Shown here: positions 1 to 64,000 of the stretch, in pieces
Layout: each line of letters opens with the position of its first letter
Position numbering within the stretch: the first letter of the stretch is position 1
Source of the DNA: Chloroflexota bacterium
GTDB taxonomy: Bacteria; Chloroflexota; Anaerolineae; Anaerolineales; Villigracilaceae
Reading direction: 5' to 3'
Assembly (NCBI GenBank): GCA_016191845.1
Contig: JACPVF010000007.1
Coordinates: 744,001-808,000, forward strand
Length of the DNA: 64,000 bases
Made by a program: the position numbers and the translations under genes
Notes under the pieces: model-generated
Databases searched by the model: none
What the model saw: only the letters and a program-made list of their open reading frames with translations
What the model was told of the DNA's origin: nothing

Positions 1-1215
1 GTCGAGGGTCTGCTCGACCAGTTTCTTGATGTCACCGAAGCGCTGGATGACCAGCGGGGCCTTCTTGTAGTCGATGTGAACCACCACCGAGAGCGGCAGC
101 GACGGTTCGAAGGCATCCTTGGTGATAAGCGAGACCTCGGTCAGGTTCTCGTCGTATTGGTGCGAACCCGACTCACTGCGGATCCACTTCAGGATGATGT
201 TGGTGGTTGGAACAGTAGATACCTTGCCCGCATACGTGTTGAAGGCGTACTTGCCGGGCAGCAGCGCATCGCTCCACACGCCGCGGTTGCCCTGCGAAAC
301 CAGTTCGCCGTGGCGATATTCCATGCCCGAGAGGTCCGCGCCGGTCGCGCCGGTGTACGAAACCACCACACCCACGCTGCCGACCTCGATGATCGTCTTC
401 TGGATCATCTCGACCGTGGCGAACAGGCGGTTGACATAATACGTACCTTCGACCAGCACCTGCAACTGACGCCCGCGGAAGCCGCCTGCCCGCAGGAAAC
501 GATCCGAATCCTGGAACTTGTTGTGATAGGTGTCCTCCTCAGCAGGGTCGTCGCCTACGGTCGGAGCGATGATCTCGCCCTGGCGCAGTGACGGGCCGTC
601 ATGTACGGTCACGATGCCGACCAGGTCGTCGGTGTCCTTGATGATGACCGGGCGGAAGCCTTTGCGCTCGTTGATGACCTCGGCCATCTTCTGGATGGTC
701 TCGTTCTCTTCGCGGCTGAGCGGCAGGGTGTAGATGCGCCCTTCGGTAATGACCACGAACTGGACCAGGTTGAACGCGTAGGTACCTTCGCGCAGGATCA
801 GGCGCTGGGGCCCGCGCTGGCCGCCGTTCTTCAGGAAGGATTCCACATCCTGGAAGTCGTGCGCGATCACGTTGCTCGCCAGGGTTTGAGTCGGTTCGAG
901 CGGCTTGCCGTCACGGGCGAACACGTAACCGATCTTGCCCTGTGCGATGGTGATGAGCGGCATGGTGTGAACCACATACTGGACCGGCATCAAATAATGC
1001 AGGCCGCCGCGCAGCACCTTGGGCTGGAAGCCGGCTTCACCGTTCAACGCGATCAGGCCCGATTTCACCGAACCTTTGCCGCTGAAGCGCTTTTCCACGA
1101 TACCGATGCGATTGTTCGGAATGAAACGAATCCCGGACAGGAAAAACAGGACTAGGATCGCGCCTGGGACGACCAGACAAGCCCAAGCTAAAAACGGAAT
1201 ACCCAGAAAAGACAT
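1..1215 (-). CDS. Flotillin-like SPFH (band 7) membrane protein, C-terminus off the window
   Basis: The frame is open for 405 codons from the ATG at 1215 to the window edge, so the gene is partial. A strong ribosome-binding site (AAAGGAGG) lies just before the start. Residues about 4-24 form one hydrophobic segment (FLAWACLVVPGAILVLFFL), followed by GIVEKRFSG and GLHYLMPVQYVVH, typical of the start of flotillin/SPFH proteins. Later parts (TYAFNLVQFVVITEGRIY, GTYYVNRLFATVEMI) look like repeated beta-rich SPFH elements. Family members are anchored at the membrane and organise microdomains or scaffold other proteins; the specific role here is unknown. No partner NfeD-like gene is seen upstream. 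Confidence 0.8.
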   Translation of the reverse strand, partial: MSFLGIPFLAWACLVVPGAILVLFFLSGIRFIPNNRIGIVEKRFSGKGSVKSGLIALNGEAGFQPKVLRGGLHYLMPVQYVVHTMPLITIAQGKIGYVFARDGKPLEPTQTLASNVIAHDFQDVESFLKNGGQRGPQRLILREGTYAFNLVQFVVITEGRIYTLPLSREENETIQKMAEVINERKGFRPVIIKDTDDLVGIVTVHDGPSLRQGEIIAPTVGDDPAEEDTYHNKFQDSDRFLRAGGFRGRQLQVLVEGTYYVNRLFATVEMIQKTIIEVGSVGVVVSYTGATGADLSGMEYRHGELVSQGNRGVWSDALLPGKYAFNTYAGKVSTVPTTNIILKWIRSESGSHQYDENLTEVSLITKDAFEPSLPLSVVVHIDYKKAPLVIQRFGDIKKLVEQTLD

Positions 1216-1390
1216 TCTGCCTCCTTTGTGCATTTTGCTCTGGGTGCACTACCATATCTACGATGTCAGAATTGGGGAGTTGCGGATCGTCCCCCGGGAA
1301 GTCATCGTGATAATAACATGGCCCAAGCATAGCACTGATTCCCATGGCGGGGAATAGCCTAATGGTCTGGACCCTGAGCCGGGTCCCGTT

Positions 1391-1422
1391 AAAAAAACTC
1401 CCGCAGTTCAACTGCGGGAGTT
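1391..1422 (-). terminator. Intrinsic terminator of the HD-domain gene
   Basis: Perfect inverted repeat with 13-base arms (AACTCCCGCAGTT) around one central base, followed on the minus strand by seven T. It lies just past the stop codon at 1440. The rest of the 1216-1439 gap shows only the upstream region of the SPFH gene and nothing else I recognise. Confidence 0.9.
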
Positions 1423-1439
1423 AGCTGTGGTTGTCTGGA

Positions 1440-2012
1440 TCACGGCGCAGGGATATTTCCCACCAGCCCCAACTCGGGAGCGATGCGCCGCATGGCGGCG
1501 ATGACGTTGCCGACATGTTCCCACTGGTCGATGCCGAACTCCTGGGTGGCGGCTTCGATATTGGCGCGCTCGGCGCCCGCGGCGAAAGCCTTGTCCTTCC
1601 ATTTCTTCTTGACCGAGCTGGGCTCCAGGTCGTATAGCGAGCGCGAGGGACGTACCAGTGCCACGGCGGTGACGAAGCCCGTGATCTCGTCGCAGGCGTA
1701 GAGGGCCTTGCGGCGCAGCGTATCGCGCGGCACACCGGTGTGGTCGGCATGGCTGAGGATATCTTGGATGATGTCCTCGGGCACGCCGCGCTCGCGCAGC
1801 ATGGGCGCGCCTGCCGTCGGGTGCTCCTCCAGCGTCGGGTGGATCTCCCAGTCGAAGTCGTGGATCAGGCCGAGCAGGCCCCAGGTCTCCACATCTTCGC
1901 CGAACTTTTCGGCATAGAAGCGCATGGCCGCCTCCACCGAGAACATGTGACGTACCAGGCTTTCACTTTTCACGTATTCGCGGACCAGGGCAAGGGCTTC
2001 ATCGCGGGTCAT
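1440..2012 (-). CDS. HD-domain phosphohydrolase
   Basis: 190 residues with HD-superfamily metal-site signatures: H22 in RHMFSVEAAM, the HD pair H51-D52 in LIHDFDWE, H88 and H91 in SHADHT, and a distal Asp near 108 (ACDEITG). Such single-domain HD proteins hydrolyse phosphate esters of nucleotides or similar substrates; the substrate cannot be told from sequence. A good ribosome-binding site (GAGGAGA) precedes the ATG. The gene follows the SanA-like gene by 15 bases on the same strand, so the two are probably one transcript ending at the terminator at 1391-1422. Confidence 0.85.
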   Translation of the reverse strand: MTRDEALALVREYVKSESLVRHMFSVEAAMRFYAEKFGEDVETWGLLGLIHDFDWEIHPTLEEHPTAGAPMLRERGVPEDIIQDILSHADHTGVPRDTLRRKALYACDEITGFVTAVALVRPSRSLYDLEPSSVKKKWKDKAFAAGAERANIEAATQEFGIDQWEHVGNVIAAMRRIAPELGLVGNIPAP

Positions 2013-2027
2013 GGCGTCTCCTCTCGA

Positions 2028-2705
2028 TCATTTCTTCGCAAAGATGGGCTCGGGGTCACCGAGGACGGGCAGGGGTTTGGCAAATTGTACATCCACAACG
2101 GCGCCAAAGGTGGCGAATAATTCGCGGACCTGCCAGTAGGCACGCGAGAGTTTACGATAGTAAAAGTTATCGGCTTTCGCGCCGACGGCGTCCACACCCA
2201 GTGCGTTGCACAGATAGAGTGCGCGCGGCAGGTGAAAATCCTGCGTGACCAGGATGGCGCGATCCACGCCGAAGATGGCCTTGGCGCGGTAGCAGGTGTC
2301 GTAGGTGCGGCGGCCGGCATAATCGAGCACGATGTCTTCATCGGGGACGCCCAGGCTGATGGCATACTGGCGCATGGCCTCGGGTTCGTTGTATTCCACA
2401 AAACGATTGTCGCCGCTCATCAACAACTTCTCGGTCTTGCCGCTGAAATATAACTGCGCAGCGGTCTCCACGCGGTCACGCAGCACGGCGGTGGGAGTGC
2501 CGCTGCGCGTCAGTCCCGCGCCGAAGACGATGGCCACCCGCTCGGCGGGGACAGACTCCACGGGCAGGATGCGGGCAGCGGCATAGACGGCGGTCACCAG
2601 GCGGGGGAGAAGCAGGCCGATGAGGCTGAGCAGGCCGAGGGTCAGGCTAAGGCGGACAAAGGCTCGGGTGAGCAGACCCAACGCATTCCAAATCCTTTTT
2701 CGCAT
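2028..2705 (-). CDS. SanA/YdcF-like DUF218 membrane protein
   Basis: 225 residues from the ATG at 2705. One membrane segment lies near residues 15-40 (LSLTLGLLSLIGLLLP). The DUF218 core follows: AIVFGAGLTRSGTPTAVLRDRV, LLMSGDN, EPEAMRQYAISLGVP, ILVTQDFHLPRALYLC. SanA of Escherichia coli is linked to envelope barrier function and exclusion of vancomycin; ElyC/YdcF relatives act in envelope metabolism. The frame is open 14 codons further, but that part overlaps the upstream gene's terminator. A TAGAAT box 7 bases before this ATG and no ribosome-binding site suggest a leaderless mRNA. Confidence 0.8.
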   Translation of the reverse strand: MRKRIWNALGLLTRAFVRLSLTLGLLSLIGLLLPRLVTAVYAAARILPVESVPAERVAIVFGAGLTRSGTPTAVLRDRVETAAQLYFSGKTEKLLMSGDNRFVEYNEPEAMRQYAISLGVPDEDIVLDYAGRRTYDTCYRAKAIFGVDRAILVTQDFHLPRALYLCNALGVDAVGAKADNFYYRKLSRAYWQVRELFATFGAVVDVQFAKPLPVLGDPEPIFAKK

Positions 2706-2721
2706 GGGCAGGATTCTACAA

Positions 2722-2754
2722 CAAAAAACGGGATGACCCCCGGTCATCCCGTTT
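2722..2754 (-). terminator. Intrinsic terminator of the phosphonate-type binding protein gene
   Basis: Arms of 13 bases (AAACGGGATGACC and its complement) around a short loop, followed on the minus strand by a T-rich tail. It sits between the stop at 2776 and the SanA-like start. Confidence 0.9.
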
Positions 2755-2775
2755 CCTGAAAAAACTCTAATATCG

Positions 2776-3786
2776 TCAGGGAAGTTTGAGCAGACTGTTC
2801 ACGTCCAGCCCCGAGGCTTTGAGGAAATCGCTGAAATCGCGGTATTGGGTCTCATCGGCCGGCTGGAAGGTGTCGATGCCGTACACGGTCTGGATCAGCG
2901 CGCGGCCCTCGTCGGTGCCCATGATGTCGATGAAGGCTCGCAGCAGGCTTTGCTTAACCTGCGGGTTGAGCCGCGCGGCCACCACGATCTGCTCGTAGGG
3001 GATGATGGCCGGGATGCGCCAGATGACCACCACCTTTTCCTTCACGTCGGGATAATCCTGTTCGAGGATGGGCAGGTCGCGCGCATCGACGTAGGTGGCG
3101 CCGAAGTCGCAGATACCCTTGCTGTAGATGGCGCGGACCACCGTGCCCTGTCCCTCGACGAAAGCCGGGTTGGCGGTCTGGACCCCGGCTTGTTTCAACG
3201 CCCCCAGCGGGACCACATATCCGGAGGGCGAGAGCGGGTCGCTCCAGCAAGGCTTCCTGCCGTCGAACTGGGCGAGCGCCTCTTTGGCCTCGGCGGTGTT
3301 TTCGTCGCGTGCAGGGTCGTAATAGCGCTTGAAGCCCGAGTCGCTGCGAGCCAGGAATTGTGCGCCATACAGCGACTGCCCGTTGCGCAGGTTGGCGAGC
3401 ATGGCGTTCACGTCGCCGTTCTCGTGGGCCAGGAAATATCCGTACGGCGAGAGCAGCCCGATGTGGGCGTTGCCGACGGCGAACGCCTTGACCAGGTCCG
3501 CTTCATAGGCGGGGGCCACGGTGACGATCTTCAGCCCGGTGGCGTCCTGCAGTTTTTGGGCCAGGCTGCCCGCCGCTGCGATGGCCGTCTCGGACGGGTC
3601 CGGCGAGGGAGCCAGCGCCAGGATGAGCGGATTGGCCTCGGTGCCCGGTTCCGCCGTGGGCTGGACCTGAATGGTGGCCTGCGGGGTGGGGGCGTTGGCC
3701 GCCGTGGGGGTGGGCGTCGCCAAGTCGGCCAGGGGCAGGCTGCAGGCCGTGAGCAGGAGCAGGGAGAGGAATAGGAGTTTTTTCAT
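2776..3786 (-). CDS. PhnD-type phosphate/phosphonate ABC substrate-binding lipoprotein
   Basis: 336 residues from the ATG at 3786. A signal peptide ends in the lipobox LLLTACSL, so the mature protein is a lipid-anchored surface protein; a Pro/Thr linker (ATPTPTAANAPTPQ) follows. The body matches the PhnD family of periplasmic binding proteins: LILALAPSPDPSETAIAAAG, GLLSPYGYFLAHENG, and DPLSPSGYVVPLGALKQAG with the SxSG-like ligand loop. No permease or ATPase gene is next to it, so the transport partner must lie elsewhere or the protein acts as a sensor. The reading frame extends 113 codons upstream, but that part has no protein character and no start signal. Confidence 0.82.
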   Translation of the reverse strand: MKKLLFLSLLLLTACSLPLADLATPTPTAANAPTPQATIQVQPTAEPGTEANPLILALAPSPDPSETAIAAAGSLAQKLQDATGLKIVTVAPAYEADLVKAFAVGNAHIGLLSPYGYFLAHENGDVNAMLANLRNGQSLYGAQFLARSDSGFKRYYDPARDENTAEAKEALAQFDGRKPCWSDPLSPSGYVVPLGALKQAGVQTANPAFVEGQGTVVRAIYSKGICDFGATYVDARDLPILEQDYPDVKEKVVVIWRIPAIIPYEQIVVAARLNPQVKQSLLRAFIDIMGTDEGRALIQTVYGIDTFQPADETQYRDFSDFLKASGLDVNSLLKLP

Positions 3787-3901
3787 CTTGCAGGTTTGTT
3801 GGCTGTAATGATACTGTAGGTTGCTATAATAGGACAAGTTATTTTTCTCCCTTGAAAGCCTTTTGGCCCGATAGGTGTTCTCTATATCAGAAGGAGCACA
3901 C

Positions 3902-4582
3902 ATGAAAAACAACGGTAATACGCTGTTCTCGGCTTTGATCCTGGTCGTGTTGGTGGCGGGCGTGTACTTTATCGTGCAGACCGTGCGCGAAATGACCGCG
4001 CAGGTGGCCCAGCAGGCCTCGGCCCCCTTCCAGCAGGTGAGCCAGGCCAACCAGGCCATGCAGACCCAGGTCTCGCAGTTGATGAATCCCACCCCCACCA
4101 TCATCCCCGACCCGGTCACGTACATCTATGACATCCGTGCACTGGCCCGCCTCGAGACGATCCAGTACAGCGTGGAGAAGGTCATCACGGCCGAGCAGAA
4201 CCAGGGCACGTTCGATTTCCTGTTCGGCGACCGCATGCTGTTCGTGGCGCACGGGACGGTCATCGCGGGCATCGACATGGACAAGCTCCAGCCCGGGGAT
4301 ATGGCACTGGTCAACGGTGTGTTGAACGTGCGCCTGCCCTCGGCGGAGGTTTTCGTGGCCACCATCGACAACCAGAAGTCCTACGTGTACACCCGTGAGA
4401 CGGGCATCCTTACCAAGCAGACCGTGGACCTCGAGACCCTGGCGCGTCAATCCGCTGAGAACGAGATCCGCAACGCCGCGCTGGAAGACGGCATCCTGCA
4501 GCAGGCACAGGTCAACGCGGAAGCGTACCTGGTCAAGTTCTTCAATGCGCTCGGATACAAGACGGTAATCTTCGTACACTAA
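3902..4582 (+). CDS. DUF4230 membrane-anchored protein
   Basis: 226 residues. The ATG at 3902 is chosen because AGAAGGAG lies 6 bases before it. Residues about 8-27 form a single N-terminal membrane segment (LFSALILVVLVAGVYFIVQTV), then a Gln-rich, probably coiled stretch (about 35-60) and the DUF4230 core: DIRALARLETIQYSVEKVI, LLFVAHGTVIAGIDM-like region, DLETLARQSAENEIRNAALEDGILQQA. The family is widespread in Firmicutes, cyanobacteria and Chloroflexota and has no established function. It stands alone, divergent from the binding-protein gene. Confidence 0.75.
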   Translation: MKNNGNTLFSALILVVLVAGVYFIVQTVREMTAQVAQQASAPFQQVSQANQAMQTQVSQLMNPTPTIIPDPVTYIYDIRALARLETIQYSVEKVITAEQNQGTFDFLFGDRMLFVAHGTVIAGIDMDKLQPGDMALVNGVLNVRLPSAEVFVATIDNQKSYVYTRETGILTKQTVDLETLARQSAENEIRNAALEDGILQQAQVNAEAYLVKFFNALGYKTVIFVH

Positions 4583-4622
4583 CCAGGATTGAAGGTCTGA
4601 AGGCGCTGCCCTGAGCTTGTTG

Positions 4623-4654
4623 AAGGGTTGCAGGCTTGCCTGCAACCCTTTTTT
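4623..4654 (+). terminator. Intrinsic terminator after the DUF4230 gene
   Basis: Arms AAGGGTTGCAGG and complement with loop CTTG, then six T. The preceding bases 4608-4627 (CCTGAGCTTGTTGAAGGG) match the core of a dispersed repeat also present at 8855-8955. Confidence 0.9.
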
Positions 4655-4678
4655 GTTTGGAGAGAATGTGCCAGAGAG

Positions 4679-5503
4679 CTACGACCTCTCCGTCCACGAT
4701 GGATGCGCGTATTTCTCCTGAACCAACTCTTCCGCGCGCGCCCGCTCGGACGCAGATACTTCTCCCTCTTCGAATGTCAATCCCAACTCGCTTTCGAACC
4801 CACGGACGAAAGCCTGCGCAGCGGTCTCCCAATCCACGACGCGGCCCAGCACCGATTCGACCGTGGTGGCGCGTTCCAGCAGGCGGACGGCGGCTTGTTC
4901 GCGGGCGGCTGCGTCTGCGAAGACCAGCGCCTGGCAGATGCGCGTCAGGTCGCCATGCAGGGGCAGGGAACCGTGCTGCAATACGCCTTCCTTCTTGCGC
5001 GCCTGGGCCGAGCCAATCAGTTTCTTGCCGTCCACGGTGATCTCGTAGGTGGACGGCACCTCGAAACAGACCGGGTTGAGCATGGGCGTGAGCGACCGGT
5101 TGGAATGCTCCTTCATCTCCACGGGCAGGCCAAGGTCGTACACGGCGCGCATTAAAGCCCCAGCCAGCCGATTGTAAGATTCGAGCACGGTGCCCGCCAC
5201 GCGCGGATCGTCGGCGGGGGCGGTCACGGAGTAGGTCAACTCATCGGTGTGCAGGATGGCGCGGCCGCCCGTCAGACGGCGCACCACGTCCCAGCCGTGG
5301 GCGCGCAGACGGGCCACATCCACGTCGGCGAAGGGCTGGGCATGCCCGAGCGAGAGGCAGGCCGGGGCCCACGCATACAGGCGCAGGGTCGGGATGGACT
5401 CGCCGCGGTGGATGTGTTCGAGGATGGATTCGTCGAGGGCCATGTTCCAGGCCCCGGGCGCGGGCGCGGTCCGAATCAGACGCCAGGTGGAGGGGTAAGA
5501 CAT
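4679..5503 (-). CDS. lipM: LipM-like octanoyltransferase / lipoate-protein ligase A family
   Basis: 274 residues of the biotin/lipoate ligase fold. The nucleotide/acyl binding motif RRLTGGRAILH is at 75-85 and the lysine-bearing segment GKKLIGSAQARK at about 159-170. Cys146 in NPVCFEVPSTYEI matches the conserved catalytic Cys of LipM octanoyl-[acyl carrier protein]:GcvH transferases, which makes LipM more likely than LplA. The enzyme would load octanoate onto lipoyl domains of glycine cleavage or 2-oxoacid dehydrogenases in the cytoplasm. A TAAAAT box 7 bases before the ATG and the lack of a ribosome-binding site point to leaderless translation. Confidence 0.82.
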   Translation of the reverse strand: MSYPSTWRLIRTAPAPGAWNMALDESILEHIHRGESIPTLRLYAWAPACLSLGHAQPFADVDVARLRAHGWDVVRRLTGGRAILHTDELTYSVTAPADDPRVAGTVLESYNRLAGALMRAVYDLGLPVEMKEHSNRSLTPMLNPVCFEVPSTYEITVDGKKLIGSAQARKKEGVLQHGSLPLHGDLTRICQALVFADAAAREQAAVRLLERATTVESVLGRVVDWETAAQAFVRGFESELGLTFEEGEVSASERARAEELVQEKYAHPSWTERS

Positions 5504-5547
5504 ATTGGCTATTTTACCGCCTGAATTTTGCGGATAGACTCCGAATT

Positions 5548-5943
5548 ATGAACAAATACTTTGCCTTCTCGAGCGGAGGCGCGTATCATTTTCAGGGTGG
5601 TGGCGAGTGGAAAATTCGCGCAGACGACGACGGACATTTATCGGTGGAACATGATATCTTTGGAGCGGTGACCCGCTTTGGGCCGTTCCAGCTTGCGGAG
5701 GATGAAGCCGCCACGCTCTGGGACCTGATTGCGGGCGCCGCCTTCGAGCAGCGGACTTCGCCGCCCGGGCCCGGCATGCCCGAGGAGTCTCTGCTGGGCT
5801 TTGCTCTCTCGGCCCAGGAATCCCTGCTCAACGTGCAGTTGTGGACCAGCGAGGCGCTTCAAGACGTCCCCATCCTGAAATTGCTGGATGAGATCGGCGC
5901 GTTGATCGAGAAGTACACGGGGAAGAAGCCTGAATTACACTAG
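5548..5943 (+). CDS. Hypothetical protein, 131 aa
   Basis: I do not recognise the family. It is soluble and acidic, with no signal peptide or membrane segment; it begins MNKYFAFSSGGAYHFQGGGE and has a predicted helical C-terminus (ILKLLDEIGALIEKYTGKK). Codon use resembles neighbouring genes. It is divergent from the lipM gene with 44 bases between; TAGACT 7 bases before the ATG would fit a leaderless start. It ends at a strong terminator shared with the convergent acetyltransferase gene. Confidence 0.65.
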   Translation: MNKYFAFSSGGAYHFQGGGEWKIRADDDGHLSVEHDIFGAVTRFGPFQLAEDEAATLWDLIAGAAFEQRTSPPGPGMPEESLLGFALSAQESLLNVQLWTSEALQDVPILKLLDEIGALIEKYTGKKPELH

Positions 5944-5983
5944 AAAACGAGACAGCCACCTTCACGGTGGCTGTCTCGTTTTT
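5944..5983. terminator. Bidirectional terminator between convergent genes
   Basis: Arms AAAACGAGACAGCCACC and complement around a short loop, T-rich on both strands. It serves the 131-aa gene and the acetyltransferase gene ending at 5982. Confidence 0.92.
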
Positions 5984-6773
5984 ATACCGAGTCGCGGACG
6001 GCGTTGCAGCGTTCGCAATCGTCCCGCTCACATAACAGGTCGAGCGGATTTTGCTGGAGCCGCCTCTGCACCGTCTCGAAGAGACGCTGGAGCGGAATGG
6101 CCCGCACCACTGCAGGTCCGATCACCGCGCTGTGTGTGTCGGATTCGAGGTCGGCGGAGAGGGCGTCAAAGCCGCTCGAGTCGCCGGGGAAGCCCGAACA
6201 TTCCACGATTCGTTTCCTCGTCAGCGCCCAGCGGGTGAACTGTCGGCGGCCTGCCAGTTTCTCGGCAAAGTGGATGCTGGTGTTGACGGTGTGGTCCACG
6301 CCCAGCAGGACGACCCATCCGCCCTGTTCGGCCAGCACGCCGATGGGGGCCAGCGGGTTAAAGAGCGTCTGCGCGTCGAGCGCTTCGTCGGCATGGATGC
6401 CTGCAAACGAGAGGATCGGGTGCAGGGTACGGCGCGCAGCGGGATGCTGCCGCACCACTTCAGGAAACCAGCCCATCATGCGGTCGGCGGGCATGTCCAC
6501 GTGGAAGAACTCGGCCATCAGGTTATGGCTCAGGTCGCTGCCGTAGGTCAACCCGTTGTGCGGCGGACCGACCCCGGGTGTGACCATGGTCTTGTAGGTG
6601 AAGGTGGGGACCAGTAAGGCACTGGCATTGGCCAACAGGGCGCCCAACAGCGTGTCCGCGCTGCCACGGATGGGGCCAAACGCGGTTAGTGAAGTATGTG
6701 CGATGATGGGTTGTCCGCGCAGGCCCAGGTCACGAAAGCAGGCGCGCAGGCGGGCGAAGGTCAGTTCGGTCAT
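5982..6773 (-). CDS. AAC(3)-family aminoglycoside N-acetyltransferase-like protein
   Basis: 263 residues with the antibiotic N-acetyltransferase fold: IIAHTSLTAFGPIRGSADTLLGAL near the N-terminus, LVPTFTYKT, and the acetyl-CoA/substrate region HPILSFAGIHA and LLGVDHTVNTSIHFAEKLAG. Characterised members acetylate the 3-amino group of aminoglycosides, but environmental relatives often have other substrates. The C-terminus carries an unusual Cys cluster (LLCERDDCERCNAV). The ATG overlaps the stop of the crotonase gene (ATGA), so both are translated from one mRNA. A resistance role is not implied by the context. Confidence 0.75.
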   Translation of the reverse strand: MTELTFARLRACFRDLGLRGQPIIAHTSLTAFGPIRGSADTLLGALLANASALLVPTFTYKTMVTPGVGPPHNGLTYGSDLSHNLMAEFFHVDMPADRMMGWFPEVVRQHPAARRTLHPILSFAGIHADEALDAQTLFNPLAPIGVLAEQGGWVVLLGVDHTVNTSIHFAEKLAGRRQFTRWALTRKRIVECSGFPGDSSGFDALSADLESDTHSAVIGPAVVRAIPLQRLFETVQRRLQQNPLDLLCERDDCERCNAVRDSV

Positions 6774-7546
6774 TGTCCCTTCCAGACGGGCGCGCGTTTT
6801 TCGAGGAAGGCTGTCATGCCTTCCTTTTGATCCTCGCTGGCGAAGAGATTGTAGAAGACCAGACGTTCCTCCTCGAGTCCCTCCCCCAGCGGACGTTCGT
6901 AGGTTTGCAGGATCATCTGCTTGGCGGCCTGCACCGCCAGCGGAGCCCGGTCCGCGATTTGCGCGGCGAGGGACAAGGCCTCGTCGAGAAAACGTTCAGG
7001 CGGGACGACGCGGTTGACCAGTCCAAGCTGGAGCGCTTCCTGCGCCGACAGGTTGCGGTTGTTGAGGACCATCTCCATCGCGAGGACTTTCCCCACCGCA
7101 CGCGGCAGGCGCTGGGTCCCGCCTGCACCGGGCATCACCCCGATGGTCACCTCGGGCAGGCCGAAGCGAGCCGACTCGGAGGCCACGATCATGTCGCAGG
7201 ACAGGGCCAGTTCGAATCCGCCACCCAATGCCCAGCCTGAGACCGCCGCGATGACCGGCTTGCGGATCGAGCGGATACGACCGAAGATGGCGGTCGGGTC
7301 ACTGTCCATCATCTGTTGTACGGTTTTATCGGACATCTCGCGGATGTCGGCTCCCGCGGCGAACGCCCGTTGACTCCCCGCGATGACCATGGCACGGACC
7401 TGCTCATCCGCATCGAAGGCGGAGAGCGCGTCCATCAGTTCGGTCAGCAGGGCATGGTTCAGGGCGTTGAGGGCCTGTGGGCGGTTGAGGGTGAGCAGGC
7501 CCACGCGTCCGCGGGTTTCGGTCAGGATGTGGGTGTAGGTCATCAC
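6770..7546 (-). CDS. Enoyl-CoA hydratase/isomerase (crotonase) family protein
   Basis: 258 residues, the usual length. Oxyanion-hole segments are present: QRAFAAGADIREMSD near 60-75 and SGWALGGGFELALSCDMIVAS near 102-122. Glu pairs in FGLPEVTIGVMPGAGGTQRLPRAVG place it with true hydratases, which add water to trans-2-enoyl-CoA in beta-oxidation. The ribosome-binding site AAGGAG is 7 bases before the ATG. It is the first gene of a two-gene unit with the AAC(3)-like gene. Confidence 0.88.
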   Translation of the reverse strand: MMTYTHILTETRGRVGLLTLNRPQALNALNHALLTELMDALSAFDADEQVRAMVIAGSQRAFAAGADIREMSDKTVQQMMDSDPTAIFGRIRSIRKPVIAAVSGWALGGGFELALSCDMIVASESARFGLPEVTIGVMPGAGGTQRLPRAVGKVLAMEMVLNNRNLSAQEALQLGLVNRVVPPERFLDEALSLAAQIADRAPLAVQAAKQMILQTYERPLGEGLEEERLVFYNLFASEDQKEGMTAFLEKRAPVWKGQ

Positions 7547-7658
7547 GGTCTCCTTCGCTGTCGGCGAATCGGTTCCTGTGGATGATACCCCAAGACAGAG
7601 AAAAAGTATAAGTTGAAGCTCTTTTTGGCCAAGGCGGCCTGCATTATATTGCCTATGC

Positions 7659-7664
7659 TATACT
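7659..7664 (+). promoter_or_regulatory. -10 box of the toxin-antitoxin pair
   Basis: TATACT lies 6 bases before the ATG at 7671 and no ribosome-binding site is present, so the toxin mRNA probably begins at or next to its start codon. A clear -35 box is not visible. Confidence 0.55.
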
Positions 7665-7670
7665 TGTAAT

Positions 7671-7964
7671 ATGAAATTCCAGTGGGACCCAAACAAGGCT
7701 GCCATTAATCTCCGAAAACATGGTATCGGCTTTGAAGAGGCTTTGACCGTGTTTCAGGATCCACTTGCGCTCATCTTTGACGATGAAGAGCATTCAAGGG
7801 ATGAGCATCGGGAGATTATCATTGGATTTTCGACCCTCAGTAAATTATTGCTTGTCTGTTTTGTGGAAAGACAGGAAAATGTAATCCGCATTATCAGCGC
7901 AAGACAGGCCACGCGTCTGGAGAAACAAGACTATGAAGAACACCTCCGCTCCCAAAAAAAATAA
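7671..7964 (+). CDS. brnT: BrnT-family ribonuclease toxin
   Basis: 97 residues. The family pattern is clear: FQWDPNKAAINLRKHGIGFEEA at the N-terminus, FDDEEHSRDEHREIIIGFS in the middle and RIISARQATRLEKQDYEEH at the end. BrnT toxins are small RelE-fold ribonucleases neutralised by BrnA. The toxin is upstream of its antitoxin, the usual BrnT-BrnA order, and overlaps it by 32 bases in another frame. Transcription probably starts at the ATG (see the -10 box). Confidence 0.88.
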   Translation: MKFQWDPNKAAINLRKHGIGFEEALTVFQDPLALIFDDEEHSRDEHREIIIGFSTLSKLLLVCFVERQENVIRIISARQATRLEKQDYEEHLRSQKK

Positions 7965-8160
7965 AGTTGAAGAGATGGCCGCCGAATATCGCCTGGATTA
8001 CAAGAAGGCGAAGCCCAATCGGTTTGCCAAAGAGATGAAATCCAAGCCGCCGGTGGTCGTTCTTTTGGACGACGATGTGGCAAAAGTGTTCAAGACTGCG
8101 GAACAGGTGAATACGGCTTTGCGGGCCTTGATTTCTGCAATGCCGAAAAGCAAAGCCTGA
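7933..8160 (+). CDS. brnA: BrnA-like antitoxin
   Basis: 75 residues, basic N-terminal half and a C-terminal PVVVLLDDDVAKVFKTAEQVNTALRALI segment that resembles the ribbon-helix-helix part of BrnA/CopG-type antitoxins. The start overlaps the toxin gene. The call rests mostly on position behind brnT, since the protein is short and diverged. It should bind BrnT and repress the shared promoter. Confidence 0.72.
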   Translation: MKNTSAPKKNKVEEMAAEYRLDYKKAKPNRFAKEMKSKPPVVVLLDDDVAKVFKTAEQVNTALRALISAMPKSKA

Positions 8161-8187
8161 CTTAAAACACAATTTTGACATAACGAG

Positions 8188-8214
8188 CACGGCGGACCCG
8201 AAAGGTCCGCCGTG
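8188..8214. terminator. Stem-loop between convergent brnA and the FrnE-type gene
   Basis: Arms CACGGCGGACC and complement with loop CGAAA. The T-tract is weak on both sides, so efficiency is uncertain. Confidence 0.6.
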
Positions 8215-8218
8215 TGTA

Positions 8219-8833
8219 TTATCGTTTCTCTGCATCCTGTCGAATGCGTTCGATGACTTGCAGGAACACTTCGTATGGCTGTGCGCCGACCACCGCGTAG
8301 CGGTTATTCATCACATAGGTGGGAACGCCCTGTACGCCGATACGTTGCGCCTCATAAACCTGCATCCTGACCACCTCGGTGTAGGTGCCGCTTTCGACTT
8401 CCGCCTGCATCTCATCAGCGTCGAGGCCCGTTTCCTGGGCAGCCCGACGCAGGATGTCCCAATTGCTGATATCGAGGCCCTCGCCGTAGACCTTCTGGAA
8501 CACGGCATGATGGAATTCGAGCAGCTTGCCATGCTCGCGCGCGTACTCGGTGGCTTCGTGCGCGAGGCGCGTGTTGTAGATGCGCTCCGTGGACTTGAAC
8601 TTCATGCCGTTGGCGGCCGCCATCTGAGCCAGACGTTCCTCCGAGCCATTGGCACGCGCCCGCTGGATGTAATCGGGCAGGTCCATGCCTTCGGGCGGCG
8701 TGTCGGGACGCAGATAGTACGGACGCCAGTCGACCTCGACGTTGTATTCAGCTTGTAACTTTGCGACCACACCCTGGCCGACATAGCACCACGGTCAGAT
8801 GTAGTCAGAGAAGATCGTCAGTGTGTATTCCAT
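8219..8833 (-). CDS. FrnE-type DsbA-family oxidoreductase, candidate selenoprotein (UGA = Sec at codon 13)
   Basis: From the ATG at 8833 the frame reads MEYTLTIFSDYI, then TGA (8797-8795), then PWCYVGQGVVAKLQ and runs to 8219. The TGA falls exactly on the first Cys of the family's CPWC active site, giving UPWC at residues 13-16. The rest is a complete thioredoxin-fold FrnE/2-hydroxychromene-isomerase-like protein (RPYYLRPDTPPEG, IYNTRLAHEATEYA, GVQGVPTYVMNNRYAVVGAQ with the cis-Pro loop), 204 residues in total. Read without selenocysteine, the protein would begin at a GTG at 8770 and lack the redox motif and first beta strand. A SECIS-like hairpin follows at 8780-8764. A sequencing error or pseudogene is the alternative. 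Confidence 0.75.
8764..8780 (-). promoter_or_regulatory. Candidate bacterial SECIS hairpin
   Basis: On the coding strand CGGCC pairs with GGTCG (five pairs, one G-U) around the loop AGGGTGT. The loop begins 19 bases after the UGA and has G at its second position, matching the accepted bacterial SECIS layout (short stem, G among the first two loop bases, loop about 16-37 bases after UGA). It lies inside the coding region as expected for bacteria. Confidence 0.55.
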
Positions 8834-8854
8834 AGCATCCATATTATTATCGTT

Positions 8855-8955
8855 CTGAGCGGAGTGAGGCAATAGCCGAACGTAGTCGAAGGATGCGTGC
8901 ATAAATTGCCCTTCGACTGCGGGCCTCAAAGAACATTCGGCCCTCCGCTCAGGGC
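8855..8955. repeat. Copy of a dispersed palindromic repeat, two inverted halves
   Basis: The left half (GTTCTGAGCGGAGTGAGG, then CGAACGTAGTCGAAGG) and the right half (CCCTTCGACTGCGGGC, then CCCTCCGCTCAGGGC) are imperfect inverted copies. A related piece is at 4608-4627. I recall such elements as common in Chloroflexota genomes. It fills the gap between the VOC gene and the FrnE-type gene. Confidence 0.6.
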
Positions 8956-8958
8956 GGA

Positions 8959-9879
8959 TCAAACAGAGCGCAGAGAAAGCATCATGCCGTTCTGTGACGG
9001 GTCGTGGATGAGCAGTCCGTGTTCGGTCTGGTTGGCAGCGATCCCAGCCGCGTCCACGCGGGCGATGACCTCGTCCAACGCAGATTGGTTCGGCAACTCG
9101 ACGCTGAAGTAGCGCAGGCCCACGGCATCCGGCGGAGGCGGCGGAGCGCCCTCGCCCTGCCAGGTGTTCAATCCGATGTGGTGATGATAGCCACCCGCCG
9201 AGACAAAGGCCATGCGGAACTCGTCCACCACGCCCATGACGTCGAAGCCGAGCACGCCGTGATAGAAGTCAACGGCTTCGTGCAGGTCGCGGACATGCAG
9301 GTGCATGTGGCCGATGCGCGTCTCGGGCGGGACGGTCAGGTCGAGTTTGTCATCCTGTTCGAGATGTCCGAACAGGGCATCCAGGTCGAGCGGTTCGCGG
9401 CCGTCGCTCAAGCTGCCATCTGCGCGGCGGGTGACGTACTGACCGTCCTTGAGCGACCAGGTCCCATCCTCGGGCGACTCGGCATACAGCTCGATTCCGT
9501 TGCCTTCGAGGTCGTCGAGGTAGGTGGTCTTGGTCATGATGTGATCGGTGGGCGCGTTGGGATATTTCAACACGAACAGACGGGCGATGGCGCGCGCCAA
9601 TTCGCGCTGATCGGGGAACAACGTGGCAAAGTGGTAGAGCCCCGTTACGCGGCGATAACGGCGATATCCAGGCTGTTCGATCAGGCGCAGAATCTCGGTC
9701 TTCTCCGAGCCGAGCGTGGCGATATTTCCCTCGCGGTGGCGCAGCACGAAGCCGAGCGCCTGCTGGTAAAAGGCGATCTCGTTATCGAGGTTGGCTACAC
9801 TCAACGAGACATGGCCGATGCGGGTCTCGGGATGGATGGAAAAATCGGTCTGAGTTTGCGTTTGTTTTTGAGTGGACAT
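8959..9879 (-). CDS. VOC-family dioxygenase, CatE-like (glyoxalase/catechol-2,3-dioxygenase fold)
   Basis: 306 residues built from two VOC modules: TRIGHVSLSVANLDNEIAFYQ at about 20-40 and TRIGHMHLHVRDLHEAVDFYH at about 187-207. Candidate metal ligands are H191 or H193 of the second module, a His in YHHHIGLNTWQG, and a Glu in RYFSVELPNQ. The two-module layout and length match Bacillus CatE-type proteins, usually annotated as extradiol ring-cleaving dioxygenases; the substrate is unknown. It is a single gene with the dispersed repeat directly downstream. Confidence 0.8.
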   Translation of the reverse strand: MSTQKQTQTQTDFSIHPETRIGHVSLSVANLDNEIAFYQQALGFVLRHREGNIATLGSEKTEILRLIEQPGYRRYRRVTGLYHFATLFPDQRELARAIARLFVLKYPNAPTDHIMTKTTYLDDLEGNGIELYAESPEDGTWSLKDGQYVTRRADGSLSDGREPLDLDALFGHLEQDDKLDLTVPPETRIGHMHLHVRDLHEAVDFYHGVLGFDVMGVVDEFRMAFVSAGGYHHHIGLNTWQGEGAPPPPPDAVGLRYFSVELPNQSALDEVIARVDAAGIAANQTEHGLLIHDPSQNGMMLSLRSV

Positions 9880-9949
9880 TTCTAAGGCCTTTCAGGGTAC
9901 GTCATGGACAACGTGACTGGTGTGAAATTTACATTTTTTGTGTACCATC

Positions 9950-10007
9950 GTCAACCATCAAAGCGCGACATTTGTGGGATAAGCGACAGAATTCCGTTAA
10001 TGTTGTC
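9950..10007 (+). promoter_or_regulatory. Leader element shared with the tetR gene (copy A)
   Basis: From 9950 the bases GTCAACCATCAAAGCGC and the following 22 match 32 of 39 positions upstream of the TetR gene (16621-16659). In both copies ATGTTGTC follows exactly 50 bases after the first G. Here that ATG (10000) opens a three-codon frame, M-L-S-stop. GCGACA occurs twice, 18 bases apart. Function unknown; it could be a regulator site or the relic of a duplicated 5' region. Confidence 0.6.
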
Positions 10008-10082
10008 TTGAGGAAGGGGCGATTTCCAGCAGCAGTGCACCTTGGGAGTAAAATAATGCAAATCCTTTCACGGCAGGTTCTC

Positions 10083-11099
10083 ATGAAAAACTTTGACCCG
10101 CGCTACAACGACCTCCCCAAGACCGAACTGCACATCCACCTTGAGGGTGCCATCCGTACCCAGACCATCATCGATGTGGCGCAGCAATATGGCCTGAGCT
10201 TGCCGACCTACGATGCCGCCGAACTGGACAAGCATGTCAAGATCTATGACCAGATGCAGAACCTGGACACGGTGCTGGAGGCCTTCGGCATCTTCCAAAA
10301 GAGCATCACCGCGCCCGAAGTGGTGGAGCGTATTGCCTGGGAATTGTTCGAGGATGCCGCCGCCCAGAACATCAAACTCTTCGAGGTGCGTTTCTCACCC
10401 GATTGGGCTTTCCACGGCCACAACCTGGATTGGGACGCCTGCCTCGACGGGCTGGTGCGCGCCAAGGAGCGTGCCGAGCGCGAGTTCGACATGGCCATCG
10501 GCTACATCGCCATCACCTCGCGCGGCATGGGCGTGGATTCGTGCATCCGCACCGTGGACTGGGCCATCCGTCACCGCGAACATTTCGTCGCCGTGGACTT
10601 GGCCGATAGCGAGACCAAATATCCGATCAAGGATTTCGCCAAACCGATCCTCAAGGCGCGGGACGCAGGCTTGAAGATCACGATCCACTCGGGCGAGGAT
10701 ACGCCTGCCCGTTACGTGGTGGACACGATCCAGACCGTCCAGCCAGACCGCATCGGGCATGGAATCCACGTTATCGAGGATATGCGCGCCGTGGACCTGG
10801 TCCGGGAAAACGGGATCACGCTCGAGGTCAACCCGTGGAGTAACTACCTGACCAACGCCGTGCCGACCATCGAGGAGCATCCGCTCAAGAAATTGTTCGA
10901 CCTGGGCGTGCGCGTCACCATCAACTCAGATGATCCTGAGGTGTTGGAGACCAACGTCAACAACGAGTACCGCATTGCGCACGAGGTGCTCGGCATGAGC
11001 CTGGATGAGATCGCCGCCTGCAATCGCACTGCCTTCGAGGCTTCGTTCATCCCCGAGGCGCAAAAGCAGCGCATCTGGGACAAGTACTTTGCGGCTTGA
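10083..11099 (+). CDS. add: Adenosine deaminase
   Basis: 338 residues from the ATG at 10083. Zinc-site motifs of the family are visible: PKTELHIHLEGAIRT at the N-terminus, KITIHSGEDTPA, RIGHGIHVIED and TINSDDPEVLETN near the C-terminus. The enzyme deaminates adenosine to inosine in the cytoplasm for purine salvage; some relatives act on adenine or other aminopurines. A start 9 codons earlier at 10056 has a better ribosome-binding site (GGGAG, 7 bases before), and would add MQILSRQVL, so the exact start is uncertain. The leader at 9950-10007 lies upstream. Confidence 0.88.
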   Translation: MKNFDPRYNDLPKTELHIHLEGAIRTQTIIDVAQQYGLSLPTYDAAELDKHVKIYDQMQNLDTVLEAFGIFQKSITAPEVVERIAWELFEDAAAQNIKLFEVRFSPDWAFHGHNLDWDACLDGLVRAKERAEREFDMAIGYIAITSRGMGVDSCIRTVDWAIRHREHFVAVDLADSETKYPIKDFAKPILKARDAGLKITIHSGEDTPARYVVDTIQTVQPDRIGHGIHVIEDMRAVDLVRENGITLEVNPWSNYLTNAVPTIEEHPLKKLFDLGVRVTINSDDPEVLETNVNNEYRIAHEVLGMSLDEIAACNRTAFEASFIPEAQKQRIWDKYFAA

Positions 11100-11134
11100 T
11101 TCTGCGCAAAAAAATCACAGTTTCTCCAATATTT

Positions 11135-11175
11135 CCCGCCCCGAAATTAATCTTTCGTGGGCGGGATTTCGTTTA
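11135..11175 (+). terminator. Terminator after add
   Basis: TCCCGCCC pairs with GGGCGGGA, extended by GAAA/TTTC, followed by TTTCGTTT. Confidence 0.7.
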
Positions 11176-11332
11176 GCCAACGCGAAAATGCAGATTCCAC
11201 CCCGTTTTTGGATCAAGGATTAGAACAACATAACAGTTTGTTTAGTTTTGCCTTTTTACCATTGAAATTCTGGTCATGGACTCGGTATACTGAATATGCA
11301 AGCTGCAGCAGCCATTCCAGAAAGGAGAAACC

Positions 11333-11737
11333 ATGGCAAACCATATTGGTATCTGGATCGACCGCAAGCAGGCAGTGATGGTCATCCTCGACGAAAAGGG
11401 GGAGCAGATCAGGAGGCTGGTATCGGGGGCAAGCAAACGCGTTCAAACGGACAGGAAGGTGCGTTCCAAAAATCCCAACGGAACGCAGCCCCTGCCCGCC
11501 GAAGACCGAAAGGACAGGCAGTTCCTCGAAAAACTCAACCAATACTATGAGACCATCAGTGCATCCCTGCGCGACGCGGCTTCTGTGTTCATCTTTGGTC
11601 CAGGCGAGGCCAAGCTGGAATTGGAGCGGAGACTCGCCCGCCAGAAGGCCGCCCCACCCATTGTGGCGGTCGAGGCCGCAGACCGTATGACCGAGCGGCA
11701 GATCGCCGCCAAGGTCCGCAAAGTGTTCAAACAATAG
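11333..11737 (+). CDS. Small protein related to bacterial eRF1-domain-2-like (translational machinery) proteins
   Basis: 134 residues. Start IGIWIDRKQAVMVIL, middle DRKDRQFLEKLNQYYETI, then VFIFGPGEAKLELERRL and IVAVEAADRMTERQIAAKVRKVF match the pattern of small proteins annotated as related to the archaeal/eukaryotic release factor (baeRF-like). Their role is not established; a link to ribosomes or stress is inferred from fold only. AGAAAGGAG precedes the ATG. It is a single gene closed by a terminator. Confidence 0.65.
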   Translation: MANHIGIWIDRKQAVMVILDEKGEQIRRLVSGASKRVQTDRKVRSKNPNGTQPLPAEDRKDRQFLEKLNQYYETISASLRDAASVFIFGPGEAKLELERRLARQKAAPPIVAVEAADRMTERQIAAKVRKVFKQ

Positions 11738-11744
11738 AATAGCC

Positions 11745-11777
11745 AATCGGCTCCCACGCGTGGGAGCCGATTTTTTT
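11745..11777 (+). terminator. Intrinsic terminator
   Basis: Stem AATCGGCTCCCA with complement, CGCG loop, then seven T. Confidence 0.93.
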
Positions 11778-11799
11778 CACGCTTATACCGCGGGTATCA

Positions 11800-11805
11800 T
11801 ATAAT
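11800..11805 (+). promoter_or_regulatory. -10 box for a leaderless Nudix mRNA
   Basis: TATAAT with six bases (CGGGAT) before the ATG at 11812 and no ribosome-binding site. Confidence 0.65.
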
Positions 11806-11811
11806 CGGGAT

Positions 11812-12237
11812 ATGCGCGCCAAGTTTCCGACCACCGTTCATCTTTTCTTCTTTCACAGCGACGAGATCCTGCTATTGCGCCGCTTCAACACGGGCTACCG
11901 TGACGGCTGGTACAGCGTCCCGGCGGGGCACCTGGATGGCGGCGAGACGGTCCTGGCGGCCGCCGTCCGCGAGGCGCGGGAGGAGGTCGGGGTGGAAATC
12001 AACCCATCGGCGCTGAGCTTCTCCAGCGTGATGCACCGCAGCGAAGGCGACGAGCGCATCGACTTCTTCGTCCATGTCCATGCCTGGGATGGCGAACCCG
12101 TCAATGCCGAGCCCGACAAATGTGACGACCTGCGCTGGACTCCGCTCGACGCCCTGCCCGAAAACCTTATCCCGTATGTGAAACGCGCCCTCGAAAACCA
12201 CGCCAACGGTGTCCGTTTCGACGAGTTCGGCTGGTGA
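11812..12237 (+). CDS. Nudix hydrolase
   Basis: 141 residues. The Nudix box spans about 39-61: GHLDGGETVLAAAVREAREE, with G39, E45, R53, E54, E57 and E58 in the canonical GX5EX7REUXEEXGU pattern. Members cleave nucleoside diphosphates linked to other groups; substrate not predictable here. The flanking RRFNTGYRDGWYSVPAG segment is typical of ADP-ribose/MutT-like members. A TATAAT box six bases upstream of the ATG indicates a leaderless mRNA. Confidence 0.9.
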   Translation: MRAKFPTTVHLFFFHSDEILLLRRFNTGYRDGWYSVPAGHLDGGETVLAAAVREAREEVGVEINPSALSFSSVMHRSEGDERIDFFVHVHAWDGEPVNAEPDKCDDLRWTPLDALPENLIPYVKRALENHANGVRFDEFGW

Positions 12238-12316
12238 TGCGATAAGAACAATGCACTACTGACAGGCGCGGGGGAATCCTTATACTGTGTACATTCGCAG
12301 AAAAGGAGTCTTAAAA

Positions 12317-12718
12317 ATGGATTTCAATCTCTTATTCGGTTCGAGCATGATCCTTACGGTCGTCCTGGTCGTGGTCTCGCTCCTGTGCACGTTCGTGATC
12401 GTGGCCGCTTCCATTGCCGTTCCCTTCATCCTCATGCGCAAAAACCAGAAGCGCGCACAGGAGCTCATGGCCGTTGGCACGCAGGGAGAGGCCACTGTCC
12501 TGGCACTGCAGGATACAGGCATGTTCATTAACAACAATCCGCGCGTCAGCATGCTGCTGGAGATCCGCGTGGGGAACCTAGCCCCGTATCAGGTCCAGAA
12601 GGTGGCCACCATCCCGATGATCCGCCTCTCGCAGATCCAGGTTGGGGCCGTGGTGCCCGTCATGGTGGATATGTCCAATCCCACCCATCCCGATAAGGTT
12701 GGGCTGCTGCTGAGATAA
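12317..12718 (+). CDS. Small membrane-anchored protein with a soluble beta-rich tail
   Basis: 133 residues from the ATG at 12317, chosen because AAAAGGAG lies 8 bases before it. Residues about 10-38 are strongly hydrophobic (ILTVVLVVVSLLCTFVIVAA), followed by a cytoplasmic-looking RKNQKRAQELMAVG and a domain with ATVLALQDTGMFINNNPRV and VPVMVDMSNPTHPDKVGLL. The tail resembles short domains that control bound-water or ligand values in actinobacterial and Chloroflexota membrane proteins; no function is known to me. Confidence 0.7.
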   Translation: MDFNLLFGSSMILTVVLVVVSLLCTFVIVAASIAVPFILMRKNQKRAQELMAVGTQGEATVLALQDTGMFINNNPRVSMLLEIRVGNLAPYQVQKVATIPMIRLSQIQVGAVVPVMVDMSNPTHPDKVGLLLR

Positions 12719-12722
12719 ACCT

Positions 12723-12750
12723 AATCCGCCAGGCACCCTGGCGGATTTTT
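12723..12750 (+). terminator. Intrinsic terminator
   Basis: AATCCGCCAGG and complement around CAC, then a T run. Confidence 0.92.
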
Positions 12751-12793
12751 CTTCGTGGTTGCCCTCCGCCGAAAAACGGGGTAACATCGTCGC

Positions 12794-13597
12794 ATGTTTG
12801 ACCTCGCCAACGCGCGCTTTGCCTTTCTTGACCTGGAAACGACGGGCCTCTCGCCCTGGTTCGGCGACCGTACCTGTGAGGTGGGAATCGTCCTGACCGA
12901 AGGGCGGCGGATCAAGTCCACCTATCAGACGCTGGTCAACCCCGAGCGGGAACTGTCCTTCGGAGCGGCCAGCACCAACGGTCTCTCGGACCGTGAGCTG
13001 GTTCCTGCACCCCTGTTCCCCGCCGTGGCCGACGCGGTGGAGTCCCATCTGCGGGATGCGGTGGTGGTCTGTCACAACGCCCAGTTCGACCTGCAATTCC
13101 TCGATAACGAGTTCCGCCGCCTTGGGCGGGAGATCCAGATCCCCAACCTGGTGGATACCCTGCATCTCGCGCGGACCTGGTTCGAGTTCCCGTCGAACAC
13201 GCTGGCGTCCATTGCCGATGCGCTGCAGGTCAAACGCGAAAAGGAACACCGTGCCCTGGCCGATGCCATGACCCTGCGGGCGATTTTCTTCCAGATGATG
13301 GATGCGCTCAAACCTGAGAACCGTCCGCTGGATGAGTACATTGGCATTTATAACTCACCTGTCTGGCCGAACGACGGAATCCAACTGCCAACTGAACTGG
13401 GCGAAGCCATCTATAGCGGACGCCGCATCCACATCACCTATGTGGATGGCGACGGCGAGCGCTCAGAGCGCTGGGTCACGCCCAAGCAGGTGATGGGCCT
13501 GGCCGATTACATCTACCTGATGGGATATTGTCACTTGCGCAACGCTGAACGCAGTTTTCGTCTCGATCGCATTATCGATGTACAAGTAGAAAAGTGA
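12794..13597 (+). CDS. DnaQ-like 3'-5' exonuclease fused to a WYL-type domain
   Basis: 267 residues. Exo motifs of the DEDD(h) superfamily: FLDLETTG (D13, E15), VCHNAQFDLQFLD near 95-107, and KEHRALADAMTLRAI near 152-166 with the His of the DEDDh type. After about residue 195 a second domain follows: RIHITYVDGDGERSERWVTPK, GLADYIYLMGYCHLRNAERSFRLDRIIDVQV, which matches WYL-domain signatures (ligand or nucleic-acid sensing). The exonuclease part resembles the epsilon proofreading subunit, but this is not the replicative form. TAACAT six bases before the ATG suggests a leaderless start. Confidence 0.82.
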   Translation: MFDLANARFAFLDLETTGLSPWFGDRTCEVGIVLTEGRRIKSTYQTLVNPERELSFGAASTNGLSDRELVPAPLFPAVADAVESHLRDAVVVCHNAQFDLQFLDNEFRRLGREIQIPNLVDTLHLARTWFEFPSNTLASIADALQVKREKEHRALADAMTLRAIFFQMMDALKPENRPLDEYIGIYNSPVWPNDGIQLPTELGEAIYSGRRIHITYVDGDGERSERWVTPKQVMGLADYIYLMGYCHLRNAERSFRLDRIIDVQVEK

Positions 13598-13602
13598 AAC
13601 TG

Positions 13603-13641
13603 AAACGAAACCGCCCTCGTTACACGAGGGCGGTTTCGTTT
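13603..13641. terminator. Bidirectional terminator between convergent genes
   Basis: Stem AAACGAAACCGCCCTCGT with its complement; the convergent cyclase stop lies inside it. Confidence 0.92.
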
Positions 13642-15058
13642 ATCTGCGAGTTGATTGATAATGATGATCCTTCTCTTTATACATGTTCTGGTCTGCGCGG
13701 CCAAAGGTGCGCTCCAGCGACTCGCCGGGCTGGTGGATGGCATATCCAAGCGACATGCTGAGTTCGGGCCCTTGATAATATTTGTTGTTCAGCGGCATTA
13801 ATGAGCGGATACGCTCAATTGCCTTGAGCATTTGTTCCTCGTCTGCCTTCTTTAGCAGGACACCAAACTCGTCTCCGCCAATACGGGCCACCACTTCGTC
13901 GCCCGTGAAGGCAGCCTTCAATATCTCTGCGGCGCGGCGGATGAAATTGTCACCCGCCTGATGTCCCAGACGGTCGTTGACAGCCTTCAGCCCGTTCAGG
14001 TCCGCCATGATGAAACCGATGGACTCTTCCTGGTTCGCCTCTGCCAATTGCAGGAGCTGCTCCTCGAAGTAGGCGCGGTTGTACACGCCGGTCAGGATGT
14101 CATGTGTGCCGAGGTAGCGCAGATAGTTCTCCGCCTTCTTGCGCAGGGTGATATCTTGCAGGGCCACCTGCACCCAGCCGAAATTTTCTTCGTGCCCGGG
14201 CATGACGCGCACGTCCACCAGCACGTTGATCGGCTCGCCGTCCAGTGCATAGTTGATGCCCTCCTGCTGGTAGGACAACTTCCCGTTCCACAAGTCGAGC
14301 ATCTCATGCACGAAGTGATCTTCCATGTCGTCGCGGAATATTTGCCCCAGGTTGGCTAATAGGTGTTCCTGAGAACTCGCCTTGAATAGCTCAAGCGTCT
14401 TCTGGTTGACGTGCAGTACCTGGAGCAATCCCATGCAATGGGACACGGTGCCGGGGTTTGCCTCGATGTATTCCTTGAGGTCGGTCACGCCCTGGGCGCG
14501 CAACTTGTCGAAGTAACGCTTGAGGCCGCTGTAATCCTCCTGCCAAAGCGAGATCGGCGCGGACTCGAATAATGCCTCGAAGCGGCGTTCGGCGTGCTTG
14601 AGGGAGGTGATGTCTTCGATGGTGACCAGCACACAGGTCCAGGTTTCTTCGTAGCCCGGCAGGATACGCCAATTCAAGCGGATGCTAACGGGTTGTCCCT
14701 GCAATGTGTAGTTGATTCCTTCGCCCGACCAGGTGGTTTCGCCGTTCCACAGGGCAAGCAACTCGGAACGGAAGTGGCGGCGCATCTCGTCGCGGAAGAT
14801 GTTGTCGAGGTTGCTGAAGACATCCTTCTTTGACTTTGCGCCGAACATCTGCAAGGTCTGCTGGTTGACGTCCACCACACGGATCAGGCGCATGCAGGCT
14901 TCGATCTGTTCGGGATGCGCGTCCAGGTAGGCGGCCAGGTCGGTCACACCTTGCGCGCGCAGGCTGTCGAAGGAGGATTTGATCCCGCTGTAGTCGTCCT
15001 CCCAGAGCGAAATGGGGGCATATTCGAATAGCATGTGGAAATGACCTCTCGGCGGCAT
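13640..15058 (-). CDS. Diguanylate cyclase with two tandem PAS-type sensor domains
   Basis: 472 residues. Two sensor modules (about 10-130 and 140-290) are clearly tandem duplicates: FEYAPISLWEDDYSG / FESAPISLWQEDYSG, RAQGVTDL in both, NQQTLQMF / NQKTLELF, ALWNGE / DLWNGK, EGINYTL / EGINYAL. A GGDEF domain follows with an intact RIGGDEFGVLL active site, so it should make cyclic di-GMP. It has no membrane segment and is probably a cytosolic sensor. The ATG at 15058 is chosen because AGGAG lies 6-7 bases upstream; longer starts would run into the terminator at 15094-15130. Confidence 0.87.
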   Translation of the reverse strand: MPPRGHFHMLFEYAPISLWEDDYSGIKSSFDSLRAQGVTDLAAYLDAHPEQIEACMRLIRVVDVNQQTLQMFGAKSKKDVFSNLDNIFRDEMRRHFRSELLALWNGETTWSGEGINYTLQGQPVSIRLNWRILPGYEETWTCVLVTIEDITSLKHAERRFEALFESAPISLWQEDYSGLKRYFDKLRAQGVTDLKEYIEANPGTVSHCMGLLQVLHVNQKTLELFKASSQEHLLANLGQIFRDDMEDHFVHEMLDLWNGKLSYQQEGINYALDGEPINVLVDVRVMPGHEENFGWVQVALQDITLRKKAENYLRYLGTHDILTGVYNRAYFEEQLLQLAEANQEESIGFIMADLNGLKAVNDRLGHQAGDNFIRRAAEILKAAFTGDEVVARIGGDEFGVLLKKADEEQMLKAIERIRSLMPLNNKYYQGPELSMSLGYAIHQPGESLERTFGRADQNMYKEKDHHYQSTRR

Positions 15059-15093
15059 ACGCGCCACTCCTGCAAAGGGATTTCTTTCATTAT

Positions 15094-15130
15094 ACAAACA
15101 AACACGGGACGGCGCATGGCCGTCCCGTGT
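15094..15130 (-). terminator. Terminator of the redox/LUD unit
   Basis: ACACGGGACGGC and complement, loop of five, then TTTGTTTGT on the minus strand. Confidence 0.88.
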
Positions 15131-15169
15131 CATGGATTCTCGAAACAGGCTTCGAGATGTGCTTATCGA

Positions 15170-15808
15170 TTAGCTGATGAATTTGACCGCGCTGCCCCAG
15201 TTGGTGCCGAGCGTGCCTTGCAGGGTGATGTGCAGGAAGCCGACGGCTTCCAGTTGACGGGCGCGGCGCAGCGGACCCACGTCCACGGGGCGCAGGCCAC
15301 CTGCCTGGGCCAGGTCCGCGACCAGGGCCTTGGCAGCCGAGTCGTCGCCCGCGATCAGTACATCCAGCGGCTGGCCCGCCACCTGTCCGCTGATGAGGGT
15401 GCCCGCGAAAGTGGTGTTGAAGGCCTTGACCACCTTCGAGTTCGGCAGGAGTTTGGCGATCTCCTCTGCGCCCGAGGTGTTGTCGAAGCGCGGCTCGGTG
15501 AAGGTGTCATTCAGGGTGTTGGTGATGTCGACCACCACCTTGCCGTCAAACTGCTTGCCATACTGCTCGACGACGGCGGCCACGACGGGATAGTACACTG
15601 CCAGGACCACGACCTCATCCTTGAGCGTACTGCCTGAGGGCGCCGTCCCGACGGTGGCCCCGCTCTTGGCGGAAACCTGTAACTGTTTAGCCAGTTCCGC
15701 CGCTTGGGCTTCGTTCTGGTCGATCAGGGTTACGCTGTGACCGCCGCTTAGCAGACGGGTGGCGATTCCGCGCCCCATATTTCCTGCACCGATAATGGTT
15801 ACGTTCAT
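15170..15808 (-). CDS. NADPH-dependent F420 reductase-like dehydrogenase
   Basis: 212 residues. The N-terminal Rossmann motif is MNVTIIGAGNMGRGIATRL. VVVDITNTLND, VVKAFNTTFAG and DVLIAGDD match the F420-dependent NADP reductase / NAD-binding YafB-like group. The family transfers hydride between NADPH and a flavin-like carrier; whether this organism makes F420 cannot be seen here. It is the second gene of a unit with the LUD gene 48 bases upstream, under the divergent TetR regulator. Confidence 0.8.
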   Translation of the reverse strand: MNVTIIGAGNMGRGIATRLLSGGHSVTLIDQNEAQAAELAKQLQVSAKSGATVGTAPSGSTLKDEVVVLAVYYPVVAAVVEQYGKQFDGKVVVDITNTLNDTFTEPRFDNTSGAEEIAKLLPNSKVVKAFNTTFAGTLISGQVAGQPLDVLIAGDDSAAKALVADLAQAGGLRPVDVGPLRRARQLEAVGFLHITLQGTLGTNWGSAVKFIS

Positions 15809-15855
15809 TTTATTTTCTCCTTTTGAAGTGGTTGATTTATGAAAGATGAAGCGGG

Positions 15856-16491
15856 TTAGAAACCCAACTCTTCCTGGACAAGAATCAGCGTGATGCGGCC
15901 GGGAACAACTTCCTTGTTGAAGATCAACAACTTGGCGATCTCACTGTGGATGCCATAGGCCTTTTGGGCGCGTTGGTCTTCGAGCGGCAGGGAATATTCC
16001 TCTACACGGCGCAGACCTTCAGCCACGTTGCGGACAATCTTCTGCGCGCCGACGACCCATATGACCTTGCCCGCGCCCGAGACGTACGGACCGAGTTGGC
16101 TGCCACCGCGTGAAGCGACGATGATGTGCCCGTCTTCGGTCACTGCGTGGACGCTGCCCGCCATGTAGTCAGGGGCGGCCCCCAGGCGACGGATCTCGGC
16201 GCCTTGGGTGGCACGGTCCATCGTCCACAACTTTGGGCGGATGGCGTCATAGCGGCCCGATTTTTCGATGACTTCTGTGATGCCGAGCGTATCCAGCGTC
16301 GCCGAAGCGCCCATGTGGATCTGTGCACCTTCGGGTAAATCCTCGAAGAATAGTTTCCTGGCTTCTTCAGCGTCCGCGGCAAGCAAGGTACGGAAGCCGT
16401 TGGCGGTCAGGGCCTCGGCGGTTCGTTCGATCTGCTCGTCGGTAGCGAGACGGGCAAAGGTTGAGTTCAGTTCAAGTGTTGGTGCGGTCAT
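15856..16491 (-). CDS. LUD-domain (LutC/YkgG-like) protein
   Basis: 211 residues. Features of the LUD (lactate utilisation) domain are present: IHMGASATLDTLGI, DYMAGSVHAVTEDGHIIVASRGGSQLGPYV and GAGKVIWVVGAQKIV. LutC proteins work with LutA and LutB in L-lactate oxidation, but no such partners are nearby, so a different role is possible. It is the first gene after the palindromic operator at 16565-16590, divergent from the TetR gene, and so the likely target of that repressor. Confidence 0.82.
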   Translation of the reverse strand: MTAPTLELNSTFARLATDEQIERTAEALTANGFRTLLAADAEEARKLFFEDLPEGAQIHMGASATLDTLGITEVIEKSGRYDAIRPKLWTMDRATQGAEIRRLGAAPDYMAGSVHAVTEDGHIIVASRGGSQLGPYVSGAGKVIWVVGAQKIVRNVAEGLRRVEEYSLPLEDQRAQKAYGIHSEIAKLLIFNKEVVPGRITLILVQEELGF

Positions 16492-16564
16492 GTGAATCTC
16501 CTTGAAGGTTGGCGAGTTTGGGAGGCGCTGCTTGACTTGCTTCCCATCATATGATATATTTCAT

Positions 16565-16590
16565 ACATTCGTTGTTTAAACAACGAATGT
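16565..16590. promoter_or_regulatory. Perfect 26-bp palindrome, likely TetR operator over two divergent promoters
   Basis: ACATTCGTTGTTT followed at once by its exact reverse complement. TTGTTT within it serves as a -35 box on each strand: on the plus strand with TATATT at 16594-16599 (spacer 16) for tetR, and on the minus strand with an AT-rich -10 near 16556-16561 for the LUD gene. One bound dimer would block both promoters. Confidence 0.8.
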
Positions 16591-16620
16591 TGCTATATTA
16601 AACCGCACAGGCTGACCCAG

Positions 16621-16678
16621 GTCAACCACCAAAGCGCAACTTTTGTTGACTAAGCAACACAGGAGAAAAAATGTTGTC
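16621..16678 (+). promoter_or_regulatory. Leader element shared with add (copy B)
   Basis: Begins GTCAACCACCAAAGCGC and corresponds to copy A at 9950-10007. GCAAC is repeated 18 bases apart. Here the shared ATGTTGTC at offset 50 is the real start of the TetR gene, preceded by ACAGGAG. Confidence 0.6.
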
Positions 16679-17252
16679 CAAATTGAACGACCAGGATCCG
16701 CGCGTGCGCCGTACCCGCCAGTTGATCGAACAGGCCTTCGATGAATTACTGACCGAAAAGAATTTTGATTCCGTCACCGTGCAGGATGTGACCGAGAAGG
16801 CCCAGATCAACCGCGCCACGTTCTACGCGCACTTCGAGGACAAGTACGCCCTGCTCGATCACAGCATCCGTCAGAAGTTCCGCCAGGAGATCGAGAGCCG
16901 GGTGCTGAATGCCTGTCATTACACGCCTGAGAATCTGCGCATGTTGATCCTGACCGTATGCGAATTCCAGGTGAAACTCAACACCAGTTGCGCCCAATCG
17001 CAGAAGCAGTTTTCGCCGCTGGTCGAAAAGCAGATCAAGGAACAGATCTATGAATTGTTGCTGGTCTGGCTGCGCAAGATGAATATCCCCGTTTCAGCGG
17101 AGATGCCCGCCACCGCTGCCACCTGGGCCATCTACGGACTGGCCTCCTACTGGAGTGCGAGCAAGAACCGCCCCGCCTTGGAAACCTACGTGGACGAGGC
17201 CCTGCCGCTGGTGGCGGTCAACTTGAACCAGTTCGCACCCGAAGCTGCCTGA
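16671..17252 (+). CDS. TetR/AcrR-family transcriptional regulator
   Basis: 193 residues. The N-terminal helix-turn-helix region is RRTRQLIEQAFDELLTEKNF then VTVQDVTEKAQINRATFYAHF, the standard TetR DNA-binding signature (about 13-60). The C-terminal ligand domain is diverged; it contains two Cys (ILTVCEFQVKLNTSCAQS), which might be redox-sensitive. It is divergent from the LUD/reductase genes and probably represses them and itself through the palindrome. ACAGGAG lies 7 bases before the ATG. Confidence 0.9.
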   Translation: MLSKLNDQDPRVRRTRQLIEQAFDELLTEKNFDSVTVQDVTEKAQINRATFYAHFEDKYALLDHSIRQKFRQEIESRVLNACHYTPENLRMLILTVCEFQVKLNTSCAQSQKQFSPLVEKQIKEQIYELLLVWLRKMNIPVSAEMPATAATWAIYGLASYWSASKNRPALETYVDEALPLVAVNLNQFAPEAA

Positions 17253-17293
17253 AAAACTGACAAGCCGCATGGGTTTTATAGGTCATTTGTCGT

Positions 17294-17321
17294 TTGCATA
17301 AAATTCAAAATTTGGTAATAT
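17294..17321 (+). promoter_or_regulatory. Promoter of the aminotransferase leader
   Basis: TTGCAT and TAATAT with a 16-base spacer. Transcription would start near 17329, right at the leader peptide ATG at 17331. Confidence 0.55.
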
Positions 17322-17330
17322 AAAAGGGCC

Positions 17331-17384
17331 ATGGAGATCGTTCTGGTTCCTGGTTTCCTCTTTTTAGGCATTTCGATGCCGTGA
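17331..17384 (+). CDS. Putative leader peptide, 17 aa (MEIVLVPGFLFLGISMP)
   Basis: A short frame ending in TGA at 17382-17384. Nine of 17 residues are Ile, Val, Leu or Phe. It lies between a promoter and a terminator in front of an aminotransferase gene and its stop codon abuts the antiterminator arm. There is no clear ribosome-binding site, but the start would be at or within 2 bases of the mRNA 5' end. Whether it is translated is not known. Confidence 0.45.
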   Translation: MEIVLVPGFLFLGISMP

Positions 17385-17428
17385 GTCAGCAAGCCTGACG
17401 GGTCATTTCGTACCTGTCAGGCTTTTTT
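17367..17428 (+). promoter_or_regulatory. Attenuator: UUCG hairpin, antiterminator and terminator
   Basis: Three elements. A GGCAT/ATGCC hairpin with TTCG loop (17367-17380). A GTCAG/CTGAC hairpin with loop CAAGC (17385-17399). A 12-bp terminator stem (AGCCTGACGGGT with ACCTGTCAGGCT, 17392-17423) followed by six T. The second hairpin uses the 5' arm of the terminator, so the two are mutually exclusive. The aminotransferase ribosome-binding site (AAGGAG) is only 14 bases after the T run. It might instead simply end the tetR transcript. Confidence 0.6.
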
Positions 17429-17451
17429 CATTCTTATACCAAGGAGATTGA

Positions 17452-18708
17452 ATGCAAACACCCTGGGAGTATCGCTACGCCCACCGCACGCAGAAAATGG
17501 GAAGTTCGGTCATCCGTGAACTGCTGAAGTTCACCGAACAGCCCGACATTATCTCCTTCGCTGGCGGCCTGCCCGCCCCCGAAGTGTTCCCGCTCAAGGA
17601 ATTTCAGGAAGCCTGTAATTCGGTCCTGCAAAAGGATGGGGCACAGGCATTGCAATACAGCACCACCGAGGGCCATCGTCCCCTGCGCGAGATGATCGCC
17701 CGACACACTGCGCGCTACAGCGTGCAGGTTTCCGCCGATAACATCCTCATCACCTCGGGATCCCAACAGGCGCTGGATTTCATCGGGCGGTTGTTCATCA
17801 ATCGCGGTGATTACATCGTGGTCGAGTCGCCCACTTATCTGGGCGCGCTCCAGGCCTGGAACGCCTACGGCGCGCAGTACATCTCGGTCCGTGCGGACGA
17901 GAATGGCATGATCGTGGACGAATTGGAAGCAGCCCTGAGGGTGGGTCCCAAGTTCATCTATGTCCTGCCCAATTTCCAGAACCCGTCTGGCTCGACCCTC
18001 AGCCTGGATCGCCGCAAAAAGCTGGTCGAATTGGCCGACAAGTACGGTGTCCCGATCGTGGAGGACGATCCCTATGGCCAGTTGCGCTACGAGGGCGAGC
18101 ACATCCCCTCGGTGATGACGCTCGACAGCCAATTCCGTGACGAGCACGATGGCGAATACACTGGCAACGTTATCTATCTCAGCACCTTCTCGAAGCTGCT
18201 GGCGCCCGGCCTGCGCCTGGCCTGGGTCATCGCGCCGCCCGAGGTCATCAAGAAGCTGGTCATGACCAAACAGGCCGCCGACCTGCACACCTCATCGTTC
18301 AATCAATATGTGGCCTACGAGGTCGCCAAGGGTGGATTTCTCGACGAGCATGTCAAGACCATCCGCGCCACATACAAGGAACGCCGCGACGTAATGCTCG
18401 AAATGATGGATGAGATGTTCCCGCCTGAGATGCGCTGGACTCATCCGCAGGGTGGCATGTTCCTGTGGGGCATCATGCCCGAGGAAATCGATGCAGCCGA
18501 GGTGCTGAAGATCGCCATCGACCGTAAGGTGGCTTTTGTCCCTGGAGCGGCCTTCCACCCGAACGGCGGTGGCAAAAACACCATGCGACTCAATTTCTCG
18601 TACTCCTCGCCCGAGACCATCCGCGAGGGCATCACCCGCCTGGGCGCTACGTTGAAGGAAGTGTTGCACAAGAACGGACACCGACCCACCTGGTCCTACG
18701 ACCGATAA
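17452..18708 (+). CDS. PLP-dependent aminotransferase, 2-aminoadipate/MocR-like class I
   Basis: 418 residues. Fold type I motifs: IISFAGGLPAPEVFPL, LITSGSQQALDFIGRLF, LPNFQNPSGSTLSL (cofactor ring region), VEDDPYGQLRY and YLSTFSKLLAPGLRLAWV with the PLP lysine in STFSK. This group includes 2-aminoadipate aminotransferase (LysN) and branched-chain/aromatic aminotransferases acting in the cytoplasm. There is no DNA-binding domain. A hydrophobic leader peptide and attenuator upstream suggest control by supply of a branched-chain or aromatic amino acid. Confidence 0.87.
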   Translation: MQTPWEYRYAHRTQKMGSSVIRELLKFTEQPDIISFAGGLPAPEVFPLKEFQEACNSVLQKDGAQALQYSTTEGHRPLREMIARHTARYSVQVSADNILITSGSQQALDFIGRLFINRGDYIVVESPTYLGALQAWNAYGAQYISVRADENGMIVDELEAALRVGPKFIYVLPNFQNPSGSTLSLDRRKKLVELADKYGVPIVEDDPYGQLRYEGEHIPSVMTLDSQFRDEHDGEYTGNVIYLSTFSKLLAPGLRLAWVIAPPEVIKKLVMTKQAADLHTSSFNQYVAYEVAKGGFLDEHVKTIRATYKERRDVMLEMMDEMFPPEMRWTHPQGGMFLWGIMPEEIDAAEVLKIAIDRKVAFVPGAAFHPNGGGKNTMRLNFSYSSPETIREGITRLGATLKEVLHKNGHRPTWSYDR

Positions 18709-18715
18709 GAATCAA

Positions 18716-18747
18716 AACGGCCTCTTCAAGCGAAGAGGCCGTTCTTT
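18716..18747 (+). terminator. Terminator after the aminotransferase
   Basis: AACGGCCTCTTC and complement, loop AAGC, then CTTTT. Confidence 0.9.
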
Positions 18748-18774
18748 TACTGTTCACGGTTTACGGTCGACAGT

Positions 18775-20124
18775 CTATTCTTCCACGTAGGGGACATAGT
18801 CTGCACGGGCGATGCCCTGTTTGAAGGCCATCTCGGCCACGGCACGCGCCACGGCGCGATGGACTTTCTTATCCAGCGGGCTGGGGACCAATTCCCCGGG
18901 TGGGGTCATCGAGGCGATGGTCTCGGCGGCGGCCACCAACATCTCGTGTGTAATGCGCGGGGCGTGCGCGTCCACTGCACCGCGGAAGATGCCCGGGAAC
19001 CCCAGCACGTTGTTGACCGACTTTCCATCGGCGGCGAAGGCCGCACCACGCTCCAGCGCCAGGTCAGGGTCGATCTCCGCGTTGGGGTTGGAGAGCGCCA
19101 GGATGATCTGCCCCGGGCGGACCATCTCGGGCTTGATCAGCCCGGGCGCACCCGTGGTGGCGATGACAATATCGCATTTGGCCATGATCTCCACCAGGTT
19201 GGACTTATGCCCGCCCTCGCGCTCGAAGCGTTCCAGCGCCTCGGCGCTCAAGTCCGCGCCGTAAACGGGATTCCCCGTCAGCCGCATCAACATCTGACCG
19301 ATGGCGTTACCCGCCGCCCCCAGGCCGATCTGCCCGATGACCGACTTGCTCAGTTCGCGGCCCGTCTCGCGCGCGGCCACCATCAGCGCGGCGGTGCAGA
19401 CCACGGCTGTGCCGTGTTGGTCGTCGTGCATTACGGGGATGTCGAGCGCCTCCTGTAGCCGCTTCTCGATCTCGAAACAGCGCGGGGCAGAAATATCTTC
19501 CAGTTGGATGGCGGCAAAGGTTGGCGCAATGGCCTTGACCGCAGCGATGATCTCGTCGGTGTCCTTGGTATTGAGCAGGATCGGCACGCCGGAAAGCCCC
19601 ACCAGCGTTTCCATCAACATGGCCTTGCCCTCCATGACGGGCATGCCCGCCAGCGGACCAATGTCACCCAGGCCGAGCACGGCCGTCCCGTCGGTGACGA
19701 TGGCCACCATGTGGCTGATGCTCGTGTAGGCCCAGGCCAGCGACGGGTCCGCGGCGATCTTGCGGCAGACCTCGGCCACGCCCGGCGTGTACACACGCCG
19801 TAGGGTGGTCATCGAGTCGATGGGGTAGCGCGAGCGGATGGCGATCTTGCCTTTCTCGTGCAACTCCAGCACTTCGTCGCGCACCTGGATGACGTGCGAA
19901 TCTTCGTTGCCCTGGATCGCCTGGAGGATGCGATCCATATGATTTACATCCTCGGCGTAGATGGTGATGTCGCGAACCACGTGCTTCGAGGTTTCGGTCA
20001 GCATCTCGATGCTGCCGATGCTGCCGCCTTCGTCCGAAATGGAAGTTAGCAGACGCGCCAGCACACCGCTGGCTTGCGAGTTGCGCACGCGCACCGTGCG
20101 CATGATCTTTCGTTCCCAGGCCAT
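18775..20124 (-). CDS. NAD(P)-dependent malic enzyme with N-terminal ACT domain
   Basis: 449 residues from the ATG at 20124 (AAGGAG 7 bases before). Residues about 8-85 form an ACT-type regulatory domain (RTVRVRNSQASGVLARLLTS, HVVRDITIYAED). The catalytic part has YTPGVAEVCRKIA, VAIVTDGTAVLGLGDIGPLAG, IQLEDISAPRCFEIE, PVMHDDQHGTAVVC and the Rossmann GQIGLGAAGNAIGQM. It decarboxylates malate to pyruvate with NAD(P). The ACT domain suggests amino-acid control. It lies downstream of the HAD/moaA unit but behind its own terminator-promoter gap. Confidence 0.92.
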   Translation of the reverse strand: MAWERKIMRTVRVRNSQASGVLARLLTSISDEGGSIGSIEMLTETSKHVVRDITIYAEDVNHMDRILQAIQGNEDSHVIQVRDEVLELHEKGKIAIRSRYPIDSMTTLRRVYTPGVAEVCRKIAADPSLAWAYTSISHMVAIVTDGTAVLGLGDIGPLAGMPVMEGKAMLMETLVGLSGVPILLNTKDTDEIIAAVKAIAPTFAAIQLEDISAPRCFEIEKRLQEALDIPVMHDDQHGTAVVCTAALMVAARETGRELSKSVIGQIGLGAAGNAIGQMLMRLTGNPVYGADLSAEALERFEREGGHKSNLVEIMAKCDIVIATTGAPGLIKPEMVRPGQIILALSNPNAEIDPDLALERGAAFAADGKSVNNVLGFPGIFRGAVDAHAPRITHEMLVAAAETIASMTPPGELVPSPLDKKVHRAVARAVAEMAFKQGIARADYVPYVEE

Positions 20125-20140
20125 GATTATCTCCTTGACT

Positions 20141-20173
20141 AAAAAAACTTGCGAAGGGTCAGCCCTTCGCAAG
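20141..20173 (-). terminator. Terminator of the moaA-HAD unit
   Basis: CTTGCGAAGGG and complement around a four-base loop, then seven T on the minus strand. Confidence 0.93.
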
Positions 20174-20174
20174 G

Positions 20175-20894
20175 TCATTTCAACAGGTTCAAGAACTCTC
20201 CGAAGGACTCGATCACCTCGCAGTCCGCATCGGGGAAGATTCCGCGCGGGTCGTAAAGCACGGGCCGAAGTCCGGCGCGGCGGGACCCGACCACATCTGC
20301 AAAGTAGTTATCGCCCACGTACACGGCGGCTTCAGCGGGGATTCCCATCCGCTCGAGAGCGATCTGGAAGATGCCCGGATCGGGTTTGTAAGATTTCACC
20401 TCGCCTGCCGCCAATGACAGGTCAAAGAAGGGCAGGATGCCCAGGCCTTCGAGATCGCCGTGGAAGGGCTTCTCGCGGTTCGATACGACCCCGAGCCTGT
20501 ATCCGACTCCCTTGAGTTGGGTCAGCACCTCGAGAGCCCCGCTATCCAGCACGCCCAATGGTTTATAGTGCTTGTCCATGTGTGCCGAAAGGACAGGTGC
20601 AAGTTCGGCGGCATGAGCGGGGTGAGCGCCGAGCGCCACCAATTGTCGGCGGCTGTAATTCACCCAGAATTCCGGCTCGGATTCAGGATGGGCAGCAAAG
20701 TCCTTGCGCAGGTCGACCGAATTGGCCCAGTAGTAGTGTTCCCAGCGGATGCCACGCAGGCGATCGTCCTCGCTGATGCGCAGGCCGAGCGCACGGGCTT
20801 GCTCGACGAACATCTCGCCGCCGTTGGGTTGGGTGTGGCGCAGGGTGCCGTCAAGGTCGAAAAGAATGGCCTGGGTGCCATTGGGTGAGAACAT
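20175..20894 (-). CDS. HAD-superfamily phosphatase
   Basis: 239 residues. Motif I is ILFDLDGTLRHTQ, motif II VVSNRE, motif III lysine in GEVKSYKPDPGIFQIALE, motif IV VYVGDNYFADVVGSRRAG. These define a Cof/PGP-like HAD hydrolase with a helical cap; the substrate is unknown. The ATG at 20894 is used because the frame before it has no protein character and overlaps moaA. It follows moaA by 29 bases and is probably cotranscribed. Confidence 0.87.
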   Translation of the reverse strand: MFSPNGTQAILFDLDGTLRHTQPNGGEMFVEQARALGLRISEDDRLRGIRWEHYYWANSVDLRKDFAAHPESEPEFWVNYSRRQLVALGAHPAHAAELAPVLSAHMDKHYKPLGVLDSGALEVLTQLKGVGYRLGVVSNREKPFHGDLEGLGILPFFDLSLAAGEVKSYKPDPGIFQIALERMGIPAEAAVYVGDNYFADVVGSRRAGLRPVLYDPRGIFPDADCEVIESFGEFLNLLK

Positions 20895-20923
20895 GGTCCG
20901 TCCTGTGTTTGGAATGTGGCGGG

Positions 20924-21904
20924 TCAGCCGCCGATTTCGCTCATCACACGGTTGAGGGGGATGATGCCATCGGCTAGGCCGTGCCCCCATGGCTTTTCCC
21001 ACACGCCGCCGATGATGATCTGGCGCAGGTCTTCGAGAGAGGCGCCCGCCCGCAGCGGGGTGAGCAGGTCCACCTCTTTTTCCCGCAGCAGGCACAGGCG
21101 CAGGCGACCGTCTGAAGTGAGGCGGGCGCGGTTGCACGAAGCGCAGAATGGTGCGGTGACCGACGAGATGAAGCCTACATTGCCTCTGGCCTTCGGTAGT
21201 TGGAAGATGCGCGCCTCGCCGTCCAGTTTGCCGTCATTCGCCACTTGCAAGTCGCCGAGAGAGTCTTCAATGCGTTCCTGAATTTCGGCCATGGTGACAA
21301 CCTGGCTGGTCTGCAGGTCGGTGGCTCCCGCAAAGGGCATCATCTCGATGAAGCGTATCTGCCAGGGATGGTCGAGGGTCAGGCGGGCCAGATCAACCAC
21401 ATCATCCTCATTGTAGCCGCGCACCACCACTGCGTTGAGCTTGATGGGCGCCAGCCCAGCCCGCTCGGCAGCCAGGATGCCGTCCCATACATCCTGTAAC
21501 TTGCCCCAGCGGGTGAGGCGATGGAATTTCTCAGGGTTGAGGGTGTCGATCGAGACGTTGACCCGCTGTAGTCCCGCCTCAGCCAGGGGCTGGGCCAGTT
21601 TCGAGAGCAGGACTCCGTTGGTCGTCATGGAAACGGATTTTATGCCCTCAGTGGAGGCGATTCCCCGTACGATGTCCACGATGCGGGCGCGGACGGTCGG
21701 TTCGCCGCCCGTCAGGCGCACTTTAGTGAACCCGAGGCTGGCAAACAGACGGGTGAGCGTAAATACCTCTTCATCCTGCATCATCTCTGCGGTCGGGCGG
21801 AAGGTCATGTCCTCGGGCATGCAATACACGCAGCGCAGGTTGCAGTGATCAGTCAGGCTGATACGCAAATAAGAGATTTTTCTTCCGAAGCGGTCAATGG
21901 CCAT
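20924..21904 (-). CDS. moaA: GTP 3',8-cyclase, molybdenum cofactor biosynthesis protein MoaA
   Basis: 326 residues. The radical SAM cluster motif is C21-x3-C25-x2-C28 (DHCNLRCVYCMPED). The second, C-terminal cluster is FCASCNRARLTSDGRLRLC. The conserved C-terminal GG is present (MSEIGG). MoaA makes the first committed intermediate of molybdopterin synthesis from GTP, together with MoaC, which is not in the window; mobA is at 58236-58808. A TATAAT box lies 11 bases before the ATG. Confidence 0.95.
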   Translation of the reverse strand: MAIDRFGRKISYLRISLTDHCNLRCVYCMPEDMTFRPTAEMMQDEEVFTLTRLFASLGFTKVRLTGGEPTVRARIVDIVRGIASTEGIKSVSMTTNGVLLSKLAQPLAEAGLQRVNVSIDTLNPEKFHRLTRWGKLQDVWDGILAAERAGLAPIKLNAVVVRGYNEDDVVDLARLTLDHPWQIRFIEMMPFAGATDLQTSQVVTMAEIQERIEDSLGDLQVANDGKLDGEARIFQLPKARGNVGFISSVTAPFCASCNRARLTSDGRLRLCLLREKEVDLLTPLRAGASLEDLRQIIIGGVWEKPWGHGLADGIIPLNRVMSEIGG

Positions 21905-21951
21905 GGTACCGATGGATTATAACAATATTATCAGAGGTTCGACGCTGGTAA

Positions 21952-21980
21952 TTGACGTTATCTTTCATGCGTGCTATCAT
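21952..21980 (+). promoter_or_regulatory. Promoter of the PIN/TRAM gene
   Basis: TTGACG and TATCAT with a 17-base spacer, about 58 bases before the ATG at 22039. Confidence 0.7.
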
Positions 21981-22038
21981 GCTGAAACCTGTTCATTTTG
22001 TCCTTATTCCGCACTTTTAAATCCAAAGGAGCACTTTT

Positions 22039-23115
22039 ATGAGCGTAGAATTCATTTTGCGCATCGTTTTCATGCTTGTTTTTGGCAGCGCAGCCGGCTA
22101 TTGGGGATACAATTTTTCGAACGCCACCGCAGCCGACATTGTCGGTTACACGCTGGGGTTTTCCCTGCTGGGAGCTCTAACCGGGTTGCTTTTTGCCCCT
22201 TATCTGACCACGCGTCCCGCACGTGCCCTGAGGTCCCTGCTGGGGCGTCTGGCTGCTGAGACGCTTTTTGCCGGCCTCACCGGATTGGTGATGGGCCTGC
22301 TGACGGCCGCCTTGCTGGCTTTCCCACTTTCCATGTTGCCCAGCCCGTTCGGGAGCATCCTGCCCTTTATTGGGGTACTGATCTTCGCCTACCTGGGCGT
22401 CTCGCTGTTCGTCATGCGGCAGGGTGACATTATGGGCCTGCTCAGCGCCCTAAGCGGACGCGGTGAAAGCGGCTCGTCCTCCTCATGGACCAATCTCAAC
22501 CGTAACATCTTACTCGATACCAGCGTCATCATCGATGGGCGTGTGGCTGACATTGCCAAGACCGGCTTCCTGCCCGGCACATTGCTCATCCCGCGTTTCG
22601 TGTTGAACGAACTGCAATACATCGCCGACTCACCCGACGGCCTGCGCCGTCAGCGTGGACGCCGCGGCATGGAAGTGCTGGCTGAGTTGCAGAAGTTACC
22701 CAACATCCTCGTCCGCATCAGCGACATCGATGTGGAGGGCGTGCGTGAAGTGGACGACAAGTTGATCGTCCTCGGTAAGCAGCTCAAGAGTCCCGTGCTG
22801 ACCAATGACTACAACCTCAACCGCATCGCCGAACTGCAGGGCGTGACCGTGCTCAACATCAACGAACTGGCCAATGCTGTCAAGTCGGTGGTGTTGCCGG
22901 GCGAACTGTTGCGTATTAACATCATCCAGGAAGGCAAGGAAATGGGACAGGGGGTTGGTTATATGGATGACGGCACGATGGTTGTCGTAGAGAACGGCAA
23001 GGAATACATCGGCGAATACATGGACGTCTCAGTCACCAAGGTCCTTCAGACTGCTGCGGGTCGTATGATCTTTGCCCGTGTGGAAGAGGAACGTAACGGC
23101 AAGAAGAGGAAATAA
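22039..23115 (+). CDS. Membrane PIN/TRAM-domain protein (YacL-like)
   Basis: 358 residues. Four hydrophobic segments occupy about 5-135. A PIN nuclease-like domain follows: NRNILLDTSVIIDGRVADIAKT (acidic residues D158 and D164 region), LIPRFVLNELQYIADS, VREVDDKLIVLGKQL and VLTNDYNLNRIAELQGV. The C-terminal TRAM domain is VGYMDDGTMVVVENGKEYIGE with VTKVLQTAAGRMIFA. PIN domains cut RNA; the membrane form is common in Gram-positive bacteria and Chloroflexota and its role is not settled. CysS follows by 36 bases, probably in the same transcript. AAAGGAG precedes the ATG. Confidence 0.9.
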   Translation: MSVEFILRIVFMLVFGSAAGYWGYNFSNATAADIVGYTLGFSLLGALTGLLFAPYLTTRPARALRSLLGRLAAETLFAGLTGLVMGLLTAALLAFPLSMLPSPFGSILPFIGVLIFAYLGVSLFVMRQGDIMGLLSALSGRGESGSSSSWTNLNRNILLDTSVIIDGRVADIAKTGFLPGTLLIPRFVLNELQYIADSPDGLRRQRGRRGMEVLAELQKLPNILVRISDIDVEGVREVDDKLIVLGKQLKSPVLTNDYNLNRIAELQGVTVLNINELANAVKSVVLPGELLRINIIQEGKEMGQGVGYMDDGTMVVVENGKEYIGEYMDVSVTKVLQTAAGRMIFARVEEERNGKKRK

Positions 23116-23151
23116 ATTTCGTTTAGAGCGCGAAAAGCAAGGCAGGTATTC

Positions 23152-24549
<1,398 letters not shown>

Positions 24550-24566
24550 TAGAAACCTAAAACGCA

Positions 24567-24604
24567 AAAGGCGCAGTCACTCTTCTCGTGGCTGCGCCTT
24601 TTTG
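24567..24604 (+). terminator. Terminator after cysS
   Basis: AAAGGCGCAGTCAC pairs with GTGGCTGCGCCTTT (one wobble), then T run. Confidence 0.88.
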
Positions 24605-24645
24605 ATTCACTTGTATTCCTCGATCTCCCCCAGTTACTTGCGAGC

Positions 24646-25026
24646 CTAGACCTCGTACTCGCCGACTTCCTCTTCGACTTGCAGCATGGGCTCATCGGCG
24701 GGTTTCTTGTCCAGGAATTGCAGGGACAGCGCGACGACCTTGGTGAAATACTTGGTTTCGCCCTTATCTTCGTAGCGTTCGGTCTTCAGGCGACCTTCGA
24801 TATACACCAGGCTGCCTTTGTGCAGATACTCCTGGCATACTTCACCCAGCCGTCCCCAGGCTTCGACGTGCACCCACTCGGTGTATTCCTTGGTCTCGCC
24901 GCCGCTCTTCCAGCGGTTCGAGATGGCCACATTGAACGACGTCACCTGCTTGCCGGTGGGTGTGAAGCGGCCTTCGGGGTCCTTGCCGAGTCTTCCGATG
25001 AGTTGAACGCGGTTTAGTGCTGGCAT
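24646..25026 (-). CDS. ssb: Single-stranded DNA-binding protein
   Basis: 126 residues. The OB-fold SSB signature is intact: LNRVQLIGRLGKDPEGRFTP, VTSFNVAISNRWK, EWVHVEAWGRLGEVCQEYL and GSLVYIEGRLKTERYED. The acidic C-terminal tail is short (LQVEEEVGEYEV) and lacks the typical DDDIPF tip, so interaction with partner proteins may differ. GAGAGGAGG precedes the ATG. A 23-codon frame with its own ribosome-binding site lies upstream and overlaps the start. Confidence 0.93.
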   Translation of the reverse strand: MPALNRVQLIGRLGKDPEGRFTPTGKQVTSFNVAISNRWKSGGETKEYTEWVHVEAWGRLGEVCQEYLHKGSLVYIEGRLKTERYEDKGETKYFTKVVALSLQFLDKKPADEPMLQVEEEVGEYEV

Positions 25027-25085
25027 GTTATCCTCCTCTCAGCGCCTTCGGTTATACTTTTAGAGGCCAAATGTGTATGTGTCAT
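25014..25085 (-). CDS. Possible 23-aa upstream frame overlapping the ssb start
   Basis: ATG at 25085 is preceded by AAAAGGAG at a 7-base distance; the product begins MTHTHLASKSITEG and ends in Q-H. It ends 13 bases inside ssb in another frame. It could couple translation to ssb or be accidental. Confidence 0.35.
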   Translation of the reverse strand: MTHTHLASKSITEGAERRITCQH

Positions 25086-25133
25086 GATTCGTCTCCTTTT
25101 CTCTAAAAGAGCAAGATATTCAATTGTGACAAG

Positions 25134-25161
25134 ATTGTAGCACAAATATTCTAATCGTCAA
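25134..25161 (-). promoter_or_regulatory. Promoter of ssb
   Basis: TTGACG and TACAAT on the minus strand with a 16-base spacer. Confidence 0.65.
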
Positions 25162-25172
25162 TAGGATTTGGA

Positions 25173-26213
25173 ATGAAGCGGCTTCACATTTTTGTAATGC
25201 TCCTGCTCGCCCTGGTGCTGACCTCCTGTCTGCCCGGGCTGCCGTCTGCTGTTTCTACCCCCACGCTGGCTCCGCCGCCCCTCCCCACCGAAACGGTCAC
25301 CCCGCTCCCGTCGGAGACTCCCACCCTCGAACCGACCGCCATCCCCACCGAGGTCCCGCATCCTGACATCACCCGCGTGGTCATTATCAGCATCGATGGT
25401 CTGCGCCCCGACGCCATCGACTACGCCCCCATGCCGCATCTGCAGGCTCTGATTGCCCAGGGTGCTTACACTTACAACGCGCAAACCATCTTCCCCAGTA
25501 CCACGCTGCCGGCACACACCTCCATGCTGTCAGGCTTGTGCCCTGCAGAACATGGCGTCCTGTGGGACATGTACGAACCCGAAAAGGGATATGCCCAGGG
25601 CACCGATTTGTTCGACCTGGCTCACGCGGCGGGCCTGCGTACGGTCATGGTGGTTGGCAAGGAAAAACTGCGCCAGATCACCGAGCCCGAGAGCACCGAC
25701 GTGTTCATCCACGTCAACGACCTGGATCCCATCCTGGCGAAGCGCGTGGCGCAAATCATCCCCAATGGATTCAGCCTGCTGTTCGTCCACTTTCCCGATC
25801 CCGACCTCGACGGCCATTCCTACGGCTGGATGTCGCTGACGCAACTCATGACCCTGCGCCGTACTGACTCTGCCTTGCAGATCGTCCTTGAGGCGCTCGA
25901 CAAGGCTTCGATGCGTGAGAATACCCTCATCATTGTCACCGCCGACCACGGCGGGCATGGCACCACCCACGGGTATGACATCCCGTCCGATATGACCATC
26001 CCGTGGATCGCTGTCGGCCCGGGCATCCAGCCCAGGGTCCTGACCAGCGCCGTCAACACCACCGACACGGCTGCCACCGCCGCCTGGGCCTTGGGTCTGC
26101 CCATCCCGCCCGAGTGGATTGGTCGACCTGTTCTGGAAGCCTTCGGCATGCCGGACCCCGCTTCCCGTCCCGACCCCAGGTGCCCTGCGCCGCCTCCCAC
26201 GCCTGCCAATTAG
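25173..26213 (+). CDS. Alkaline phosphatase-superfamily phosphodiesterase lipoprotein
   Basis: 346 residues. Signal peptide with lipobox LVLTSCLP, then a long Pro/Thr linker to about residue 63. The catalytic part starts VVIISIDGLRPDAIDY (metal Asp), has FPSTTLPAHTSMLSG with the Thr nucleophile, LLFVHFPDPDLDGHSYGW and IVTADHGGHGTTHG. This is the nucleotide pyrophosphatase/phosphodiesterase (NPP) type of the alkaline phosphatase superfamily, acting outside the membrane on phosphate diesters. It is divergent from ssb. Confidence 0.85.
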   Translation: MKRLHIFVMLLLALVLTSCLPGLPSAVSTPTLAPPPLPTETVTPLPSETPTLEPTAIPTEVPHPDITRVVIISIDGLRPDAIDYAPMPHLQALIAQGAYTYNAQTIFPSTTLPAHTSMLSGLCPAEHGVLWDMYEPEKGYAQGTDLFDLAHAAGLRTVMVVGKEKLRQITEPESTDVFIHVNDLDPILAKRVAQIIPNGFSLLFVHFPDPDLDGHSYGWMSLTQLMTLRRTDSALQIVLEALDKASMRENTLIIVTADHGGHGTTHGYDIPSDMTIPWIAVGPGIQPRVLTSAVNTTDTAATAAWALGLPIPPEWIGRPVLEAFGMPDPASRPDPRCPAPPPTPAN

Positions 26214-26220
26214 CCAAATA

Positions 26221-26250
26221 AAAAATCCAGCAGTAACGCTGGATTTTTCT
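26221..26250. terminator. Terminator between convergent genes
   Basis: AAATCCAGC and complement, six-base loop, A/T runs on both sides. Confidence 0.85.
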
Positions 26251-26266
26251 TCGATGTCGTTCGGGG

Positions 26267-26458
26267 TTATACTTTCTTCAAAACGGGCAGGCCCGTCTTC
26301 ATTTCAGCCACGGTGTAGCCCGCGGGCACTGCATCGATCGCGCCTTCCTTGATCTCCTTGGAGAAGAAGTAGAGGGTGCGCTCCTTGCCCGCTTCGCCAG
26401 TCTTCTTTGCATGCAGGTAATAGGTGGTTCCCTTTGAGTTGGTGAAACTGTATGCCAT
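26267..26458 (-). CDS. Small conserved-looking protein, 63 aa
   Basis: The ATG at 26458 follows AAAAGGAG at 7 bases. The protein (MAYSFTNSKGTTYYLHAKKT start, ending GLPVLKKV) is basic and beta-rich with no Cys or membrane segment. I recall similar short proteins in Chloroflexota without an assigned role. Good start signals and a terminator support a real gene. Confidence 0.68.
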   Translation of the reverse strand: MAYSFTNSKGTTYYLHAKKTGEAGKERTLYFFSKEIKEGAIDAVPAGYTVAEMKTGLPVLKKV

Positions 26459-26527
26459 TCGATCTCCTTTTCTAATTGGTGGCGTCATTCTAGCACATCT
26501 TTTCTAACTGTCAACGAGGATAAAGTC

Positions 26528-27361
26528 ATGGAAATCGCGATTGATCTAGACAAGTTGTGGGCCATCCGCTCTGCCCTGCCTGGGACCTGGGGCCTGGTCC
26601 CGACCATGGGCTATCTCCACGAGGGACATCTCTCCCTCATCCGCCGCGCCAAAGCGGAGTGTGACCACGTGGCCGTCAGCATCTTCGTCAACCCCACGCA
26701 GTTCGGGCCAAGTGAGGATCTCTCGAAGTATCCGCGTGATCTGGAACGCGACCTGCGCCTGATCGAGCCGCTCGGCGTGGACGTGGTATGGAATCCCACT
26801 CCTGAGATCATGTACCCGAGCGGGTACCAAACCTGGGTCGAGGTGGAGGCGTTGACCAAGCCACTCGAAGGGGCGATACGTCCCTCCCACTTCCGCGGTG
26901 TGACCACGGTGGTCGCCAAGTTGTTCAACGCCGTCCAACCGCACAAGGCGTATTTCGGGCAGAAGGATGCCCAGCAGGCGGCGGTCATCTGCCGGATGAC
27001 GCGTGACCTGAGCTACCCGATCAAGATCGTGGTCTGCCCCATCGTGCGCGAAACGGACGGGTTGGCCATGTCGAGCCGCAACAAATATCTGGAAGGGGCT
27101 GACCGTCAGGCTGCGCTGGTGCTCTCGCGTGCGCTGACCGCCGCAAAAGCGCTCTACGACGCGGGAGAACGCGATGCGGAAAAATTGCGTGCCAGAATGA
27201 AAGAGGTCATCGCCGCTGAGCCGCGCGCACAGATGCAATACGTTTCCTGTGCGGACTACGATACGCTGGCCGAACTGGAAACCGTCACAGGCAAGACCTT
27301 GCTCTCGATGGCGGTGATGATCGGCAAGACGCGCTTGATCGACAATTTTGTGTTGGGATAA
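26528..27361 (+). CDS. panC: Pantoate-beta-alanine ligase
   Basis: 277 residues. The nucleotidyl-transferase motif is VPTMGYLHEGHLSLIRRA, with HEGH as the HxGH site, followed by SIFVNPTQFGP. KAYFGQKDAQQAAV and LAMSSRNKYL are conserved PanC segments. It condenses pantoate with beta-alanine using ATP to make pantothenate. panB and panD are not adjacent. Confidence 0.95.
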   Translation: MEIAIDLDKLWAIRSALPGTWGLVPTMGYLHEGHLSLIRRAKAECDHVAVSIFVNPTQFGPSEDLSKYPRDLERDLRLIEPLGVDVVWNPTPEIMYPSGYQTWVEVEALTKPLEGAIRPSHFRGVTTVVAKLFNAVQPHKAYFGQKDAQQAAVICRMTRDLSYPIKIVVCPIVRETDGLAMSSRNKYLEGADRQAALVLSRALTAAKALYDAGERDAEKLRARMKEVIAAEPRAQMQYVSCADYDTLAELETVTGKTLLSMAVMIGKTRLIDNFVLG

Positions 27362-27392
27362 AAAAGCGGCGGGCATTGCCCGCCGCTTTTCC
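27361..27392. terminator. Terminator between convergent panC and glycosyltransferase
   Basis: AAAAGCGGCGGGC and complement with loop ATT. Confidence 0.93.
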
Positions 27393-27393
27393 T

Positions 27394-28524
27394 TTATTTC
27401 CCGAAGAATTTCATGATCTCGCGCGCGATCTGACGGGCTGCGTCGGGTCGCGCCACGCGCCGACAGTTTTCCACGACGGCGGCCTTCTCCTGTGGGCGGC
27501 TGATCCAGCGTGTGAGTGCGCGCACTACCAGTTGCGGCGCAGGCGCCCAGACGCCAACGCCTTCCTCTTCTACGAAGGTGACGTTACCGTCTTCCTGCCC
27601 GGGCAGTTTGGAGTAGAGGATGATGGGCAGGTGCGCGTTGATGGCTTCGGCAATCGTGCCCGGGCCCGCCTTGGTGATGATGAAATCGGCGGCGCGCATG
27701 AAGTCGGGCATGTCGCGGGTGAAGCCGTAAACGAAGGTGGGATTCTCCCAGGATTGTTCTTCCAGCGATTCTTTCAGCCGCTGATTCCGCCCGGTCACGA
27801 CGACCAGGCCCAGGTCCAGGCCGCATTCGTCCACGGCGAGGGCCATCTTGCCGAGCGGTCCCATCCCCTCGCCGCCGCCGACCATCAATACGATGGGCTT
27901 ATCCTGCGGCCAGCCGAGTTTTTCCTGCAGGGCGCGTTTGTCGCCGACCGGCTGACAGTAGCGGTCTGCCACGGGCAGGCCCACCACGCGCACTTGCTGC
28001 GGGTCCATGTGGTAGCGGATGGCGTTTTGACGGGCGGTCTCAGTGGGAACGAGGATGCGATCAGCGCGCTTGTCGAACCATAGGGCGTGGGTGGTGACCA
28101 TATCGGTTACGACGGTGATGAAGGGCGGGCGGTTCTTGGGCAGGGCCTTCAAAGCGAATGTGTTGGAGAACGGGTGGACCGTGACGATCAGGTCCGCGGG
28201 GTGGCTCTGGATCAATTGCCGCGCGGGATGGCGGGCCACCGGCCACATGGCCGTGGTGATGGCTCGCGCGCGGGCGCGCCCGTCGGTGGCGTAGAAGGAG
28301 GCGCTCCATAAGCTCGGTGCCTTGACCATCTCCGGGTACCAGTCGGGCATTTTGTTGAATGGCAGGGGGGCATAATCCTTGAAGAAATCCACCATCTCGG
28401 TGGAGACGGCATCGCTGTACTCTAACTGCAGAGCCTCGATGATGGCTTCGGTTGCGGAGCGGTGTCCCCCGCCCGTGTCTGAAAAGAGGAACAGAATGTG
28501 CGGTGTTTTATTGGGAGTTGTCAT
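27394..28524 (-). CDS. MGDG synthase/UgtP-like glycolipid glycosyltransferase (GT28)
   Basis: 376 residues. The N-terminal LFLFSDTGGGHRSATEAIIEAL and VDFFKDYAPLPFNKMPDWY match the diacylglycerol glucosyl/galactosyltransferase group. The C-terminal nucleotide-sugar domain has IVLMVGGGEGMGPL, ADFIITKAGPGTIAEAI and LPGQEDGNVTFV. It would transfer a hexose to diacylglycerol at the inner membrane face. It overlaps the DUF951 gene end by 17 bases. Confidence 0.87.
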   Translation of the reverse strand: MTTPNKTPHILFLFSDTGGGHRSATEAIIEALQLEYSDAVSTEMVDFFKDYAPLPFNKMPDWYPEMVKAPSLWSASFYATDGRARARAITTAMWPVARHPARQLIQSHPADLIVTVHPFSNTFALKALPKNRPPFITVVTDMVTTHALWFDKRADRILVPTETARQNAIRYHMDPQQVRVVGLPVADRYCQPVGDKRALQEKLGWPQDKPIVLMVGGGEGMGPLGKMALAVDECGLDLGLVVVTGRNQRLKESLEEQSWENPTFVYGFTRDMPDFMRAADFIITKAGPGTIAEAINAHLPIILYSKLPGQEDGNVTFVEEEGVGVWAPAPQLVVRALTRWISRPQEKAAVVENCRRVARPDAARQIAREIMKFFGK

Positions 28525-28723
28525 TGGGTATGGACTCGTGGGGGGTGAGGTTGGTCTTGAGTCGCCGCATCAATTCGCGGCGGGTGAGCATCACGCGCCG
28601 ACCGCAGCCTTTGCACTCCAGGCCGATATCCGCACCGAGGCGGATGACGGTCCACTCGTAGGAGCCGCAGGGATGGGGCTTTCGCAGGCGCAAGTGATCG
28701 TTGAGTTGCAGGTCGGGAAGCAC
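28508..28723 (-). CDS. DUF951 family protein (GTG start)
   Basis: 71 residues. DUF951 signature: RKPHPCGSYEWTVIRLGADIGLECKGCGRRVML, with three Cys that may bind zinc. The start is the GTG at 28721-28723, which has TATAAT exactly six bases before it and no ribosome-binding site. In other bacteria DUF951 genes often lie near chromosome-partition or mechanosensitive channel genes; no such neighbour is here. Function unknown. Confidence 0.82.
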   Translation of the reverse strand: MLPDLQLNDHLRLRKPHPCGSYEWTVIRLGADIGLECKGCGRRVMLTRRELMRRLKTNLTPHESIPNDNSQ

Positions 28724-28729
28724 GAAAGG

Positions 28730-28735
28730 ATTATA
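28730..28735 (-). promoter_or_regulatory. -10 box for a leaderless DUF951 mRNA
   Basis: TATAAT on the minus strand, then CCTTTC and GTG. Confidence 0.65.
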
Positions 28736-28855
28736 CCGCGTCCATTTGATGAGATTTTGGAGGTCCCTGGCGATCCCCTAAGGACGCGAGCTTTGGTAGA
28801 CCTCCGAAGTCTGTGATAAACTTCGCCCCGTCTATACATATTTCTGGAGGAAGTC

Positions 28856-29407
28856 ATGGCGCAATATGATACCTATCCTGTGGAAGTGGCGGGCGTCAAG
28901 CGGAACCTGCGGCTGTTCGAGGTGGCCCCCGGGCTGCGCATCGCCATCCTGAATATTCTGGGCGACACCGAACTGGTGCAGGCCTGCGCGAAGGAACTGG
29001 CCAAGCGCCTGAAGGATCTGGACTTCGACCTGTTCATGACCGCCGAAGCCAAGTCCATTCCGCTGGCGTATGCGCTCTCGGCCGAGATGAACAAGCCCTA
29101 TATCGTGCTGCGCAAGTCCTATAAGCCGTACATGGGCGACGCCATCCAGACTGAGACTCTGTCTATCACCACGGGCCAGCCGCAGACCCTGATCCTCGAC
29201 GAGAAGGACCGCGAGGTCATTCAGGGCAGGAAGGTGGTCGTGCTGGACGACGTCATCAGCACCGGCTCGACCCTGCAGGGCATGCGCCTGATCCTCGACA
29301 AGACCGGGTCCAGCGTGGCCGCCGAGGCCGCCATCTTCACCGAAGGCGACCGCGCCCAGTGGATGCACATCATCGCACTGGGGCATCTGCCGGTCTTCAA
29401 AGACTAA
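28856..29407 (+). CDS. Adenine phosphoribosyltransferase-like protein
   Basis: 183 residues. The PRPP loop is VVVLDDVISTGSTLQGM, the standard PRTase motif. The upstream FDLFMTAEAKSIPLAYALSAEMNKPYIVLRKS matches the Apt/xanthine PRTase group. It probably converts a purine base plus PRPP to the nucleotide; together with adenosine deaminase it would serve purine salvage. GGAGGAAG precedes the ATG. The 28736-28855 leader has GGAGGTC/GACCTCC arms (28771-28822 region) of unknown meaning. Confidence 0.82.
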   Translation: MAQYDTYPVEVAGVKRNLRLFEVAPGLRIAILNILGDTELVQACAKELAKRLKDLDFDLFMTAEAKSIPLAYALSAEMNKPYIVLRKSYKPYMGDAIQTETLSITTGQPQTLILDEKDREVIQGRKVVVLDDVISTGSTLQGMRLILDKTGSSVAAEAAIFTEGDRAQWMHIIALGHLPVFKD

Positions 29408-29412
29408 AACGA

Positions 29413-29447
29413 GACCCTAAAGGTTTTCAACACCTTTAGGGTCTTTT
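29413..29447. terminator. Terminator between convergent genes
   Basis: GACCCTAAAGGT and complement, loop of seven, TTTT on the plus side. Confidence 0.88.
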
Positions 29448-29681
29448 CATCAACTTCATCTTCTTTTCACGAGAGAGGGCCTTGATGGCCCTCTCTCGTT
29501 TCATGGCAGTTGTGCGGTCGGGTTGCTCCTCCACATAGACCAGTCGGACAGGGCGGCGGGTGCGGGTGTATTTTGCGCCGCGACCCGCGTTGTGTGTCTT
29601 CACCCGCCGTTCAGGGTCGGTGGTCCAGCCGGTGTAGAAGGTTCCGTCAGAGCACTCGACGATGTAACAATAGCAGGTCAT
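29436..29681 (-). CDS. GIY-YIG nuclease domain protein (UPF0213-like)
   Basis: 81 residues. It begins MTCYCYIVECSDGTFYTGWT, where CYI and YTG correspond to the GIY and YIG elements, with R and H residues in DPERRVKTHNAGRG and E in AMKRERAIKAL. Such stand-alone YhbQ-type proteins are thought to act on DNA but are poorly defined. The ATG overlaps the tyrA stop (ATGA), so it is cotranscribed with it. Confidence 0.85.
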   Translation of the reverse strand: MTCYCYIVECSDGTFYTGWTTDPERRVKTHNAGRGAKYTRTRRPVRLVYVEEQPDRTTAMKRERAIKALSREKKMKLMKRP

Positions 29682-30664
29682 TGATCCTGTTCGCGCTTGT
29701 AGAAAGCGCTGCCGAAGAATCGCTCGGCAAAACTGGGGATGTCGATGGGTTTGCGTTCGATGCCTGTGGCCCACTCCGCCTTGAGACGGTCGTTCATCCA
29801 GTCGTTGCGGCCCTCGAGCGCCTGCTCCAGGCGGATGGCGATGCCGTCATCGTTGCCCGACTCCAGGTCGTTGCGCATGCCTTGCAAGGCGGCGATCATC
29901 ACGTCCAGGGCGTAGACGACGCTGGCGCGATTCTGCATGGACGCGATGCGCAGCGAGTCGATCTCGTCCTGGTAGGCCAGTCCCGCTGTCACCGTCGCAA
30001 AAGCGCGGCCACCCATCTTGCGGGCTTCCATCCAGCCGGGCTGATCCACGGTGGCATTGAGCAGGGCCGCCGCTGTCAGTTGCGGCAACAGGTGCATGCG
30101 GGCCATCAGGCCGTCCGACTCGACCGGGTCCGTCAACATCGGGTCGGACCCCAGCAAGCGAGCCAGGTCCGAGGCCAGTTGGACCACCTCACCCGGCGTC
30201 CCGCGCGGGGCATCGATAATCATCACGCCCTTCTGAAATAGATCGGCGCGGGCGGCTTCCAGTCCGAACTTGATCTCGTGCAGCGCATCAGGATTGACTG
30301 ACGGCACCAACCCGACGAAGTAACGCTTGGGCGGCAGGATGCTCTGTGCCCATTCGAAGACTCCGCTCTTGACGGGGGAGGTTTCCATCACCACCGCACC
30401 TTCCTTCAGGTCAGGTGCGATGAATTCCAGCGTCTCGCGCACCTGGCTGACGGGCAGACACAGCAACACCAGGTCGGCATCGCGCACGGCTGAAGGCAGG
30501 TTGTGCTTCACTTCATCCACAGCGCCCTTGCTCTGCGCGGCGCGCTCCACATCCACTTTCTTATCGTGACCCACACGCTTGAGCGCGGCCTTCTGTCCCG
30601 CCAGCGCCAGGCCGATCGAGCCGCCGATTTGTCCAAGTCCGATGATCGTGATCTGTATCGCCAT
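29678..30664 (-). CDS. tyrA: Prephenate dehydrogenase
   Basis: 328 residues. Rossmann motif IIGLGQIGGSIGLAL at the N-terminus, VLLCLPVSQVRETLEFIAP, VMETSPVKSGVFEW and FVGLVPSVNPDALHE, then the helical C-terminal domain. The family oxidises prephenate or arogenate for tyrosine synthesis. The usual HPMAG segment is replaced by LVPSVNP, so substrate assignment is less certain than the family. No ACT domain is present, so feedback control would differ. Confidence 0.8.
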   Translation of the reverse strand: MAIQITIIGLGQIGGSIGLALAGQKAALKRVGHDKKVDVERAAQSKGAVDEVKHNLPSAVRDADLVLLCLPVSQVRETLEFIAPDLKEGAVVMETSPVKSGVFEWAQSILPPKRYFVGLVPSVNPDALHEIKFGLEAARADLFQKGVMIIDAPRGTPGEVVQLASDLARLLGSDPMLTDPVESDGLMARMHLLPQLTAAALLNATVDQPGWMEARKMGGRAFATVTAGLAYQDEIDSLRIASMQNRASVVYALDVMIAALQGMRNDLESGNDDGIAIRLEQALEGRNDWMNDRLKAEWATGIERKPIDIPSFAERFFGSAFYKREQDQ

Positions 30665-30691
30665 TTCATCCTCACAACTTGAGATGATGGG

Positions 30692-30720
30692 ATTATACTG
30701 CCAACACTCCCCCGTTAAAG
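30692..30720 (-). promoter_or_regulatory. Promoter of tyrA
   Basis: TATAAT on the minus strand at 30692-30697 with a weak -35 (TTTAAC) about 17 bases upstream. Confidence 0.5.
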
Positions 30721-30724
30721 TTCG

Positions 30725-30749
30725 AGAACCGCGGACGCCGACCGCGGTT
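30725..30749. other. GC-rich hairpin of unknown role
   Basis: GAACCGCGG and complement around ACGCCGA. No T run on either side, so not an ordinary terminator. It is followed by AAAGGAGG, an ideal ribosome-binding site with no start codon within 20 bases. Confidence 0.4.
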
Positions 30750-30816
30750 CCCTTGAAAGGAGGAGAAGAGAAATCACCTTACGCTCCCTAATTTATCATG
30801 CTTGTCCGAATACTAC

Positions 30817-30846
30817 TTGACGAGAAACCTACGTTTCCCCTACGAT
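30817..30846 (+). promoter_or_regulatory. Promoter of ogt
   Basis: TTGACG and TACGAT with an 18-base spacer, about 50 bases before the ogt ATG. Confidence 0.55.
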
Positions 30847-30899
30847 TGTTCGACAACTAACAGCAGTGTAAGTTTTGGCGTTCGATAAAAGGAGGCAGG

Positions 30900-31415
30900 A
30901 TGACTCGGGAACTATCTCTGGGAAGTTTGAACCGCACCCCGGTGGGAGACTTGCGCCTTGTTGTTTCGGACCTGGGCCTGGTCGCCGTGGAATGGGCTTC
31001 TGCCCAACCCGACCTGGACCGCTTCCTGCGGCGGCTGGCGCGTCCCGTGATCGAGGATCAGGAGCGTGTGGCTCCGTATGCAAAACAGGTCTTCGAGTAC
31101 CTGACCGTCCAGCGCCACGACTTCACCTTTGCCATCGACTGGTCCGTGCTGCGGCCTTTCCAGCGGACGGTGCTGGAGGCAGTGTGCGCTGTCCCCTACG
31201 GTGAAACCAGCACCTATGCCGAGATTGCCGCGCGGATTGGGCGTCCCAACGCGTATCGTGCGGTGGGGCGCGCCAACGCAACCAATCCCATGCCGCTGGT
31301 CATCCCCTGTCACCGCCTCATCGGTGCGGACGGAAAACTCCACGGTTATGGCGGCGGCGACGGCCTTCCCACCAAGGAGTGGTTGCTGCAACTCGAAGGG
31401 GCCGTGCTGGCTTGA
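30900..31415 (+). CDS. ogt: Methylated-DNA-protein-cysteine methyltransferase
   Basis: 171 residues. The acceptor site is IPCHRLIG with C137, preceded by the helix-turn-helix segment YGETSTYAEIAARIGRPNAYRAVGRA. It removes alkyl groups from O6-guanine in a suicide reaction. There is no Ada regulatory domain. AAAAGGAGGCAGG precedes the ATG. Confidence 0.95.
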   Translation: MTRELSLGSLNRTPVGDLRLVVSDLGLVAVEWASAQPDLDRFLRRLARPVIEDQERVAPYAKQVFEYLTVQRHDFTFAIDWSVLRPFQRTVLEAVCAVPYGETSTYAEIAARIGRPNAYRAVGRANATNPMPLVIPCHRLIGADGKLHGYGGGDGLPTKEWLLQLEGAVLA

Positions 31416-31430
31416 GGCGGACTCCAAAAT

Positions 31431-31456
31431 AAAACGGCGCGATGAGCGCCGTTTTT
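31431..31456. terminator. Terminator between convergent ogt and DUF971 genes
   Basis: AAAACGGCGC and complement with loop GATGA, A and T runs outside. Confidence 0.92.
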
Positions 31457-31462
31457 GATTCT

Positions 31463-31807
31463 CTATTTTGCCTTGGACCGGCATTCCGCGCACGGACAGA
31501 GCGCGCGCAGATAATGCCAGTTATAGATGCCGTAGTCGTGGCCGTCCTCCCAGACGACCGTCAGCGCGTAGGAGCCGACGGCCACCACGTTGCTGATGCG
31601 CGTGGCGGAGGAGTCTTCCATCTTTACGTTAAATACGTCCGCATCGGGCTCGGAGCTCATGTTCTCGTGCCCGCCGCGGCACGAGGCGCACGGACAGGCC
31701 GCACGCAGCAGCCCAAATGGATAGATGCTGGTGTGCCCGTCGTTCCAGGTGACGGTGAACTCGCGGGCGGTCTTGTTGGCGGTGATGCCAGTGGGTTTTT
31801 CGTTCAT
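31463..31807 (-). CDS. DUF971 protein (GBBH-like N-terminal domain) with two CPCAxC motifs
   Basis: 114 residues. The DUF971 core is FTVTWNDGHTSIYPFGLLRAACPCASCRGG, then VVAVGSYALTVVWEDGHDYGIYNWHYLR and a second Cys site LCPCAECRS at the C-terminus. The first and second halves show weak internal similarity (WNDGHTSIYPF / WEDGHDYGIYNW). The domain is found alone or fused to gamma-butyrobetaine hydroxylase; the Cys motifs may bind a metal or Fe-S cluster. Role unknown. Confidence 0.83.
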   Translation of the reverse strand: MNEKPTGITANKTAREFTVTWNDGHTSIYPFGLLRAACPCASCRGGHENMSSEPDADVFNVKMEDSSATRISNVVAVGSYALTVVWEDGHDYGIYNWHYLRALCPCAECRSKAK

Positions 31808-31858
31808 ATCATCTTTCCCCCCTCTCTCAATAGGAGAGGGGTTGGGGGTGGGTTGTGA

Positions 31859-32335
31859 TTATTTCGGCGAAGGCACGACCGCCAGAAAATCAGCGGCGGC
31901 CCAGCCGGCACGGGTTTCATCATATGGGGCGACCAGGTACCACCAGGTATATCCGTCGGCTTCCTTCGGCCCATCGCGGACCTCGAACACTTCCTCGTCG
32001 AATCCAAGGAAAGCCTGCTCGCCGTTCAGCCCGGGCGAGACGCGCAGGCGCAGCCCCTGGCCTTCGGTGCCGGTGATCTGCACGTAGCCGCCGATGCCGA
32101 TGGCGCCTTCCGCCAGGGTGGGAGTCACGTTCGGGTCGAGGGTGGGTGTGAACGTGGCAAGCGGAGTGTGCGTCGGGGCGGGGAGCATGGTCAGGTCGGC
32201 GGGGACGAAACCCACCTCGGGCGTGGCACGCGGACTGGTCAGGCCGATCAGGATCAGGGTCAGAACCAGCAACAGGGCGGCGACTCCGATCGATCCCAGG
32301 ATCACCCAACGGTTCAGGTAGTCAGATAATTTCAT
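31859..32335 (-). CDS. Membrane-anchored SH3-like protein
   Basis: 158 residues from the ATG at 32335. Residues about 11-33 form one membrane segment (VILGSIGVAALLLVLTLILIGL), then a Pro/Thr linker (TMLPAPTHTPLATFTPTLDP) and a bacterial SH3-like domain (GGYVQITGTEGQGLRLRV, TWWYLVAPYDETRAGWAAADFLAVV). The domain would sit outside the cell. The ATG overlaps the lipid kinase stop by 4 bases. The longer reading frame further upstream is a shadow of the kinase gene. Confidence 0.82.
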   Translation of the reverse strand: MKLSDYLNRWVILGSIGVAALLLVLTLILIGLTSPRATPEVGFVPADLTMLPAPTHTPLATFTPTLDPNVTPTLAEGAIGIGGYVQITGTEGQGLRLRVSPGLNGEQAFLGFDEEVFEVRDGPKEADGYTWWYLVAPYDETRAGWAAADFLAVVPSPK

Positions 32336-33273
32336 ACGGGACTCTGCAACAGGTTCAAGGCTCCAGCGGGCATCAGGATTTTCAACGCGCGCGGGCGGAT
32401 ATCGATCTCGGCGCGGACGCCGCCCAGCATCGGCTCGCCGTCCATTTGAATGGAGAAGGGCACGTCCGATTCGATGCGCACGGACTCGAAGGGGATGCAG
32501 CGCGCCTGATCGGAGGTGAGGTGACGGCCCGCCAGCATGTCGAAGAAATGGCGCAGGGCGTCGGCTACAGTGGCGCCGCTCAACAACCACAGGTCCATGC
32601 GACCGTCGTCGAGGTACGCGTTCGGCGAGAGGACCGCCATGCCGCCCACGTAGTGGCGGATGTTGGTGCTGACCGCCAGCAGGAAGTGGCCGTCCACTTC
32701 GCGGCCATCGGCGGTCACGCGCAGGTCCATGCCGCTCCAGAAGGCGGCGCTCCACACGGTGGTGGCAAAGTAATGCGGCACCGAGATGTACTTGAAGAAG
32801 CGCGGACGCGGTTCCAGTTTTTGGATGGCGACCGCATCCAGGCCGATGCCCGCCCATAGCAGGAAGGGTTGGCCGTTGCACAGACCGACGTCCATGCGCT
32901 GCGCAGACGCGTTCGCCAGCGCGCGGGCGTTGTCGTTGAGCGTCCACCAGCGATGCCACTCGAAGGAGGGCAGGCCCAGTTCGCGCGCGAGGACGTTGGT
33001 GGTACCGGCCGGCAGGATGCCCAGCGCTGTGTCGGTGCCGACCAGGCCGCTGGTGACCTGTCCCACCGTGCCATCGCCGCCGACGGCGAAGACCGCTTCG
33101 TAATTTTCCTCGGCGGCCTGATGTGCGGCCTGCGCAGCGTGACGCCCATTGAGGGTCACGTCCACTTCCATCTTCCAGCCTGCCGCGCGCAGCGTGCGCA
33201 AGACTCGCCCCAGATAGGGGCGCACGGAGAGCCGCCCCGCCGCAGGGTTGTAGAGCAACAGTCCGCGCCGCAT
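32332..33273 (-). CDS. Diacylglycerol kinase-family lipid kinase
   Basis: 313 residues from the ATG at 33273. The nucleotide site is FAVGGDGTVGQV with the GGDGT motif, and LGILPAGTTNVLARELGLP follows; both are standard for the YegS/DagK family. It phosphorylates a lipid such as diacylglycerol or sphingosine-like acceptors at the membrane. TATAAT six bases before the ATG and no ribosome-binding site suggest leaderless translation. It leads a two-gene unit with the SH3-like gene. Confidence 0.9.
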   Translation of the reverse strand: MRRGLLLYNPAAGRLSVRPYLGRVLRTLRAAGWKMEVDVTLNGRHAAQAAHQAAEENYEAVFAVGGDGTVGQVTSGLVGTDTALGILPAGTTNVLARELGLPSFEWHRWWTLNDNARALANASAQRMDVGLCNGQPFLLWAGIGLDAVAIQKLEPRPRFFKYISVPHYFATTVWSAAFWSGMDLRVTADGREVDGHFLLAVSTNIRHYVGGMAVLSPNAYLDDGRMDLWLLSGATVADALRHFFDMLAGRHLTSDQARCIPFESVRIESDVPFSIQMDGEPMLGGVRAEIDIRPRALKILMPAGALNLLQSPV

Positions 33274-33320
33274 GGCGTGATTATACCTGCCTCTCCATAC
33301 TTCCCCCAAACCCCACATGT

Positions 33321-33326
33321 TATAAT
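33321..33326 (+). promoter_or_regulatory. -10 box of the Ser/Thr kinase gene
   Basis: TATAAT eight bases before the ATG at 33335; the divergent lipid-kinase gene has TATAAT at 33280-33285 on the other strand. Confidence 0.6.
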
Positions 33327-33334
33327 TTCTTTTA

Positions 33335-34417
33335 ATGAACGAAGGGACCCTGCTCAACAACCGCTACCAACTGTTGGAGCGTCTCGGCACGGGCGGAATG
33401 GCGGAAGTCTTCCGCGCCCGCGACGTGATGCTCGACCGCTACGTGGCGATCAAGGTGTTGCGCAAGGATTACACCGAGAACCAGGCCTTCCAGGACCGCT
33501 TCCGTCAGGAGGCGCGCGCCGCGGCCAACCTCTCACATCCCAACATCGTCACCGTGCACGATTTCGGCCTGGGAGAGGGTCAGCTCTACATCGTGATGGA
33601 GAATGTCCCGGGCACCGACCTCAAGACCCTGATCCGCAAACGCGGCCGCTTCCGCGTGGAAGAGGCCATTCCGCTCATGGTGCAGGCCTGCGCTGGGCTG
33701 GGCTACGCCCACCGCGCCGGGCTGGTCCACTGCGACGTCAAGCCGCACAACATGCTGGTCACGCCCGACCAGCGTCTCAAGGTCACCGACTTCGGCATCG
33801 CACGCGCGCTGGCCACCATCTTGCCGGGCGAGCGTACCGACGTGGTCTGGGGCTCGCCGCAATACTTTGCACCCGAGCAGGCCGCAGGCGAGGCGCCCTC
33901 GCCCGCTTCCGACGTCTACTCGCTGGGTGTGGTCCTGTATGAAATGTTGAGCGGCACCCCGCCCTTCACCGCCACCTCCGCCGACGAACTGGCGCGCCTG
34001 CACATCGAAGCCGAGCCGATCCCCATCCGCGAGTACGTGCCCGACATCCCCTCCGCGCTGGAGGAGATCGTCAAGAAGGTGCTCTCGAAGGAGCCTTCCG
34101 CCCGTTACCGCACCGCCGATCAGTTGGGACGCGTGTTGCTGCGCTTCGGAAATCAGCGCGACGAGGAACCGACGCCGCTCTCGCTGACCCCCGAAGTGGC
34201 GACGACCTATCAGCGGCCCGAGCCCGCCCCATTGCCCCAATCCGCGCTGCCCACCGGGCGGACGCATGTCCCCGTTTCGACGCCGCAGCCTCAGCCCGAA
34301 CCCTTCAGCCTCGACCTGGACATTGACTGGGTCACCGTGGTCCTCGGCCTGGTGGCCTTGATCCTCGCGGGCGGCCTGATCCCATTCTGGATTCGCGTCA
34401 TCTTTGCCTATCAATAA
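33335..34417 (+). CDS. Serine/threonine protein kinase with a C-terminal membrane anchor
   Basis: 360 residues. Hanks-type kinase motifs: glycine loop LGTGGMAEVFRARD (18-31), Lys40 in VAIKVL, catalytic loop HCDVKPHNML (C in place of the usual R of HRD, so a non-RD kinase), DFG in KVTDFGIARAL and APEQAAGEAPSPASDVYSLG. A Pro-rich linker (about 285-325) leads to one membrane segment near 333-355. There is no PASTA or sensor domain outside. It is cotranscribed with rpe 3 bases downstream. Confidence 0.92.
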   Translation: MNEGTLLNNRYQLLERLGTGGMAEVFRARDVMLDRYVAIKVLRKDYTENQAFQDRFRQEARAAANLSHPNIVTVHDFGLGEGQLYIVMENVPGTDLKTLIRKRGRFRVEEAIPLMVQACAGLGYAHRAGLVHCDVKPHNMLVTPDQRLKVTDFGIARALATILPGERTDVVWGSPQYFAPEQAAGEAPSPASDVYSLGVVLYEMLSGTPPFTATSADELARLHIEAEPIPIREYVPDIPSALEEIVKKVLSKEPSARYRTADQLGRVLLRFGNQRDEEPTPLSLTPEVATTYQRPEPAPLPQSALPTGRTHVPVSTPQPQPEPFSLDLDIDWVTVVLGLVALILAGGLIPFWIRVIFAYQ

Positions 34418-34419
34418 CC

Positions 34420-35076
34420 GTGACTGACAACATTCTCATCGCCCCCTCCATTCTGTCCGCCGACTTTCTTCATCTGAAAGATCAGATCGCCGCCTGCGAA
34501 GACGCGGGCGCGGACTGGATCCACGTCGATGTGATTGACGGCCATTTCGCCCCAAACCTGACCTTTGGTCCGCTCATCGTGGAAGCCTGCCGCCGCGCCA
34601 CGAAGCTTCCGCTCGACGTGCATCTGATGATCGAACAGCCAGAACGTCTGCTGGCCGATTTCGCCAAGGCGGGCGCGGACCATCTCACCGTCCATGTGGA
34701 GACTTGTCCGCATTTGCACCGCACCCTGCAAGAGATCAAGTCGCTGGGCTGCAAGGCGGGCGTGGTGCTCAATCCCGCCACGCCCACAGTCATGATCGAA
34801 CCCGTGCTGGGCATGGTGGACTTGGTGCTGGTGATGAGCGTCAATCCCGGGTTCTCGGGGCAGGCCTTCATTTCCGAAGCCATCGCCAAAGTGCGGACCA
34901 TCCGTCAGAAGCTGGATGAGATCATGTCCCGCGCCTGGCTCGAGGTCGATGGCGGCATGGCCGCCGACACGGTCCCGCAGATGCGTGCGGCCGGCGCGAA
35001 TGTCTTCGTGGCGGGCAACGCCGTCTTCAAGTATCCGCAGGGGATCGCGGCAGGCATCCGCGCCCTGCGCGGTTAA
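34420..35076 (+). CDS. rpe: Ribulose-phosphate 3-epimerase (GTG start)
   Basis: 218 residues. TIM-barrel family motifs: IAPSILSADFLHLKDQI, WIHVDVIDGHFAPNLTFGP, LDVHLMIEQPE, LVLVMSVNPGFSGQAFI and LEVDGGMAADTVPQM. It interconverts ribulose 5-phosphate and xylulose 5-phosphate in the pentose phosphate pathway. The start is GTG at 34420, 3 bases after the kinase stop. The kinase/rpe pairing resembles the PrkC-RsgA-Rpe clusters of Firmicutes, with rsgA missing. Confidence 0.95.
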   Translation: MTDNILIAPSILSADFLHLKDQIAACEDAGADWIHVDVIDGHFAPNLTFGPLIVEACRRATKLPLDVHLMIEQPERLLADFAKAGADHLTVHVETCPHLHRTLQEIKSLGCKAGVVLNPATPTVMIEPVLGMVDLVLVMSVNPGFSGQAFISEAIAKVRTIRQKLDEIMSRAWLEVDGGMAADTVPQMRAAGANVFVAGNAVFKYPQGIAAGIRALRG

Positions 35077-35103
35077 ACAAAAATCGCGGCACGAATGCCG
35101 CGA
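35076..35103 (-). terminator. Terminator of rpmB
   Basis: TCGCGGCA and complement with loop CGAA, then TTTTTG on the minus strand. Confidence 0.88.
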
Positions 35104-35127
35104 CCTTTGGATGCAAAGGAAAGCGTA

Positions 35128-35313
35128 CTACGCCGCCGACTTCGCCAGCGTGCGGATGCACTTGGCGCACAGCGTCTTCTGGACCAGGTTGCCCTTCTCC
35201 AAAATGCTGACCTTCTGCAAATTCGGTTTGAACTTGCGGTTGGTGGCGCGCTGGGAGAACGAGCGGTTGTGGCCGAAGGTCGTCGTCTTACCGCAATGAG
35301 CACATTTAGCCAT
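35128..35313 (-). CDS. rpmB: Ribosomal protein L28
   Basis: 61 residues from the ATG at 35313. It begins MAKCAHCGKTTTFGHNRSFS and continues with RATNRKFKPNLQKV. Four Cys (CAHC near the start and LCAKC near the end) form the zinc ribbon of the C+ type of L28. It is part of the 50S subunit. It is divergent from the Asp23-fakA-fakB unit, a common neighbourhood in Gram-positive bacteria. Confidence 0.95.
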   Translation of the reverse strand: MAKCAHCGKTTTFGHNRSFSQRATNRKFKPNLQKVSILEKGNLVQKTLCAKCIRTLAKSAA

Positions 35314-35429
35314 CGTACAAATATCCTTTCTTGATGATTCCGGTACCACTGCCTCTTTTCAAAGGCACGGCATTTTACCACACAACGCAACCTTCTTCAA
35401 GGCAAGATGTTAAAATAGAAGCACGGGAA

Positions 35430-35483
35430 TCCCGCCTGTTCTCCCGCGCGGGATTCCTCTAAGAATTCGCCGCCGCAAGCGGC
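35430..35483 (+). other. Structured leader of the Asp23-fakA unit
   Basis: GGAATCCCGC pairs with GCGGGATTCC around a roughly ten-base loop, followed by a second small stem (GCCGC/GCGGC). A TAAAAT box lies just before (about 35410). The first hairpin is followed by TCT only, so it is a weak terminator at best. Confidence 0.4.
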
Positions 35484-35544
35484 ATCAATGGTAAGATTGG
35501 CAACCTGCGACAGTACCCCGACCTAATAAGAGGAAACCAAACCC

Positions 35545-35901
35545 ATGGGCGAAGAAACCACATCACTGGGCGGGATCCATATCTCGCCGAACGCGGTCGC
35601 CACGATCGCGTATCACGCCACTCTGCGTTCCTACGGCGTGGTGGGGCTGGCCCCCAAGAACCTGGCCGACGGGCTGGTGCACTCCATCACGCGCGAGCCG
35701 AGCCGCGGTGTGACCGTCCACTATGACGGCGAGAGCATCGATATCGACATCCACGTCATCGTGGAGTACGGCACGCGCATTAACTCGGTGGCCGAAAGTG
35801 TGGCCAACACGGTCCGCTTTCACGTGGAAAAGGCGCTGGGACTGAGGGTCAACAGCGTCAATGTTCATATTGCTGGGCTGCGCGTAAGCGACACTGATTA
35901 G
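35545..35901 (+). CDS. Asp23/Gls24 family envelope-associated protein
   Basis: 118 residues. The family pattern is GGIHISPNAVATIAYHATLRSYGVVGLA, then IDIDIHVIVEYGTRINSVAESVANTV and LRVNSVNVHIAGLRV. In Firmicutes these proteins (YloU type) are linked to the cell envelope or alkaline stress. The order L28, YloU, YloV (FakA) is conserved across Gram-positive bacteria and is kept here. GAGGAAA precedes the ATG. Confidence 0.9.
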   Translation: MGEETTSLGGIHISPNAVATIAYHATLRSYGVVGLAPKNLADGLVHSITREPSRGVTVHYDGESIDIDIHVIVEYGTRINSVAESVANTVRFHVEKALGLRVNSVNVHIAGLRVSDTD

Positions 35902-35917
35902 GAGGCCAGGACGATTC

Positions 35918-37588
35918 ATGGCTGTAGATAATGCACGTGTAGAAAAATTTCGGAAACAATCCATCGATGGCCAGTCGTTGAAGCGGCTGGTCGAAGCGGG
36001 GTTGACCTGGCTGCGCACCAACCAGCAGACGGTCAACGCGCTGAACGTCTTCCCCGTCCCTGACGGCGACACCGGCACGAACATGCTCCTGACCATGACC
36101 TCGGCCTACAACGAGATCAAGGACTCGGGCGAACGTCACCTGGGCAAGATGGCCACCGCCGTCTCGCAAGGTGCGCTGATGGGCGCACGCGGCAACTCGG
36201 GCGTGATCCTCTCTCAGTTGTGGCGCGGATTTGCGCGCGGCGTCCACGATAAGGAAACGCTGGATGTGCCGACCCTGGTCAAGGCCTTCGCCGAGATGCG
36301 CGACACCGCTTATAAGGGCGTCGTCCGCCCGGTGGAGGGCACAATCCTGACCGTCGCCAAGGGCATCGCCGCGGGCGCGGAAGCCGGCCAGGGGTCCGCG
36401 AAGGATGTGATCGACCTGTTCGAGATCGCGGTCAAGGCCGCCGACGAGGCGGTCCAATCCACGCCCGAATTGTTGCCCGTCCTCAAGCAGGCCGGCGTGG
36501 TCGACTCGGGCGGCAAGGGCCTGTTCTTCATCCTCGAAGGCATGCTGCGCCACGTGTACGGCGAGTCGCTGGATACGCCTACCATGAGCGTCCAGCCGCT
36601 CTCGGCCATGAGCATGGAAGGCGCAATGGAAGAAGTGGAAGAGGGCCAGGACTATGAAGTGGTCGTGGACTTTTTCCCGCAGGGCGAGTTGAATCTGCCC
36701 GCTTTTTACGGCAAGCTCGAAGAGATGGGCACCTCCATTCAGGTGGGCGAAGGCGATGGCATGTACCGCATGCACATCCATGTGCCGACCGAGAAACGCT
36801 ACGAGCCCATCGATTACATCATGGGCCTGGGGACCATCACCAAGGTGGCCATCGAAAACCTGCTGGCCCAGATGGACGACATCCAGAAGAGCAAGAAGGC
36901 GGCGCGCATCGAGTTCGCCGCCGTGGAGCCCGGACAGATCGCTGTGGTGGTGGTCTCGCCGGGCGCGGGCCTGAGCCGCATCTTCGCCAGTTTGGGCGTG
37001 GCCGCCGTGGTCGAGGGCGGGCAGACCATGAACCCGTCCACGCAGGATATTTTGAAGTCGTTCGAGAATCTGCCGACCGACAAGGTCATCATCCTGCCGA
37101 ACAACAAGAATATCGTCATGGCCGCCAATCAGGCCAAGCAGGTGACCGTCAAGCAGGTGGCCGTGGTACCGACCCGCACCGTGCCGCAAGGCCTGGCCGC
37201 CATGCTCTCGCTCAACCCCGAAGGCGACCTGGACGCTGTGGCCGAGAAGATGACCCGCGCCGCGGGCATGGTCAAGACGGGCGAGATCACCGTCGCCACC
37301 CGAACGGTGGAGATCGACGGGGTGAAGGTCGAGAATGGCCAGGTCATCGCGCTGCTGGACGGCAAGCTGGTGCTCTCTGCTGACACGGTGGAGGACGGTG
37401 TGTTGGGTTTCCTCGAAAAGGCCGACGCCGCGAACCATGAACTGGTCACACTGTTCTATGGCGAAGGCATGACGCACGTCGAGGCCAACCGCATCAAAGA
37501 TGTGATCAGCGGCCAGTATCCTGCGCTCGAGATTGAGGTGCAGGAAGGCAGCCAGCCGCACTATCAATTCATTATTTCGGTCGAGTAA
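35918..37588 (+). CDS. fakA: Fatty acid kinase catalytic subunit FakA (DAK2 domain, YloV)
   Basis: 556 residues. The N-terminal DhaL/DAK2 kinase domain has NVFPVPDGDTGTNMLLTM and GARGNSGVILSQLWRGFA. A middle and a C-terminal FakA domain follow (GVVDSGGKGLFFILEGML, ILPNNKNIVMAANQA, GEGMTHVEANRIKDVI). FakA phosphorylates fatty acids held by FakB, feeding exogenous or recycled fatty acids into phospholipid synthesis. It follows the Asp23 gene by 16 bases, with fakB next. Confidence 0.93.
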   Translation: MAVDNARVEKFRKQSIDGQSLKRLVEAGLTWLRTNQQTVNALNVFPVPDGDTGTNMLLTMTSAYNEIKDSGERHLGKMATAVSQGALMGARGNSGVILSQLWRGFARGVHDKETLDVPTLVKAFAEMRDTAYKGVVRPVEGTILTVAKGIAAGAEAGQGSAKDVIDLFEIAVKAADEAVQSTPELLPVLKQAGVVDSGGKGLFFILEGMLRHVYGESLDTPTMSVQPLSAMSMEGAMEEVEEGQDYEVVVDFFPQGELNLPAFYGKLEEMGTSIQVGEGDGMYRMHIHVPTEKRYEPIDYIMGLGTITKVAIENLLAQMDDIQKSKKAARIEFAAVEPGQIAVVVVSPGAGLSRIFASLGVAAVVEGGQTMNPSTQDILKSFENLPTDKVIILPNNKNIVMAANQAKQVTVKQVAVVPTRTVPQGLAAMLSLNPEGDLDAVAEKMTRAAGMVKTGEITVATRTVEIDGVKVENGQVIALLDGKLVLSADTVEDGVLGFLEKADAANHELVTLFYGEGMTHVEANRIKDVISGQYPALEIEVQEGSQPHYQFIISVE

Positions 37589-37598
37589 GTTTAATCGC

Positions 37599-37635
37599 AG
37601 GTGGGGTGGACTTTACAAGTCCACCCCACCTTTTT
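37599..37635 (+). terminator. Terminator between fakA and the DegV gene
   Basis: AGGTGGGGTGGACT and complement around TTACA, then five T. Confidence 0.93.
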
Positions 37636-37672
37636 GTTTCCTGCTGCCATGGACGGCGGATAGAGCGTAGAT

Positions 37673-38512
37673 ATGAAACTTGGCATTGTCACCGATTCAA
37701 CTTGCGACCTCCCTGCGGCTCTCGTCGAACAGCATGGTCTGGAAGTGATTCCCTCGATCCTCGTGCTGGACGGGAAGGAATACATCGACGGGCAAACCAT
37801 CACTCGCGACGAGTTCTACCGACGGCTGCCCGCGCTGCGCACCCCGCCGACGACGGCTGCGCCTGCGATGGGCGAATACTCGTCCCGTTATGAGTCCCTG
37901 CTCAGTCACGGATGTGAGCACGTGATCTCCATCCACGCGGCGGGGAAGTTGACCTCCATTGTGGATACGGCCCGCCTGGCCGCCCGGGATTTCGAAGGTC
38001 GCGTCACCTGTGTGGATAGCGGCTCGCTCTCGCTGGGGGTGGGCTTTCAGGTGCTGGCAGCCGCCGAAGCCGCCGAGATGGGATTGCAGGCTGCGCTGGC
38101 GGCCATCGAGTCGGCGCAGAAACGGTTGAAGGTTAACGCCGCGCTGGACACGATGGAATACCTGCGTCGCAGCGGACGCGTGCCCGGGGCGGTGGCCGCA
38201 CTGGGCGGGCTGCTCTCGATCAAGCCGTTGGTGGACCTGACGGATGGCGTGGTCAAAGCCATTGCCGCCGTTCGCACCACGCATCAGGCAAACGACCGTC
38301 TGTTGAACTTCCTGCTGGAGTGCGGCCCGTTGGAGCGGCTGGCCGTCTTGCATTCCGGGTTGGAGTCGCGCGCGCGTGAATTTCTAAATGTGCTGATGCA
38401 GAAGGCCAGTCAGTCTGTGCCGCGTGACATCCTGTTGGTCAACGTAACCACGGTCATCGGCACGCACGTCGGGCCACATGGTTTGGGGTTTGCGGCGATT
38501 AAGGCCGGCTGA
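37673..38512 (+). CDS. fakB: DegV-family fatty acid-binding protein FakB
   Basis: 279 residues. DegV signatures: IVTDSTCDLPAALVEQHGLEV, YIDGQTITRDEFYRRLP, TPPTTAAPAMGEY and ISIHAAGKLTSI. VNAALDTMEYLRRSGRVPG and LSIKPLVDLTDGVV are typical of the second domain. It holds a fatty acid for phosphorylation by FakA, encoded immediately upstream but separated by a terminator. TAGAGC six bases before the ATG would suit a leaderless start. Confidence 0.92.
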   Translation: MKLGIVTDSTCDLPAALVEQHGLEVIPSILVLDGKEYIDGQTITRDEFYRRLPALRTPPTTAAPAMGEYSSRYESLLSHGCEHVISIHAAGKLTSIVDTARLAARDFEGRVTCVDSGSLSLGVGFQVLAAAEAAEMGLQAALAAIESAQKRLKVNAALDTMEYLRRSGRVPGAVAALGGLLSIKPLVDLTDGVVKAIAAVRTTHQANDRLLNFLLECGPLERLAVLHSGLESRAREFLNVLMQKASQSVPRDILLVNVTTVIGTHVGPHGLGFAAIKAG

Positions 38513-38524
38513 TTTCGATTCGAT

Positions 38525-38555
38525 AAAAAACGCCCGACATACGTCGGGCGTTTTT
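38525..38555. terminator. Terminator between convergent genes
   Basis: AAAAACGCCCGAC and complement with loop ATAC. Confidence 0.93.
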
Positions 38556-38567
38556 GTTGTATACCGG

Positions 38568-39557
38568 TTATCTCTTTGCCGTACTCGATCCGCGCTTCAG
38601 CAGATTCCCTTTGAGGACCATTGTACGGGCAGAGCGATTGGGGTTGGACAAACGCTGGAAGAGCAGTTCGGTGGCGGTGCGGCCGATTTCCTCGGTGGGC
38701 TGGGCGATGACCGTGATGGGCGGGTCGACAAACTCGCCCCATTCGGTCACATCGAAGCCGACCAACGCGAACTCGTCAGGGATCCTTATCTTAAACTCGC
38801 GTGCAGCCTGGAAGACACCAGCGGTCAACATGCTATTGCTGGTGAAGATGGCGTCGGGTTTGTCCGCGTTTTGCAGCAGGGCGGTGGCGGCCGAAAAGCC
38901 CGAACGGATTCGCGGGGAGACGAACTCCGCTGAAAACGGAGTCAGGCCGTGGTCCCGGAGCGCGTTGACAAATCCCTGGTGACGTTCCTGGCCCGTGGCG
39001 CTGGCGTCGCCGAACAGGCCTGCGATCTTGCGATAACCGTTGGCGAGCAGGTGCTCGGTCAGCTCATAGGCGGCGCTGACGTTATCGAGCAGGACCATGT
39101 CCGCTTCCTTGTTGTGCACCAGGCGGTCGATGATGACAGTGGGGATGTCGAAGTGGAAGTCACCCGCTTGCAAACTGAACTGGTGTGTGGGGGAGAAGAT
39201 GATGCCCGACACATTCTCATCGTGCAGCAGGTTCAGGTAGAGCATTTCCTTTTCAGGATTCTCGTCCGTGTTACACATCAGCACGGAGTAACCCTGCTCG
39301 TAAGCAGCATCTTCCACGGCGCGCCCGATGGCGGTGAAGAACGGGTTGCGAATATCCGAGACGACCAGCCCGATCTTGGCGCTTTTTTGCGCGCGCAGAC
39401 TGCGTGCCACCAGATTGGGGCGATAATTGAGTTGGGCAATGGCGGCCATCACGCGTTCACGCGTCTCAGGGCGGATGGGCGGTTTATTGGCCAGCACCCT
39501 GGACACGGTGGCGGTGGATACCCCCGCAGCTTTGGCGACATCTTTGATGCTTGTCAT
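38568..39557 (-). CDS. LacI-family transcriptional regulator
   Basis: 329 residues. The N-terminal helix-turn-helix and hinge are IKDVAKAAGVSTATVSRVLA then RPETRERVMAAIAQLNYRPN. The periplasmic-binding-protein-like sensor domain follows (IGLVVSDIRNPFFTAIGRAV, VSGIIFSPTHQ, FALVGFDVTEWG). The effector is probably a sugar, but no sugar genes are nearby. A LacI-type operator (39590-39601) overlaps its own promoter, so it is probably autoregulated. Confidence 0.93.
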   Translation of the reverse strand: MTSIKDVAKAAGVSTATVSRVLANKPPIRPETRERVMAAIAQLNYRPNLVARSLRAQKSAKIGLVVSDIRNPFFTAIGRAVEDAAYEQGYSVLMCNTDENPEKEMLYLNLLHDENVSGIIFSPTHQFSLQAGDFHFDIPTVIIDRLVHNKEADMVLLDNVSAAYELTEHLLANGYRKIAGLFGDASATGQERHQGFVNALRDHGLTPFSAEFVSPRIRSGFSAATALLQNADKPDAIFTSNSMLTAGVFQAAREFKIRIPDEFALVGFDVTEWGEFVDPPITVIAQPTEEIGRTATELLFQRLSNPNRSARTMVLKGNLLKRGSSTAKR

Positions 39558-39563
39558 ATTGTC

Positions 39564-39601
39564 ATTATAACAACGATAGGGATGATTTTGTAAACGATTA
39601 C
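39564..39601 (-). promoter_or_regulatory. lacI-type promoter and operator
   Basis: TATAAT (39564-39569, minus) lies six bases before the ATG at 39557, giving a leaderless mRNA. GTAAACGATTAC (39590-39601), a near palindrome with the central CG typical of LacI-family sites, overlaps the -35 TTTACA. Confidence 0.65.
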
Positions 39602-39704
39602 TTTCCTTGAAAAATGCGTAATCTGTAATCTTTTATTAATAAGATTTCTTTGTGTTGCCGCATCAAGAGAACATCGCGATCATTCGAGAAAAGGAGAATT
39701 TATC

Positions 39705-40244
39705 ATGAGCACTCTTCAAAAAGCGACCCTGGCTGGCGGCTGTTTCTGGTGTCTGGAGGCCGTCTTCGACGAACTGAAAGGCGTGACCTCGGTTGAGTCG
39801 GGCTACGCGGGCGGGCACGTGCCGAACCCGTCGTATCAAGCGGTCTGCACGGGCATGACGGGGCACGCCGAAGTGGTGCAGGTCACCTTCGACCCATCGG
39901 TCATTTCCTACGAGGACCTGCTGCGCGTCTTCTTTACCATCCATGACCCAACCACGCTCAACCGTCAGGGTGCGGACGTGGGAACGCAGTACCGCTCCGC
40001 CATCTTCACCCACGACGACACCCAGCGCGCTGCTGCCGAAGCTGTCATCCGCGAGATCAGCGAATCCAAACTCTGGCCGAATCCCATCGTCACGGAGGTC
40101 AAGCCGCTGGATAAGTTCTACGTGGCTGAGAATTATCACCAGGAATATTTTGTCAACAATCCCAACCAGCCCTACTGCCGCGTGGTGATCGAGCCCAAAG
40201 TGGCCAAGTTCCGCAAACATTTTGTGGACAAGTTGAGGAAGTAG
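39705..40244 (+). CDS. msrA: Peptide methionine sulfoxide reductase MsrA
   Basis: 179 residues. The catalytic motif is [14 protein letters not shown] with C13; [26 protein letters not shown] and [26 protein letters not shown] are conserved family segments. The second Cys near the C-terminus ([11 protein letters not shown]) can resolve the disulfide. It reduces methionine-S-sulfoxide using thioredoxin. The normal Cys codon, not UGA, is used here. AAAAGGAGAA precedes the ATG. Confidence 0.96.
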
Positions 40245-40254
40245 TCGGTATAGA

Positions 40255-40296
40255 GAAAGGTCCCGAAGGTTTTCGCCTTCAGGACCTTTTCTTTTA
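40255..40296. terminator. Terminator between convergent genes
   Basis: AAAGGTCC...GGACCTTT outer stem and GAAGG/CCTTC inner stem with one mismatch, then T run. Confidence 0.88.
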
Positions 40297-40304
40297 TTCA
40301 GCCA

Positions 40305-41828
40305 TTAAGGCTGCCATATCGCCTGCAAGTCGTCGTTCAGCGTGATGGACATCTCTCGGATCGTGACGGAGACCTGTCCAGACGGATACCCGTTCTTACA
40401 CAACTGGGTGTAGAGCAACGGTTGGTTTTTTACTTTGTTGACATCTGCCAGCCAGCATTGATACTCATCGCCGCGGATATCCATTTCCACCGATAGTTCC
40501 AACGCAGGGTCGGCTGCGACGATGAACTGATAACCATATTCATACCCCTGCGAGCCATCGATGTACTCATGGACCTTTGCCACATCTTCGAAGTTTGACG
40601 CTTGAGCGGAAACGATTTCGAAGTCATAACCAGCGATGCTGAAATGTTTGTTCAGGTTCCATTTCTGGCCGTACTGCGGATTCTCGCCGACATCAAAGGT
40701 GAAGGTCATTTCTTCGGGGGTGACTTGCGGCGGATCGGTATAGAGCGGCATGTAGTAGGCAATGACCTGATCCACCACGACGGTCAACGGGCCATCGGCG
40801 GGTTTCGACTCGATCACAAACTCAAAGGCGCTGCCAACTTTATGCTCGAACGGCTGCCAGACAAAGCCTCCACGCAAGGGGATCCGTTGTCCCAGCGAGT
40901 CAATAACGTAGACACTACGCGGCATGATGGAGATCAGAGACGGGTCGGCATTTTCCATGCCGAAGTGGAAGTAGATGACAGTGTTGGCATCCGTTGGGAT
41001 GATCCGTTCGAGGGTCATTGTCACTTTGGGAGCGGAGACAACTTCGGTTGAGGTGGTAACAGGTGATACATCCGTGGCTGTCGGCGGAGGTACTTCGATG
41101 ACAGGCTCGCCCACCACGGTCCCGGCGGGGACGGCGATCAAGTCGAACGGGATCTCCCAATGGTCGGGAGCCGCTCCCAGGCGCGCCATCGGAATGCAAT
41201 CCAGCACGAAGGTCAATGTGGTCACATCAACGGGAAGGGTGGCATCATACACGGGCTTCATGGCGAACGCGTTCTGGGGATACTTGCCAGTGTAATCTCG
41301 TTCGAGAACGGTTCCATCCGGCAGGCGCAGGCGGGCATCGCCCGCTTTGTTGTGCATGCTGCCGGGGTTGACGCCTCCGCAAAAAGCCGTGGGGTCGGAT
41401 GTAAACTCGCTCGATTGCCAGCCATCATTTTCAGGGGCAATGCCATTTACTTCGTATTGCAATTCTACATGGTCAGGGTATGCGAACACGTGGGTGATGG
41501 TCAGGGTGACGCCCTCGCGGGTGACCGTGACTGGCTGCGCCAGCATGCGCAGACCGTTGGTCGTCTCCACCAGACCGACGTTGGGAACATATCCGAACAC
41601 GCGGCCCAAGGCGGAGGCGAGACTAGGCGCGCTGACTGCGATCACGGCCAGCATCAAGACAAAGGCTGCGGCCCAGACAGGTCTAAAATTTAAACGTGGT
41701 TTCATTTTGACTGGTCTCCTCACCAGTTCGTTGCGTAATCGTTTGGTAAATTCAGGGTCAGCGTCGGGGGCTTGCATGGCCCGACGGACCTTCTCTTCAA
41801 ATTCGGGGGAGGGATTCAAATCGTTCAT
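40305..41828 (-). CDS. Membrane anti-sigma factor-like protein with large extracytoplasmic part
   Basis: 507 residues. The cytoplasmic N-terminus (about 1-48, FEEKVRRAMQAPDADPEFTKRL) precedes one membrane segment near 50-72 (VWAAAFVLMLAVIAVSAPSLA). The outside part begins with a DUF4179-like region (GVTLTITHVFAYPDHVELQYEV) and has several beta-sandwich-like repeats. The ATG at 41828 follows GGAG; a GTG two codons earlier overlaps the sigma stop. Position directly behind an ECF sigma gene is the main evidence for an anti-sigma role. Confidence 0.78.
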   Translation of the reverse strand: MNDLNPSPEFEEKVRRAMQAPDADPEFTKRLRNELVRRPVKMKPRLNFRPVWAAAFVLMLAVIAVSAPSLASALGRVFGYVPNVGLVETTNGLRMLAQPVTVTREGVTLTITHVFAYPDHVELQYEVNGIAPENDGWQSSEFTSDPTAFCGGVNPGSMHNKAGDARLRLPDGTVLERDYTGKYPQNAFAMKPVYDATLPVDVTTLTFVLDCIPMARLGAAPDHWEIPFDLIAVPAGTVVGEPVIEVPPPTATDVSPVTTSTEVVSAPKVTMTLERIIPTDANTVIYFHFGMENADPSLISIMPRSVYVIDSLGQRIPLRGGFVWQPFEHKVGSAFEFVIESKPADGPLTVVVDQVIAYYMPLYTDPPQVTPEEMTFTFDVGENPQYGQKWNLNKHFSIAGYDFEIVSAQASNFEDVAKVHEYIDGSQGYEYGYQFIVAADPALELSVEMDIRGDEYQCWLADVNKVKNQPLLYTQLCKNGYPSGQVSVTIREMSITLNDDLQAIWQP

Positions 41829-41830
41829 GC

Positions 41831-42388
41831 TCACTCCATCTGGCTCTTCAAGCGCGCCAGCAGTCGGTACAGAGTCTTTTTGACGGCATCTTCACGTTTG
41901 CCAAGCAGGTCGGAGATCTCGCCGAACGACAACTCGGCCACGTAGCGCAGGCGGATCAAGTCCTGCTCCTCTTCATTGAGATGGCTGATGAGGAAGCGTA
42001 CGCGACTCAATTCTTCGGCGCGGATCAGCACCCCGAGCGCGTCTTCCCGCTCCAGCAGTTCTCCCGCTGCTTCCAACCCGACCTCGCGTCTGCTCCTGCG
42101 CAAGTGGTCGTACAGTTTGCTGCGGGCGATGCGAAATAGCCACGCCGTGAATTGACCCCGTTCCCGGTATTTGGGCAACGCCTCATACGCCGCGACGAAT
42201 GTTTGCGAGGTGACATCCTCCGCGGTGTGAGCGTCCCCCAGACGGCTGTACAGGTAACGATAGACAGGTTGCAGATATCGATCATACAACCTGCCGAACG
42301 CGGCGGGGTCGTCTTTGGCGGCGGCGATCAGGGCTGGGAGTTCGTCTTGACTCATGGGCACGGTCTTTGCTGCTTCGAATCCTATCAT
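41831..42388 (-). CDS. ECF-type RNA polymerase sigma factor
   Basis: 185 residues. Region 2: FGRLYDRYLQPVYRYLYSRLGD, then AEDVTSQTFVAAYEALPKY and GQFTAWLFRIARSKLYDHLRR. Region 4: LNEEEQDLIRLRYVAELSFGEISDLLGKREDAVKKTLYRLLARL. It would direct RNA polymerase to stress or envelope genes and is likely held by the protein encoded downstream. The ATG at 42388 is chosen for AAAGGA 6 bases upstream; MSQDEL 11 codons later is an alternative. Confidence 0.93.
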   Translation of the reverse strand: MIGFEAAKTVPMSQDELPALIAAAKDDPAAFGRLYDRYLQPVYRYLYSRLGDAHTAEDVTSQTFVAAYEALPKYRERGQFTAWLFRIARSKLYDHLRRSRREVGLEAAGELLEREDALGVLIRAEELSRVRFLISHLNEEEQDLIRLRYVAELSFGEISDLLGKREDAVKKTLYRLLARLKSQME

Positions 42389-42522
42389 GCAGTTCCTTTC
42401 TCTCGCGAGTTGGCGAAGTGAATGCATTCACAGGGAAAACGCAGAAGAGCGTAAAAAGGGACAGAAATGCCCCACTGTTTTGGGACTATTAGAGTCTGAT
42501 TTTTTGTTATACTCACGCCACC

Positions 42523-43491
42523 ATGTTAGAACAGAAAATACAGCCCACTTTTATCGTCCGCGATGTGCCCATCTATGGTGACGCCATCCTTGCGCCCATG
42601 GACGGCTATTCCGATTGGCCGTTCCGCTCGCTATGCCGTGAGCTGGGATCAGCCATGAGCTATACCGAGTTCGTCAAAGTGGAAAAGATCCTCAGCCGCT
42701 CGAAGCAGCCCGCCAAGAAGCTGTACTTCGAGTACCAGGAGCGGCCCGTCACCTTCCAACTTTACGGCGACAATCCCGACACCATCCTCGAAGCGGCGCT
42801 GCGTGTACAGGAGTGGGGACCTGACATCATCGATATCAACATGGGCTGCCCTGCCAAAAGCATCTCAGACCGTGGAGCGGGCGTCGGTATGATGAAGTCT
42901 CCGCTCAAGATCGCTGAGACCTTCAAGAAGCTCACCTCGGCGCTGAAGGTGCCCGTCACGGGCAAGATCCGCCTGGGTTGGGAAAAAGACAAGAACTACA
43001 AGCTGATCGCCCGCATCGTGGAAGAGAACGGCGGCTCACTGCTCGCCATCCACGGGCGGACGAAGGAACAACGCTACAGCGGCCTGGCCGACTGGGACGC
43101 CATCGCCGAGGTCAAGGCGGCGGTCAGGATCCCCGTCATCGGCAACGGTGACGTCAAACATGTCGAGGACATCGAACGCATGAAGCGCCACACAGGCTGT
43201 GACGCGGTCATGATCGGGCGCGGTGCGTTGTCCAACCCGTGGATCTTCTCGCGGCTGGACCGTGAACAGGTCCCGCCCGAGCAGGTCCGCGAGACGGTGC
43301 GCAAACACCTCGAGAAAAGTGTGGCCTTTTACGGCGAAGAGGACGGCCAGCGCCTGTTCCGCAAATACGCCGTGCAATATCTGCTGTTGAAAACCCTCGA
43401 CCGTGAGACACGCAAGGATATTCTTAAACACCGCCCCACCTCTGAGTTCATGGCGTTGCTGGATCAGGTCTACGCGACGACAGGGGTTTAG
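42523..43491 (+). CDS. tRNA-dihydrouridine synthase
   Basis: 322 residues. FMN-binding TIM barrel motifs: LAPMDGYSDWPFRSLCRE, QLYGDNPDTILEAA, DIIDINMGCPAKSISDRGAG (catalytic Cys in the NMGCP site), LAIHGRTKEQRYSGLADW and VIGNGDVKHVEDIERM, IGRGALSNPW. It reduces uridine in tRNA D-loops with NADPH. The group (DusA/B/C) is not certain; DusB-like is most likely. TATACT nine bases before the ATG gives a very short or absent leader. Confidence 0.94.
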   Translation: MLEQKIQPTFIVRDVPIYGDAILAPMDGYSDWPFRSLCRELGSAMSYTEFVKVEKILSRSKQPAKKLYFEYQERPVTFQLYGDNPDTILEAALRVQEWGPDIIDINMGCPAKSISDRGAGVGMMKSPLKIAETFKKLTSALKVPVTGKIRLGWEKDKNYKLIARIVEENGGSLLAIHGRTKEQRYSGLADWDAIAEVKAAVRIPVIGNGDVKHVEDIERMKRHTGCDAVMIGRGALSNPWIFSRLDREQVPPEQVRETVRKHLEKSVAFYGEEDGQRLFRKYAVQYLLLKTLDRETRKDILKHRPTSEFMALLDQVYATTGV

Positions 43492-43512
43492 AACATAAAT
43501 TCTGATATACTC

Positions 43513-43580
43513 GTAGGGGCATGGCGGATTAATTCTCGACTTGATGAAGAATCCCAACGCCGTGCCCCTACTTGTTTTTT
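43513..43580 (+). terminator. Long inverted repeat and T run between dus and radA
   Basis: A 14-pair stem (GTAGGGGCATGGCG with CGCCGTGCCCCTAC, one wobble) around a 31-base loop, followed by TTGTTTTTT. It can end the dus transcript. A TATACT box (43506-43511) directly before it could start the radA mRNA inside the stem, making it part of the radA leader. Confidence 0.7.
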
Positions 43581-43591
43581 ACGAGGTCTCC

Positions 43592-45007
43592 ATGGCTAAA
43601 ACTCATACCCGTTATGTCTGCCAGGAATGCGGACGCGTATCTGCGTCTTATATGGGAAAATGCCCGCAGTGCGGAGCGTTCAACTCGATGGTCGAGGAAG
43701 TTGTCCACGATGAGCCTGTGGCCAAACCGACCGCCGTGCGCGGGCTGACAGGTCGCTCGCAGCCACGGCCCATCGGCGAGGTCAGTGGCGACGCGGAGGA
43801 CCGCGTCCACTTGCCGATCGGCGAGTTCGCGCGCGTGCTGGGCGGTGGTATCGTGCCTGGCTCGATCGTGCTGGTCGGCGGCGACCCTGGCATCGGCAAG
43901 TCGACGTTGATGCTGCAGATGACCATGGAGATGGGCAAACGTCAGCGCGTGCTGTATGTTTCAGGTGAGGAGTCCGAGCGGCAGATCAAGATGCGCGCTT
44001 CCCGTTTAACGGGAGCCGGCACGGGGGCGATGCCTGAGACCTTGTTCCTTGTCACAGAAACGAATCTTGAAGTCATCCTGAATCACGTACGGGAAATCAA
44101 GCCCGACCTGCTGGTGGTCGACTCGATCCAGACCACGTATGTTTCCGAATTGGATTCGAGCGCGGGCTCGGTCTCGCAGGTGCGCGAGTGTTCGTCGCAG
44201 TTGCGTGAACTGGCCAAGTCGAGCGGCATCACGGTCTTCGTGATCGGCCACGTGACCAAGGAGGGCGCCATCGCGGGGCCGCGCGTGCTGGAGCACATCG
44301 TCGACACGGTGTTGTACCTCGAAGGCGACCGCTTCCAGGCCTATCGTCTGCTACGCTCGGTGAAGAACCGTTTCGGCGCGACCTCGGAGGTGGGCGTGTT
44401 CGAGATGCGCGAGGGCGGCATGATCGAGGTGACCAATCCGAGCGAGGCTTTCCTCGCGGAACGCATGGTTAACGCCGCAGGCTCGGCCATCGCGGTGACG
44501 ATGGAGGGCACGCGCCCGCTGCTGGTGGAGATCCAGGGTCTGACCTCGCCGACGCAATTCGGCAACGCGCGCCGCACCGCCAACGGTGTGGACTTCAACC
44601 GCCTGCTGTTGATCACCGCCGTGCTGACGCGCCGCGTGGGACTCAAACTGGCCGAGCAGGACATCTTCGTCAACGTGGTGGGCGGAATCCAGATCGATGA
44701 ACCCGCCGCTGACCTGGCGGTGGCCGCCGCCATTGCGTCTTCGTGGCGCGATGTGCCTGTCCGCGCGGATGCGGTGCTGATCGGCGAGATCGGTCTGGCG
44801 GGCGAGTTGCGCATGCCGGGGCAGATGGTGGCGCGTTTGCGCGAGGCGCAGAAACTGGGCTTCAAGACCGCCATCGTGCCGCATGCCATCCGCAAGGGGG
44901 AGGCCTACCCAAGCGGCATTGAGATTGTCGAAGTCCGCTCGCTGGACCAGGCGCTGAACGCCGCCATGAAAACGAACGAACCTCCCAAGGGCAGAAAGGT
45001 GGCCTGA
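43592..45007 (+). CDS. radA: DNA repair protein RadA
   Basis: 471 residues from the ATG at 43592. Zinc finger with four Cys: YVCQECGRVSASYMGKCPQC. Walker A is GGDPGIGKSTLML, and the RadA-specific KNRFG motif is in SVKNRFGATSEVGVF. The C-terminal Lon-like domain has NVVGGIQIDEPAADLAVAAA and LIGEIGLAGELRMP. It is a RecA-like branch migration helicase in recombination. An upstream in-frame ATG at 43541 lies in the hairpin and is unlikely. tadA follows, sharing one base. Confidence 0.95.
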   Translation: MAKTHTRYVCQECGRVSASYMGKCPQCGAFNSMVEEVVHDEPVAKPTAVRGLTGRSQPRPIGEVSGDAEDRVHLPIGEFARVLGGGIVPGSIVLVGGDPGIGKSTLMLQMTMEMGKRQRVLYVSGEESERQIKMRASRLTGAGTGAMPETLFLVTETNLEVILNHVREIKPDLLVVDSIQTTYVSELDSSAGSVSQVRECSSQLRELAKSSGITVFVIGHVTKEGAIAGPRVLEHIVDTVLYLEGDRFQAYRLLRSVKNRFGATSEVGVFEMREGGMIEVTNPSEAFLAERMVNAAGSAIAVTMEGTRPLLVEIQGLTSPTQFGNARRTANGVDFNRLLLITAVLTRRVGLKLAEQDIFVNVVGGIQIDEPAADLAVAAAIASSWRDVPVRADAVLIGEIGLAGELRMPGQMVARLREAQKLGFKTAIVPHAIRKGEAYPSGIEIVEVRSLDQALNAAMKTNEPPKGRKVA

Positions 45008-45492
45008 TGCTCGACGCCGCGCTGGATGGATTGAACCTGGAAGCCTTCATGCGCGAAGCGCTGATTGAGGCCGAGGCGGCGGGGCAGGCGGGCGAATTGC
45101 CCATTGGTGCGGTGGTCGTGCTGGATGGTAGAGTCATCGGGCGTGGACGGGCGCGCCATCAGGAGTTCCAGAATCAGATCCGCCATGCCGAGCTGAATGC
45201 CATCCTCGATGCGGAGACATCCCTTTTTACTGAATACAAGCGCGCCATTCTGGTCACCACCGCCGAGCCGTGTCCCATGTGTTTGGGGGCGGTCGTCATG
45301 GCCGATATCCCGCATATTATCTTTGCCATCCATGACCAGGTCGTACATTCAAAGACCACCATCGAGGTCAACCCATACGTGCGCCGTCACATCAAGAGCT
45401 ATCATGGCGGGGTGCTGCGTGACGAGGCGGCGGATATCTTTGCCCGTTACAAACCCGAGGACCTGAAGTACATCGAAATGGGCGGAAAATAA
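45007..45492 (+). CDS. tadA: TadA-like nucleoside/tRNA adenosine deaminase
   Basis: 161 residues. Zinc deaminase motifs: H60-A-E62 in IRHAELNAIL and P88-C89-x2-C92 in AEPCPMCLGAVVMADI. Length and helical C-terminus fit tRNA(adenine34) deaminases, but guanine deaminase-like members look alike, and the substrate-specific residues are not decisive. The TGATG arrangement couples it to radA. Confidence 0.85.
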   Translation: MLDAALDGLNLEAFMREALIEAEAAGQAGELPIGAVVVLDGRVIGRGRARHQEFQNQIRHAELNAILDAETSLFTEYKRAILVTTAEPCPMCLGAVVMADIPHIIFAIHDQVVHSKTTIEVNPYVRRHIKSYHGGVLRDEAADIFARYKPEDLKYIEMGGK

Positions 45493-45542
45493 CTGCAACC
45501 GAAGTTCCTTCTACGCGTATGGTTTACAGAAGGAGATTTCTC

Positions 45543-46391
45543 ATGAAATTCAAAATCATTTCTGCCATGCTCGTTTTGGCTTTGGCCAGCCTGGCCTGCA
45601 GTTTTACCATCAACCTGCCTGAAACCGCCACGCCCGGCCCCGATGTCACCGACAAGATCAACGTTCCTGCCCCTTCCTCCGGGAAGGTGAGCCTCGAGAT
45701 CAACTTCGGCGCGGGCGACTTGACCCTCGCGCCCGGCGCGGACGATCTGGTGAGCGGCACCGCCACCTATAACTTCCCCGACCTCAAACCGAAGATCGAG
45801 CAGGATGGGAGCAACGTCAAGGTCAGCCAGGGACCGTTCGAGTTCAAGGGCGTTCCCACGCTCAACAACGTCAAGAACACCTGGGACCTGAAGCTGGGCT
45901 CCACTCCGATGGACCTGACCATCGCTGCGGGCGCTTACGACGGCACCATGGACCTGGGCGGGCTTTCACTCACCAACCTGACGGTCAAGGATGGCGCTTC
46001 TACGGTGAAGCTTAACTTCTCCGCGCCCAACCAGGCCGAGATGACCGTCTTCCGCTACGAGACCGGCGCATCCGACGTGACCATCAAAGGGTTGGCCAAC
46101 GCCAACTTCGGCACGATGGTCTTCAGCGGTGGGGCGGGAAATTATGACCTTGGCTTCGACGGCAAGTTGAAGCGCGATGCGACCATCACCATTGACTGTG
46201 GCCTGAGCGATCTGACCCTGCGTGTTCCCGAAGGAGTGCATGCCGTGGTCACCGTGGAAGGCGGCCTGAGCGGCGTCAACACCAGTTCCAATTGGACTCA
46301 CAGCGGCGACAGCTACACCCAGCCCGGCGATGGCCCGACCCTGACCTTTATCGTCAAGCTCGGCGCAGGAAATTTGACCCTGACCGACTAA
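45543..46391 (+). CDS. Lipoprotein with beta-rich toast-rack (LiaF/DUF2154-like) domain
   Basis: 282 residues from the ATG at 45543 (AGAAGGAG upstream). Signal peptide ends LALASLACSF with the lipobox Cys. The rest is a repeating beta helix: INFGAGDLTLAPGADDLVSGTA, MDLTIAAGAYDGTMDLGGLSL, FSGGAGNYDLGFDGKL and CGLSDLTLRVPEGVHAVVTV. The alternation of short 'AGDLTL'-like turns resembles LiaF C-terminal and adhesin toast-rack domains. It would be displayed outside the membrane; function unknown. Confidence 0.78.
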   Translation: MKFKIISAMLVLALASLACSFTINLPETATPGPDVTDKINVPAPSSGKVSLEINFGAGDLTLAPGADDLVSGTATYNFPDLKPKIEQDGSNVKVSQGPFEFKGVPTLNNVKNTWDLKLGSTPMDLTIAAGAYDGTMDLGGLSLTNLTVKDGASTVKLNFSAPNQAEMTVFRYETGASDVTIKGLANANFGTMVFSGGAGNYDLGFDGKLKRDATITIDCGLSDLTLRVPEGVHAVVTVEGGLSGVNTSSNWTHSGDSYTQPGDGPTLTFIVKLGAGNLTLTD

Positions 46392-46407
46392 ATTTTGGCG
46401 AAATTCT

Positions 46408-46440
46408 GAATCCCCTCCTACATGGAGGGGATTCTAATTT
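46408..46440 (+). terminator. Terminator after the toast-rack lipoprotein gene
   Basis: GAATCCCCTCC and complement around TACAT, then TAATTT. Confidence 0.85.
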
Positions 46441-46449
46441 GGAGTAAAA

Positions 46450-46507
46450 GGTCACATTTTCTCCGTGACCTACATCACTTGATTTGTACACAATATCACA
46501 ATAAAAT
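46450..46507 (+). promoter_or_regulatory. Inverted repeat and promoter of the Rrf2 gene
   Basis: GGTCAC and GTGACC flank nine bases at 46450-46470. TTGATT (46479-46484) and TAAAAT (46502-46507) with 17 bases between form a promoter just downstream. The repeat may be an operator. Confidence 0.5.
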
Positions 46508-46553
46508 CGTTTATACTAGGTCAAGATTACCTGTTTTACCGAGAGAGGCAGAC

Positions 46554-46976
46554 ATGCAAATCACCCGTCAAGCCGACTATGCTGTACGTGCAGTTCTATA
46601 TCTTGCCCGTCTGGGGCAGGAAGATCGCGCCGCCACCAGTCAGGTGGCCCAGGAACAGCACATCCCGCCTTCGTTCCTTGCCAAGATCATCTCGCAACTC
46701 TCCATCGCAGGATTGTTGCACACCTCGCGTGGCGCGCGGGGCGGCGTAATGTTGGCTCGTGAACCCAAAGACATCACTTTGCTCGAGGTCATTGAGGCGA
46801 TTGACGGGCCGATCATGCTCAATGAGTGCGTCGGTGACACGGGCTCCTGTACCTTCGACGAGGAATGTCCCCTGCGCCCCGTTTGGTGCGAGGCCCAAAA
46901 CGAACTGGTGGCCCGCCTGAAGAATACCAATTTTGCTCAATTAGTCGCGCTGGGTCAGACCTCAGTCGCTGTATAA
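46554..46976 (+). CDS. Rrf2-family transcriptional regulator, likely Fe-S
   Basis: 140 residues from the ATG at 46554 (GAGAGG upstream). Winged-helix segment: QITRQADYAVRAVLYLARL and QEQHIPPSFLAKIISQLSIAGLL, then RGARGGVMLAREPKDITLLEVIEA. The cluster loop ECVGDTGSCTFDEECPLRPVWC has Cys spaced C-x6-C-x5-C, so it can hold an Fe-S cluster like IscR/NsrR relatives. Targets are unknown; no isc/suf genes are adjacent. Confidence 0.9.
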   Translation: MQITRQADYAVRAVLYLARLGQEDRAATSQVAQEQHIPPSFLAKIISQLSIAGLLHTSRGARGGVMLAREPKDITLLEVIEAIDGPIMLNECVGDTGSCTFDEECPLRPVWCEAQNELVARLKNTNFAQLVALGQTSVAV

Positions 46977-46983
46977 AAAACGA

Positions 46984-47024
46984 TACAATGCGCGTCCTTG
47001 TCACGCGACAAGGACGCGTCTTTT
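46984..47024 (+). terminator. Terminator hairpin with a -10-like box at its foot
   Basis: GCGTCCTTGTC and complement around ACGC (46992-47017), then GTCTTTT. TACAAT at 46984-46989 just before it could be the -10 of the next gene, whose ribosome-binding site (GGGAGG) directly follows the hairpin. Confidence 0.75.
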
Positions 47025-47036
47025 GGGAGGTAACCA

Positions 47037-47834
47037 ATGAAACGCAACTGGTTCCGTGTTCTGTTCATTTTGACTGTCTTATCCTTCCTGGCCCTGGCTT
47101 GTGGTGCAGGTGGACCTTTGATGTCGCTGTTTGCTACAGCTACGCCGACTTCCACGGTCACGCCCAGCATCACTCCCAGCCCCACGCCCACGTTGACTCC
47201 TACCGCCACACTCACGCCTACACCCGTCCCTACGGGTGTTCAGAAAACTGAGCAGTCCGATGGCAACGTCCTGGTGACGGATTACGACGCAGGGTACAGT
47301 TTCCAGATCTCGAAGGACTGGCTGGTCCTGCCTGCAACCATGGAGGACCTCCAGAAGATGGCTGATAAAGTGGAGGCGGCCAATCCGGACATGGCCAAGG
47401 CTCTGCGTGCCATGAAATTTGCGGATGCGAACGCCCTGCGCCTGATGGCCATGAATCAGAACAAAGAGACCCAACAAGGGACTGCACTTACGAACCTGAA
47501 CGTCGTGATGCAGCAGGATGACCTTGTCCTGGCCTTCCCGTTGGACTTTTTCATCGACCTGAATGTGGAGCAGATCAAATCGGCTTTGCCCACCGCCAAA
47601 GTGTTGTCATCTGGTGTTACGAAGAACGCCAACGGTGTCGAGATCGGATACATCGAGATCGAGTTGAAGGTCAATTCCGCATCCGGTCAGTCGGTCACCG
47701 CCTACGAGAAGATGATCGTTGTCAAGACCGAAACAGCCGTCAGTATTCTCACGTTTGCTGCCCCCTTGAGTCGCAAAGAAACGGTCCTCCCGATTTTCGA
47801 TGGGATCATCGACACCATCGAATTGCTCAAGTAA
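47037..47834 (+). CDS. Lipoprotein with Thr/Pro-rich linker, unknown function
   Basis: 265 residues. Signal peptide with lipobox FLALACGA. Residues about 32-66 are a low-complexity Thr/Pro/Ser linker (TPSITPSPTPTLTPTATLTP). The body begins VTDYDAGYSFQISKDWLVLP and ends FAAPLSRKETVLPIFDGIIDTI, the layout of PsbP-like/DUF1795 domains that many Chloroflexota and actinobacterial lipoproteins carry. It is exposed outside the membrane. No neighbour suggests its role. Confidence 0.75.
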   Translation: MKRNWFRVLFILTVLSFLALACGAGGPLMSLFATATPTSTVTPSITPSPTPTLTPTATLTPTPVPTGVQKTEQSDGNVLVTDYDAGYSFQISKDWLVLPATMEDLQKMADKVEAANPDMAKALRAMKFADANALRLMAMNQNKETQQGTALTNLNVVMQQDDLVLAFPLDFFIDLNVEQIKSALPTAKVLSSGVTKNANGVEIGYIEIELKVNSASGQSVTAYEKMIVVKTETAVSILTFAAPLSRKETVLPIFDGIIDTIELLK

Positions 47835-47862
47835 ATCGGTCATCCTTTTCGAATCCAGGTTT

Positions 47863-47894
47863 CCTCCCGTCGTATAATTGGCGGGAGGATTTTT
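47863..47894 (+). terminator. Terminator that also contains the next gene's promoter and ribosome-binding site
   Basis: CCTCCCG pairs with CGGGAGG around 12 bases, then ATTTTTT. The loop holds TATAAT (47873-47878) and the 3' arm holds GGGAGG, the ribosome-binding site for the ATG at 47897. Confidence 0.7.
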
Positions 47895-47896
47895 TC

Positions 47897-48310
47897 ATGT
47901 CATCCCAGTCTCATCACTACCCTCAACATACCGTCTGGGAGCGAGTGTCTCAGACCCTGCCATTTCACTGGTTCCATCTTGCGAACCACATTGAGCAGGG
48001 GATCCGTCATCACTTGTCAGGTGCGTCCACCCTGCTGGATTGTGGTTGTGGTTCGATGCGTGTGTCCAAGCTGATCGAGGAACGCTCTTCCATCCAGACC
48101 TTTGGCACAGATGTGATGAACCTCGGCGCAGCCCACCCTCGTTTCTGTGTATGCGCGGGCGAGCGGTTGGCTTTCCCTTTCAACTTCAAGACCGTTCAGG
48201 AATGGGAATGCCTGTTCAGCGGGCTGGGACTGCAGCTGGTCTGTTCCGAGCCGATCGTCCCGAACCGCGCGCGGCCCAGCCGCCATCGTTTGTTCTTGCT
48301 CGAAAAATAG
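47897..48310 (+). pseudogene. SAM-dependent methyltransferase with an internal deletion
   Basis: 137 residues. Motif I is clear, GASTLLDCGCGSMRVSKLIEER, followed by TFGTDVMN and the substrate-side CAGERLAFP. The sequence then jumps straight to FNFKTVQEWECLFSGLGLQLV, which in class I methyltransferases lies some 70 residues later, past the catalytic core strands 4 and 5. The frame is kept across the junction. The product could hardly fold as a methyltransferase, so it is probably a decayed gene, though start signals are intact. Confidence 0.6.
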
Positions 48311-48331
48311 GAACTCAACAAGGAGATTTCC

Positions 48332-49984
48332 ATGTCTGGACCCCGTCCCGTTCGCGCCCCGAGGGGCACTGATCTCACCTGCAAGTCCTGGCTCAGCGAG
48401 GCTGCCTATCGCATGATCCAGAATAACCTGGATCCCGAAGTGGCGGAGAAACCCGATGACCTGGTCGTCTATGGCGGGCGTGGGCGGGCAGCTCGCTCGT
48501 GGGAGGCCTTCGACGCCATCCTCGAGTCGCTCAAGAATCTCGAAGATGACGAGACCCTGCTCGTACAGTCGGGCAAGCCCGTGGTCGTGTTCAAGAGTCA
48601 CCGCGACGCGCCCAAGGTGCTGATTGCCAACTCGAACCTGGTCCCGCATTGGGCCACCTGGGAACACTTCGATGAGCTGGCCAAGAAGGGCCTGATCATG
48701 TATGGCCAGATGACCGCCGGCTCGTGGATCTATATCGGCACGCAGGGAATTTTGCAAGGCACCTATGAGACCTTCGGCGCGCTGGCCAAACTCAAGGGTT
48801 GGGGCTCGCTCAAGGGCAAGTTCGTGTTGACGGCTGGTCTGGGTGGGATGGGCGGCGCCCAGCCGCTTTCCATCACCATGAACGAGGGTGTCGGCCTGAT
48901 CGTGGAGGTCGACCCCGAACGCGCCGAACGCCGCCGCGCCATTAGTTACGTGGACCTGGTGGTGGATACCCTCGAAGAGGCGATGACCCTGGTCGAGGAG
49001 AACGTCAAACGCCAGACGCCGAAATCCATTGGCCTAATCGGCAATGCCGCAGACGTGTACAGCGAGTTACTCCAGCGCGGCGTCATCCCTGACGTGGTCA
49101 CCGACCAGACCTCGGCGCATGAAGCGCTGTTCTACGTCCCCAGCGGATTGAGCGTCACTGCTGCCAACGAGCTGCGCAAGACCGATCCTGCGAAATATAA
49201 ATCGATGGCGATGGACTCGATGGCCAAGCACGTCCAGGCCATGCTTGGTTTCCAGCGCGCGGGCGCGGAAGTGTTCGACTACGGCAATAACATTCGTCAG
49301 CAGGCCTACAACCACGGCGTGATGGATGCCTTCGAGTTTCCTGGCTTCGTGCCCGCCTACATCCGCCCGCTGTTCTGCGAAGGCAAGGGGCCGTTCCGCT
49401 GGGTGGCGCTCTCGGGTGACCCCGAGGACATTTACACCACCGACCAGGCCATCATGGAGCTTTTCCCTGAGGACGAGCATCTCAAGCGCTGGCTGAAGAT
49501 GGCGCGTGAGAAGGTTCCGTTCCAGGGATTGCCCTCTCGCATTTGCTGGCTTGGCTACGGCGAACGCGCCAAGGCGGGCTTGAAATTCAATGAACTGGTC
49601 GCCACGGGTAAGGTCAAGGCGCCGATCGTGATCGGCCGCGACCACCTCGACTCGGGCTCGGTCGCTTCGCCCAACCGCGAGACCGAAGCCATGAAGGACG
49701 GCTCGGACGCCATTTCCGATTGGGCCATCCTCAACGCGATGATCAACGCTGTTGGCGGCGCGACCTGGGTGTCGTTCCATCACGGTGGTGGCGTGGGGAT
49801 GGGATATTCCCAGCACGCGGGACAGGTCATCGTGGCTGACGGCACGCCCGAAGCAGCAGCCCGCCTGGAACGCGTGCTGACCACCGATCCAGGCATGGGC
49901 GTCGTCCGCCACGCGGATGCAGGCTACGAGATCGCCATCGAGGCGGCCAAACGTCACGGCATCAAGATGCCGATGCTCAAATGA
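48332..49984 (+). CDS. hutU: Urocanate hydratase
   Basis: 550 residues, normal length. HutU signatures: [48 protein letters not shown] (NAD binding), [17 protein letters not shown] and [16 protein letters not shown], ending with [18 protein letters not shown]. It converts urocanate to imidazolonepropionate in histidine breakdown, with NAD as a cofactor. No hutH, hutI or hutG lies in the window, so the pathway is either scattered or partial. The next gene overlaps its stop by 4 bases. Confidence 0.95.
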
Positions 49985-50598
49985 ATATGGATAAGAAACG
50001 ACTTCTCATCATCCTTGCCATCGCGGGCATTGTTGGTCTGTTGGCTTGTGTTTTTGCGGTCACGCTGATTGGCAGGTATCTGAATGAACGAGAGACCCGG
50101 CCCACGGCTGAAGTGACGGACCTGACCTCATGTGACACTGACCCGAGTGGTTTGTGTGTGGTCTCCTTCAGTTCTGATAACCTCAACCACTTGGTCTTTA
50201 ACTTCCAGGTGCCCTATGAGGGTTATCCGATGTTTTACCTTAAGGTGCGTTACGATGACACGGTCAACGTGTATTCATGCCAGGGCTTGGAAGATGTGCC
50301 GACCAGCGCGTTTTGCACGGGCAACCGCACCCCGCTTGGACAGCCTATCGAGGTGGAAGTGTATTCCACCGAGAATGATATGCTCATCTCGAAGGGAGCG
50401 CTGATCGTCTCGGCCGTCGCCCTACCGACCACCGTCCAGCAGACTGTGACCTCCACGCCTGGAACGATTACCCCGCCGCCCGAAGTCACGCCTGCGCCAA
50501 GTTTCCCCTCGGATACGTCCATCACGCCGACCCAGCCGCCTGCGACGATTCCGCCGCGCGCCACCCCGACCAAGACGCCGGGCGGCTATTCCAATTGA
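49981..50598 (+). CDS. Membrane-anchored protein with Pro/Thr-rich tail
   Basis: 205 residues. One N-terminal membrane segment near 7-30 ([22 protein letters not shown]), then an extracytoplasmic domain of about 110 residues containing four Cys ([22 protein letters not shown]) that could form disulfides, and a C-terminal low-complexity Pro/Thr tail from about 150. No known domain recognised. The ATG overlaps the hutU stop, which suggests co-translation but not a shared function. Confidence 0.72.
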
Positions 50599-50604
50599 CC
50601 CCTG

Positions 50605-50634
50605 CACCCCAGCGACAACGCTGGGGTGATTTTC
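50605..50634 (+). terminator. Terminator after the hutU unit
   Basis: CACCCCAGCG and complement with loop ACAA, then ATTTTC. Confidence 0.88.
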
Positions 50635-50641
50635 ATTCCCT

Positions 50642-52339
50642 GTGAACCACGACTTGTTCCTGCATACCCTGCAATCCCTCGGCCGCCACGGCGGGATCTT
50701 GTCTCTGCTGCTGGCTTGGGCGGCTTGGGGCGGATTGCTCGTCTTTGCCCTGCTCAGGCGACGTGTCTCAGGCCGTATCGCGGATGAAGAACTGGCCATC
50801 CTTGCGTTGGGTGGGTGGTCGCTGCCCGCCCTGCTGCTGTCACTGGTCGTGCTGACTCTGCGGCTGTTTTTGCCCGCTGCGTTCGTGACCGTCCTTTCGC
50901 TGGCGCTGATGCTTGCTTCGGGCGGATGGGCGGTGCGCAGCCTATGGCGGCAGGTCCAGCTTGCGGCGGCCTGGCCTGCGTTGGCCTTTCTTATAGTGCT
51001 GCTCTTGCGCATCGGATTCGCCGCTGACCTGGTCCTGCCCCCTTACTTCGACTCGGCCGAGCATTATCGTATCATCCAGGCCCTGCTTCAGCCTGCGTCG
51101 GGCTGGCCCGCCTCTTCGTACTATCACCTTGGGTATCATGTAATCCTTGCGGGCTTCACGGCGCTTACTGGCGCTGACCTTGCCCAGACGATGATGATAT
51201 TCGGACAGATTGTTGTAGCGGCCCTGCCTTTGCCGATGTATCTCTTCGTCAAACGTGCCACAGGTTTGGAGTCCGCGGCCTGGTTTGCGGTGCTGCTGGC
51301 GGGCTTCGGCTGGTTTGTGCCTGCCCACGCCGCCAACTGGGGAAAGTATCCTGCCTTGCTCGGGATGTTGGTTTTTCAATTTATGTTGGGCTTGATCGTG
51401 GTCGGCGAGTGGAAGGGAGCGTTACTGGTCGTCCCGTTGACGGTCTTTGTCCACACGCGCATGGTTGTGCTGATGGCGCTTGCTCTGGCGGTATGGGTTG
51501 TGGCCCGCCGTCCGCGCTGGGGGATCGGGGTGGGGTTGGGGGTGCTGGCTGTGCTGATTTGGCGGTACCAGGATTTCGGTCCGTTGTGGGATGCGTACGG
51601 GACATCCAACCTGGGGACGATCCTCAACGTCTATGCAGGACTGCCGCTCGGTCCGCTGTGGGGCGCCTATGGGAATCTACCCACCCTGCTCTCTGGACTT
51701 TTGGCCGTTCGCGCCGCACGGAGGCTCCCTCGTCTGGTGCTGGGTTCCGCGCTCGCCCTGTTGCTGGGATTGCTCCTCACGCTGATCCCGCCTGCCTTCC
51801 CTCTGCTCGACCGTCCGCTGACTGAGATGGTTCTCAGCCTGCCGCTGGCCTTTGCCGGCGGATTGGGCGCGGCCCATCTCCCCCGCAAGTGGATCCTGGG
51901 CCTGCTGATGGCGGCGGTTGCCGTCCACGCATGGACGATGTATTCCTTCGCGCCATCGCCCTGCTGCCAACTGGCGGGTACCGATGATATGGCTGCAATG
52001 GAGTGGTTGAAACAAAACACACTCGCCGATGCGCGTATCCTGATTGCCAGCGCTGATTACAGCCTGGGACAGGCTACCCTGCGCGGCGCAGGCACGGACG
52101 CCGGCCTGTGGGTGACTCCGCTCACGGGGCGCGTGGCCGTGCCCTTTCCGCATTTCAGCGATTTCAGGCAGGCCTCGATCCACGACCAGTTGTGTTATGG
52201 AAAAATCTCCTACCTGTACGTGGGCGGCAAGGACATGAGTTTCAATGCGGATGTCATCCTGGCCAGCCCCGATTGGTACCGGGTGGTGTTGTCGCTGGCA
52301 AACGCGCGTATCGTACAAGTCCTCGGCTGCGGGGGATAG
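50642..52339 (+). CDS. Polytopic membrane protein, GT-C/DUF6541-like (GTG start)
   Basis: 565 residues starting at GTG 50642. About 12 hydrophobic segments. The first loop after segment four has LVLPPYFDSAEHYRIIQALL, an acidic-plus-aromatic motif like the D/E-containing loops of GT-C glycosyltransferases. A soluble C-terminal domain starts near 460 (DMAAMEWLKQNTLADARILIASADYS, GLWVTPLTGRVAVPFPHF). This build fits lipid-linked sugar transferases or DUF6541-type proteins; the donor and acceptor are unknown. Confidence 0.72.
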   Translation: MNHDLFLHTLQSLGRHGGILSLLLAWAAWGGLLVFALLRRRVSGRIADEELAILALGGWSLPALLLSLVVLTLRLFLPAAFVTVLSLALMLASGGWAVRSLWRQVQLAAAWPALAFLIVLLLRIGFAADLVLPPYFDSAEHYRIIQALLQPASGWPASSYYHLGYHVILAGFTALTGADLAQTMMIFGQIVVAALPLPMYLFVKRATGLESAAWFAVLLAGFGWFVPAHAANWGKYPALLGMLVFQFMLGLIVVGEWKGALLVVPLTVFVHTRMVVLMALALAVWVVARRPRWGIGVGLGVLAVLIWRYQDFGPLWDAYGTSNLGTILNVYAGLPLGPLWGAYGNLPTLLSGLLAVRAARRLPRLVLGSALALLLGLLLTLIPPAFPLLDRPLTEMVLSLPLAFAGGLGAAHLPRKWILGLLMAAVAVHAWTMYSFAPSPCCQLAGTDDMAAMEWLKQNTLADARILIASADYSLGQATLRGAGTDAGLWVTPLTGRVAVPFPHFSDFRQASIHDQLCYGKISYLYVGGKDMSFNADVILASPDWYRVVLSLANARIVQVLGCGG

Positions 52340-52373
52340 CCTTTATCAGGTTCATTACCTGATATTTTTGTTC

Positions 52374-52402
52374 TTGACATACTGTATATCATACAGTATA
52401 AT
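52374..52402 (+). promoter_or_regulatory. PadR promoter with built-in operator
   Basis: TTGACA, 17-base spacer, TATAAT: both boxes are perfect consensus. ATACTGTA and TACAGTAT (52379-52399) form an inverted repeat filling the spacer, the classic PadR ATGT/ACAT-type operator position for tight self-repression. Confidence 0.85.
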
Positions 52403-52419
52403 GCGGTCAAAGGAATGAT

Positions 52420-52752
52420 ATGGAAAACGATGAACTGATCCAAAACATGGTGTTTGAACTGCGGCGCGGCATTATCTCCATTGCGGTGCTCAGTCTGCTC
52501 GGCAAAGAGGAGTACGGATACTCCCTGTTGAAAGCCCTCTCCGACCAGGGTTTGGAGGTGGACCAGAGCACGCTCTACCCACTGTTGCGGCGCCTCGAGT
52601 CGCAGGGCCTGCTCCAGTCTGATTGGCGTATCGTGGACGAGGCCCGTCCGCGCCGCTATTACGTCATCAGTCCGCAAGGACGTGAAGTGCTGGAGCAGTT
52701 GAAAAAAGAATGGGCCGCCATGACCGAGTCGATGCAGAAGTTGTTATCATAG
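52420..52752 (+). CDS. PadR-family transcriptional regulator
   Basis: 110 residues. Winged helix: ELRRGIISIAVLSLLGKEEYGYSLLKALSDQG, then STLYPLLRRLESQGLLQSDW and RPRRYYVISPQGREVLEQL. Short PadR proteins bind drugs or small molecules and repress an adjacent membrane-protein gene. AAAGGAA precedes the ATG. It is cotranscribed with the membrane protein 14 bases downstream. Confidence 0.94.
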   Translation: MENDELIQNMVFELRRGIISIAVLSLLGKEEYGYSLLKALSDQGLEVDQSTLYPLLRRLESQGLLQSDWRIVDEARPRRYYVISPQGREVLEQLKKEWAAMTESMQKLLS

Positions 52753-52766
52753 AAAGGAAAAATCTC

Positions 52767-53780
52767 ATGAACCTTATCGAGAAATATGCTGTTGAAGTGG
52801 GCAAATACCTGCCCTCAAGAAACCGCGCGGATATCGAAGCCGAGATCCGCTCGACACTGGAGGATATGCTCGAAGAGCGTGCCCAGGCCCCCAACGCCGA
52901 CCGCGAGGCGCTGACCTTGCAACTGCTCAAGGAATACGGTGCGCCGCGTAAAGTGGCTGAATCCTATGGGGCGGTCCAGTATCTGATCGGCCCGCGCCTG
53001 TATCCCATCTTCGAGATGGTGCTCAAGATCGTGGCTGCTGTGCTGTTGGGGGTTGGACTGTTGGGTTTTGGCGTCAATGCTGTGCGCATGGATATGGCGG
53101 GCCCCGCCCTGGTCCATGCTTTGGGTAAATTGTTCGTGGACTCGTTCGGTGGGGTGATGATGGCATTCGGCAACATCGTACTGGTCTTTGCCATACTCGA
53201 ACGCGTCCTACCCCTCTCAGACCAGAAAGACCTGACTGACGAGTGGGAACCCACCGACCTGGCGAAAGAACAGGATCCTGACCGGACCAAGATCTCCGAC
53301 CTGATTGCCGAGATCGTTTTCACGATCATATTCCTGGCGCTCTTCAACCTGTATCCGCAGTACGTGGGTATCGTGATCTTCAACGACAATCAGTGGACTT
53401 TTATCCCCGTTTTGACCGAATCCTTCTTCCGATACATGCCATGGATCAACCTGCTATGGGCCCTGCAGGTCGGGTTGGATGTCTGGCTGTTGCGCAAAGG
53501 TATGTGGGATGTGGCCACCCGTCTGATCAATCTGGCCTTCAAACTGGGTTCCATTGGTCTGGCCTACGCCATGTTGATTGGGCCTGCCATCATCAAGGTC
53601 AATACCGAATCCCTGGCGGGCACCAGTCTGGCGGAGGTAGCCAGGGAATTATCCCCGCTCTCGCAGTTCATCCTGATCCCGTTCCTGATCGCAATGATTA
53701 TCGTACCCGTAGTTGAGATTGTTCAGACGGTTGTATACCTGGTTCGCCGCCGCCCGCCTGCACCCTTCCCTGTGAAGTAA
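52767..53780 (+). CDS. PadR-linked membrane protein with N-terminal HAAS-like domain
   Basis: 337 residues from the ATG at 52767 (GAAAGGAAA upstream). Residues about 3-70 (YAVEVGKYLPSRNRADIEAEIRSTLED, LLKEYGAPRKVAESYG) match the short helical HAAS domain that commonly sits next to PadR regulators. Five or six membrane segments follow (FEMVLKIVAAVLLGVGLLGFGV, AFGNIVLVFAILERVLP, IVFTIIFLALFNLYP). Role unknown; the pairing suggests a sensor or envelope-response unit. Confidence 0.82.
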   Translation: MNLIEKYAVEVGKYLPSRNRADIEAEIRSTLEDMLEERAQAPNADREALTLQLLKEYGAPRKVAESYGAVQYLIGPRLYPIFEMVLKIVAAVLLGVGLLGFGVNAVRMDMAGPALVHALGKLFVDSFGGVMMAFGNIVLVFAILERVLPLSDQKDLTDEWEPTDLAKEQDPDRTKISDLIAEIVFTIIFLALFNLYPQYVGIVIFNDNQWTFIPVLTESFFRYMPWINLLWALQVGLDVWLLRKGMWDVATRLINLAFKLGSIGLAYAMLIGPAIIKVNTESLAGTSLAEVARELSPLSQFILIPFLIAMIIVPVVEIVQTVVYLVRRRPPAPFPVK

Positions 53781-53792
53781 TCCCTCTAAGTG

Positions 53793-53831
53793 GAACGACG
53801 GCAGGCTTTGGTCTGCCGTCGTTCTTTATTT
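53793..53831 (+). terminator. Terminator of the PadR operon
   Basis: GAACGACGGCAG and complement, eight-base loop, then TTTATTT. Confidence 0.92.
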
Positions 53832-53975
53832 ATTCAATCAGATAATCTGGATAAGAAAAATCTGGTACCCTGGTAAGGCTTGCCTTCTACGTGCAAAGCG
53901 GTTATTATACGCGCACCTAACAAATCTGCAAGGCATTGGAATACATCCCAGCCTCCCTCACAGGCCTGGGTGTAG

Positions 53976-54027
53976 TTTATCGGTACTTTACCGGTATTTA
54001 TTGGTAGAAAAAACAGTTTTATCGGTA
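53976..54027. repeat. Four helically phased copies of TTTAYYGGTA
   Basis: Copies at 53976-53985 (TTTATCGGTA), 53987-53996 (TTTACCGGTA), 53997-54006 (TTTATTGGTA) and 54018-54027 (TTTATCGGTA), at steps of 11, 10 and 21 bases. They lie in the 53781-54071 gap between convergent genes, where otherwise only the two terminators and a CCCAGCCT hairpin (53949-53971 region) are seen. No gene is apparent there. Confidence 0.6.
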
Positions 54028-54037
54028 GGAGAGAGAA

Positions 54038-54064
54038 GAGCGGGCCCCTGACCAGGGTCCGCTC
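54038..54064 (-). terminator. Probable terminator of glnA
   Basis: GAGCGG/CCGCTC stem extended by further pairs around a seven-base loop; the T content after it on the minus strand is weak (TTCTCTCTCC). Confidence 0.6.
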
Positions 54065-54071
54065 ATTTGTT

Positions 54072-55493
54072 TTACACGTCGAAATACAGGCTCATCTCGT
54101 AGGGATGTGGGCGGTTGCGCACGGCGAAGTACTCGGCATTGCGTTTGTAGTCCACCCATTGTTTGAGCATCTCTTCACTGAAGACACCGCCTGCCGTCAG
54201 GAAGTCATGGTCGGATTCGAGAGCGGAGAGAGCTTCATTAAGGGAGGCAGGCAGCGGCTTGATCCTGGCACGCTGTTCATCGGTCCAGGAGAAGATATTG
54301 GCGTCGAAGGGGCCGAAGCCTTCGGCGGTCGGGTCGATCTTGTTCTGGATGCCATCCAGGCCAGCCATCAACTGCGCGGCCAGCATCAGGTAAACATTGC
54401 CCGTGGCATCAGGCGGGCGGAATTCCATGCGGGCGGTATCGGGTTGAGTGGCATACTTGGGAATGCGTACCGCGGCGCTGCGATTGCCCAGCGAGAAGAA
54501 GGCATTGACGGGGGCTTCGTAGCCGGGCACCAAACGTCGGTAGGAATTGGTCGAGGGGTTGGTCAGCGCCAGGACGGCGGGTCCGTGCTTGAGCAGGCCG
54601 CCGATGTAATGAAGCGCCGTCTGACTCAGGCAACCATAGCCCTTGGCGTCATAGAAGACGTTCTTGTTTTGCTTGAACAGGTGTTGATGGAAGTGCATCC
54701 CGCTGCCGGCCTCACCGAAGAGCGGTTTGGGCATGAAGGTGGCAGTTTGCCCGTTCTCGTGGGCGGTCAGTTTGGTGACGTATTTGATGATCATGGTGGC
54801 GTCACCCGCCTGGATGAGCCCCATCATGGGCGTCTCGATCTCGCATTGACCTGGTCCGCCGACTTCGTGATGGTGGTACTTGACCGGCACGCCCATACGT
54901 TCGAGGTGGGCCGTCATGCGCGTGCGGACCTTGTAAAGTTGGTCCTTGGGCGGGATGGCGTGATAGCCGCCGTGCAGCGGGATGTAATGTCCGTGGCCGC
55001 CGTCCCCGCTGTTCCAGTCAGCTTCATTGCTCTGCACCATATAACCGGCACGGTTGACGCTGTTCTCGTAGCTGACGCTGTCGAAAATGTAGAACTCGAA
55101 CTCGGGTCCCCAGCGGCTCTCGTCGGCGATACCGGTGGATTTCATATACTCTTCGGCGCGGATGGCAATGTTGCGCGGGTCGTTGGCGAAGATCTCGTGT
55201 GTGTCGGCTTCGAGCGTTCGGCAGATGAAGCTCAGGGTGGCGGTCTCCCAAAAGGGATCGAGGAAGGCCGTGCCCAGGTCTGGGACAAGGACCATGTCAC
55301 CCGCCTTGACCGATTTCAACCCGACGGAGGAGCCGTCGAAGCCGATGCCTTCGTCCATCAATTTGGGTTCGAACTGGCTGGCTGGAATGGTAAGGTGATG
55401 CCAGCGTCCCCATAGATCGCAGAACTTGAGGTCGATGACCTGGATATTCTGCGCAGCGATGTAACCTTGCGCCTGTTCAAAAGTTTGAAACAT
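54072..55493 (-). CDS. glnA: Glutamine synthetase, type I
   Basis: 473 residues from the ATG at 55493 (GGAGAGG upstream). Signatures: IGFDGSSVGLKSV, FEFYIFDSVSYENS, GQCEIETPMMGL, SGMHFHQHLFKQ and NPSTNSYRRLVPGYEAPVN. It makes glutamine from glutamate, ammonia and ATP as a dodecamer. At the place of the adenylylated Tyr of enteric enzymes (NLYDLPPE) this protein reads NIFSWTDE, with Phe, so adenylylation control is unlikely. Confidence 0.95.
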   Translation of the reverse strand: MFQTFEQAQGYIAAQNIQVIDLKFCDLWGRWHHLTIPASQFEPKLMDEGIGFDGSSVGLKSVKAGDMVLVPDLGTAFLDPFWETATLSFICRTLEADTHEIFANDPRNIAIRAEEYMKSTGIADESRWGPEFEFYIFDSVSYENSVNRAGYMVQSNEADWNSGDGGHGHYIPLHGGYHAIPPKDQLYKVRTRMTAHLERMGVPVKYHHHEVGGPGQCEIETPMMGLIQAGDATMIIKYVTKLTAHENGQTATFMPKPLFGEAGSGMHFHQHLFKQNKNVFYDAKGYGCLSQTALHYIGGLLKHGPAVLALTNPSTNSYRRLVPGYEAPVNAFFSLGNRSAAVRIPKYATQPDTARMEFRPPDATGNVYLMLAAQLMAGLDGIQNKIDPTAEGFGPFDANIFSWTDEQRARIKPLPASLNEALSALESDHDFLTAGGVFSEEMLKQWVDYKRNAEYFAVRNRPHPYEMSLYFDV

Positions 55494-55595
55494 AGCCTCT
55501 CCATGAATCAAGATTCGGACAGGCTTACGATAGCACGATTGGCAGACGCGGATAAGTGAAATCCATCCTTGCAAGCGCAGGGCATGTCACATTTC

Positions 55596-55613
55596 GCGCA
55601 TGATACAATGCGC
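55596..55613. promoter_or_regulatory. Inverted repeat over the -10 box of the lipoprotein gene
   Basis: GCGCAT and ATGCGC flank GATACA; TACAAT at 55604-55609 would be the -10. The same 12 bases GATACAATGCGC occur at 46982-46993 before another lipoprotein gene. Confidence 0.45.
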
Positions 55614-55664
55614 AGACAAAAGGCATTCTGCCTGTCCAATCAACCAGGGATATTTCGAGGAAAA

Positions 55665-56441
55665 ATGAACAAATCATCCATGTACCGTTCCATGATTGCG
55701 AGCCTGGCTTTGCTGACCGTGCTGGCGTGCAGCACGATGATGCCGGGCGCGGCCCCCGCCGCCGACTCTGCGGCGACGAACCCACCCGTCATAACGGAGG
55801 CTGTTGTCCCCCAAACCGACGTTCCCGCCGAGATTCCGCCTGCGAACATCCTTTTCGAGGAAGATTTCAGCACGAACGATCAGGGCTGGGACCTGGATGC
55901 CACCTCCGATGAATACGGTCAAACCACACGTGAAATCGTAGACGGCCAGTACGTGCTGACCTGCACGGGTAGCCAGGATTACTACATCGTCCTGACCCCC
56001 ATCCCTGGCTTCGAGGGAAAGGACTTCGTCCTCAGCATGGATGTGACCGTGCTGGAGAACGAGCTGTCCAGTGGAGACTTTTCCGTCGAATTCTCTTTGC
56101 GCGAAGCTGACGGGATTGCAGGCCGCCACTACGCCTTCATCTTTTACAACGATGCCACCTCTTACGGAGAAGTCTGGCCGACCGGCAATTACGAGGACCT
56201 GGTCTCGCTGTGGGAGAACGAGTCGAATGGTGCCATCCAACTGGAACCCGGTGTGATGAACGTGGTCCGCATCGAGGCCATTGGCGGGACCTTCTCGGTT
56301 TTCATCAACGATCAATTGGTCAGGACCGTCACCGACAACACCATCCTCGATGCAGGAGCTGCCAGCATCAACCTGGCGCTCAATACGTCGGGACAGACCG
56401 TCAAGGTGGCCTTCGATAACCTGGTCATCACTGAGCCATAA
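55665..56441 (+). CDS. Lipoprotein with concanavalin-like (LamG/DUF1080-type) domain
   Basis: 258 residues from the ATG at 55665 (CGAGGAAAA upstream). Signal peptide with lipobox LLTVLACSTM. After a short linker the domain begins LFEEDFSTNDQGWDLDATSD and ends SGQTVKVAFDNLVITEP, the start and end strands typical of laminin-G-like jelly-roll domains; FEGKDFVLSMDVTVLEN and GRHYAFIFYNDATSYGEV lie between. It probably binds a glycan outside the membrane. Enzymatic residues are not evident. Confidence 0.75.
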   Translation: MNKSSMYRSMIASLALLTVLACSTMMPGAAPAADSAATNPPVITEAVVPQTDVPAEIPPANILFEEDFSTNDQGWDLDATSDEYGQTTREIVDGQYVLTCTGSQDYYIVLTPIPGFEGKDFVLSMDVTVLENELSSGDFSVEFSLREADGIAGRHYAFIFYNDATSYGEVWPTGNYEDLVSLWENESNGAIQLEPGVMNVVRIEAIGGTFSVFINDQLVRTVTDNTILDAGAASINLALNTSGQTVKVAFDNLVITEP

Positions 56442-56456
56442 AGGATTTCTCCCGAC

Positions 56457-56495
56457 AAAAAAAGAACTCCGAGACAACTCGGAGTTCTTTTTTTG
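56457..56495. terminator. Terminator between convergent genes
   Basis: GAACTCCGAG and complement with loop ACAA, seven T on the plus side and seven T on the minus side. Confidence 0.93.
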
Positions 56496-56498
56496 TTA

Positions 56499-57758
56499 TC
56501 AGCCTGCCGCGATCTTTGCCAGCGCATCGCGGAAGCGGGATACCTCATCCAGCGTGTTGTAATGCGCTGCTCCCACGCGCACCATGCCACCCTTGTCGAG
56601 CAGGCCCAACCGTTCGACCACGGCCAGGGCGTAATAGTGACCGTCCCAGACGTAGAAACCCGCGTCGCCGAGTTTCGCGGCCACTTCAGCGGGATCGCGT
56701 CCCTCCAATGTGAAGGAGACGGTTGGCACGCGTTCGTCGAGACGCTTCATATCGGTCAAGCCATAGATGTGTGTCCCAGGCACAGACTGGATGGCCTCGA
56801 TCAGCGCCCGCGACAACTCAAACTCGTACGCGCGGATGGCGGTCATGGCCTGTTTGTAGACCAGTCTGCGTCCACTGTATTGCTCATTTAAACCTTCGAG
56901 ATTCTTGTCGCCAAAGTGATTCCCGACCCATTCGAAATATTCCAAGGCGCCCAGCACGCCTGCGATGCCCTCGTGGTTCTGCGTGCCGGTCTCGAATTTG
57001 CCTGGCAATTCATTCGTCGCCGGGCGGACCTTGTAGGCCTTCAGTTCATTGAGTAGGTCGTAGCGTCCGTACAACGCGCCCGCATGCGGACCAAAGAATT
57101 TGTAACTGCTGCACACCAAAAAGTCACAGCCGATCTCCTGTACATCGATGGGACCGTGCGGCGCATACTGCACTGCATCAATATAAACCAGTGCGCCAGC
57201 CTCCTTTGCCATCTTCGTCAGTTTGCGCACGGGATTGATGGTCCCCAGGGCATTCGAGGCATAGCCAAAGGCGGCGATCTTCGGCTTGCGCTCCATCGCC
57301 TTGGCAAACTCATCCACTTTGAGCGTGCCGTCCTCTACGTCGAAATCCACCCAGGTCAGGTTGCAGCCGCGGTCCTCAGCGATCAGCATCCAGGGCGAGA
57401 TGTTGGCGTCGTGGTCCATGCGTGTGACCACGATCTCGTCGCCGGGGTTCAGGGTCTGCGCCAGGGAGCGGGACAGGTGCAGGCTGAGTGTGGTCATGTT
57501 ATTGCCGAAGATGATCTCCTCGGGCCGCGCGGCGTTCAGGAAATCGGCCATGGCGACGTGCGCATCGTTCAACACCTCGTCCGACTTGCGGCTGGTCTCG
57601 AACTGTCCCTCATGGTTGGCATTGCATTCGAGCAGGTAGTGGGTGATGCGGTCGAGGCTGGGCCTGGCGATCTGAGTCCCGCCGGGATTGTCGAAGAAGG
57701 TGGCTGGACGGTCGAGCGAAGGGAATTGCTGGCGGATGAGGTTAAGGTCGAGGGTCAT
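56499..57758 (-). CDS. Class V aminotransferase, cysteine desulfurase-like
   Basis: 419 residues. Fold type I motifs: ATFFDNPGGTQIARPSLDR, MTTLSLHLSRSLAQTLNPGDEIVVTRMDHDANISPW, DAVQYAPHGPIDVQEIGCDFLV and CSSYKFFGPHAGALYG with the PLP lysine. It matches the subgroup of cysteine desulfurase-like proteins (VC1184 type) whose true substrate is unclear. No conserved catalytic Cys loop typical of IscS/SufS could be picked out. ACGGAGC precedes the ATG. Confidence 0.85.
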   Translation of the reverse strand: MTLDLNLIRQQFPSLDRPATFFDNPGGTQIARPSLDRITHYLLECNANHEGQFETSRKSDEVLNDAHVAMADFLNAARPEEIIFGNNMTTLSLHLSRSLAQTLNPGDEIVVTRMDHDANISPWMLIAEDRGCNLTWVDFDVEDGTLKVDEFAKAMERKPKIAAFGYASNALGTINPVRKLTKMAKEAGALVYIDAVQYAPHGPIDVQEIGCDFLVCSSYKFFGPHAGALYGRYDLLNELKAYKVRPATNELPGKFETGTQNHEGIAGVLGALEYFEWVGNHFGDKNLEGLNEQYSGRRLVYKQAMTAIRAYEFELSRALIEAIQSVPGTHIYGLTDMKRLDERVPTVSFTLEGRDPAEVAAKLGDAGFYVWDGHYYALAVVERLGLLDKGGMVRVGAAHYNTLDEVSRFRDALAKIAAG

Positions 57759-57823
57759 AGCATGCTCCGTGAGGATGGATTTGTACTATACTAAGATTGT
57801 ACCCCACTGATCAGGAGGCCAAG

Positions 57824-58246
57824 ATGTTCGAGAAGATTCTGCTCGCAGTGGATGGCTCGGAACACGGGCTGCGCGCCGCCCAGACTGCCGGCGATTTGAG
57901 CCGCGCCATGCACTCCACACATCTCCGCATCATTGTCGCGTACGAACCGATCCCTCCCTACCTGGGTGAACCCAACTTGCAGCAAGCCATCGACGCGCGT
58001 CTTGCCCAGGCCAACGCCATTCTCGAGGCAGCGGTCAAGGCGGTGGGGCAGATGTCTGCCGAGATCCACACCGAACTGATCGAAGGTTCGCCTGCGGAGG
58101 CCATTATCAGCGTGGCGGTCACGCGCAGCAGCGATGTGATCGTGATGGGTTCGCGTGGGCTGGGACGCATTGCAGGTGCACTCTTGGGCAGCACCAGCCA
58201 GAAGGTGGTGACTCACGCCCCCTGCCCGGTGCTGATCATTCGTTAG
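57824..58246 (+). CDS. Universal stress protein (UspA family)
   Basis: 140 residues from the ATG at 57824 (AGGAGG upstream). It begins MFEKILLAVDGSEHGLRAA and ends with the ATP-binding motif MGSRGLGRIAGALLGSTSQ then VVTHAPCPVLIIR, so it is the ATP-binding type. A cytosolic stress or signalling protein. Its 3' end overlaps the mobA gene on the other strand by 11 bases. Confidence 0.93.
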   Translation: MFEKILLAVDGSEHGLRAAQTAGDLSRAMHSTHLRIIVAYEPIPPYLGEPNLQQAIDARLAQANAILEAAVKAVGQMSAEIHTELIEGSPAEAIISVAVTRSSDVIVMGSRGLGRIAGALLGSTSQKVVTHAPCPVLIIR

Positions 58247-58808
58247 CCAGCCGTTCAGCCTCGGCAAACTCCTCGGGCGTGTTGACGTTCCAGAAGACGC
58301 GCTCGTCGTCTGCCTTCAGTTCTCGGACCCTGACCTGTGGGAACCAGGCGATGACCTTCCACAAGTCTGCTTCGATGGCGGCCTCGATGGCGGGCAGACA
58401 GGTCTCGCGGCGATAAACGGCGTGCAGCGGTTCCAACCCTTCGCTCGAGCGCGGAATGACCACGTCCACGTTTTCCTCGATGAGCAGCCGTGCCGCCGTT
58501 TCGAGCAGTGGAGCGCTGACGAAGGGCATATCGCAGGCGGCCACCGCCACCAGCGGCGATTTGGCGGAGGCGATGGCGGTGTGGAGTCCGCCCAAGGCGC
58601 CGCGGCCCGGCTTGAGATCCATGAAGAGCGGCAGGCGCAGAAAGGCGTACTCGGCGGGACGATTGGTCGTCACGATCAATTCGTCTGCGATCGGCTGAAG
58701 GCGTTCGATCACGCGCTGGATGAGTGGACGTCCGAGAAAGGGCTTGAGGGCCTTGTCCTCGCCCATGCGGGAGGACTGTCCGCCGGCTTGAATGGCAACG
58801 GTAAGCAT
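58236..58808 (-). CDS. mobA: Molybdenum cofactor guanylyltransferase MobA
   Basis: 190 residues. The nucleotide motif is VAIQAGGQSSRMGEDKALKPFLG (residues 4-26), then IVTTNRP, GRGALGGLHTAIASA and AACDMPFVSAPLLE. It attaches GMP to molybdopterin. The product ends FWNVNTPEEFAEAERLANE, typical of MobA. TATAAT (58815-58820, minus) six bases before the ATG makes it leaderless; the amrS start codon overlaps that box. Confidence 0.93.
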   Translation of the reverse strand: MLTVAIQAGGQSSRMGEDKALKPFLGRPLIQRVIERLQPIADELIVTTNRPAEYAFLRLPLFMDLKPGRGALGGLHTAIASAKSPLVAVAACDMPFVSAPLLETAARLLIEENVDVVIPRSSEGLEPLHAVYRRETCLPAIEAAIEADLWKVIAWFPQVRVRELKADDERVFWNVNTPEEFAEAERLANE

Positions 58809-58820
58809 AGGTTGATTATA
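58808..58820. promoter_or_regulatory. 11-bp divergent region with overlapping leaderless promoters
   Basis: The -10 of mobA (TATAAT, minus, 58815-58820) includes the first base of the amrS ATG. A weak TAGGTT (58808-58813) six bases before amrS overlaps the mobA start codon. Confidence 0.6.
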
Positions 58821-59932
58821 TGACTTCCACAGTTGAGATGCTAGATGCTTTAACGGTCGAAGGAGAGTTGTACACAGCCGAGGTTGACGGCGCAGTGCGC
58901 TGCCTGGCTTGCGGGCATCGCTGCCTGATCCGCCCGGGCAAACGCGGCATCTGTCAGGTGCGCTTCAACGAGGGCGGCAAACTGCGCGTGCCGTTCGGAT
59001 ATGTGGCGGCTTTGCAAAGCGATCCCATCGAAAAGAAACCCTTCAATCATGTGCTGCCCGGCGCGAACGCGCTGACCTTCGGCATGCTGGGCTGCGACTT
59101 CCATTGCGGCTATTGCCAGAATTGGTTCACTTCGCAGGCGCTGCGCGACCCGGCTTCCGACGGGGCGGTTGGCCTTATCCGTCGCATTTCTCCCGGGCAG
59201 GTGGCGAAGGCCGCCCAACGGGCGGGCGCGTCGGTGGTGGTATCTTCCTATAATGAACCGCTCATCACAAGCGAGTGGGCCGTGGCAATCTTCAAGGAGG
59301 CCAAGTCCGCGGGCCTGAAGTGTGCCTACGTCTCGAACGGTAACAACACCCCTGAGGTCATGGAGTATCTGCATCCGTACCTCGATGCCTACAAGGTCGA
59401 CTTGAAGTGCATGGACGACAAGAAATATCGCTCTCTGGGCGGGGTGTTGCAAAACACACTGGACGGAATCCGTCGCGCACGCGAACTGGGATTGTGGGTG
59501 GAGGTGGTCACGCTGGTGGTGCCCGGTTTCAACGACTCCAATGCGGAACTGTGGGAGGCTGCCCGTTTCCTGGCGGGACTCTCGCCCGACATCCCCTGGC
59601 ACGTGACCGCCTTCCACAAAGATTACAAGATGACCGATCCCGCCAACACGGACTCGGCCACGCTCCAGCGTGCCGCCGACATCGGGCGCGAGGCTGGGTT
59701 GCGCTTTGTCTACGCGGGAAACCTGCCGGGGCGGGTGGGGGAATACGAAGACACGACCTGTCCGAATTGCACTAAAGTGTTGGTGAAACGGCGCGGCTAC
59801 GTCATTCGTGAATATCACATCACCGGGCAGGGAACTTGTCCGCATTGTGGCGTAAAGGTGCCTGGCTTGTGGCCCGCCGATCCGTCTGTGGTGCACCTGA
59901 ATGGATTCGGCCTGCCCCTGCCGGTCTATTGA
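58820..59932 (+). CDS. amrS: AmmeMemoRadiSam system radical SAM enzyme
   Basis: 370 residues. The N-terminal part has a Cys-rich segment CLACGHRCLIRPGKRGICQVR. The radical SAM cluster is C92-x3-C96-x2-C99 in GCDFHCGYCQNW. A C-terminal zinc-type part has TCPNCTKVLVKRRGY and TCPHCGVKVPGLW. The gene product usually accompanies AmmeMemo partners (AmrA, Memo), absent here. The reaction is not established; it is related to pyruvate formate-lyase activating enzymes. Confidence 0.9.
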   Translation: MTSTVEMLDALTVEGELYTAEVDGAVRCLACGHRCLIRPGKRGICQVRFNEGGKLRVPFGYVAALQSDPIEKKPFNHVLPGANALTFGMLGCDFHCGYCQNWFTSQALRDPASDGAVGLIRRISPGQVAKAAQRAGASVVVSSYNEPLITSEWAVAIFKEAKSAGLKCAYVSNGNNTPEVMEYLHPYLDAYKVDLKCMDDKKYRSLGGVLQNTLDGIRRARELGLWVEVVTLVVPGFNDSNAELWEAARFLAGLSPDIPWHVTAFHKDYKMTDPANTDSATLQRAADIGREAGLRFVYAGNLPGRVGEYEDTTCPNCTKVLVKRRGYVIREYHITGQGTCPHCGVKVPGLWPADPSVVHLNGFGLPLPVY

Positions 59933-60058
59933 CAGTTTTTGCTGTATAATTTGTTAACCCACTCAGAAGGAGGTTGACCCGCCTCTTATATTTTTCCATT
60001 CCCCCCGTCTTCCCTTGTTCGTAGCCAAATCCAATCCTATTCTCCGGAGGAGAACACT

Positions 60059-61738
60059 GTGAAACGCCAAGTCTCTGTTTTGCTTACGCTGGTCGTCCTG
60101 GCCAGCCTGCTGCTGACTGCCTGTGGTGGCGGCGCCAAACCCGCCGTCCAGACCGAGGGCCTGAAGGAAGAGGCTTTTGCTCCCACCAAGGTCGAAGCTC
60201 CGAATTGTGACTACGGTGGCGAGATCAAGTCCATTGAGGCGGTGGACGAACTCACCGTCAAGATCACGCTCTGCACACCTGACCCGGCCTTCCCCTCGAA
60301 GATCGCCTTCTCCTCGTTCGGCATTCAGCCGCGTGAGTACCTCGCCTCGACCGGCGGCAAGGGCGACCTGCTTGAGAAGCCGATTGGCACCGGCCCGTAC
60401 TATGTGGCCCAGTGGGAGCGCGGCAACCAGCTCGTCTTCAAGAAGTTCGATGGCTACTGGGGCGAAAAGGCCAAGACCGGCACCCTGGTGTTCCGCTGGG
60501 GCACTGAGTCGGCTCAGCGCCTGCTCGAGTTGCAGTCCGGCACAGTGGACGGCATCGACAATGTGGGTCCGGATGATTTCAAGACCGTCGAGGGCGACTC
60601 CAACCTCAAGTTGATCACCCGCCCGGCCCTCAACATCATGTACATCGGCATGAACAATGCCTTTGCGCCGTTCGACAATGAACTGGTCCGCCAGGCCTTT
60701 GCCCAGGCCATCGACCGCAAGCGCATCGTTGACAACTTCTACCCGGCTGGCTCCGAAGTGGCCGATTACTTCACCCCGTGCGCCATCCCGAACGCGTGCG
60801 CCGGCGAGAAGTGGTACGACTTCAACCCCGAGGCTGCCAAGGCCCTGCTCGAACAGGCCGGCTACGGTGCCGACAATCCCTTCCCGACCATCAAACTGCA
60901 CTACCGCGATGTGGTCCGTGGCTACCTGCCCGACCCGAACGTGGTGGCCCAGGATATCCAGGCCCAGCTGAAGGAAAATCTGGGCGTGACGGTTGAAATC
61001 GACGTGATGGAATCCGGCGCTTTCCTCGATGCAGCCGACTCCGGCTCGCTCGACGGCCTGCACCTGCTGGGCTGGGGCGCGGACTATCCTGACATGACCA
61101 ACTTCGTTGGTTATCACTTCGGTGCTGGCTCGTCCAAGCAGTTCGGCGCCAAGTACGATGATCTCGTGGCCGCCATCGAGAACGGCGCCCAGCGCGCCAC
61201 CGATGCGGAACGCGCTCCCTTCTATGAGGAGACCAACAACCTCATCAAGCAGCACGTCCCGATGATCCCTGTGGCCCACGGCGGTTCTGCTGTGGCCTAC
61301 AAGGCTTCTGTGGAAGGCGCTCACGCCAGCCCGCTCGGTAATGAGAACTTTGCTGTGATGTCCACCGGCACCGACACCTTCGTGTGGATGCAGAACGCCG
61401 AACCCATCTCGCTCTACTGCGCGGATGAGACCGACGGCGAATCGCTGCGCGCCTGCGAACAGGTGACCCAGTCCCTGCTTGGCTACAAGACCGCCGGCAC
61501 GGAGGTTGAACCCGTCCTGGCCGAGTCCTACAATGCCAGCGATGACCTGATGACCTGGACCTTCACCCTGCGCAAGGATGTCAAATTCCATAACGGCTTC
61601 ACCCTGGATGCCGCCGACGTGGTGGCCACGCTCGCCCTGCAATGGGATGCGGCCAACCCGCTGCACACCGGCAATACCGGCGCCTTCTCGTACTGGAGCG
61701 GTCTCTTTGGCCCGTTCCTGAACGCTCCGGCCCAGTAA
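60059..61738 (+). CDS. ABC transporter family-5 substrate-binding lipoprotein, circularly permuted
   Basis: 559 residues from GTG 60059 (GGAGGAG upstream). Signal peptide with lipobox LLLTACGG. Directly after, the protein enters what is normally the second quarter of family-5 proteins (IKSIEAVDELTVKITLCTPDPAF, IGTGPYYVAQWERGNQLVF, DNELVRQAFAQAIDRKRIV). The part that normally opens the mature protein is at the C-terminus, residues 444-559: NAEPISLYCADETDGES, EVEPVLAESYNASDDLMTW, LRKDVKFHNGFTLDAADVV. It would bind a peptide or similar solute for the permeases encoded next. Confidence 0.85.
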   Translation: MKRQVSVLLTLVVLASLLLTACGGGAKPAVQTEGLKEEAFAPTKVEAPNCDYGGEIKSIEAVDELTVKITLCTPDPAFPSKIAFSSFGIQPREYLASTGGKGDLLEKPIGTGPYYVAQWERGNQLVFKKFDGYWGEKAKTGTLVFRWGTESAQRLLELQSGTVDGIDNVGPDDFKTVEGDSNLKLITRPALNIMYIGMNNAFAPFDNELVRQAFAQAIDRKRIVDNFYPAGSEVADYFTPCAIPNACAGEKWYDFNPEAAKALLEQAGYGADNPFPTIKLHYRDVVRGYLPDPNVVAQDIQAQLKENLGVTVEIDVMESGAFLDAADSGSLDGLHLLGWGADYPDMTNFVGYHFGAGSSKQFGAKYDDLVAAIENGAQRATDAERAPFYEETNNLIKQHVPMIPVAHGGSAVAYKASVEGAHASPLGNENFAVMSTGTDTFVWMQNAEPISLYCADETDGESLRACEQVTQSLLGYKTAGTEVEPVLAESYNASDDLMTWTFTLRKDVKFHNGFTLDAADVVATLALQWDAANPLHTGNTGAFSYWSGLFGPFLNAPAQ

Positions 61739-61760
61739 CCCCGGTCCGAACGATGATAAA

Positions 61761-61792
61761 GACCCCCGGTGGGAATCGTCCCGCCGGGGGTC
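61761..61792 (+). other. Intercistronic stem-loop between binding protein and permeases
   Basis: A 14-pair GC-rich stem (GACCCCCGGTGGGA with TCCCGCCGGGGGTC, one wobble) and loop ATCG, no T run. It probably protects the upstream mRNA and gives more binding protein than permease. Confidence 0.75.
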
Positions 61793-61805
61793 TCCCCAAA
61801 ATGCC

Positions 61806-62885
61806 ATGACCACATACATCCTGCGACGCCTCCTGCTCAGCATTCCGGTCTTGTTCGGAATATTATTTGCCACATTTGCACTCAGCCGCCTCATTCCCGG
61901 TGACCCGTGTCGCGCCATGCTTGGCGAGAAAGCCACGGATGCAGTGTGTAATGAATTCATCAGCCGGCATGGGCTGGATAAGCCCATCCCGATCCAGTTC
62001 GGGGTGTATGTCAACGAGATCGCGCATGGTGACTTTGGGCGCTCCTTCCGCTTTTCCAAGCCGGTCACCGACCTGTTGATGGAACGTCTGCCCATCACAG
62101 TGGAACTGGCTTTCTCGGCCCTGCTCGTCAGTATCCTGGTTGGTATCCCGCTGGGCGTGATTTCGGCAGTTCGTCATAATTCCTGGCTGGACGTGCTGAC
62201 CATGCTATGGGCCAATATCGGCGTGTCCATGCCGGTCTTCTGGCTGGGTCTGATGCTGGCTTACATCTTTGCGCTGACCCTCAAAGACACTCCCTTCCAA
62301 CTGCCACCTTCGGGCCGTCTCTCACCCGGCGTGTTGACCACGCCCTTTTATGAAGTCTGGGGGCTCTCCCTTGGTTCGCGCGGATTCTTCTTCACAGTGG
62401 CGGATTTCATCGGCCGCATGAACATCCTCAACTCGATCCTTTCCGCCAATTGGGAGACCCTGGGTGACGCGATCAAGCACTTGATCCTGCCCTCGATCGC
62501 CCTGGGCACCATCCCGATGGCGTTGATCGCCCGCATGGCGCGCTCCGCCATGTTGGAGGTGCTTGGCCAGGATTACATCCGCACGGCGCGCGCCAAAGGT
62601 CTGACGCGTAACGTGGTTGTCATGAAGCATGCCTTCCGTAATGCCCTGCTGCCGCTGGTGACGGTCATTGGCCTGTCGCTGGGCGGCCTGCTCGGCGGCG
62701 CGGTGCTGACTGAAACGGTCTTCAACCTGTCGGGGGTGGGACGCATCCTATACGACGCCATCACCGCCCGCGACTACGGTATCGTGCAAGCCTTCACCGT
62801 GGTCATCGCCGTCTTCTTCGTGGTCCTCAACCTGCTTGTGGACATTTCGTACGCGTACCTCGACCCGCGCATCCGCCTCGATTAA
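61806..62885 (+). CDS. Dipeptide/oligopeptide ABC transporter permease, DppB type
   Basis: 359 residues. Opening MTTYILRRLLLSIPVLFGILFATFALSRLIPGDP is the DppB/OppB signature, with six membrane segments. The ATPase-coupling EAA loop is MARSAMLEVLGQDYIRTARAKGL. It also contains LVDISYAYLDPRIRLD at the end, another family mark. A long insert near 165-215 (LPPSGRLSPGVLTTPFYEVWGL) is common in this group. The gene follows the binding-protein gene by 67 bases and precedes the DppC gene by 9. Confidence 0.94.
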   Translation: MTTYILRRLLLSIPVLFGILFATFALSRLIPGDPCRAMLGEKATDAVCNEFISRHGLDKPIPIQFGVYVNEIAHGDFGRSFRFSKPVTDLLMERLPITVELAFSALLVSILVGIPLGVISAVRHNSWLDVLTMLWANIGVSMPVFWLGLMLAYIFALTLKDTPFQLPPSGRLSPGVLTTPFYEVWGLSLGSRGFFFTVADFIGRMNILNSILSANWETLGDAIKHLILPSIALGTIPMALIARMARSAMLEVLGQDYIRTARAKGLTRNVVVMKHAFRNALLPLVTVIGLSLGGLLGGAVLTETVFNLSGVGRILYDAITARDYGIVQAFTVVIAVFFVVLNLLVDISYAYLDPRIRLD

Positions 62886-62894
62886 GGAACCGCC

Positions 62895-63851
62895 ATGACT
62901 GCTGAACCCGCGAAAATCGCAAAACTCGACGCCGAGGGCCTGTCCCTGCGGTCGGTCAGCCTGTGGCAGATCACCTGGCGGCGACTCTTCAAGCGCAAGT
63001 CAGCCATCCTGGGCATGGTCATTCTTGGGATTCTGATCCTGATCGCTTTCACGGCTCCCATCCTGGCTCCGTACGACCCGACTCTTTCGATGCTGGACGC
63101 CAACCCACCCCAGAACCTGGACCGACGCTCCGCTCCCTGCATCCATCTGTTTGGCTGCCCCGTTGACCAGCCCCAGCACATCCTTGGCACGGATGGCAAC
63201 ATCCGCGACGAATTCAGCCGCCTGCTGTACGGTGCACGCGTCAGCCTGTGGATCGGTCTCTCGACAGTCACCTTTGCCATCGTGATCGGGACCGTCCTTG
63301 GTGCACTGGGCGGCTACTTTGGCGGTTGGATCGATAACCTCATCATGCGCACCATGGATGTGTTGCTGGCCTTCCCTTCGCTGTTGCTGGCCATCGCCAT
63401 CGTGACCGTGCTCGGCCCCGGCCTAACGAACGCCCTGCTGGCCATCGGCATTGTCTCCATTCCCGCCTATGCACGCGTGGTGCGTGCCTCCGTGCTTTCG
63501 GTGCGTGAGATGGACTATGTCTCGGCCACGCGGGCGCTGGGCGGGAACACGTTCCAGATTCTGTTCCGTCGCATCCTGCCCAATGCATTGACTCCGCTGA
63601 TCGTGCAGGGCACGCTCGGTATTGCCACCGCCATCCTCGACGCTGCGGCGCTCTCGTTCCTCGGTCTGGGTGCACAGCCGCCCATGGCGGAATGGGGTTC
63701 CATGCTTGGCGCGGAACGCAACCAGGTCTTCACTGCTCCGCACCTGGTCTTCTACCCGGGCCTGGCCATCATGCTGACCGTGCTCTCGTTCAACCTACTC
63801 GGCGACGGCCTGCGCGATGCGCTTGATCCGCGACTGGCACATGTGAGTTAG
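62895..63851 (+). CDS. Dipeptide/oligopeptide ABC transporter permease, DppC type
   Basis: 318 residues. N-terminal SLWQITWRRLFKRKSAILGMVILGILILIAFTAPILAPYDP is the OppC_N domain. Assembly loop: VRASVLSVREMDYVSATRALGG. Ending LLGDGLRDALDPRLAHV is the DppC signature. It forms the channel with DppB. The usual DppD/DppF ATPase genes do not follow; a terminator closes the unit at 63867. Confidence 0.95.
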   Translation: MTAEPAKIAKLDAEGLSLRSVSLWQITWRRLFKRKSAILGMVILGILILIAFTAPILAPYDPTLSMLDANPPQNLDRRSAPCIHLFGCPVDQPQHILGTDGNIRDEFSRLLYGARVSLWIGLSTVTFAIVIGTVLGALGGYFGGWIDNLIMRTMDVLLAFPSLLLAIAIVTVLGPGLTNALLAIGIVSIPAYARVVRASVLSVREMDYVSATRALGGNTFQILFRRILPNALTPLIVQGTLGIATAILDAAALSFLGLGAQPPMAEWGSMLGAERNQVFTAPHLVFYPGLAIMLTVLSFNLLGDGLRDALDPRLAHVS

Positions 63852-63866
63852 GAAGTCACTTAAACG

Positions 63867-63896
63867 AAAACGAGGCCGCAAGGCCTCGTTTTTTTT
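63867..63896. terminator. Terminator of the ABC transporter unit
   Basis: AAAACGAGGCC and complement with loop GCAA, then eight T. Confidence 0.93.
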
Positions 63897-63908
63897 ATTC
63901 ATCCCTGA

Positions 63909-64000
63909 TTACTTCATCATTCCCCAAACTGCCAGCCCCACGAACGGGACCAACACTGCAAGGACGGCGAGCAGTACGTCGCGCGTCTCGCGTTCATCCA
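63909..64000 (-). CDS. C-terminal end of a membrane protein (cut by the window edge)
   Basis: The stop TAA is at 63909-63911. The visible end reads DERETRDVLLAVLAVLVPFV then GLAVWGMMK, a polar stretch followed by one membrane segment. Only about 30 residues are visible, so no family can be named. It converges on the ABC transporter unit. Confidence 0.6.
   Translation of the reverse strand, partial: DERETRDVLLAVLAVLVPFVGLAVWGMMK

Follow-up and report, generated by a model that had tools for sequence, protein, structure and literature searches.

The locus considered here raises the question of whether a gene with a stop codon at its active site is broken or is read through. The window, i.e. 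the whole stretch of 64,000 nucleotides that was analysed, contains on its minus strand a frame (8833-8219) with one internal stop, a TGA, and with TAA as its terminator. An ORF finder that halts at TGA displays a truncated gene: without recoding, it yields a 183-aa GTG-started remnant (8770-8219) from which the active site is missing. It is argued below that the correct reading is an intact selenoenzyme, and that the gene almost certainly encodes a cytoplasmic-type FrnE/DsbA thiol-disulfide oxidoreductase, with UGA codon 13 read as a predicted selenocysteine (Sec).

Reading frame, protein family and fold

An earlier note, made from the sequence of the window, had placed the only in-frame stop on the first Cys codon of a CPWC active site. 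Translation bears this out: there is a single TGA, the frame is otherwise open, and the TGA occupies the position of the first Cys, with PWC given by the next three codons. The frame reads MEYTLTIFSDYI, then U (TGA), then PWC, just as had been proposed, with conserved protein sequence on both flanks of the UGA, and readthrough restores a complete 204-residue DSBA protein. Frame inspection also revealed an in-frame ATG at 8842, and the true start of the gene may therefore lie three codons 5′ of 8833. The features of the locus are collected in Table 1. The source assembly comprises 4.63 Mb in 18 contigs and is 99% complete.

Table 1. Coordinates of the features at and around the Sec-FrnE locus, numbered as in the window
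Feature	Position	Strand	Description
Sec-FrnE gene	8219..8833	(-)	204 codons and a terminal TAA; one DSBA domain; UPWC at residues 13-16
In-frame TGA (codon 13)	8795..8797 (8797-8795)	(-)	First residue of UPWC; predicted selenocysteine
Alternative in-frame ATG start	8840..8842	(-)	MDAMEYT...; from frame inspection
SECIS-type hairpin in coding sequence	8762..8783	(-)	Stem 8783-8775 / 8769-8762; apical loop GGGTG 8774-8770
VOC/glyoxalase-type gene	8959..9879	(-)	Two-domain protein; directly upstream of Sec-FrnE
BrnT-type ribonuclease toxin gene	7671..8160	(+)	Pfam BrnT_toxin, 96 bits
Gene overlapping that for BrnT			75 codons; in the expected antitoxin place; no Pfam match

The DSBA-like thioredoxin domain spans the whole length of the protein (Pfam PF01323, 138 bits, residues 4-194, TGA read as Cys). 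A search of PDB sequences matched FrnE of Deinococcus radiodurans (PDB 5cp1) over residues 5-197, with an E value of 2.7e-30. An AlphaFold2 model built from an alignment of 39 sequences has a mean pLDDT of 96.3, and when it was compared with 998 aligned chains (one per entry) the best five matches were all crystal structures of D. radiodurans FrnE (Z 25.6-26.3, rmsd 2.3-2.4, 203-204 residues). The label FrnE, given in the earlier note from the letters of the sequence, is thus upheld by the PDB match and by the fold (Z 26.3); together with Pfam, these make FrnE the nearest relative and support membership of the FrnE subfamily of DsbA (cd03024). A search against NCBIfam returned five weak matches, none of them above its cut-off.

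UPWC is the CP(W/F)C motif of FrnE with Sec replacing the first Cys. Residues D10, C/U13, P14, C16 and P171 are invariant across the alignment of 39 sequences (in which Sec was written as C), P171 being held in a GVPT loop. The domain begins at residue 4 and, by inspection, no leader is visible in the Sec-FrnE sequence; FrnE has been described as a predicted cytoplasmic type of DsbA (PMC8945050), and the protein of the window may likewise be cytoplasmic.

The flanks of 17 loci were examined by eye, and no functional clue was obtained from the gene neighbourhood. Besides the VOC/glyoxalase-type gene of the window, VOC/glyoxalase-like neighbours were observed, from their first residues, at two further loci (L022, 2097-3044 (-); L023, 437-1354 (+)). 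The BrnT-type gene and the gene that overlaps it lie on the other side of Sec-FrnE (Table 1).

Homologues and the selenocysteine machinery

Homologous loci were collected and scored at codon 13. One of the six initial search peptides demanded Cys codons, and a few genomes contributed two sequences each. Of 177 loci entered, one (L196) gave no site, and seven of the remaining 176 were duplicates over their first 400 nt. The 169 unique sequences comprised 126 with TGA, 40 with TGC or TGT and 3 that had been mis-assigned (L049, L079 and L090); the ratio of 126 to 40 is not a frequency, as TGA sequences were fetched for every TGA-form genome of the phylum and family samples but G516, and stop-free sequences were fetched in part. 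It is apparent, nevertheless, that Sec and Cys exchange at the same residue. The residues around the TGA, mostly SDY-[IV]-U-P-[WF]-C, match those of the Cys homologues, and the motif is UPWC in 89 of the TGA sequences, UPFC in 32 and UPYC in 5. Two loci lie outside the 126: L196, with TGA at codon 13 and the motif USWC on hand reading, and L090 (genome G074), with TGA in UPWC and a frame that is broken later.

The earlier note had named further disabling changes in homologues as a sign against its reading. In all 126 TGA sequences the frame is open for at least 182 codons, the next stop being 182-212 codons further on; the exceptions are L090 and, among the Cys forms, L066, which has a later stop. 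L066 and L080 (cut off) are the two short sequences among the 40 Cys forms. Among the genome of the window and 60 relatives, 17 of the 61 genomes (that of the window counted) gave a fetched TGA sequence with no other stop in frame.

The TGA form is widespread. The phylum was sampled with 400 genomes, of which 126 matched at an E value of 1e-15 or better; six of these were set aside because the match misses the active site, and the TGA form was found in 69 genomes, a stop-free form that includes the active site in 54, and both in three (G134, G354 and G382). Of 152 family genomes, 72 had a match at 1e-50 or better; the TGA was present in 67 of these and absent from five. That the TGA stands at codon 13 was verified in all TGA-form genomes sampled from the phylum and in 66 of the 67 from the family. 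One genome (G380) contains two TGA forms.

The presence of selA, selB, tRNA-Sec and selD had been proposed as a check, and all four were found in the genome from which the window derives. Searches identified selA (532 bits), selB (326 bits) and selD (348 bits); tRNA-Sec scored 70.4 bits and was called by ARAGORN as tRNA-SeC with anticodon TCA. The selD gene (G000:C11:231350-232282 (-), L010) has an in-frame TGA of its own, in CAG-U-ASK, at what we take to be the known Sec/Cys site of SelD, and selenophosphate synthetase thus appears to be a selenoprotein itself. A divergent PF01323 protein (53 bits) is encoded elsewhere in the same genome (G000:C14:175998-176507 (-), L211); its one in-frame TGA likewise reads U-PWC (...WAEYYUPWCYVAAVRL...), and it is a candidate for a second DsbA-family selenoprotein.

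Across the phylum sample, selA was found in 67 of the 69 genomes with TGA-FrnE, as against 255 of the 331 other genomes (Fisher p 2e-5, kinship ignored) and 44 of the 51 genomes with only the stop-free form (p 0.036, kinship again ignored). Within the family there was no such difference for tRNA-Sec, which was found in 58 of 67 genomes with TGA-FrnE and in 68 of 80 without a FrnE match (two family genomes without tRNA-Sec are taken to be G552 and G557), and for this reason co-occurrence carries little weight. In two genomes with the TGA form, G038 (640 contigs) and G267 (1040 contigs), neither selA nor tRNA-Sec was found, probably because the bins are incomplete. In G149 tRNA-Sec was found and selA was not; in G002 the reverse was observed.

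The downstream hairpin and alternative readings of the TGA

Bacterial insertion of Sec would call for a SECIS element, and the earlier note had described a hairpin with G in its loop, the loop being placed 19 bases after the UGA. The hairpin is real, with its stem within 8783-8762, but the distance was slightly misjudged: the hairpin begins 11 nt after the UGA and its 5-nt loop begins after 20 nt. Considered alone, it is not significant (-9.2 kcal/mol versus -7.5 kcal/mol for synonymous shuffles, with 27% of 100 shuffles as low), and the case for a SECIS element therefore rests on comparison. A search of positions 7500-10000 against Rfam gave four matches, all well below gathering scores and none to a SECIS family.

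Comparison of silent sites provides that evidence. In 65 close TGA sequences, codons 5-10 after the TGA (VGQGVV) are nearly frozen as GTC GGC CAG GGT GTG GTC. Third-position entropy is 0.21 bits at the five fourfold codons of the hairpin versus 1.48 bits at 46 others, and the ranges do not overlap (hairpin maximum 0.58, outside minimum 0.77; Mann-Whitney p 1.4e-4). The seven close Cys sequences approximately retain the residues VGQGVV, with codons that are mostly different (GTG or GTT, GGT or GGG, etc.). Their stem cells are paired in 31 of 49 cases, those of the 65 close Sec sequences in 446 of 455.

The same pattern was obtained with the complete set. When the same seven columns were scored with no choice of register, 783 of 882 cells pair in the 126 Sec sequences versus 170 of 280 in the 40 Cys sequences. 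The best hairpin with G starting the loop averages -10.35 kcal/mol in the 126 Sec sequences versus -5.68 kcal/mol in their synonymous shuffles; for 39 Cys sequences the corresponding averages are -5.10 and -4.61 kcal/mol. Individually, 64 of the 126 Sec sequences reach p ≤ 0.05, as does 1 of the 39 Cys sequences, and 62 Sec sequences miss that threshold. The distance from the TGA to the start of the loop is 20 nt in 77 Sec sequences and 19-22 nt in 112 of the 126. In 107 in-register Sec sequences, which were chosen by the hairpin search itself and are biased towards pairing, 722 of 749 cells of the seven stem pairs are paired; sliding the register by 1 to 3 lowers the share to 19-47%.

Stem and loop sequences vary between clades (within the family, for instance, the loop reads GGGTG; other clades have GGTCG, GGTCA or GGTCT), and the position and shape of the hairpin are constant. 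CG, TA, AT and TG are all seen at pairs 18:26 and 19:25 (GT as well at 18:26), so that both sides have changed. Selection acts, then, on the hairpin, and the loss of pairing where Cys replaces the TGA ties it to the UGA. Judged from this pattern of conservation, and not from the stability of any single sequence, the hairpin shows the features that mark a SECIS element in bacteria.

These comparisons bear directly on other explanations of the TGA. It could be a true stop that serves as a switch, such that a 12-residue peptide and a remnant from GTG 8770 are produced and the hairpin is regulatory in some other way; the UGA is indeed near the start, and the 183-aa GTG-started ORF exists. That remnant, however, would lack the active site, the residues straddling the TGA are the same as in the Cys homologues, and the pairing of the hairpin decays in the Cys forms, all of which make a switch very unlikely. 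Still less probable is a pseudogene, or an assembly or base-call error, in which the TGA would be chance nonsense or a misread in a Cys gene. A single base separates TGA from TGC or TGT, and the source is an 18-contig assembly, but the TGA adjoins a hairpin conserved at silent sites and recurs in 126 unique sequences, nearly all of them from separate genomes and none with another stop within the following 182 codons; its recurrence in so many separately assembled genomes renders a base-call error very unlikely. Genome-wide reassignment of TGA to Trp, Gly or Cys, which would account for a well-tolerated in-frame TGA in this gene, is the least probable of the three: TGA serves as an ordinary terminator, ending 16 of the 41 non-overlapping window ORFs that reach 200 aa or more, swaps with Cys codons in the sequences scored at codon 13, and is accompanied by a full Sec system in the genome.

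Proposed mechanism, history and relation to known systems

If UGA is read as Sec, the following mechanism may be envisaged. SelB carrying Sec-tRNA(Sec) would bind the G-containing loop of the hairpin and deliver Sec in place of termination. Sec13 would be the attacking residue of U-P-W-C, directed at a substrate disulfide; the mixed selenenylsulfide would be resolved by Cys16, leaving an Se-S bond to be re-reduced by an outside reductant. A C-terminal CX4C pair was found in none of the 126 Sec sequences and in 2 of 38 Cys sequences, and 102 of the 126 Sec sequences contain no Cys after the UPWC-type motif, from which it follows that the Se-S bond would have to be reopened from outside. By analogy, the enzyme would act on disulfides as a reductase or isomerase and not as an oxidase, and the Sec version would be expected to be highly reactive, as the earlier note had supposed.

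The distribution of Sec and Cys forms has a bearing on their history. A tree (quick, unrooted and with long-branch warnings) contains 18 changes of label in all, at least 12 of them forced by starred branches. One starred set of 64 sequences consists of 59 Sec and 5 Cys forms, and a direction from Sec to Cys is only suggested by this set. Four of the five stop-free family genomes retain tRNA-Sec and selA, and replacement by Cys was therefore not forced in these by loss of the machinery. The Cys forms L052, L078, L087 and L168 (G517, G532, G318 and G542, respectively) come from sister genomes that keep selA and tRNA-Sec; in the genomes of Cys forms L054 and L055 neither was found. It is conceivable, although we lean somewhat against so broad a scenario, that Sec is the usual state of a Chloroflexota FrnE clade, that Cys has been derived repeatedly with subsequent silent-site decay of the SECIS element even where Sec is still made, and that Sec, in proteins without CX4C, may take over the role of that pair in turnover.

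Sister genomes that carry the one enzyme in matched Sec and Cys versions constitute a natural experiment on the benefit of selenium to a disulfide reductase. The same pairs also allow one to ask how rapidly a SECIS element decays once it is no longer needed.

Among known proteins, SCO1869, a putative DsbA oxidoreductase of Streptomyces coelicolor (PDB 3gl5), resembles the model with a Z of 24.7 over 203 residues and 29% identity; the title of its PDB entry does not call it a selenoprotein. D. radiodurans FrnE (DR_0659; PDB 5cnw, 5coh and 5cp1) is like Sec-FrnE in fold (Z 26.3, rmsd 2.4, 204 residues aligned, 31% identity), but has Cys in its CP(W/F)C motif where the window protein has Sec. It also has a C-terminal CX4C proposed for regeneration, which is absent from the window protein; CX4C does not define the FrnE subfamily, members without it being known (PMC8945050). 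The Rcas_1661 family of thioredoxin-like (seleno)lipoproteins (NF041057), an established (seleno)protein family, matches weakly: its score of 45 bits is far below the cut-off of 190 and covers residues 90-196 only, i.e. the C-terminal half, which marks it as a different family.

The group COG2761 is presumably that of FrnE. The statement in the earlier note that FrnE/DsbA-like selenoproteins had been predicted in other bacteria agrees with the literature: in the Sargasso Sea selenoproteome (PMC1088965; 2005), nine DsbA-like COG2761 sequences with UXXC are described as a new selenoprotein family. DsbA 1/2 is reported from GOS (PMC2398784), and later surveys list DsbA 1, 2 and 3 in marine metagenomes. 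One later survey table gives a DsbA-like family the figures 41 and 45, in columns taken to be organisms and genes, and a review equates 'DsbA-like form 1' with PF01323 and UxxC (PMC13188914). In a few searches of the open-licence selenoprotein literature, no title or opening of an abstract concerned the Chloroflexota Sec-FrnE gene, nor do the passages cited here mention it.

Sec-FrnE is not, of course, a new kind of selenoprotein, since DsbA-like (COG2761) UxxC proteins had already been described. The present results extend DsbA-like selenoproteins across many Chloroflexota (69 of 400 genomes in the phylum sample; in the family, 67 of 152). Compared by their published description, the COG2761 selenoproteins share with Sec-FrnE the PF01323 domain, Sec as the first residue of UxxC, and a SECIS element with G in a small apical loop; the carriers identified here are Chloroflexota from the same family, order and phylum as the genome of the window.
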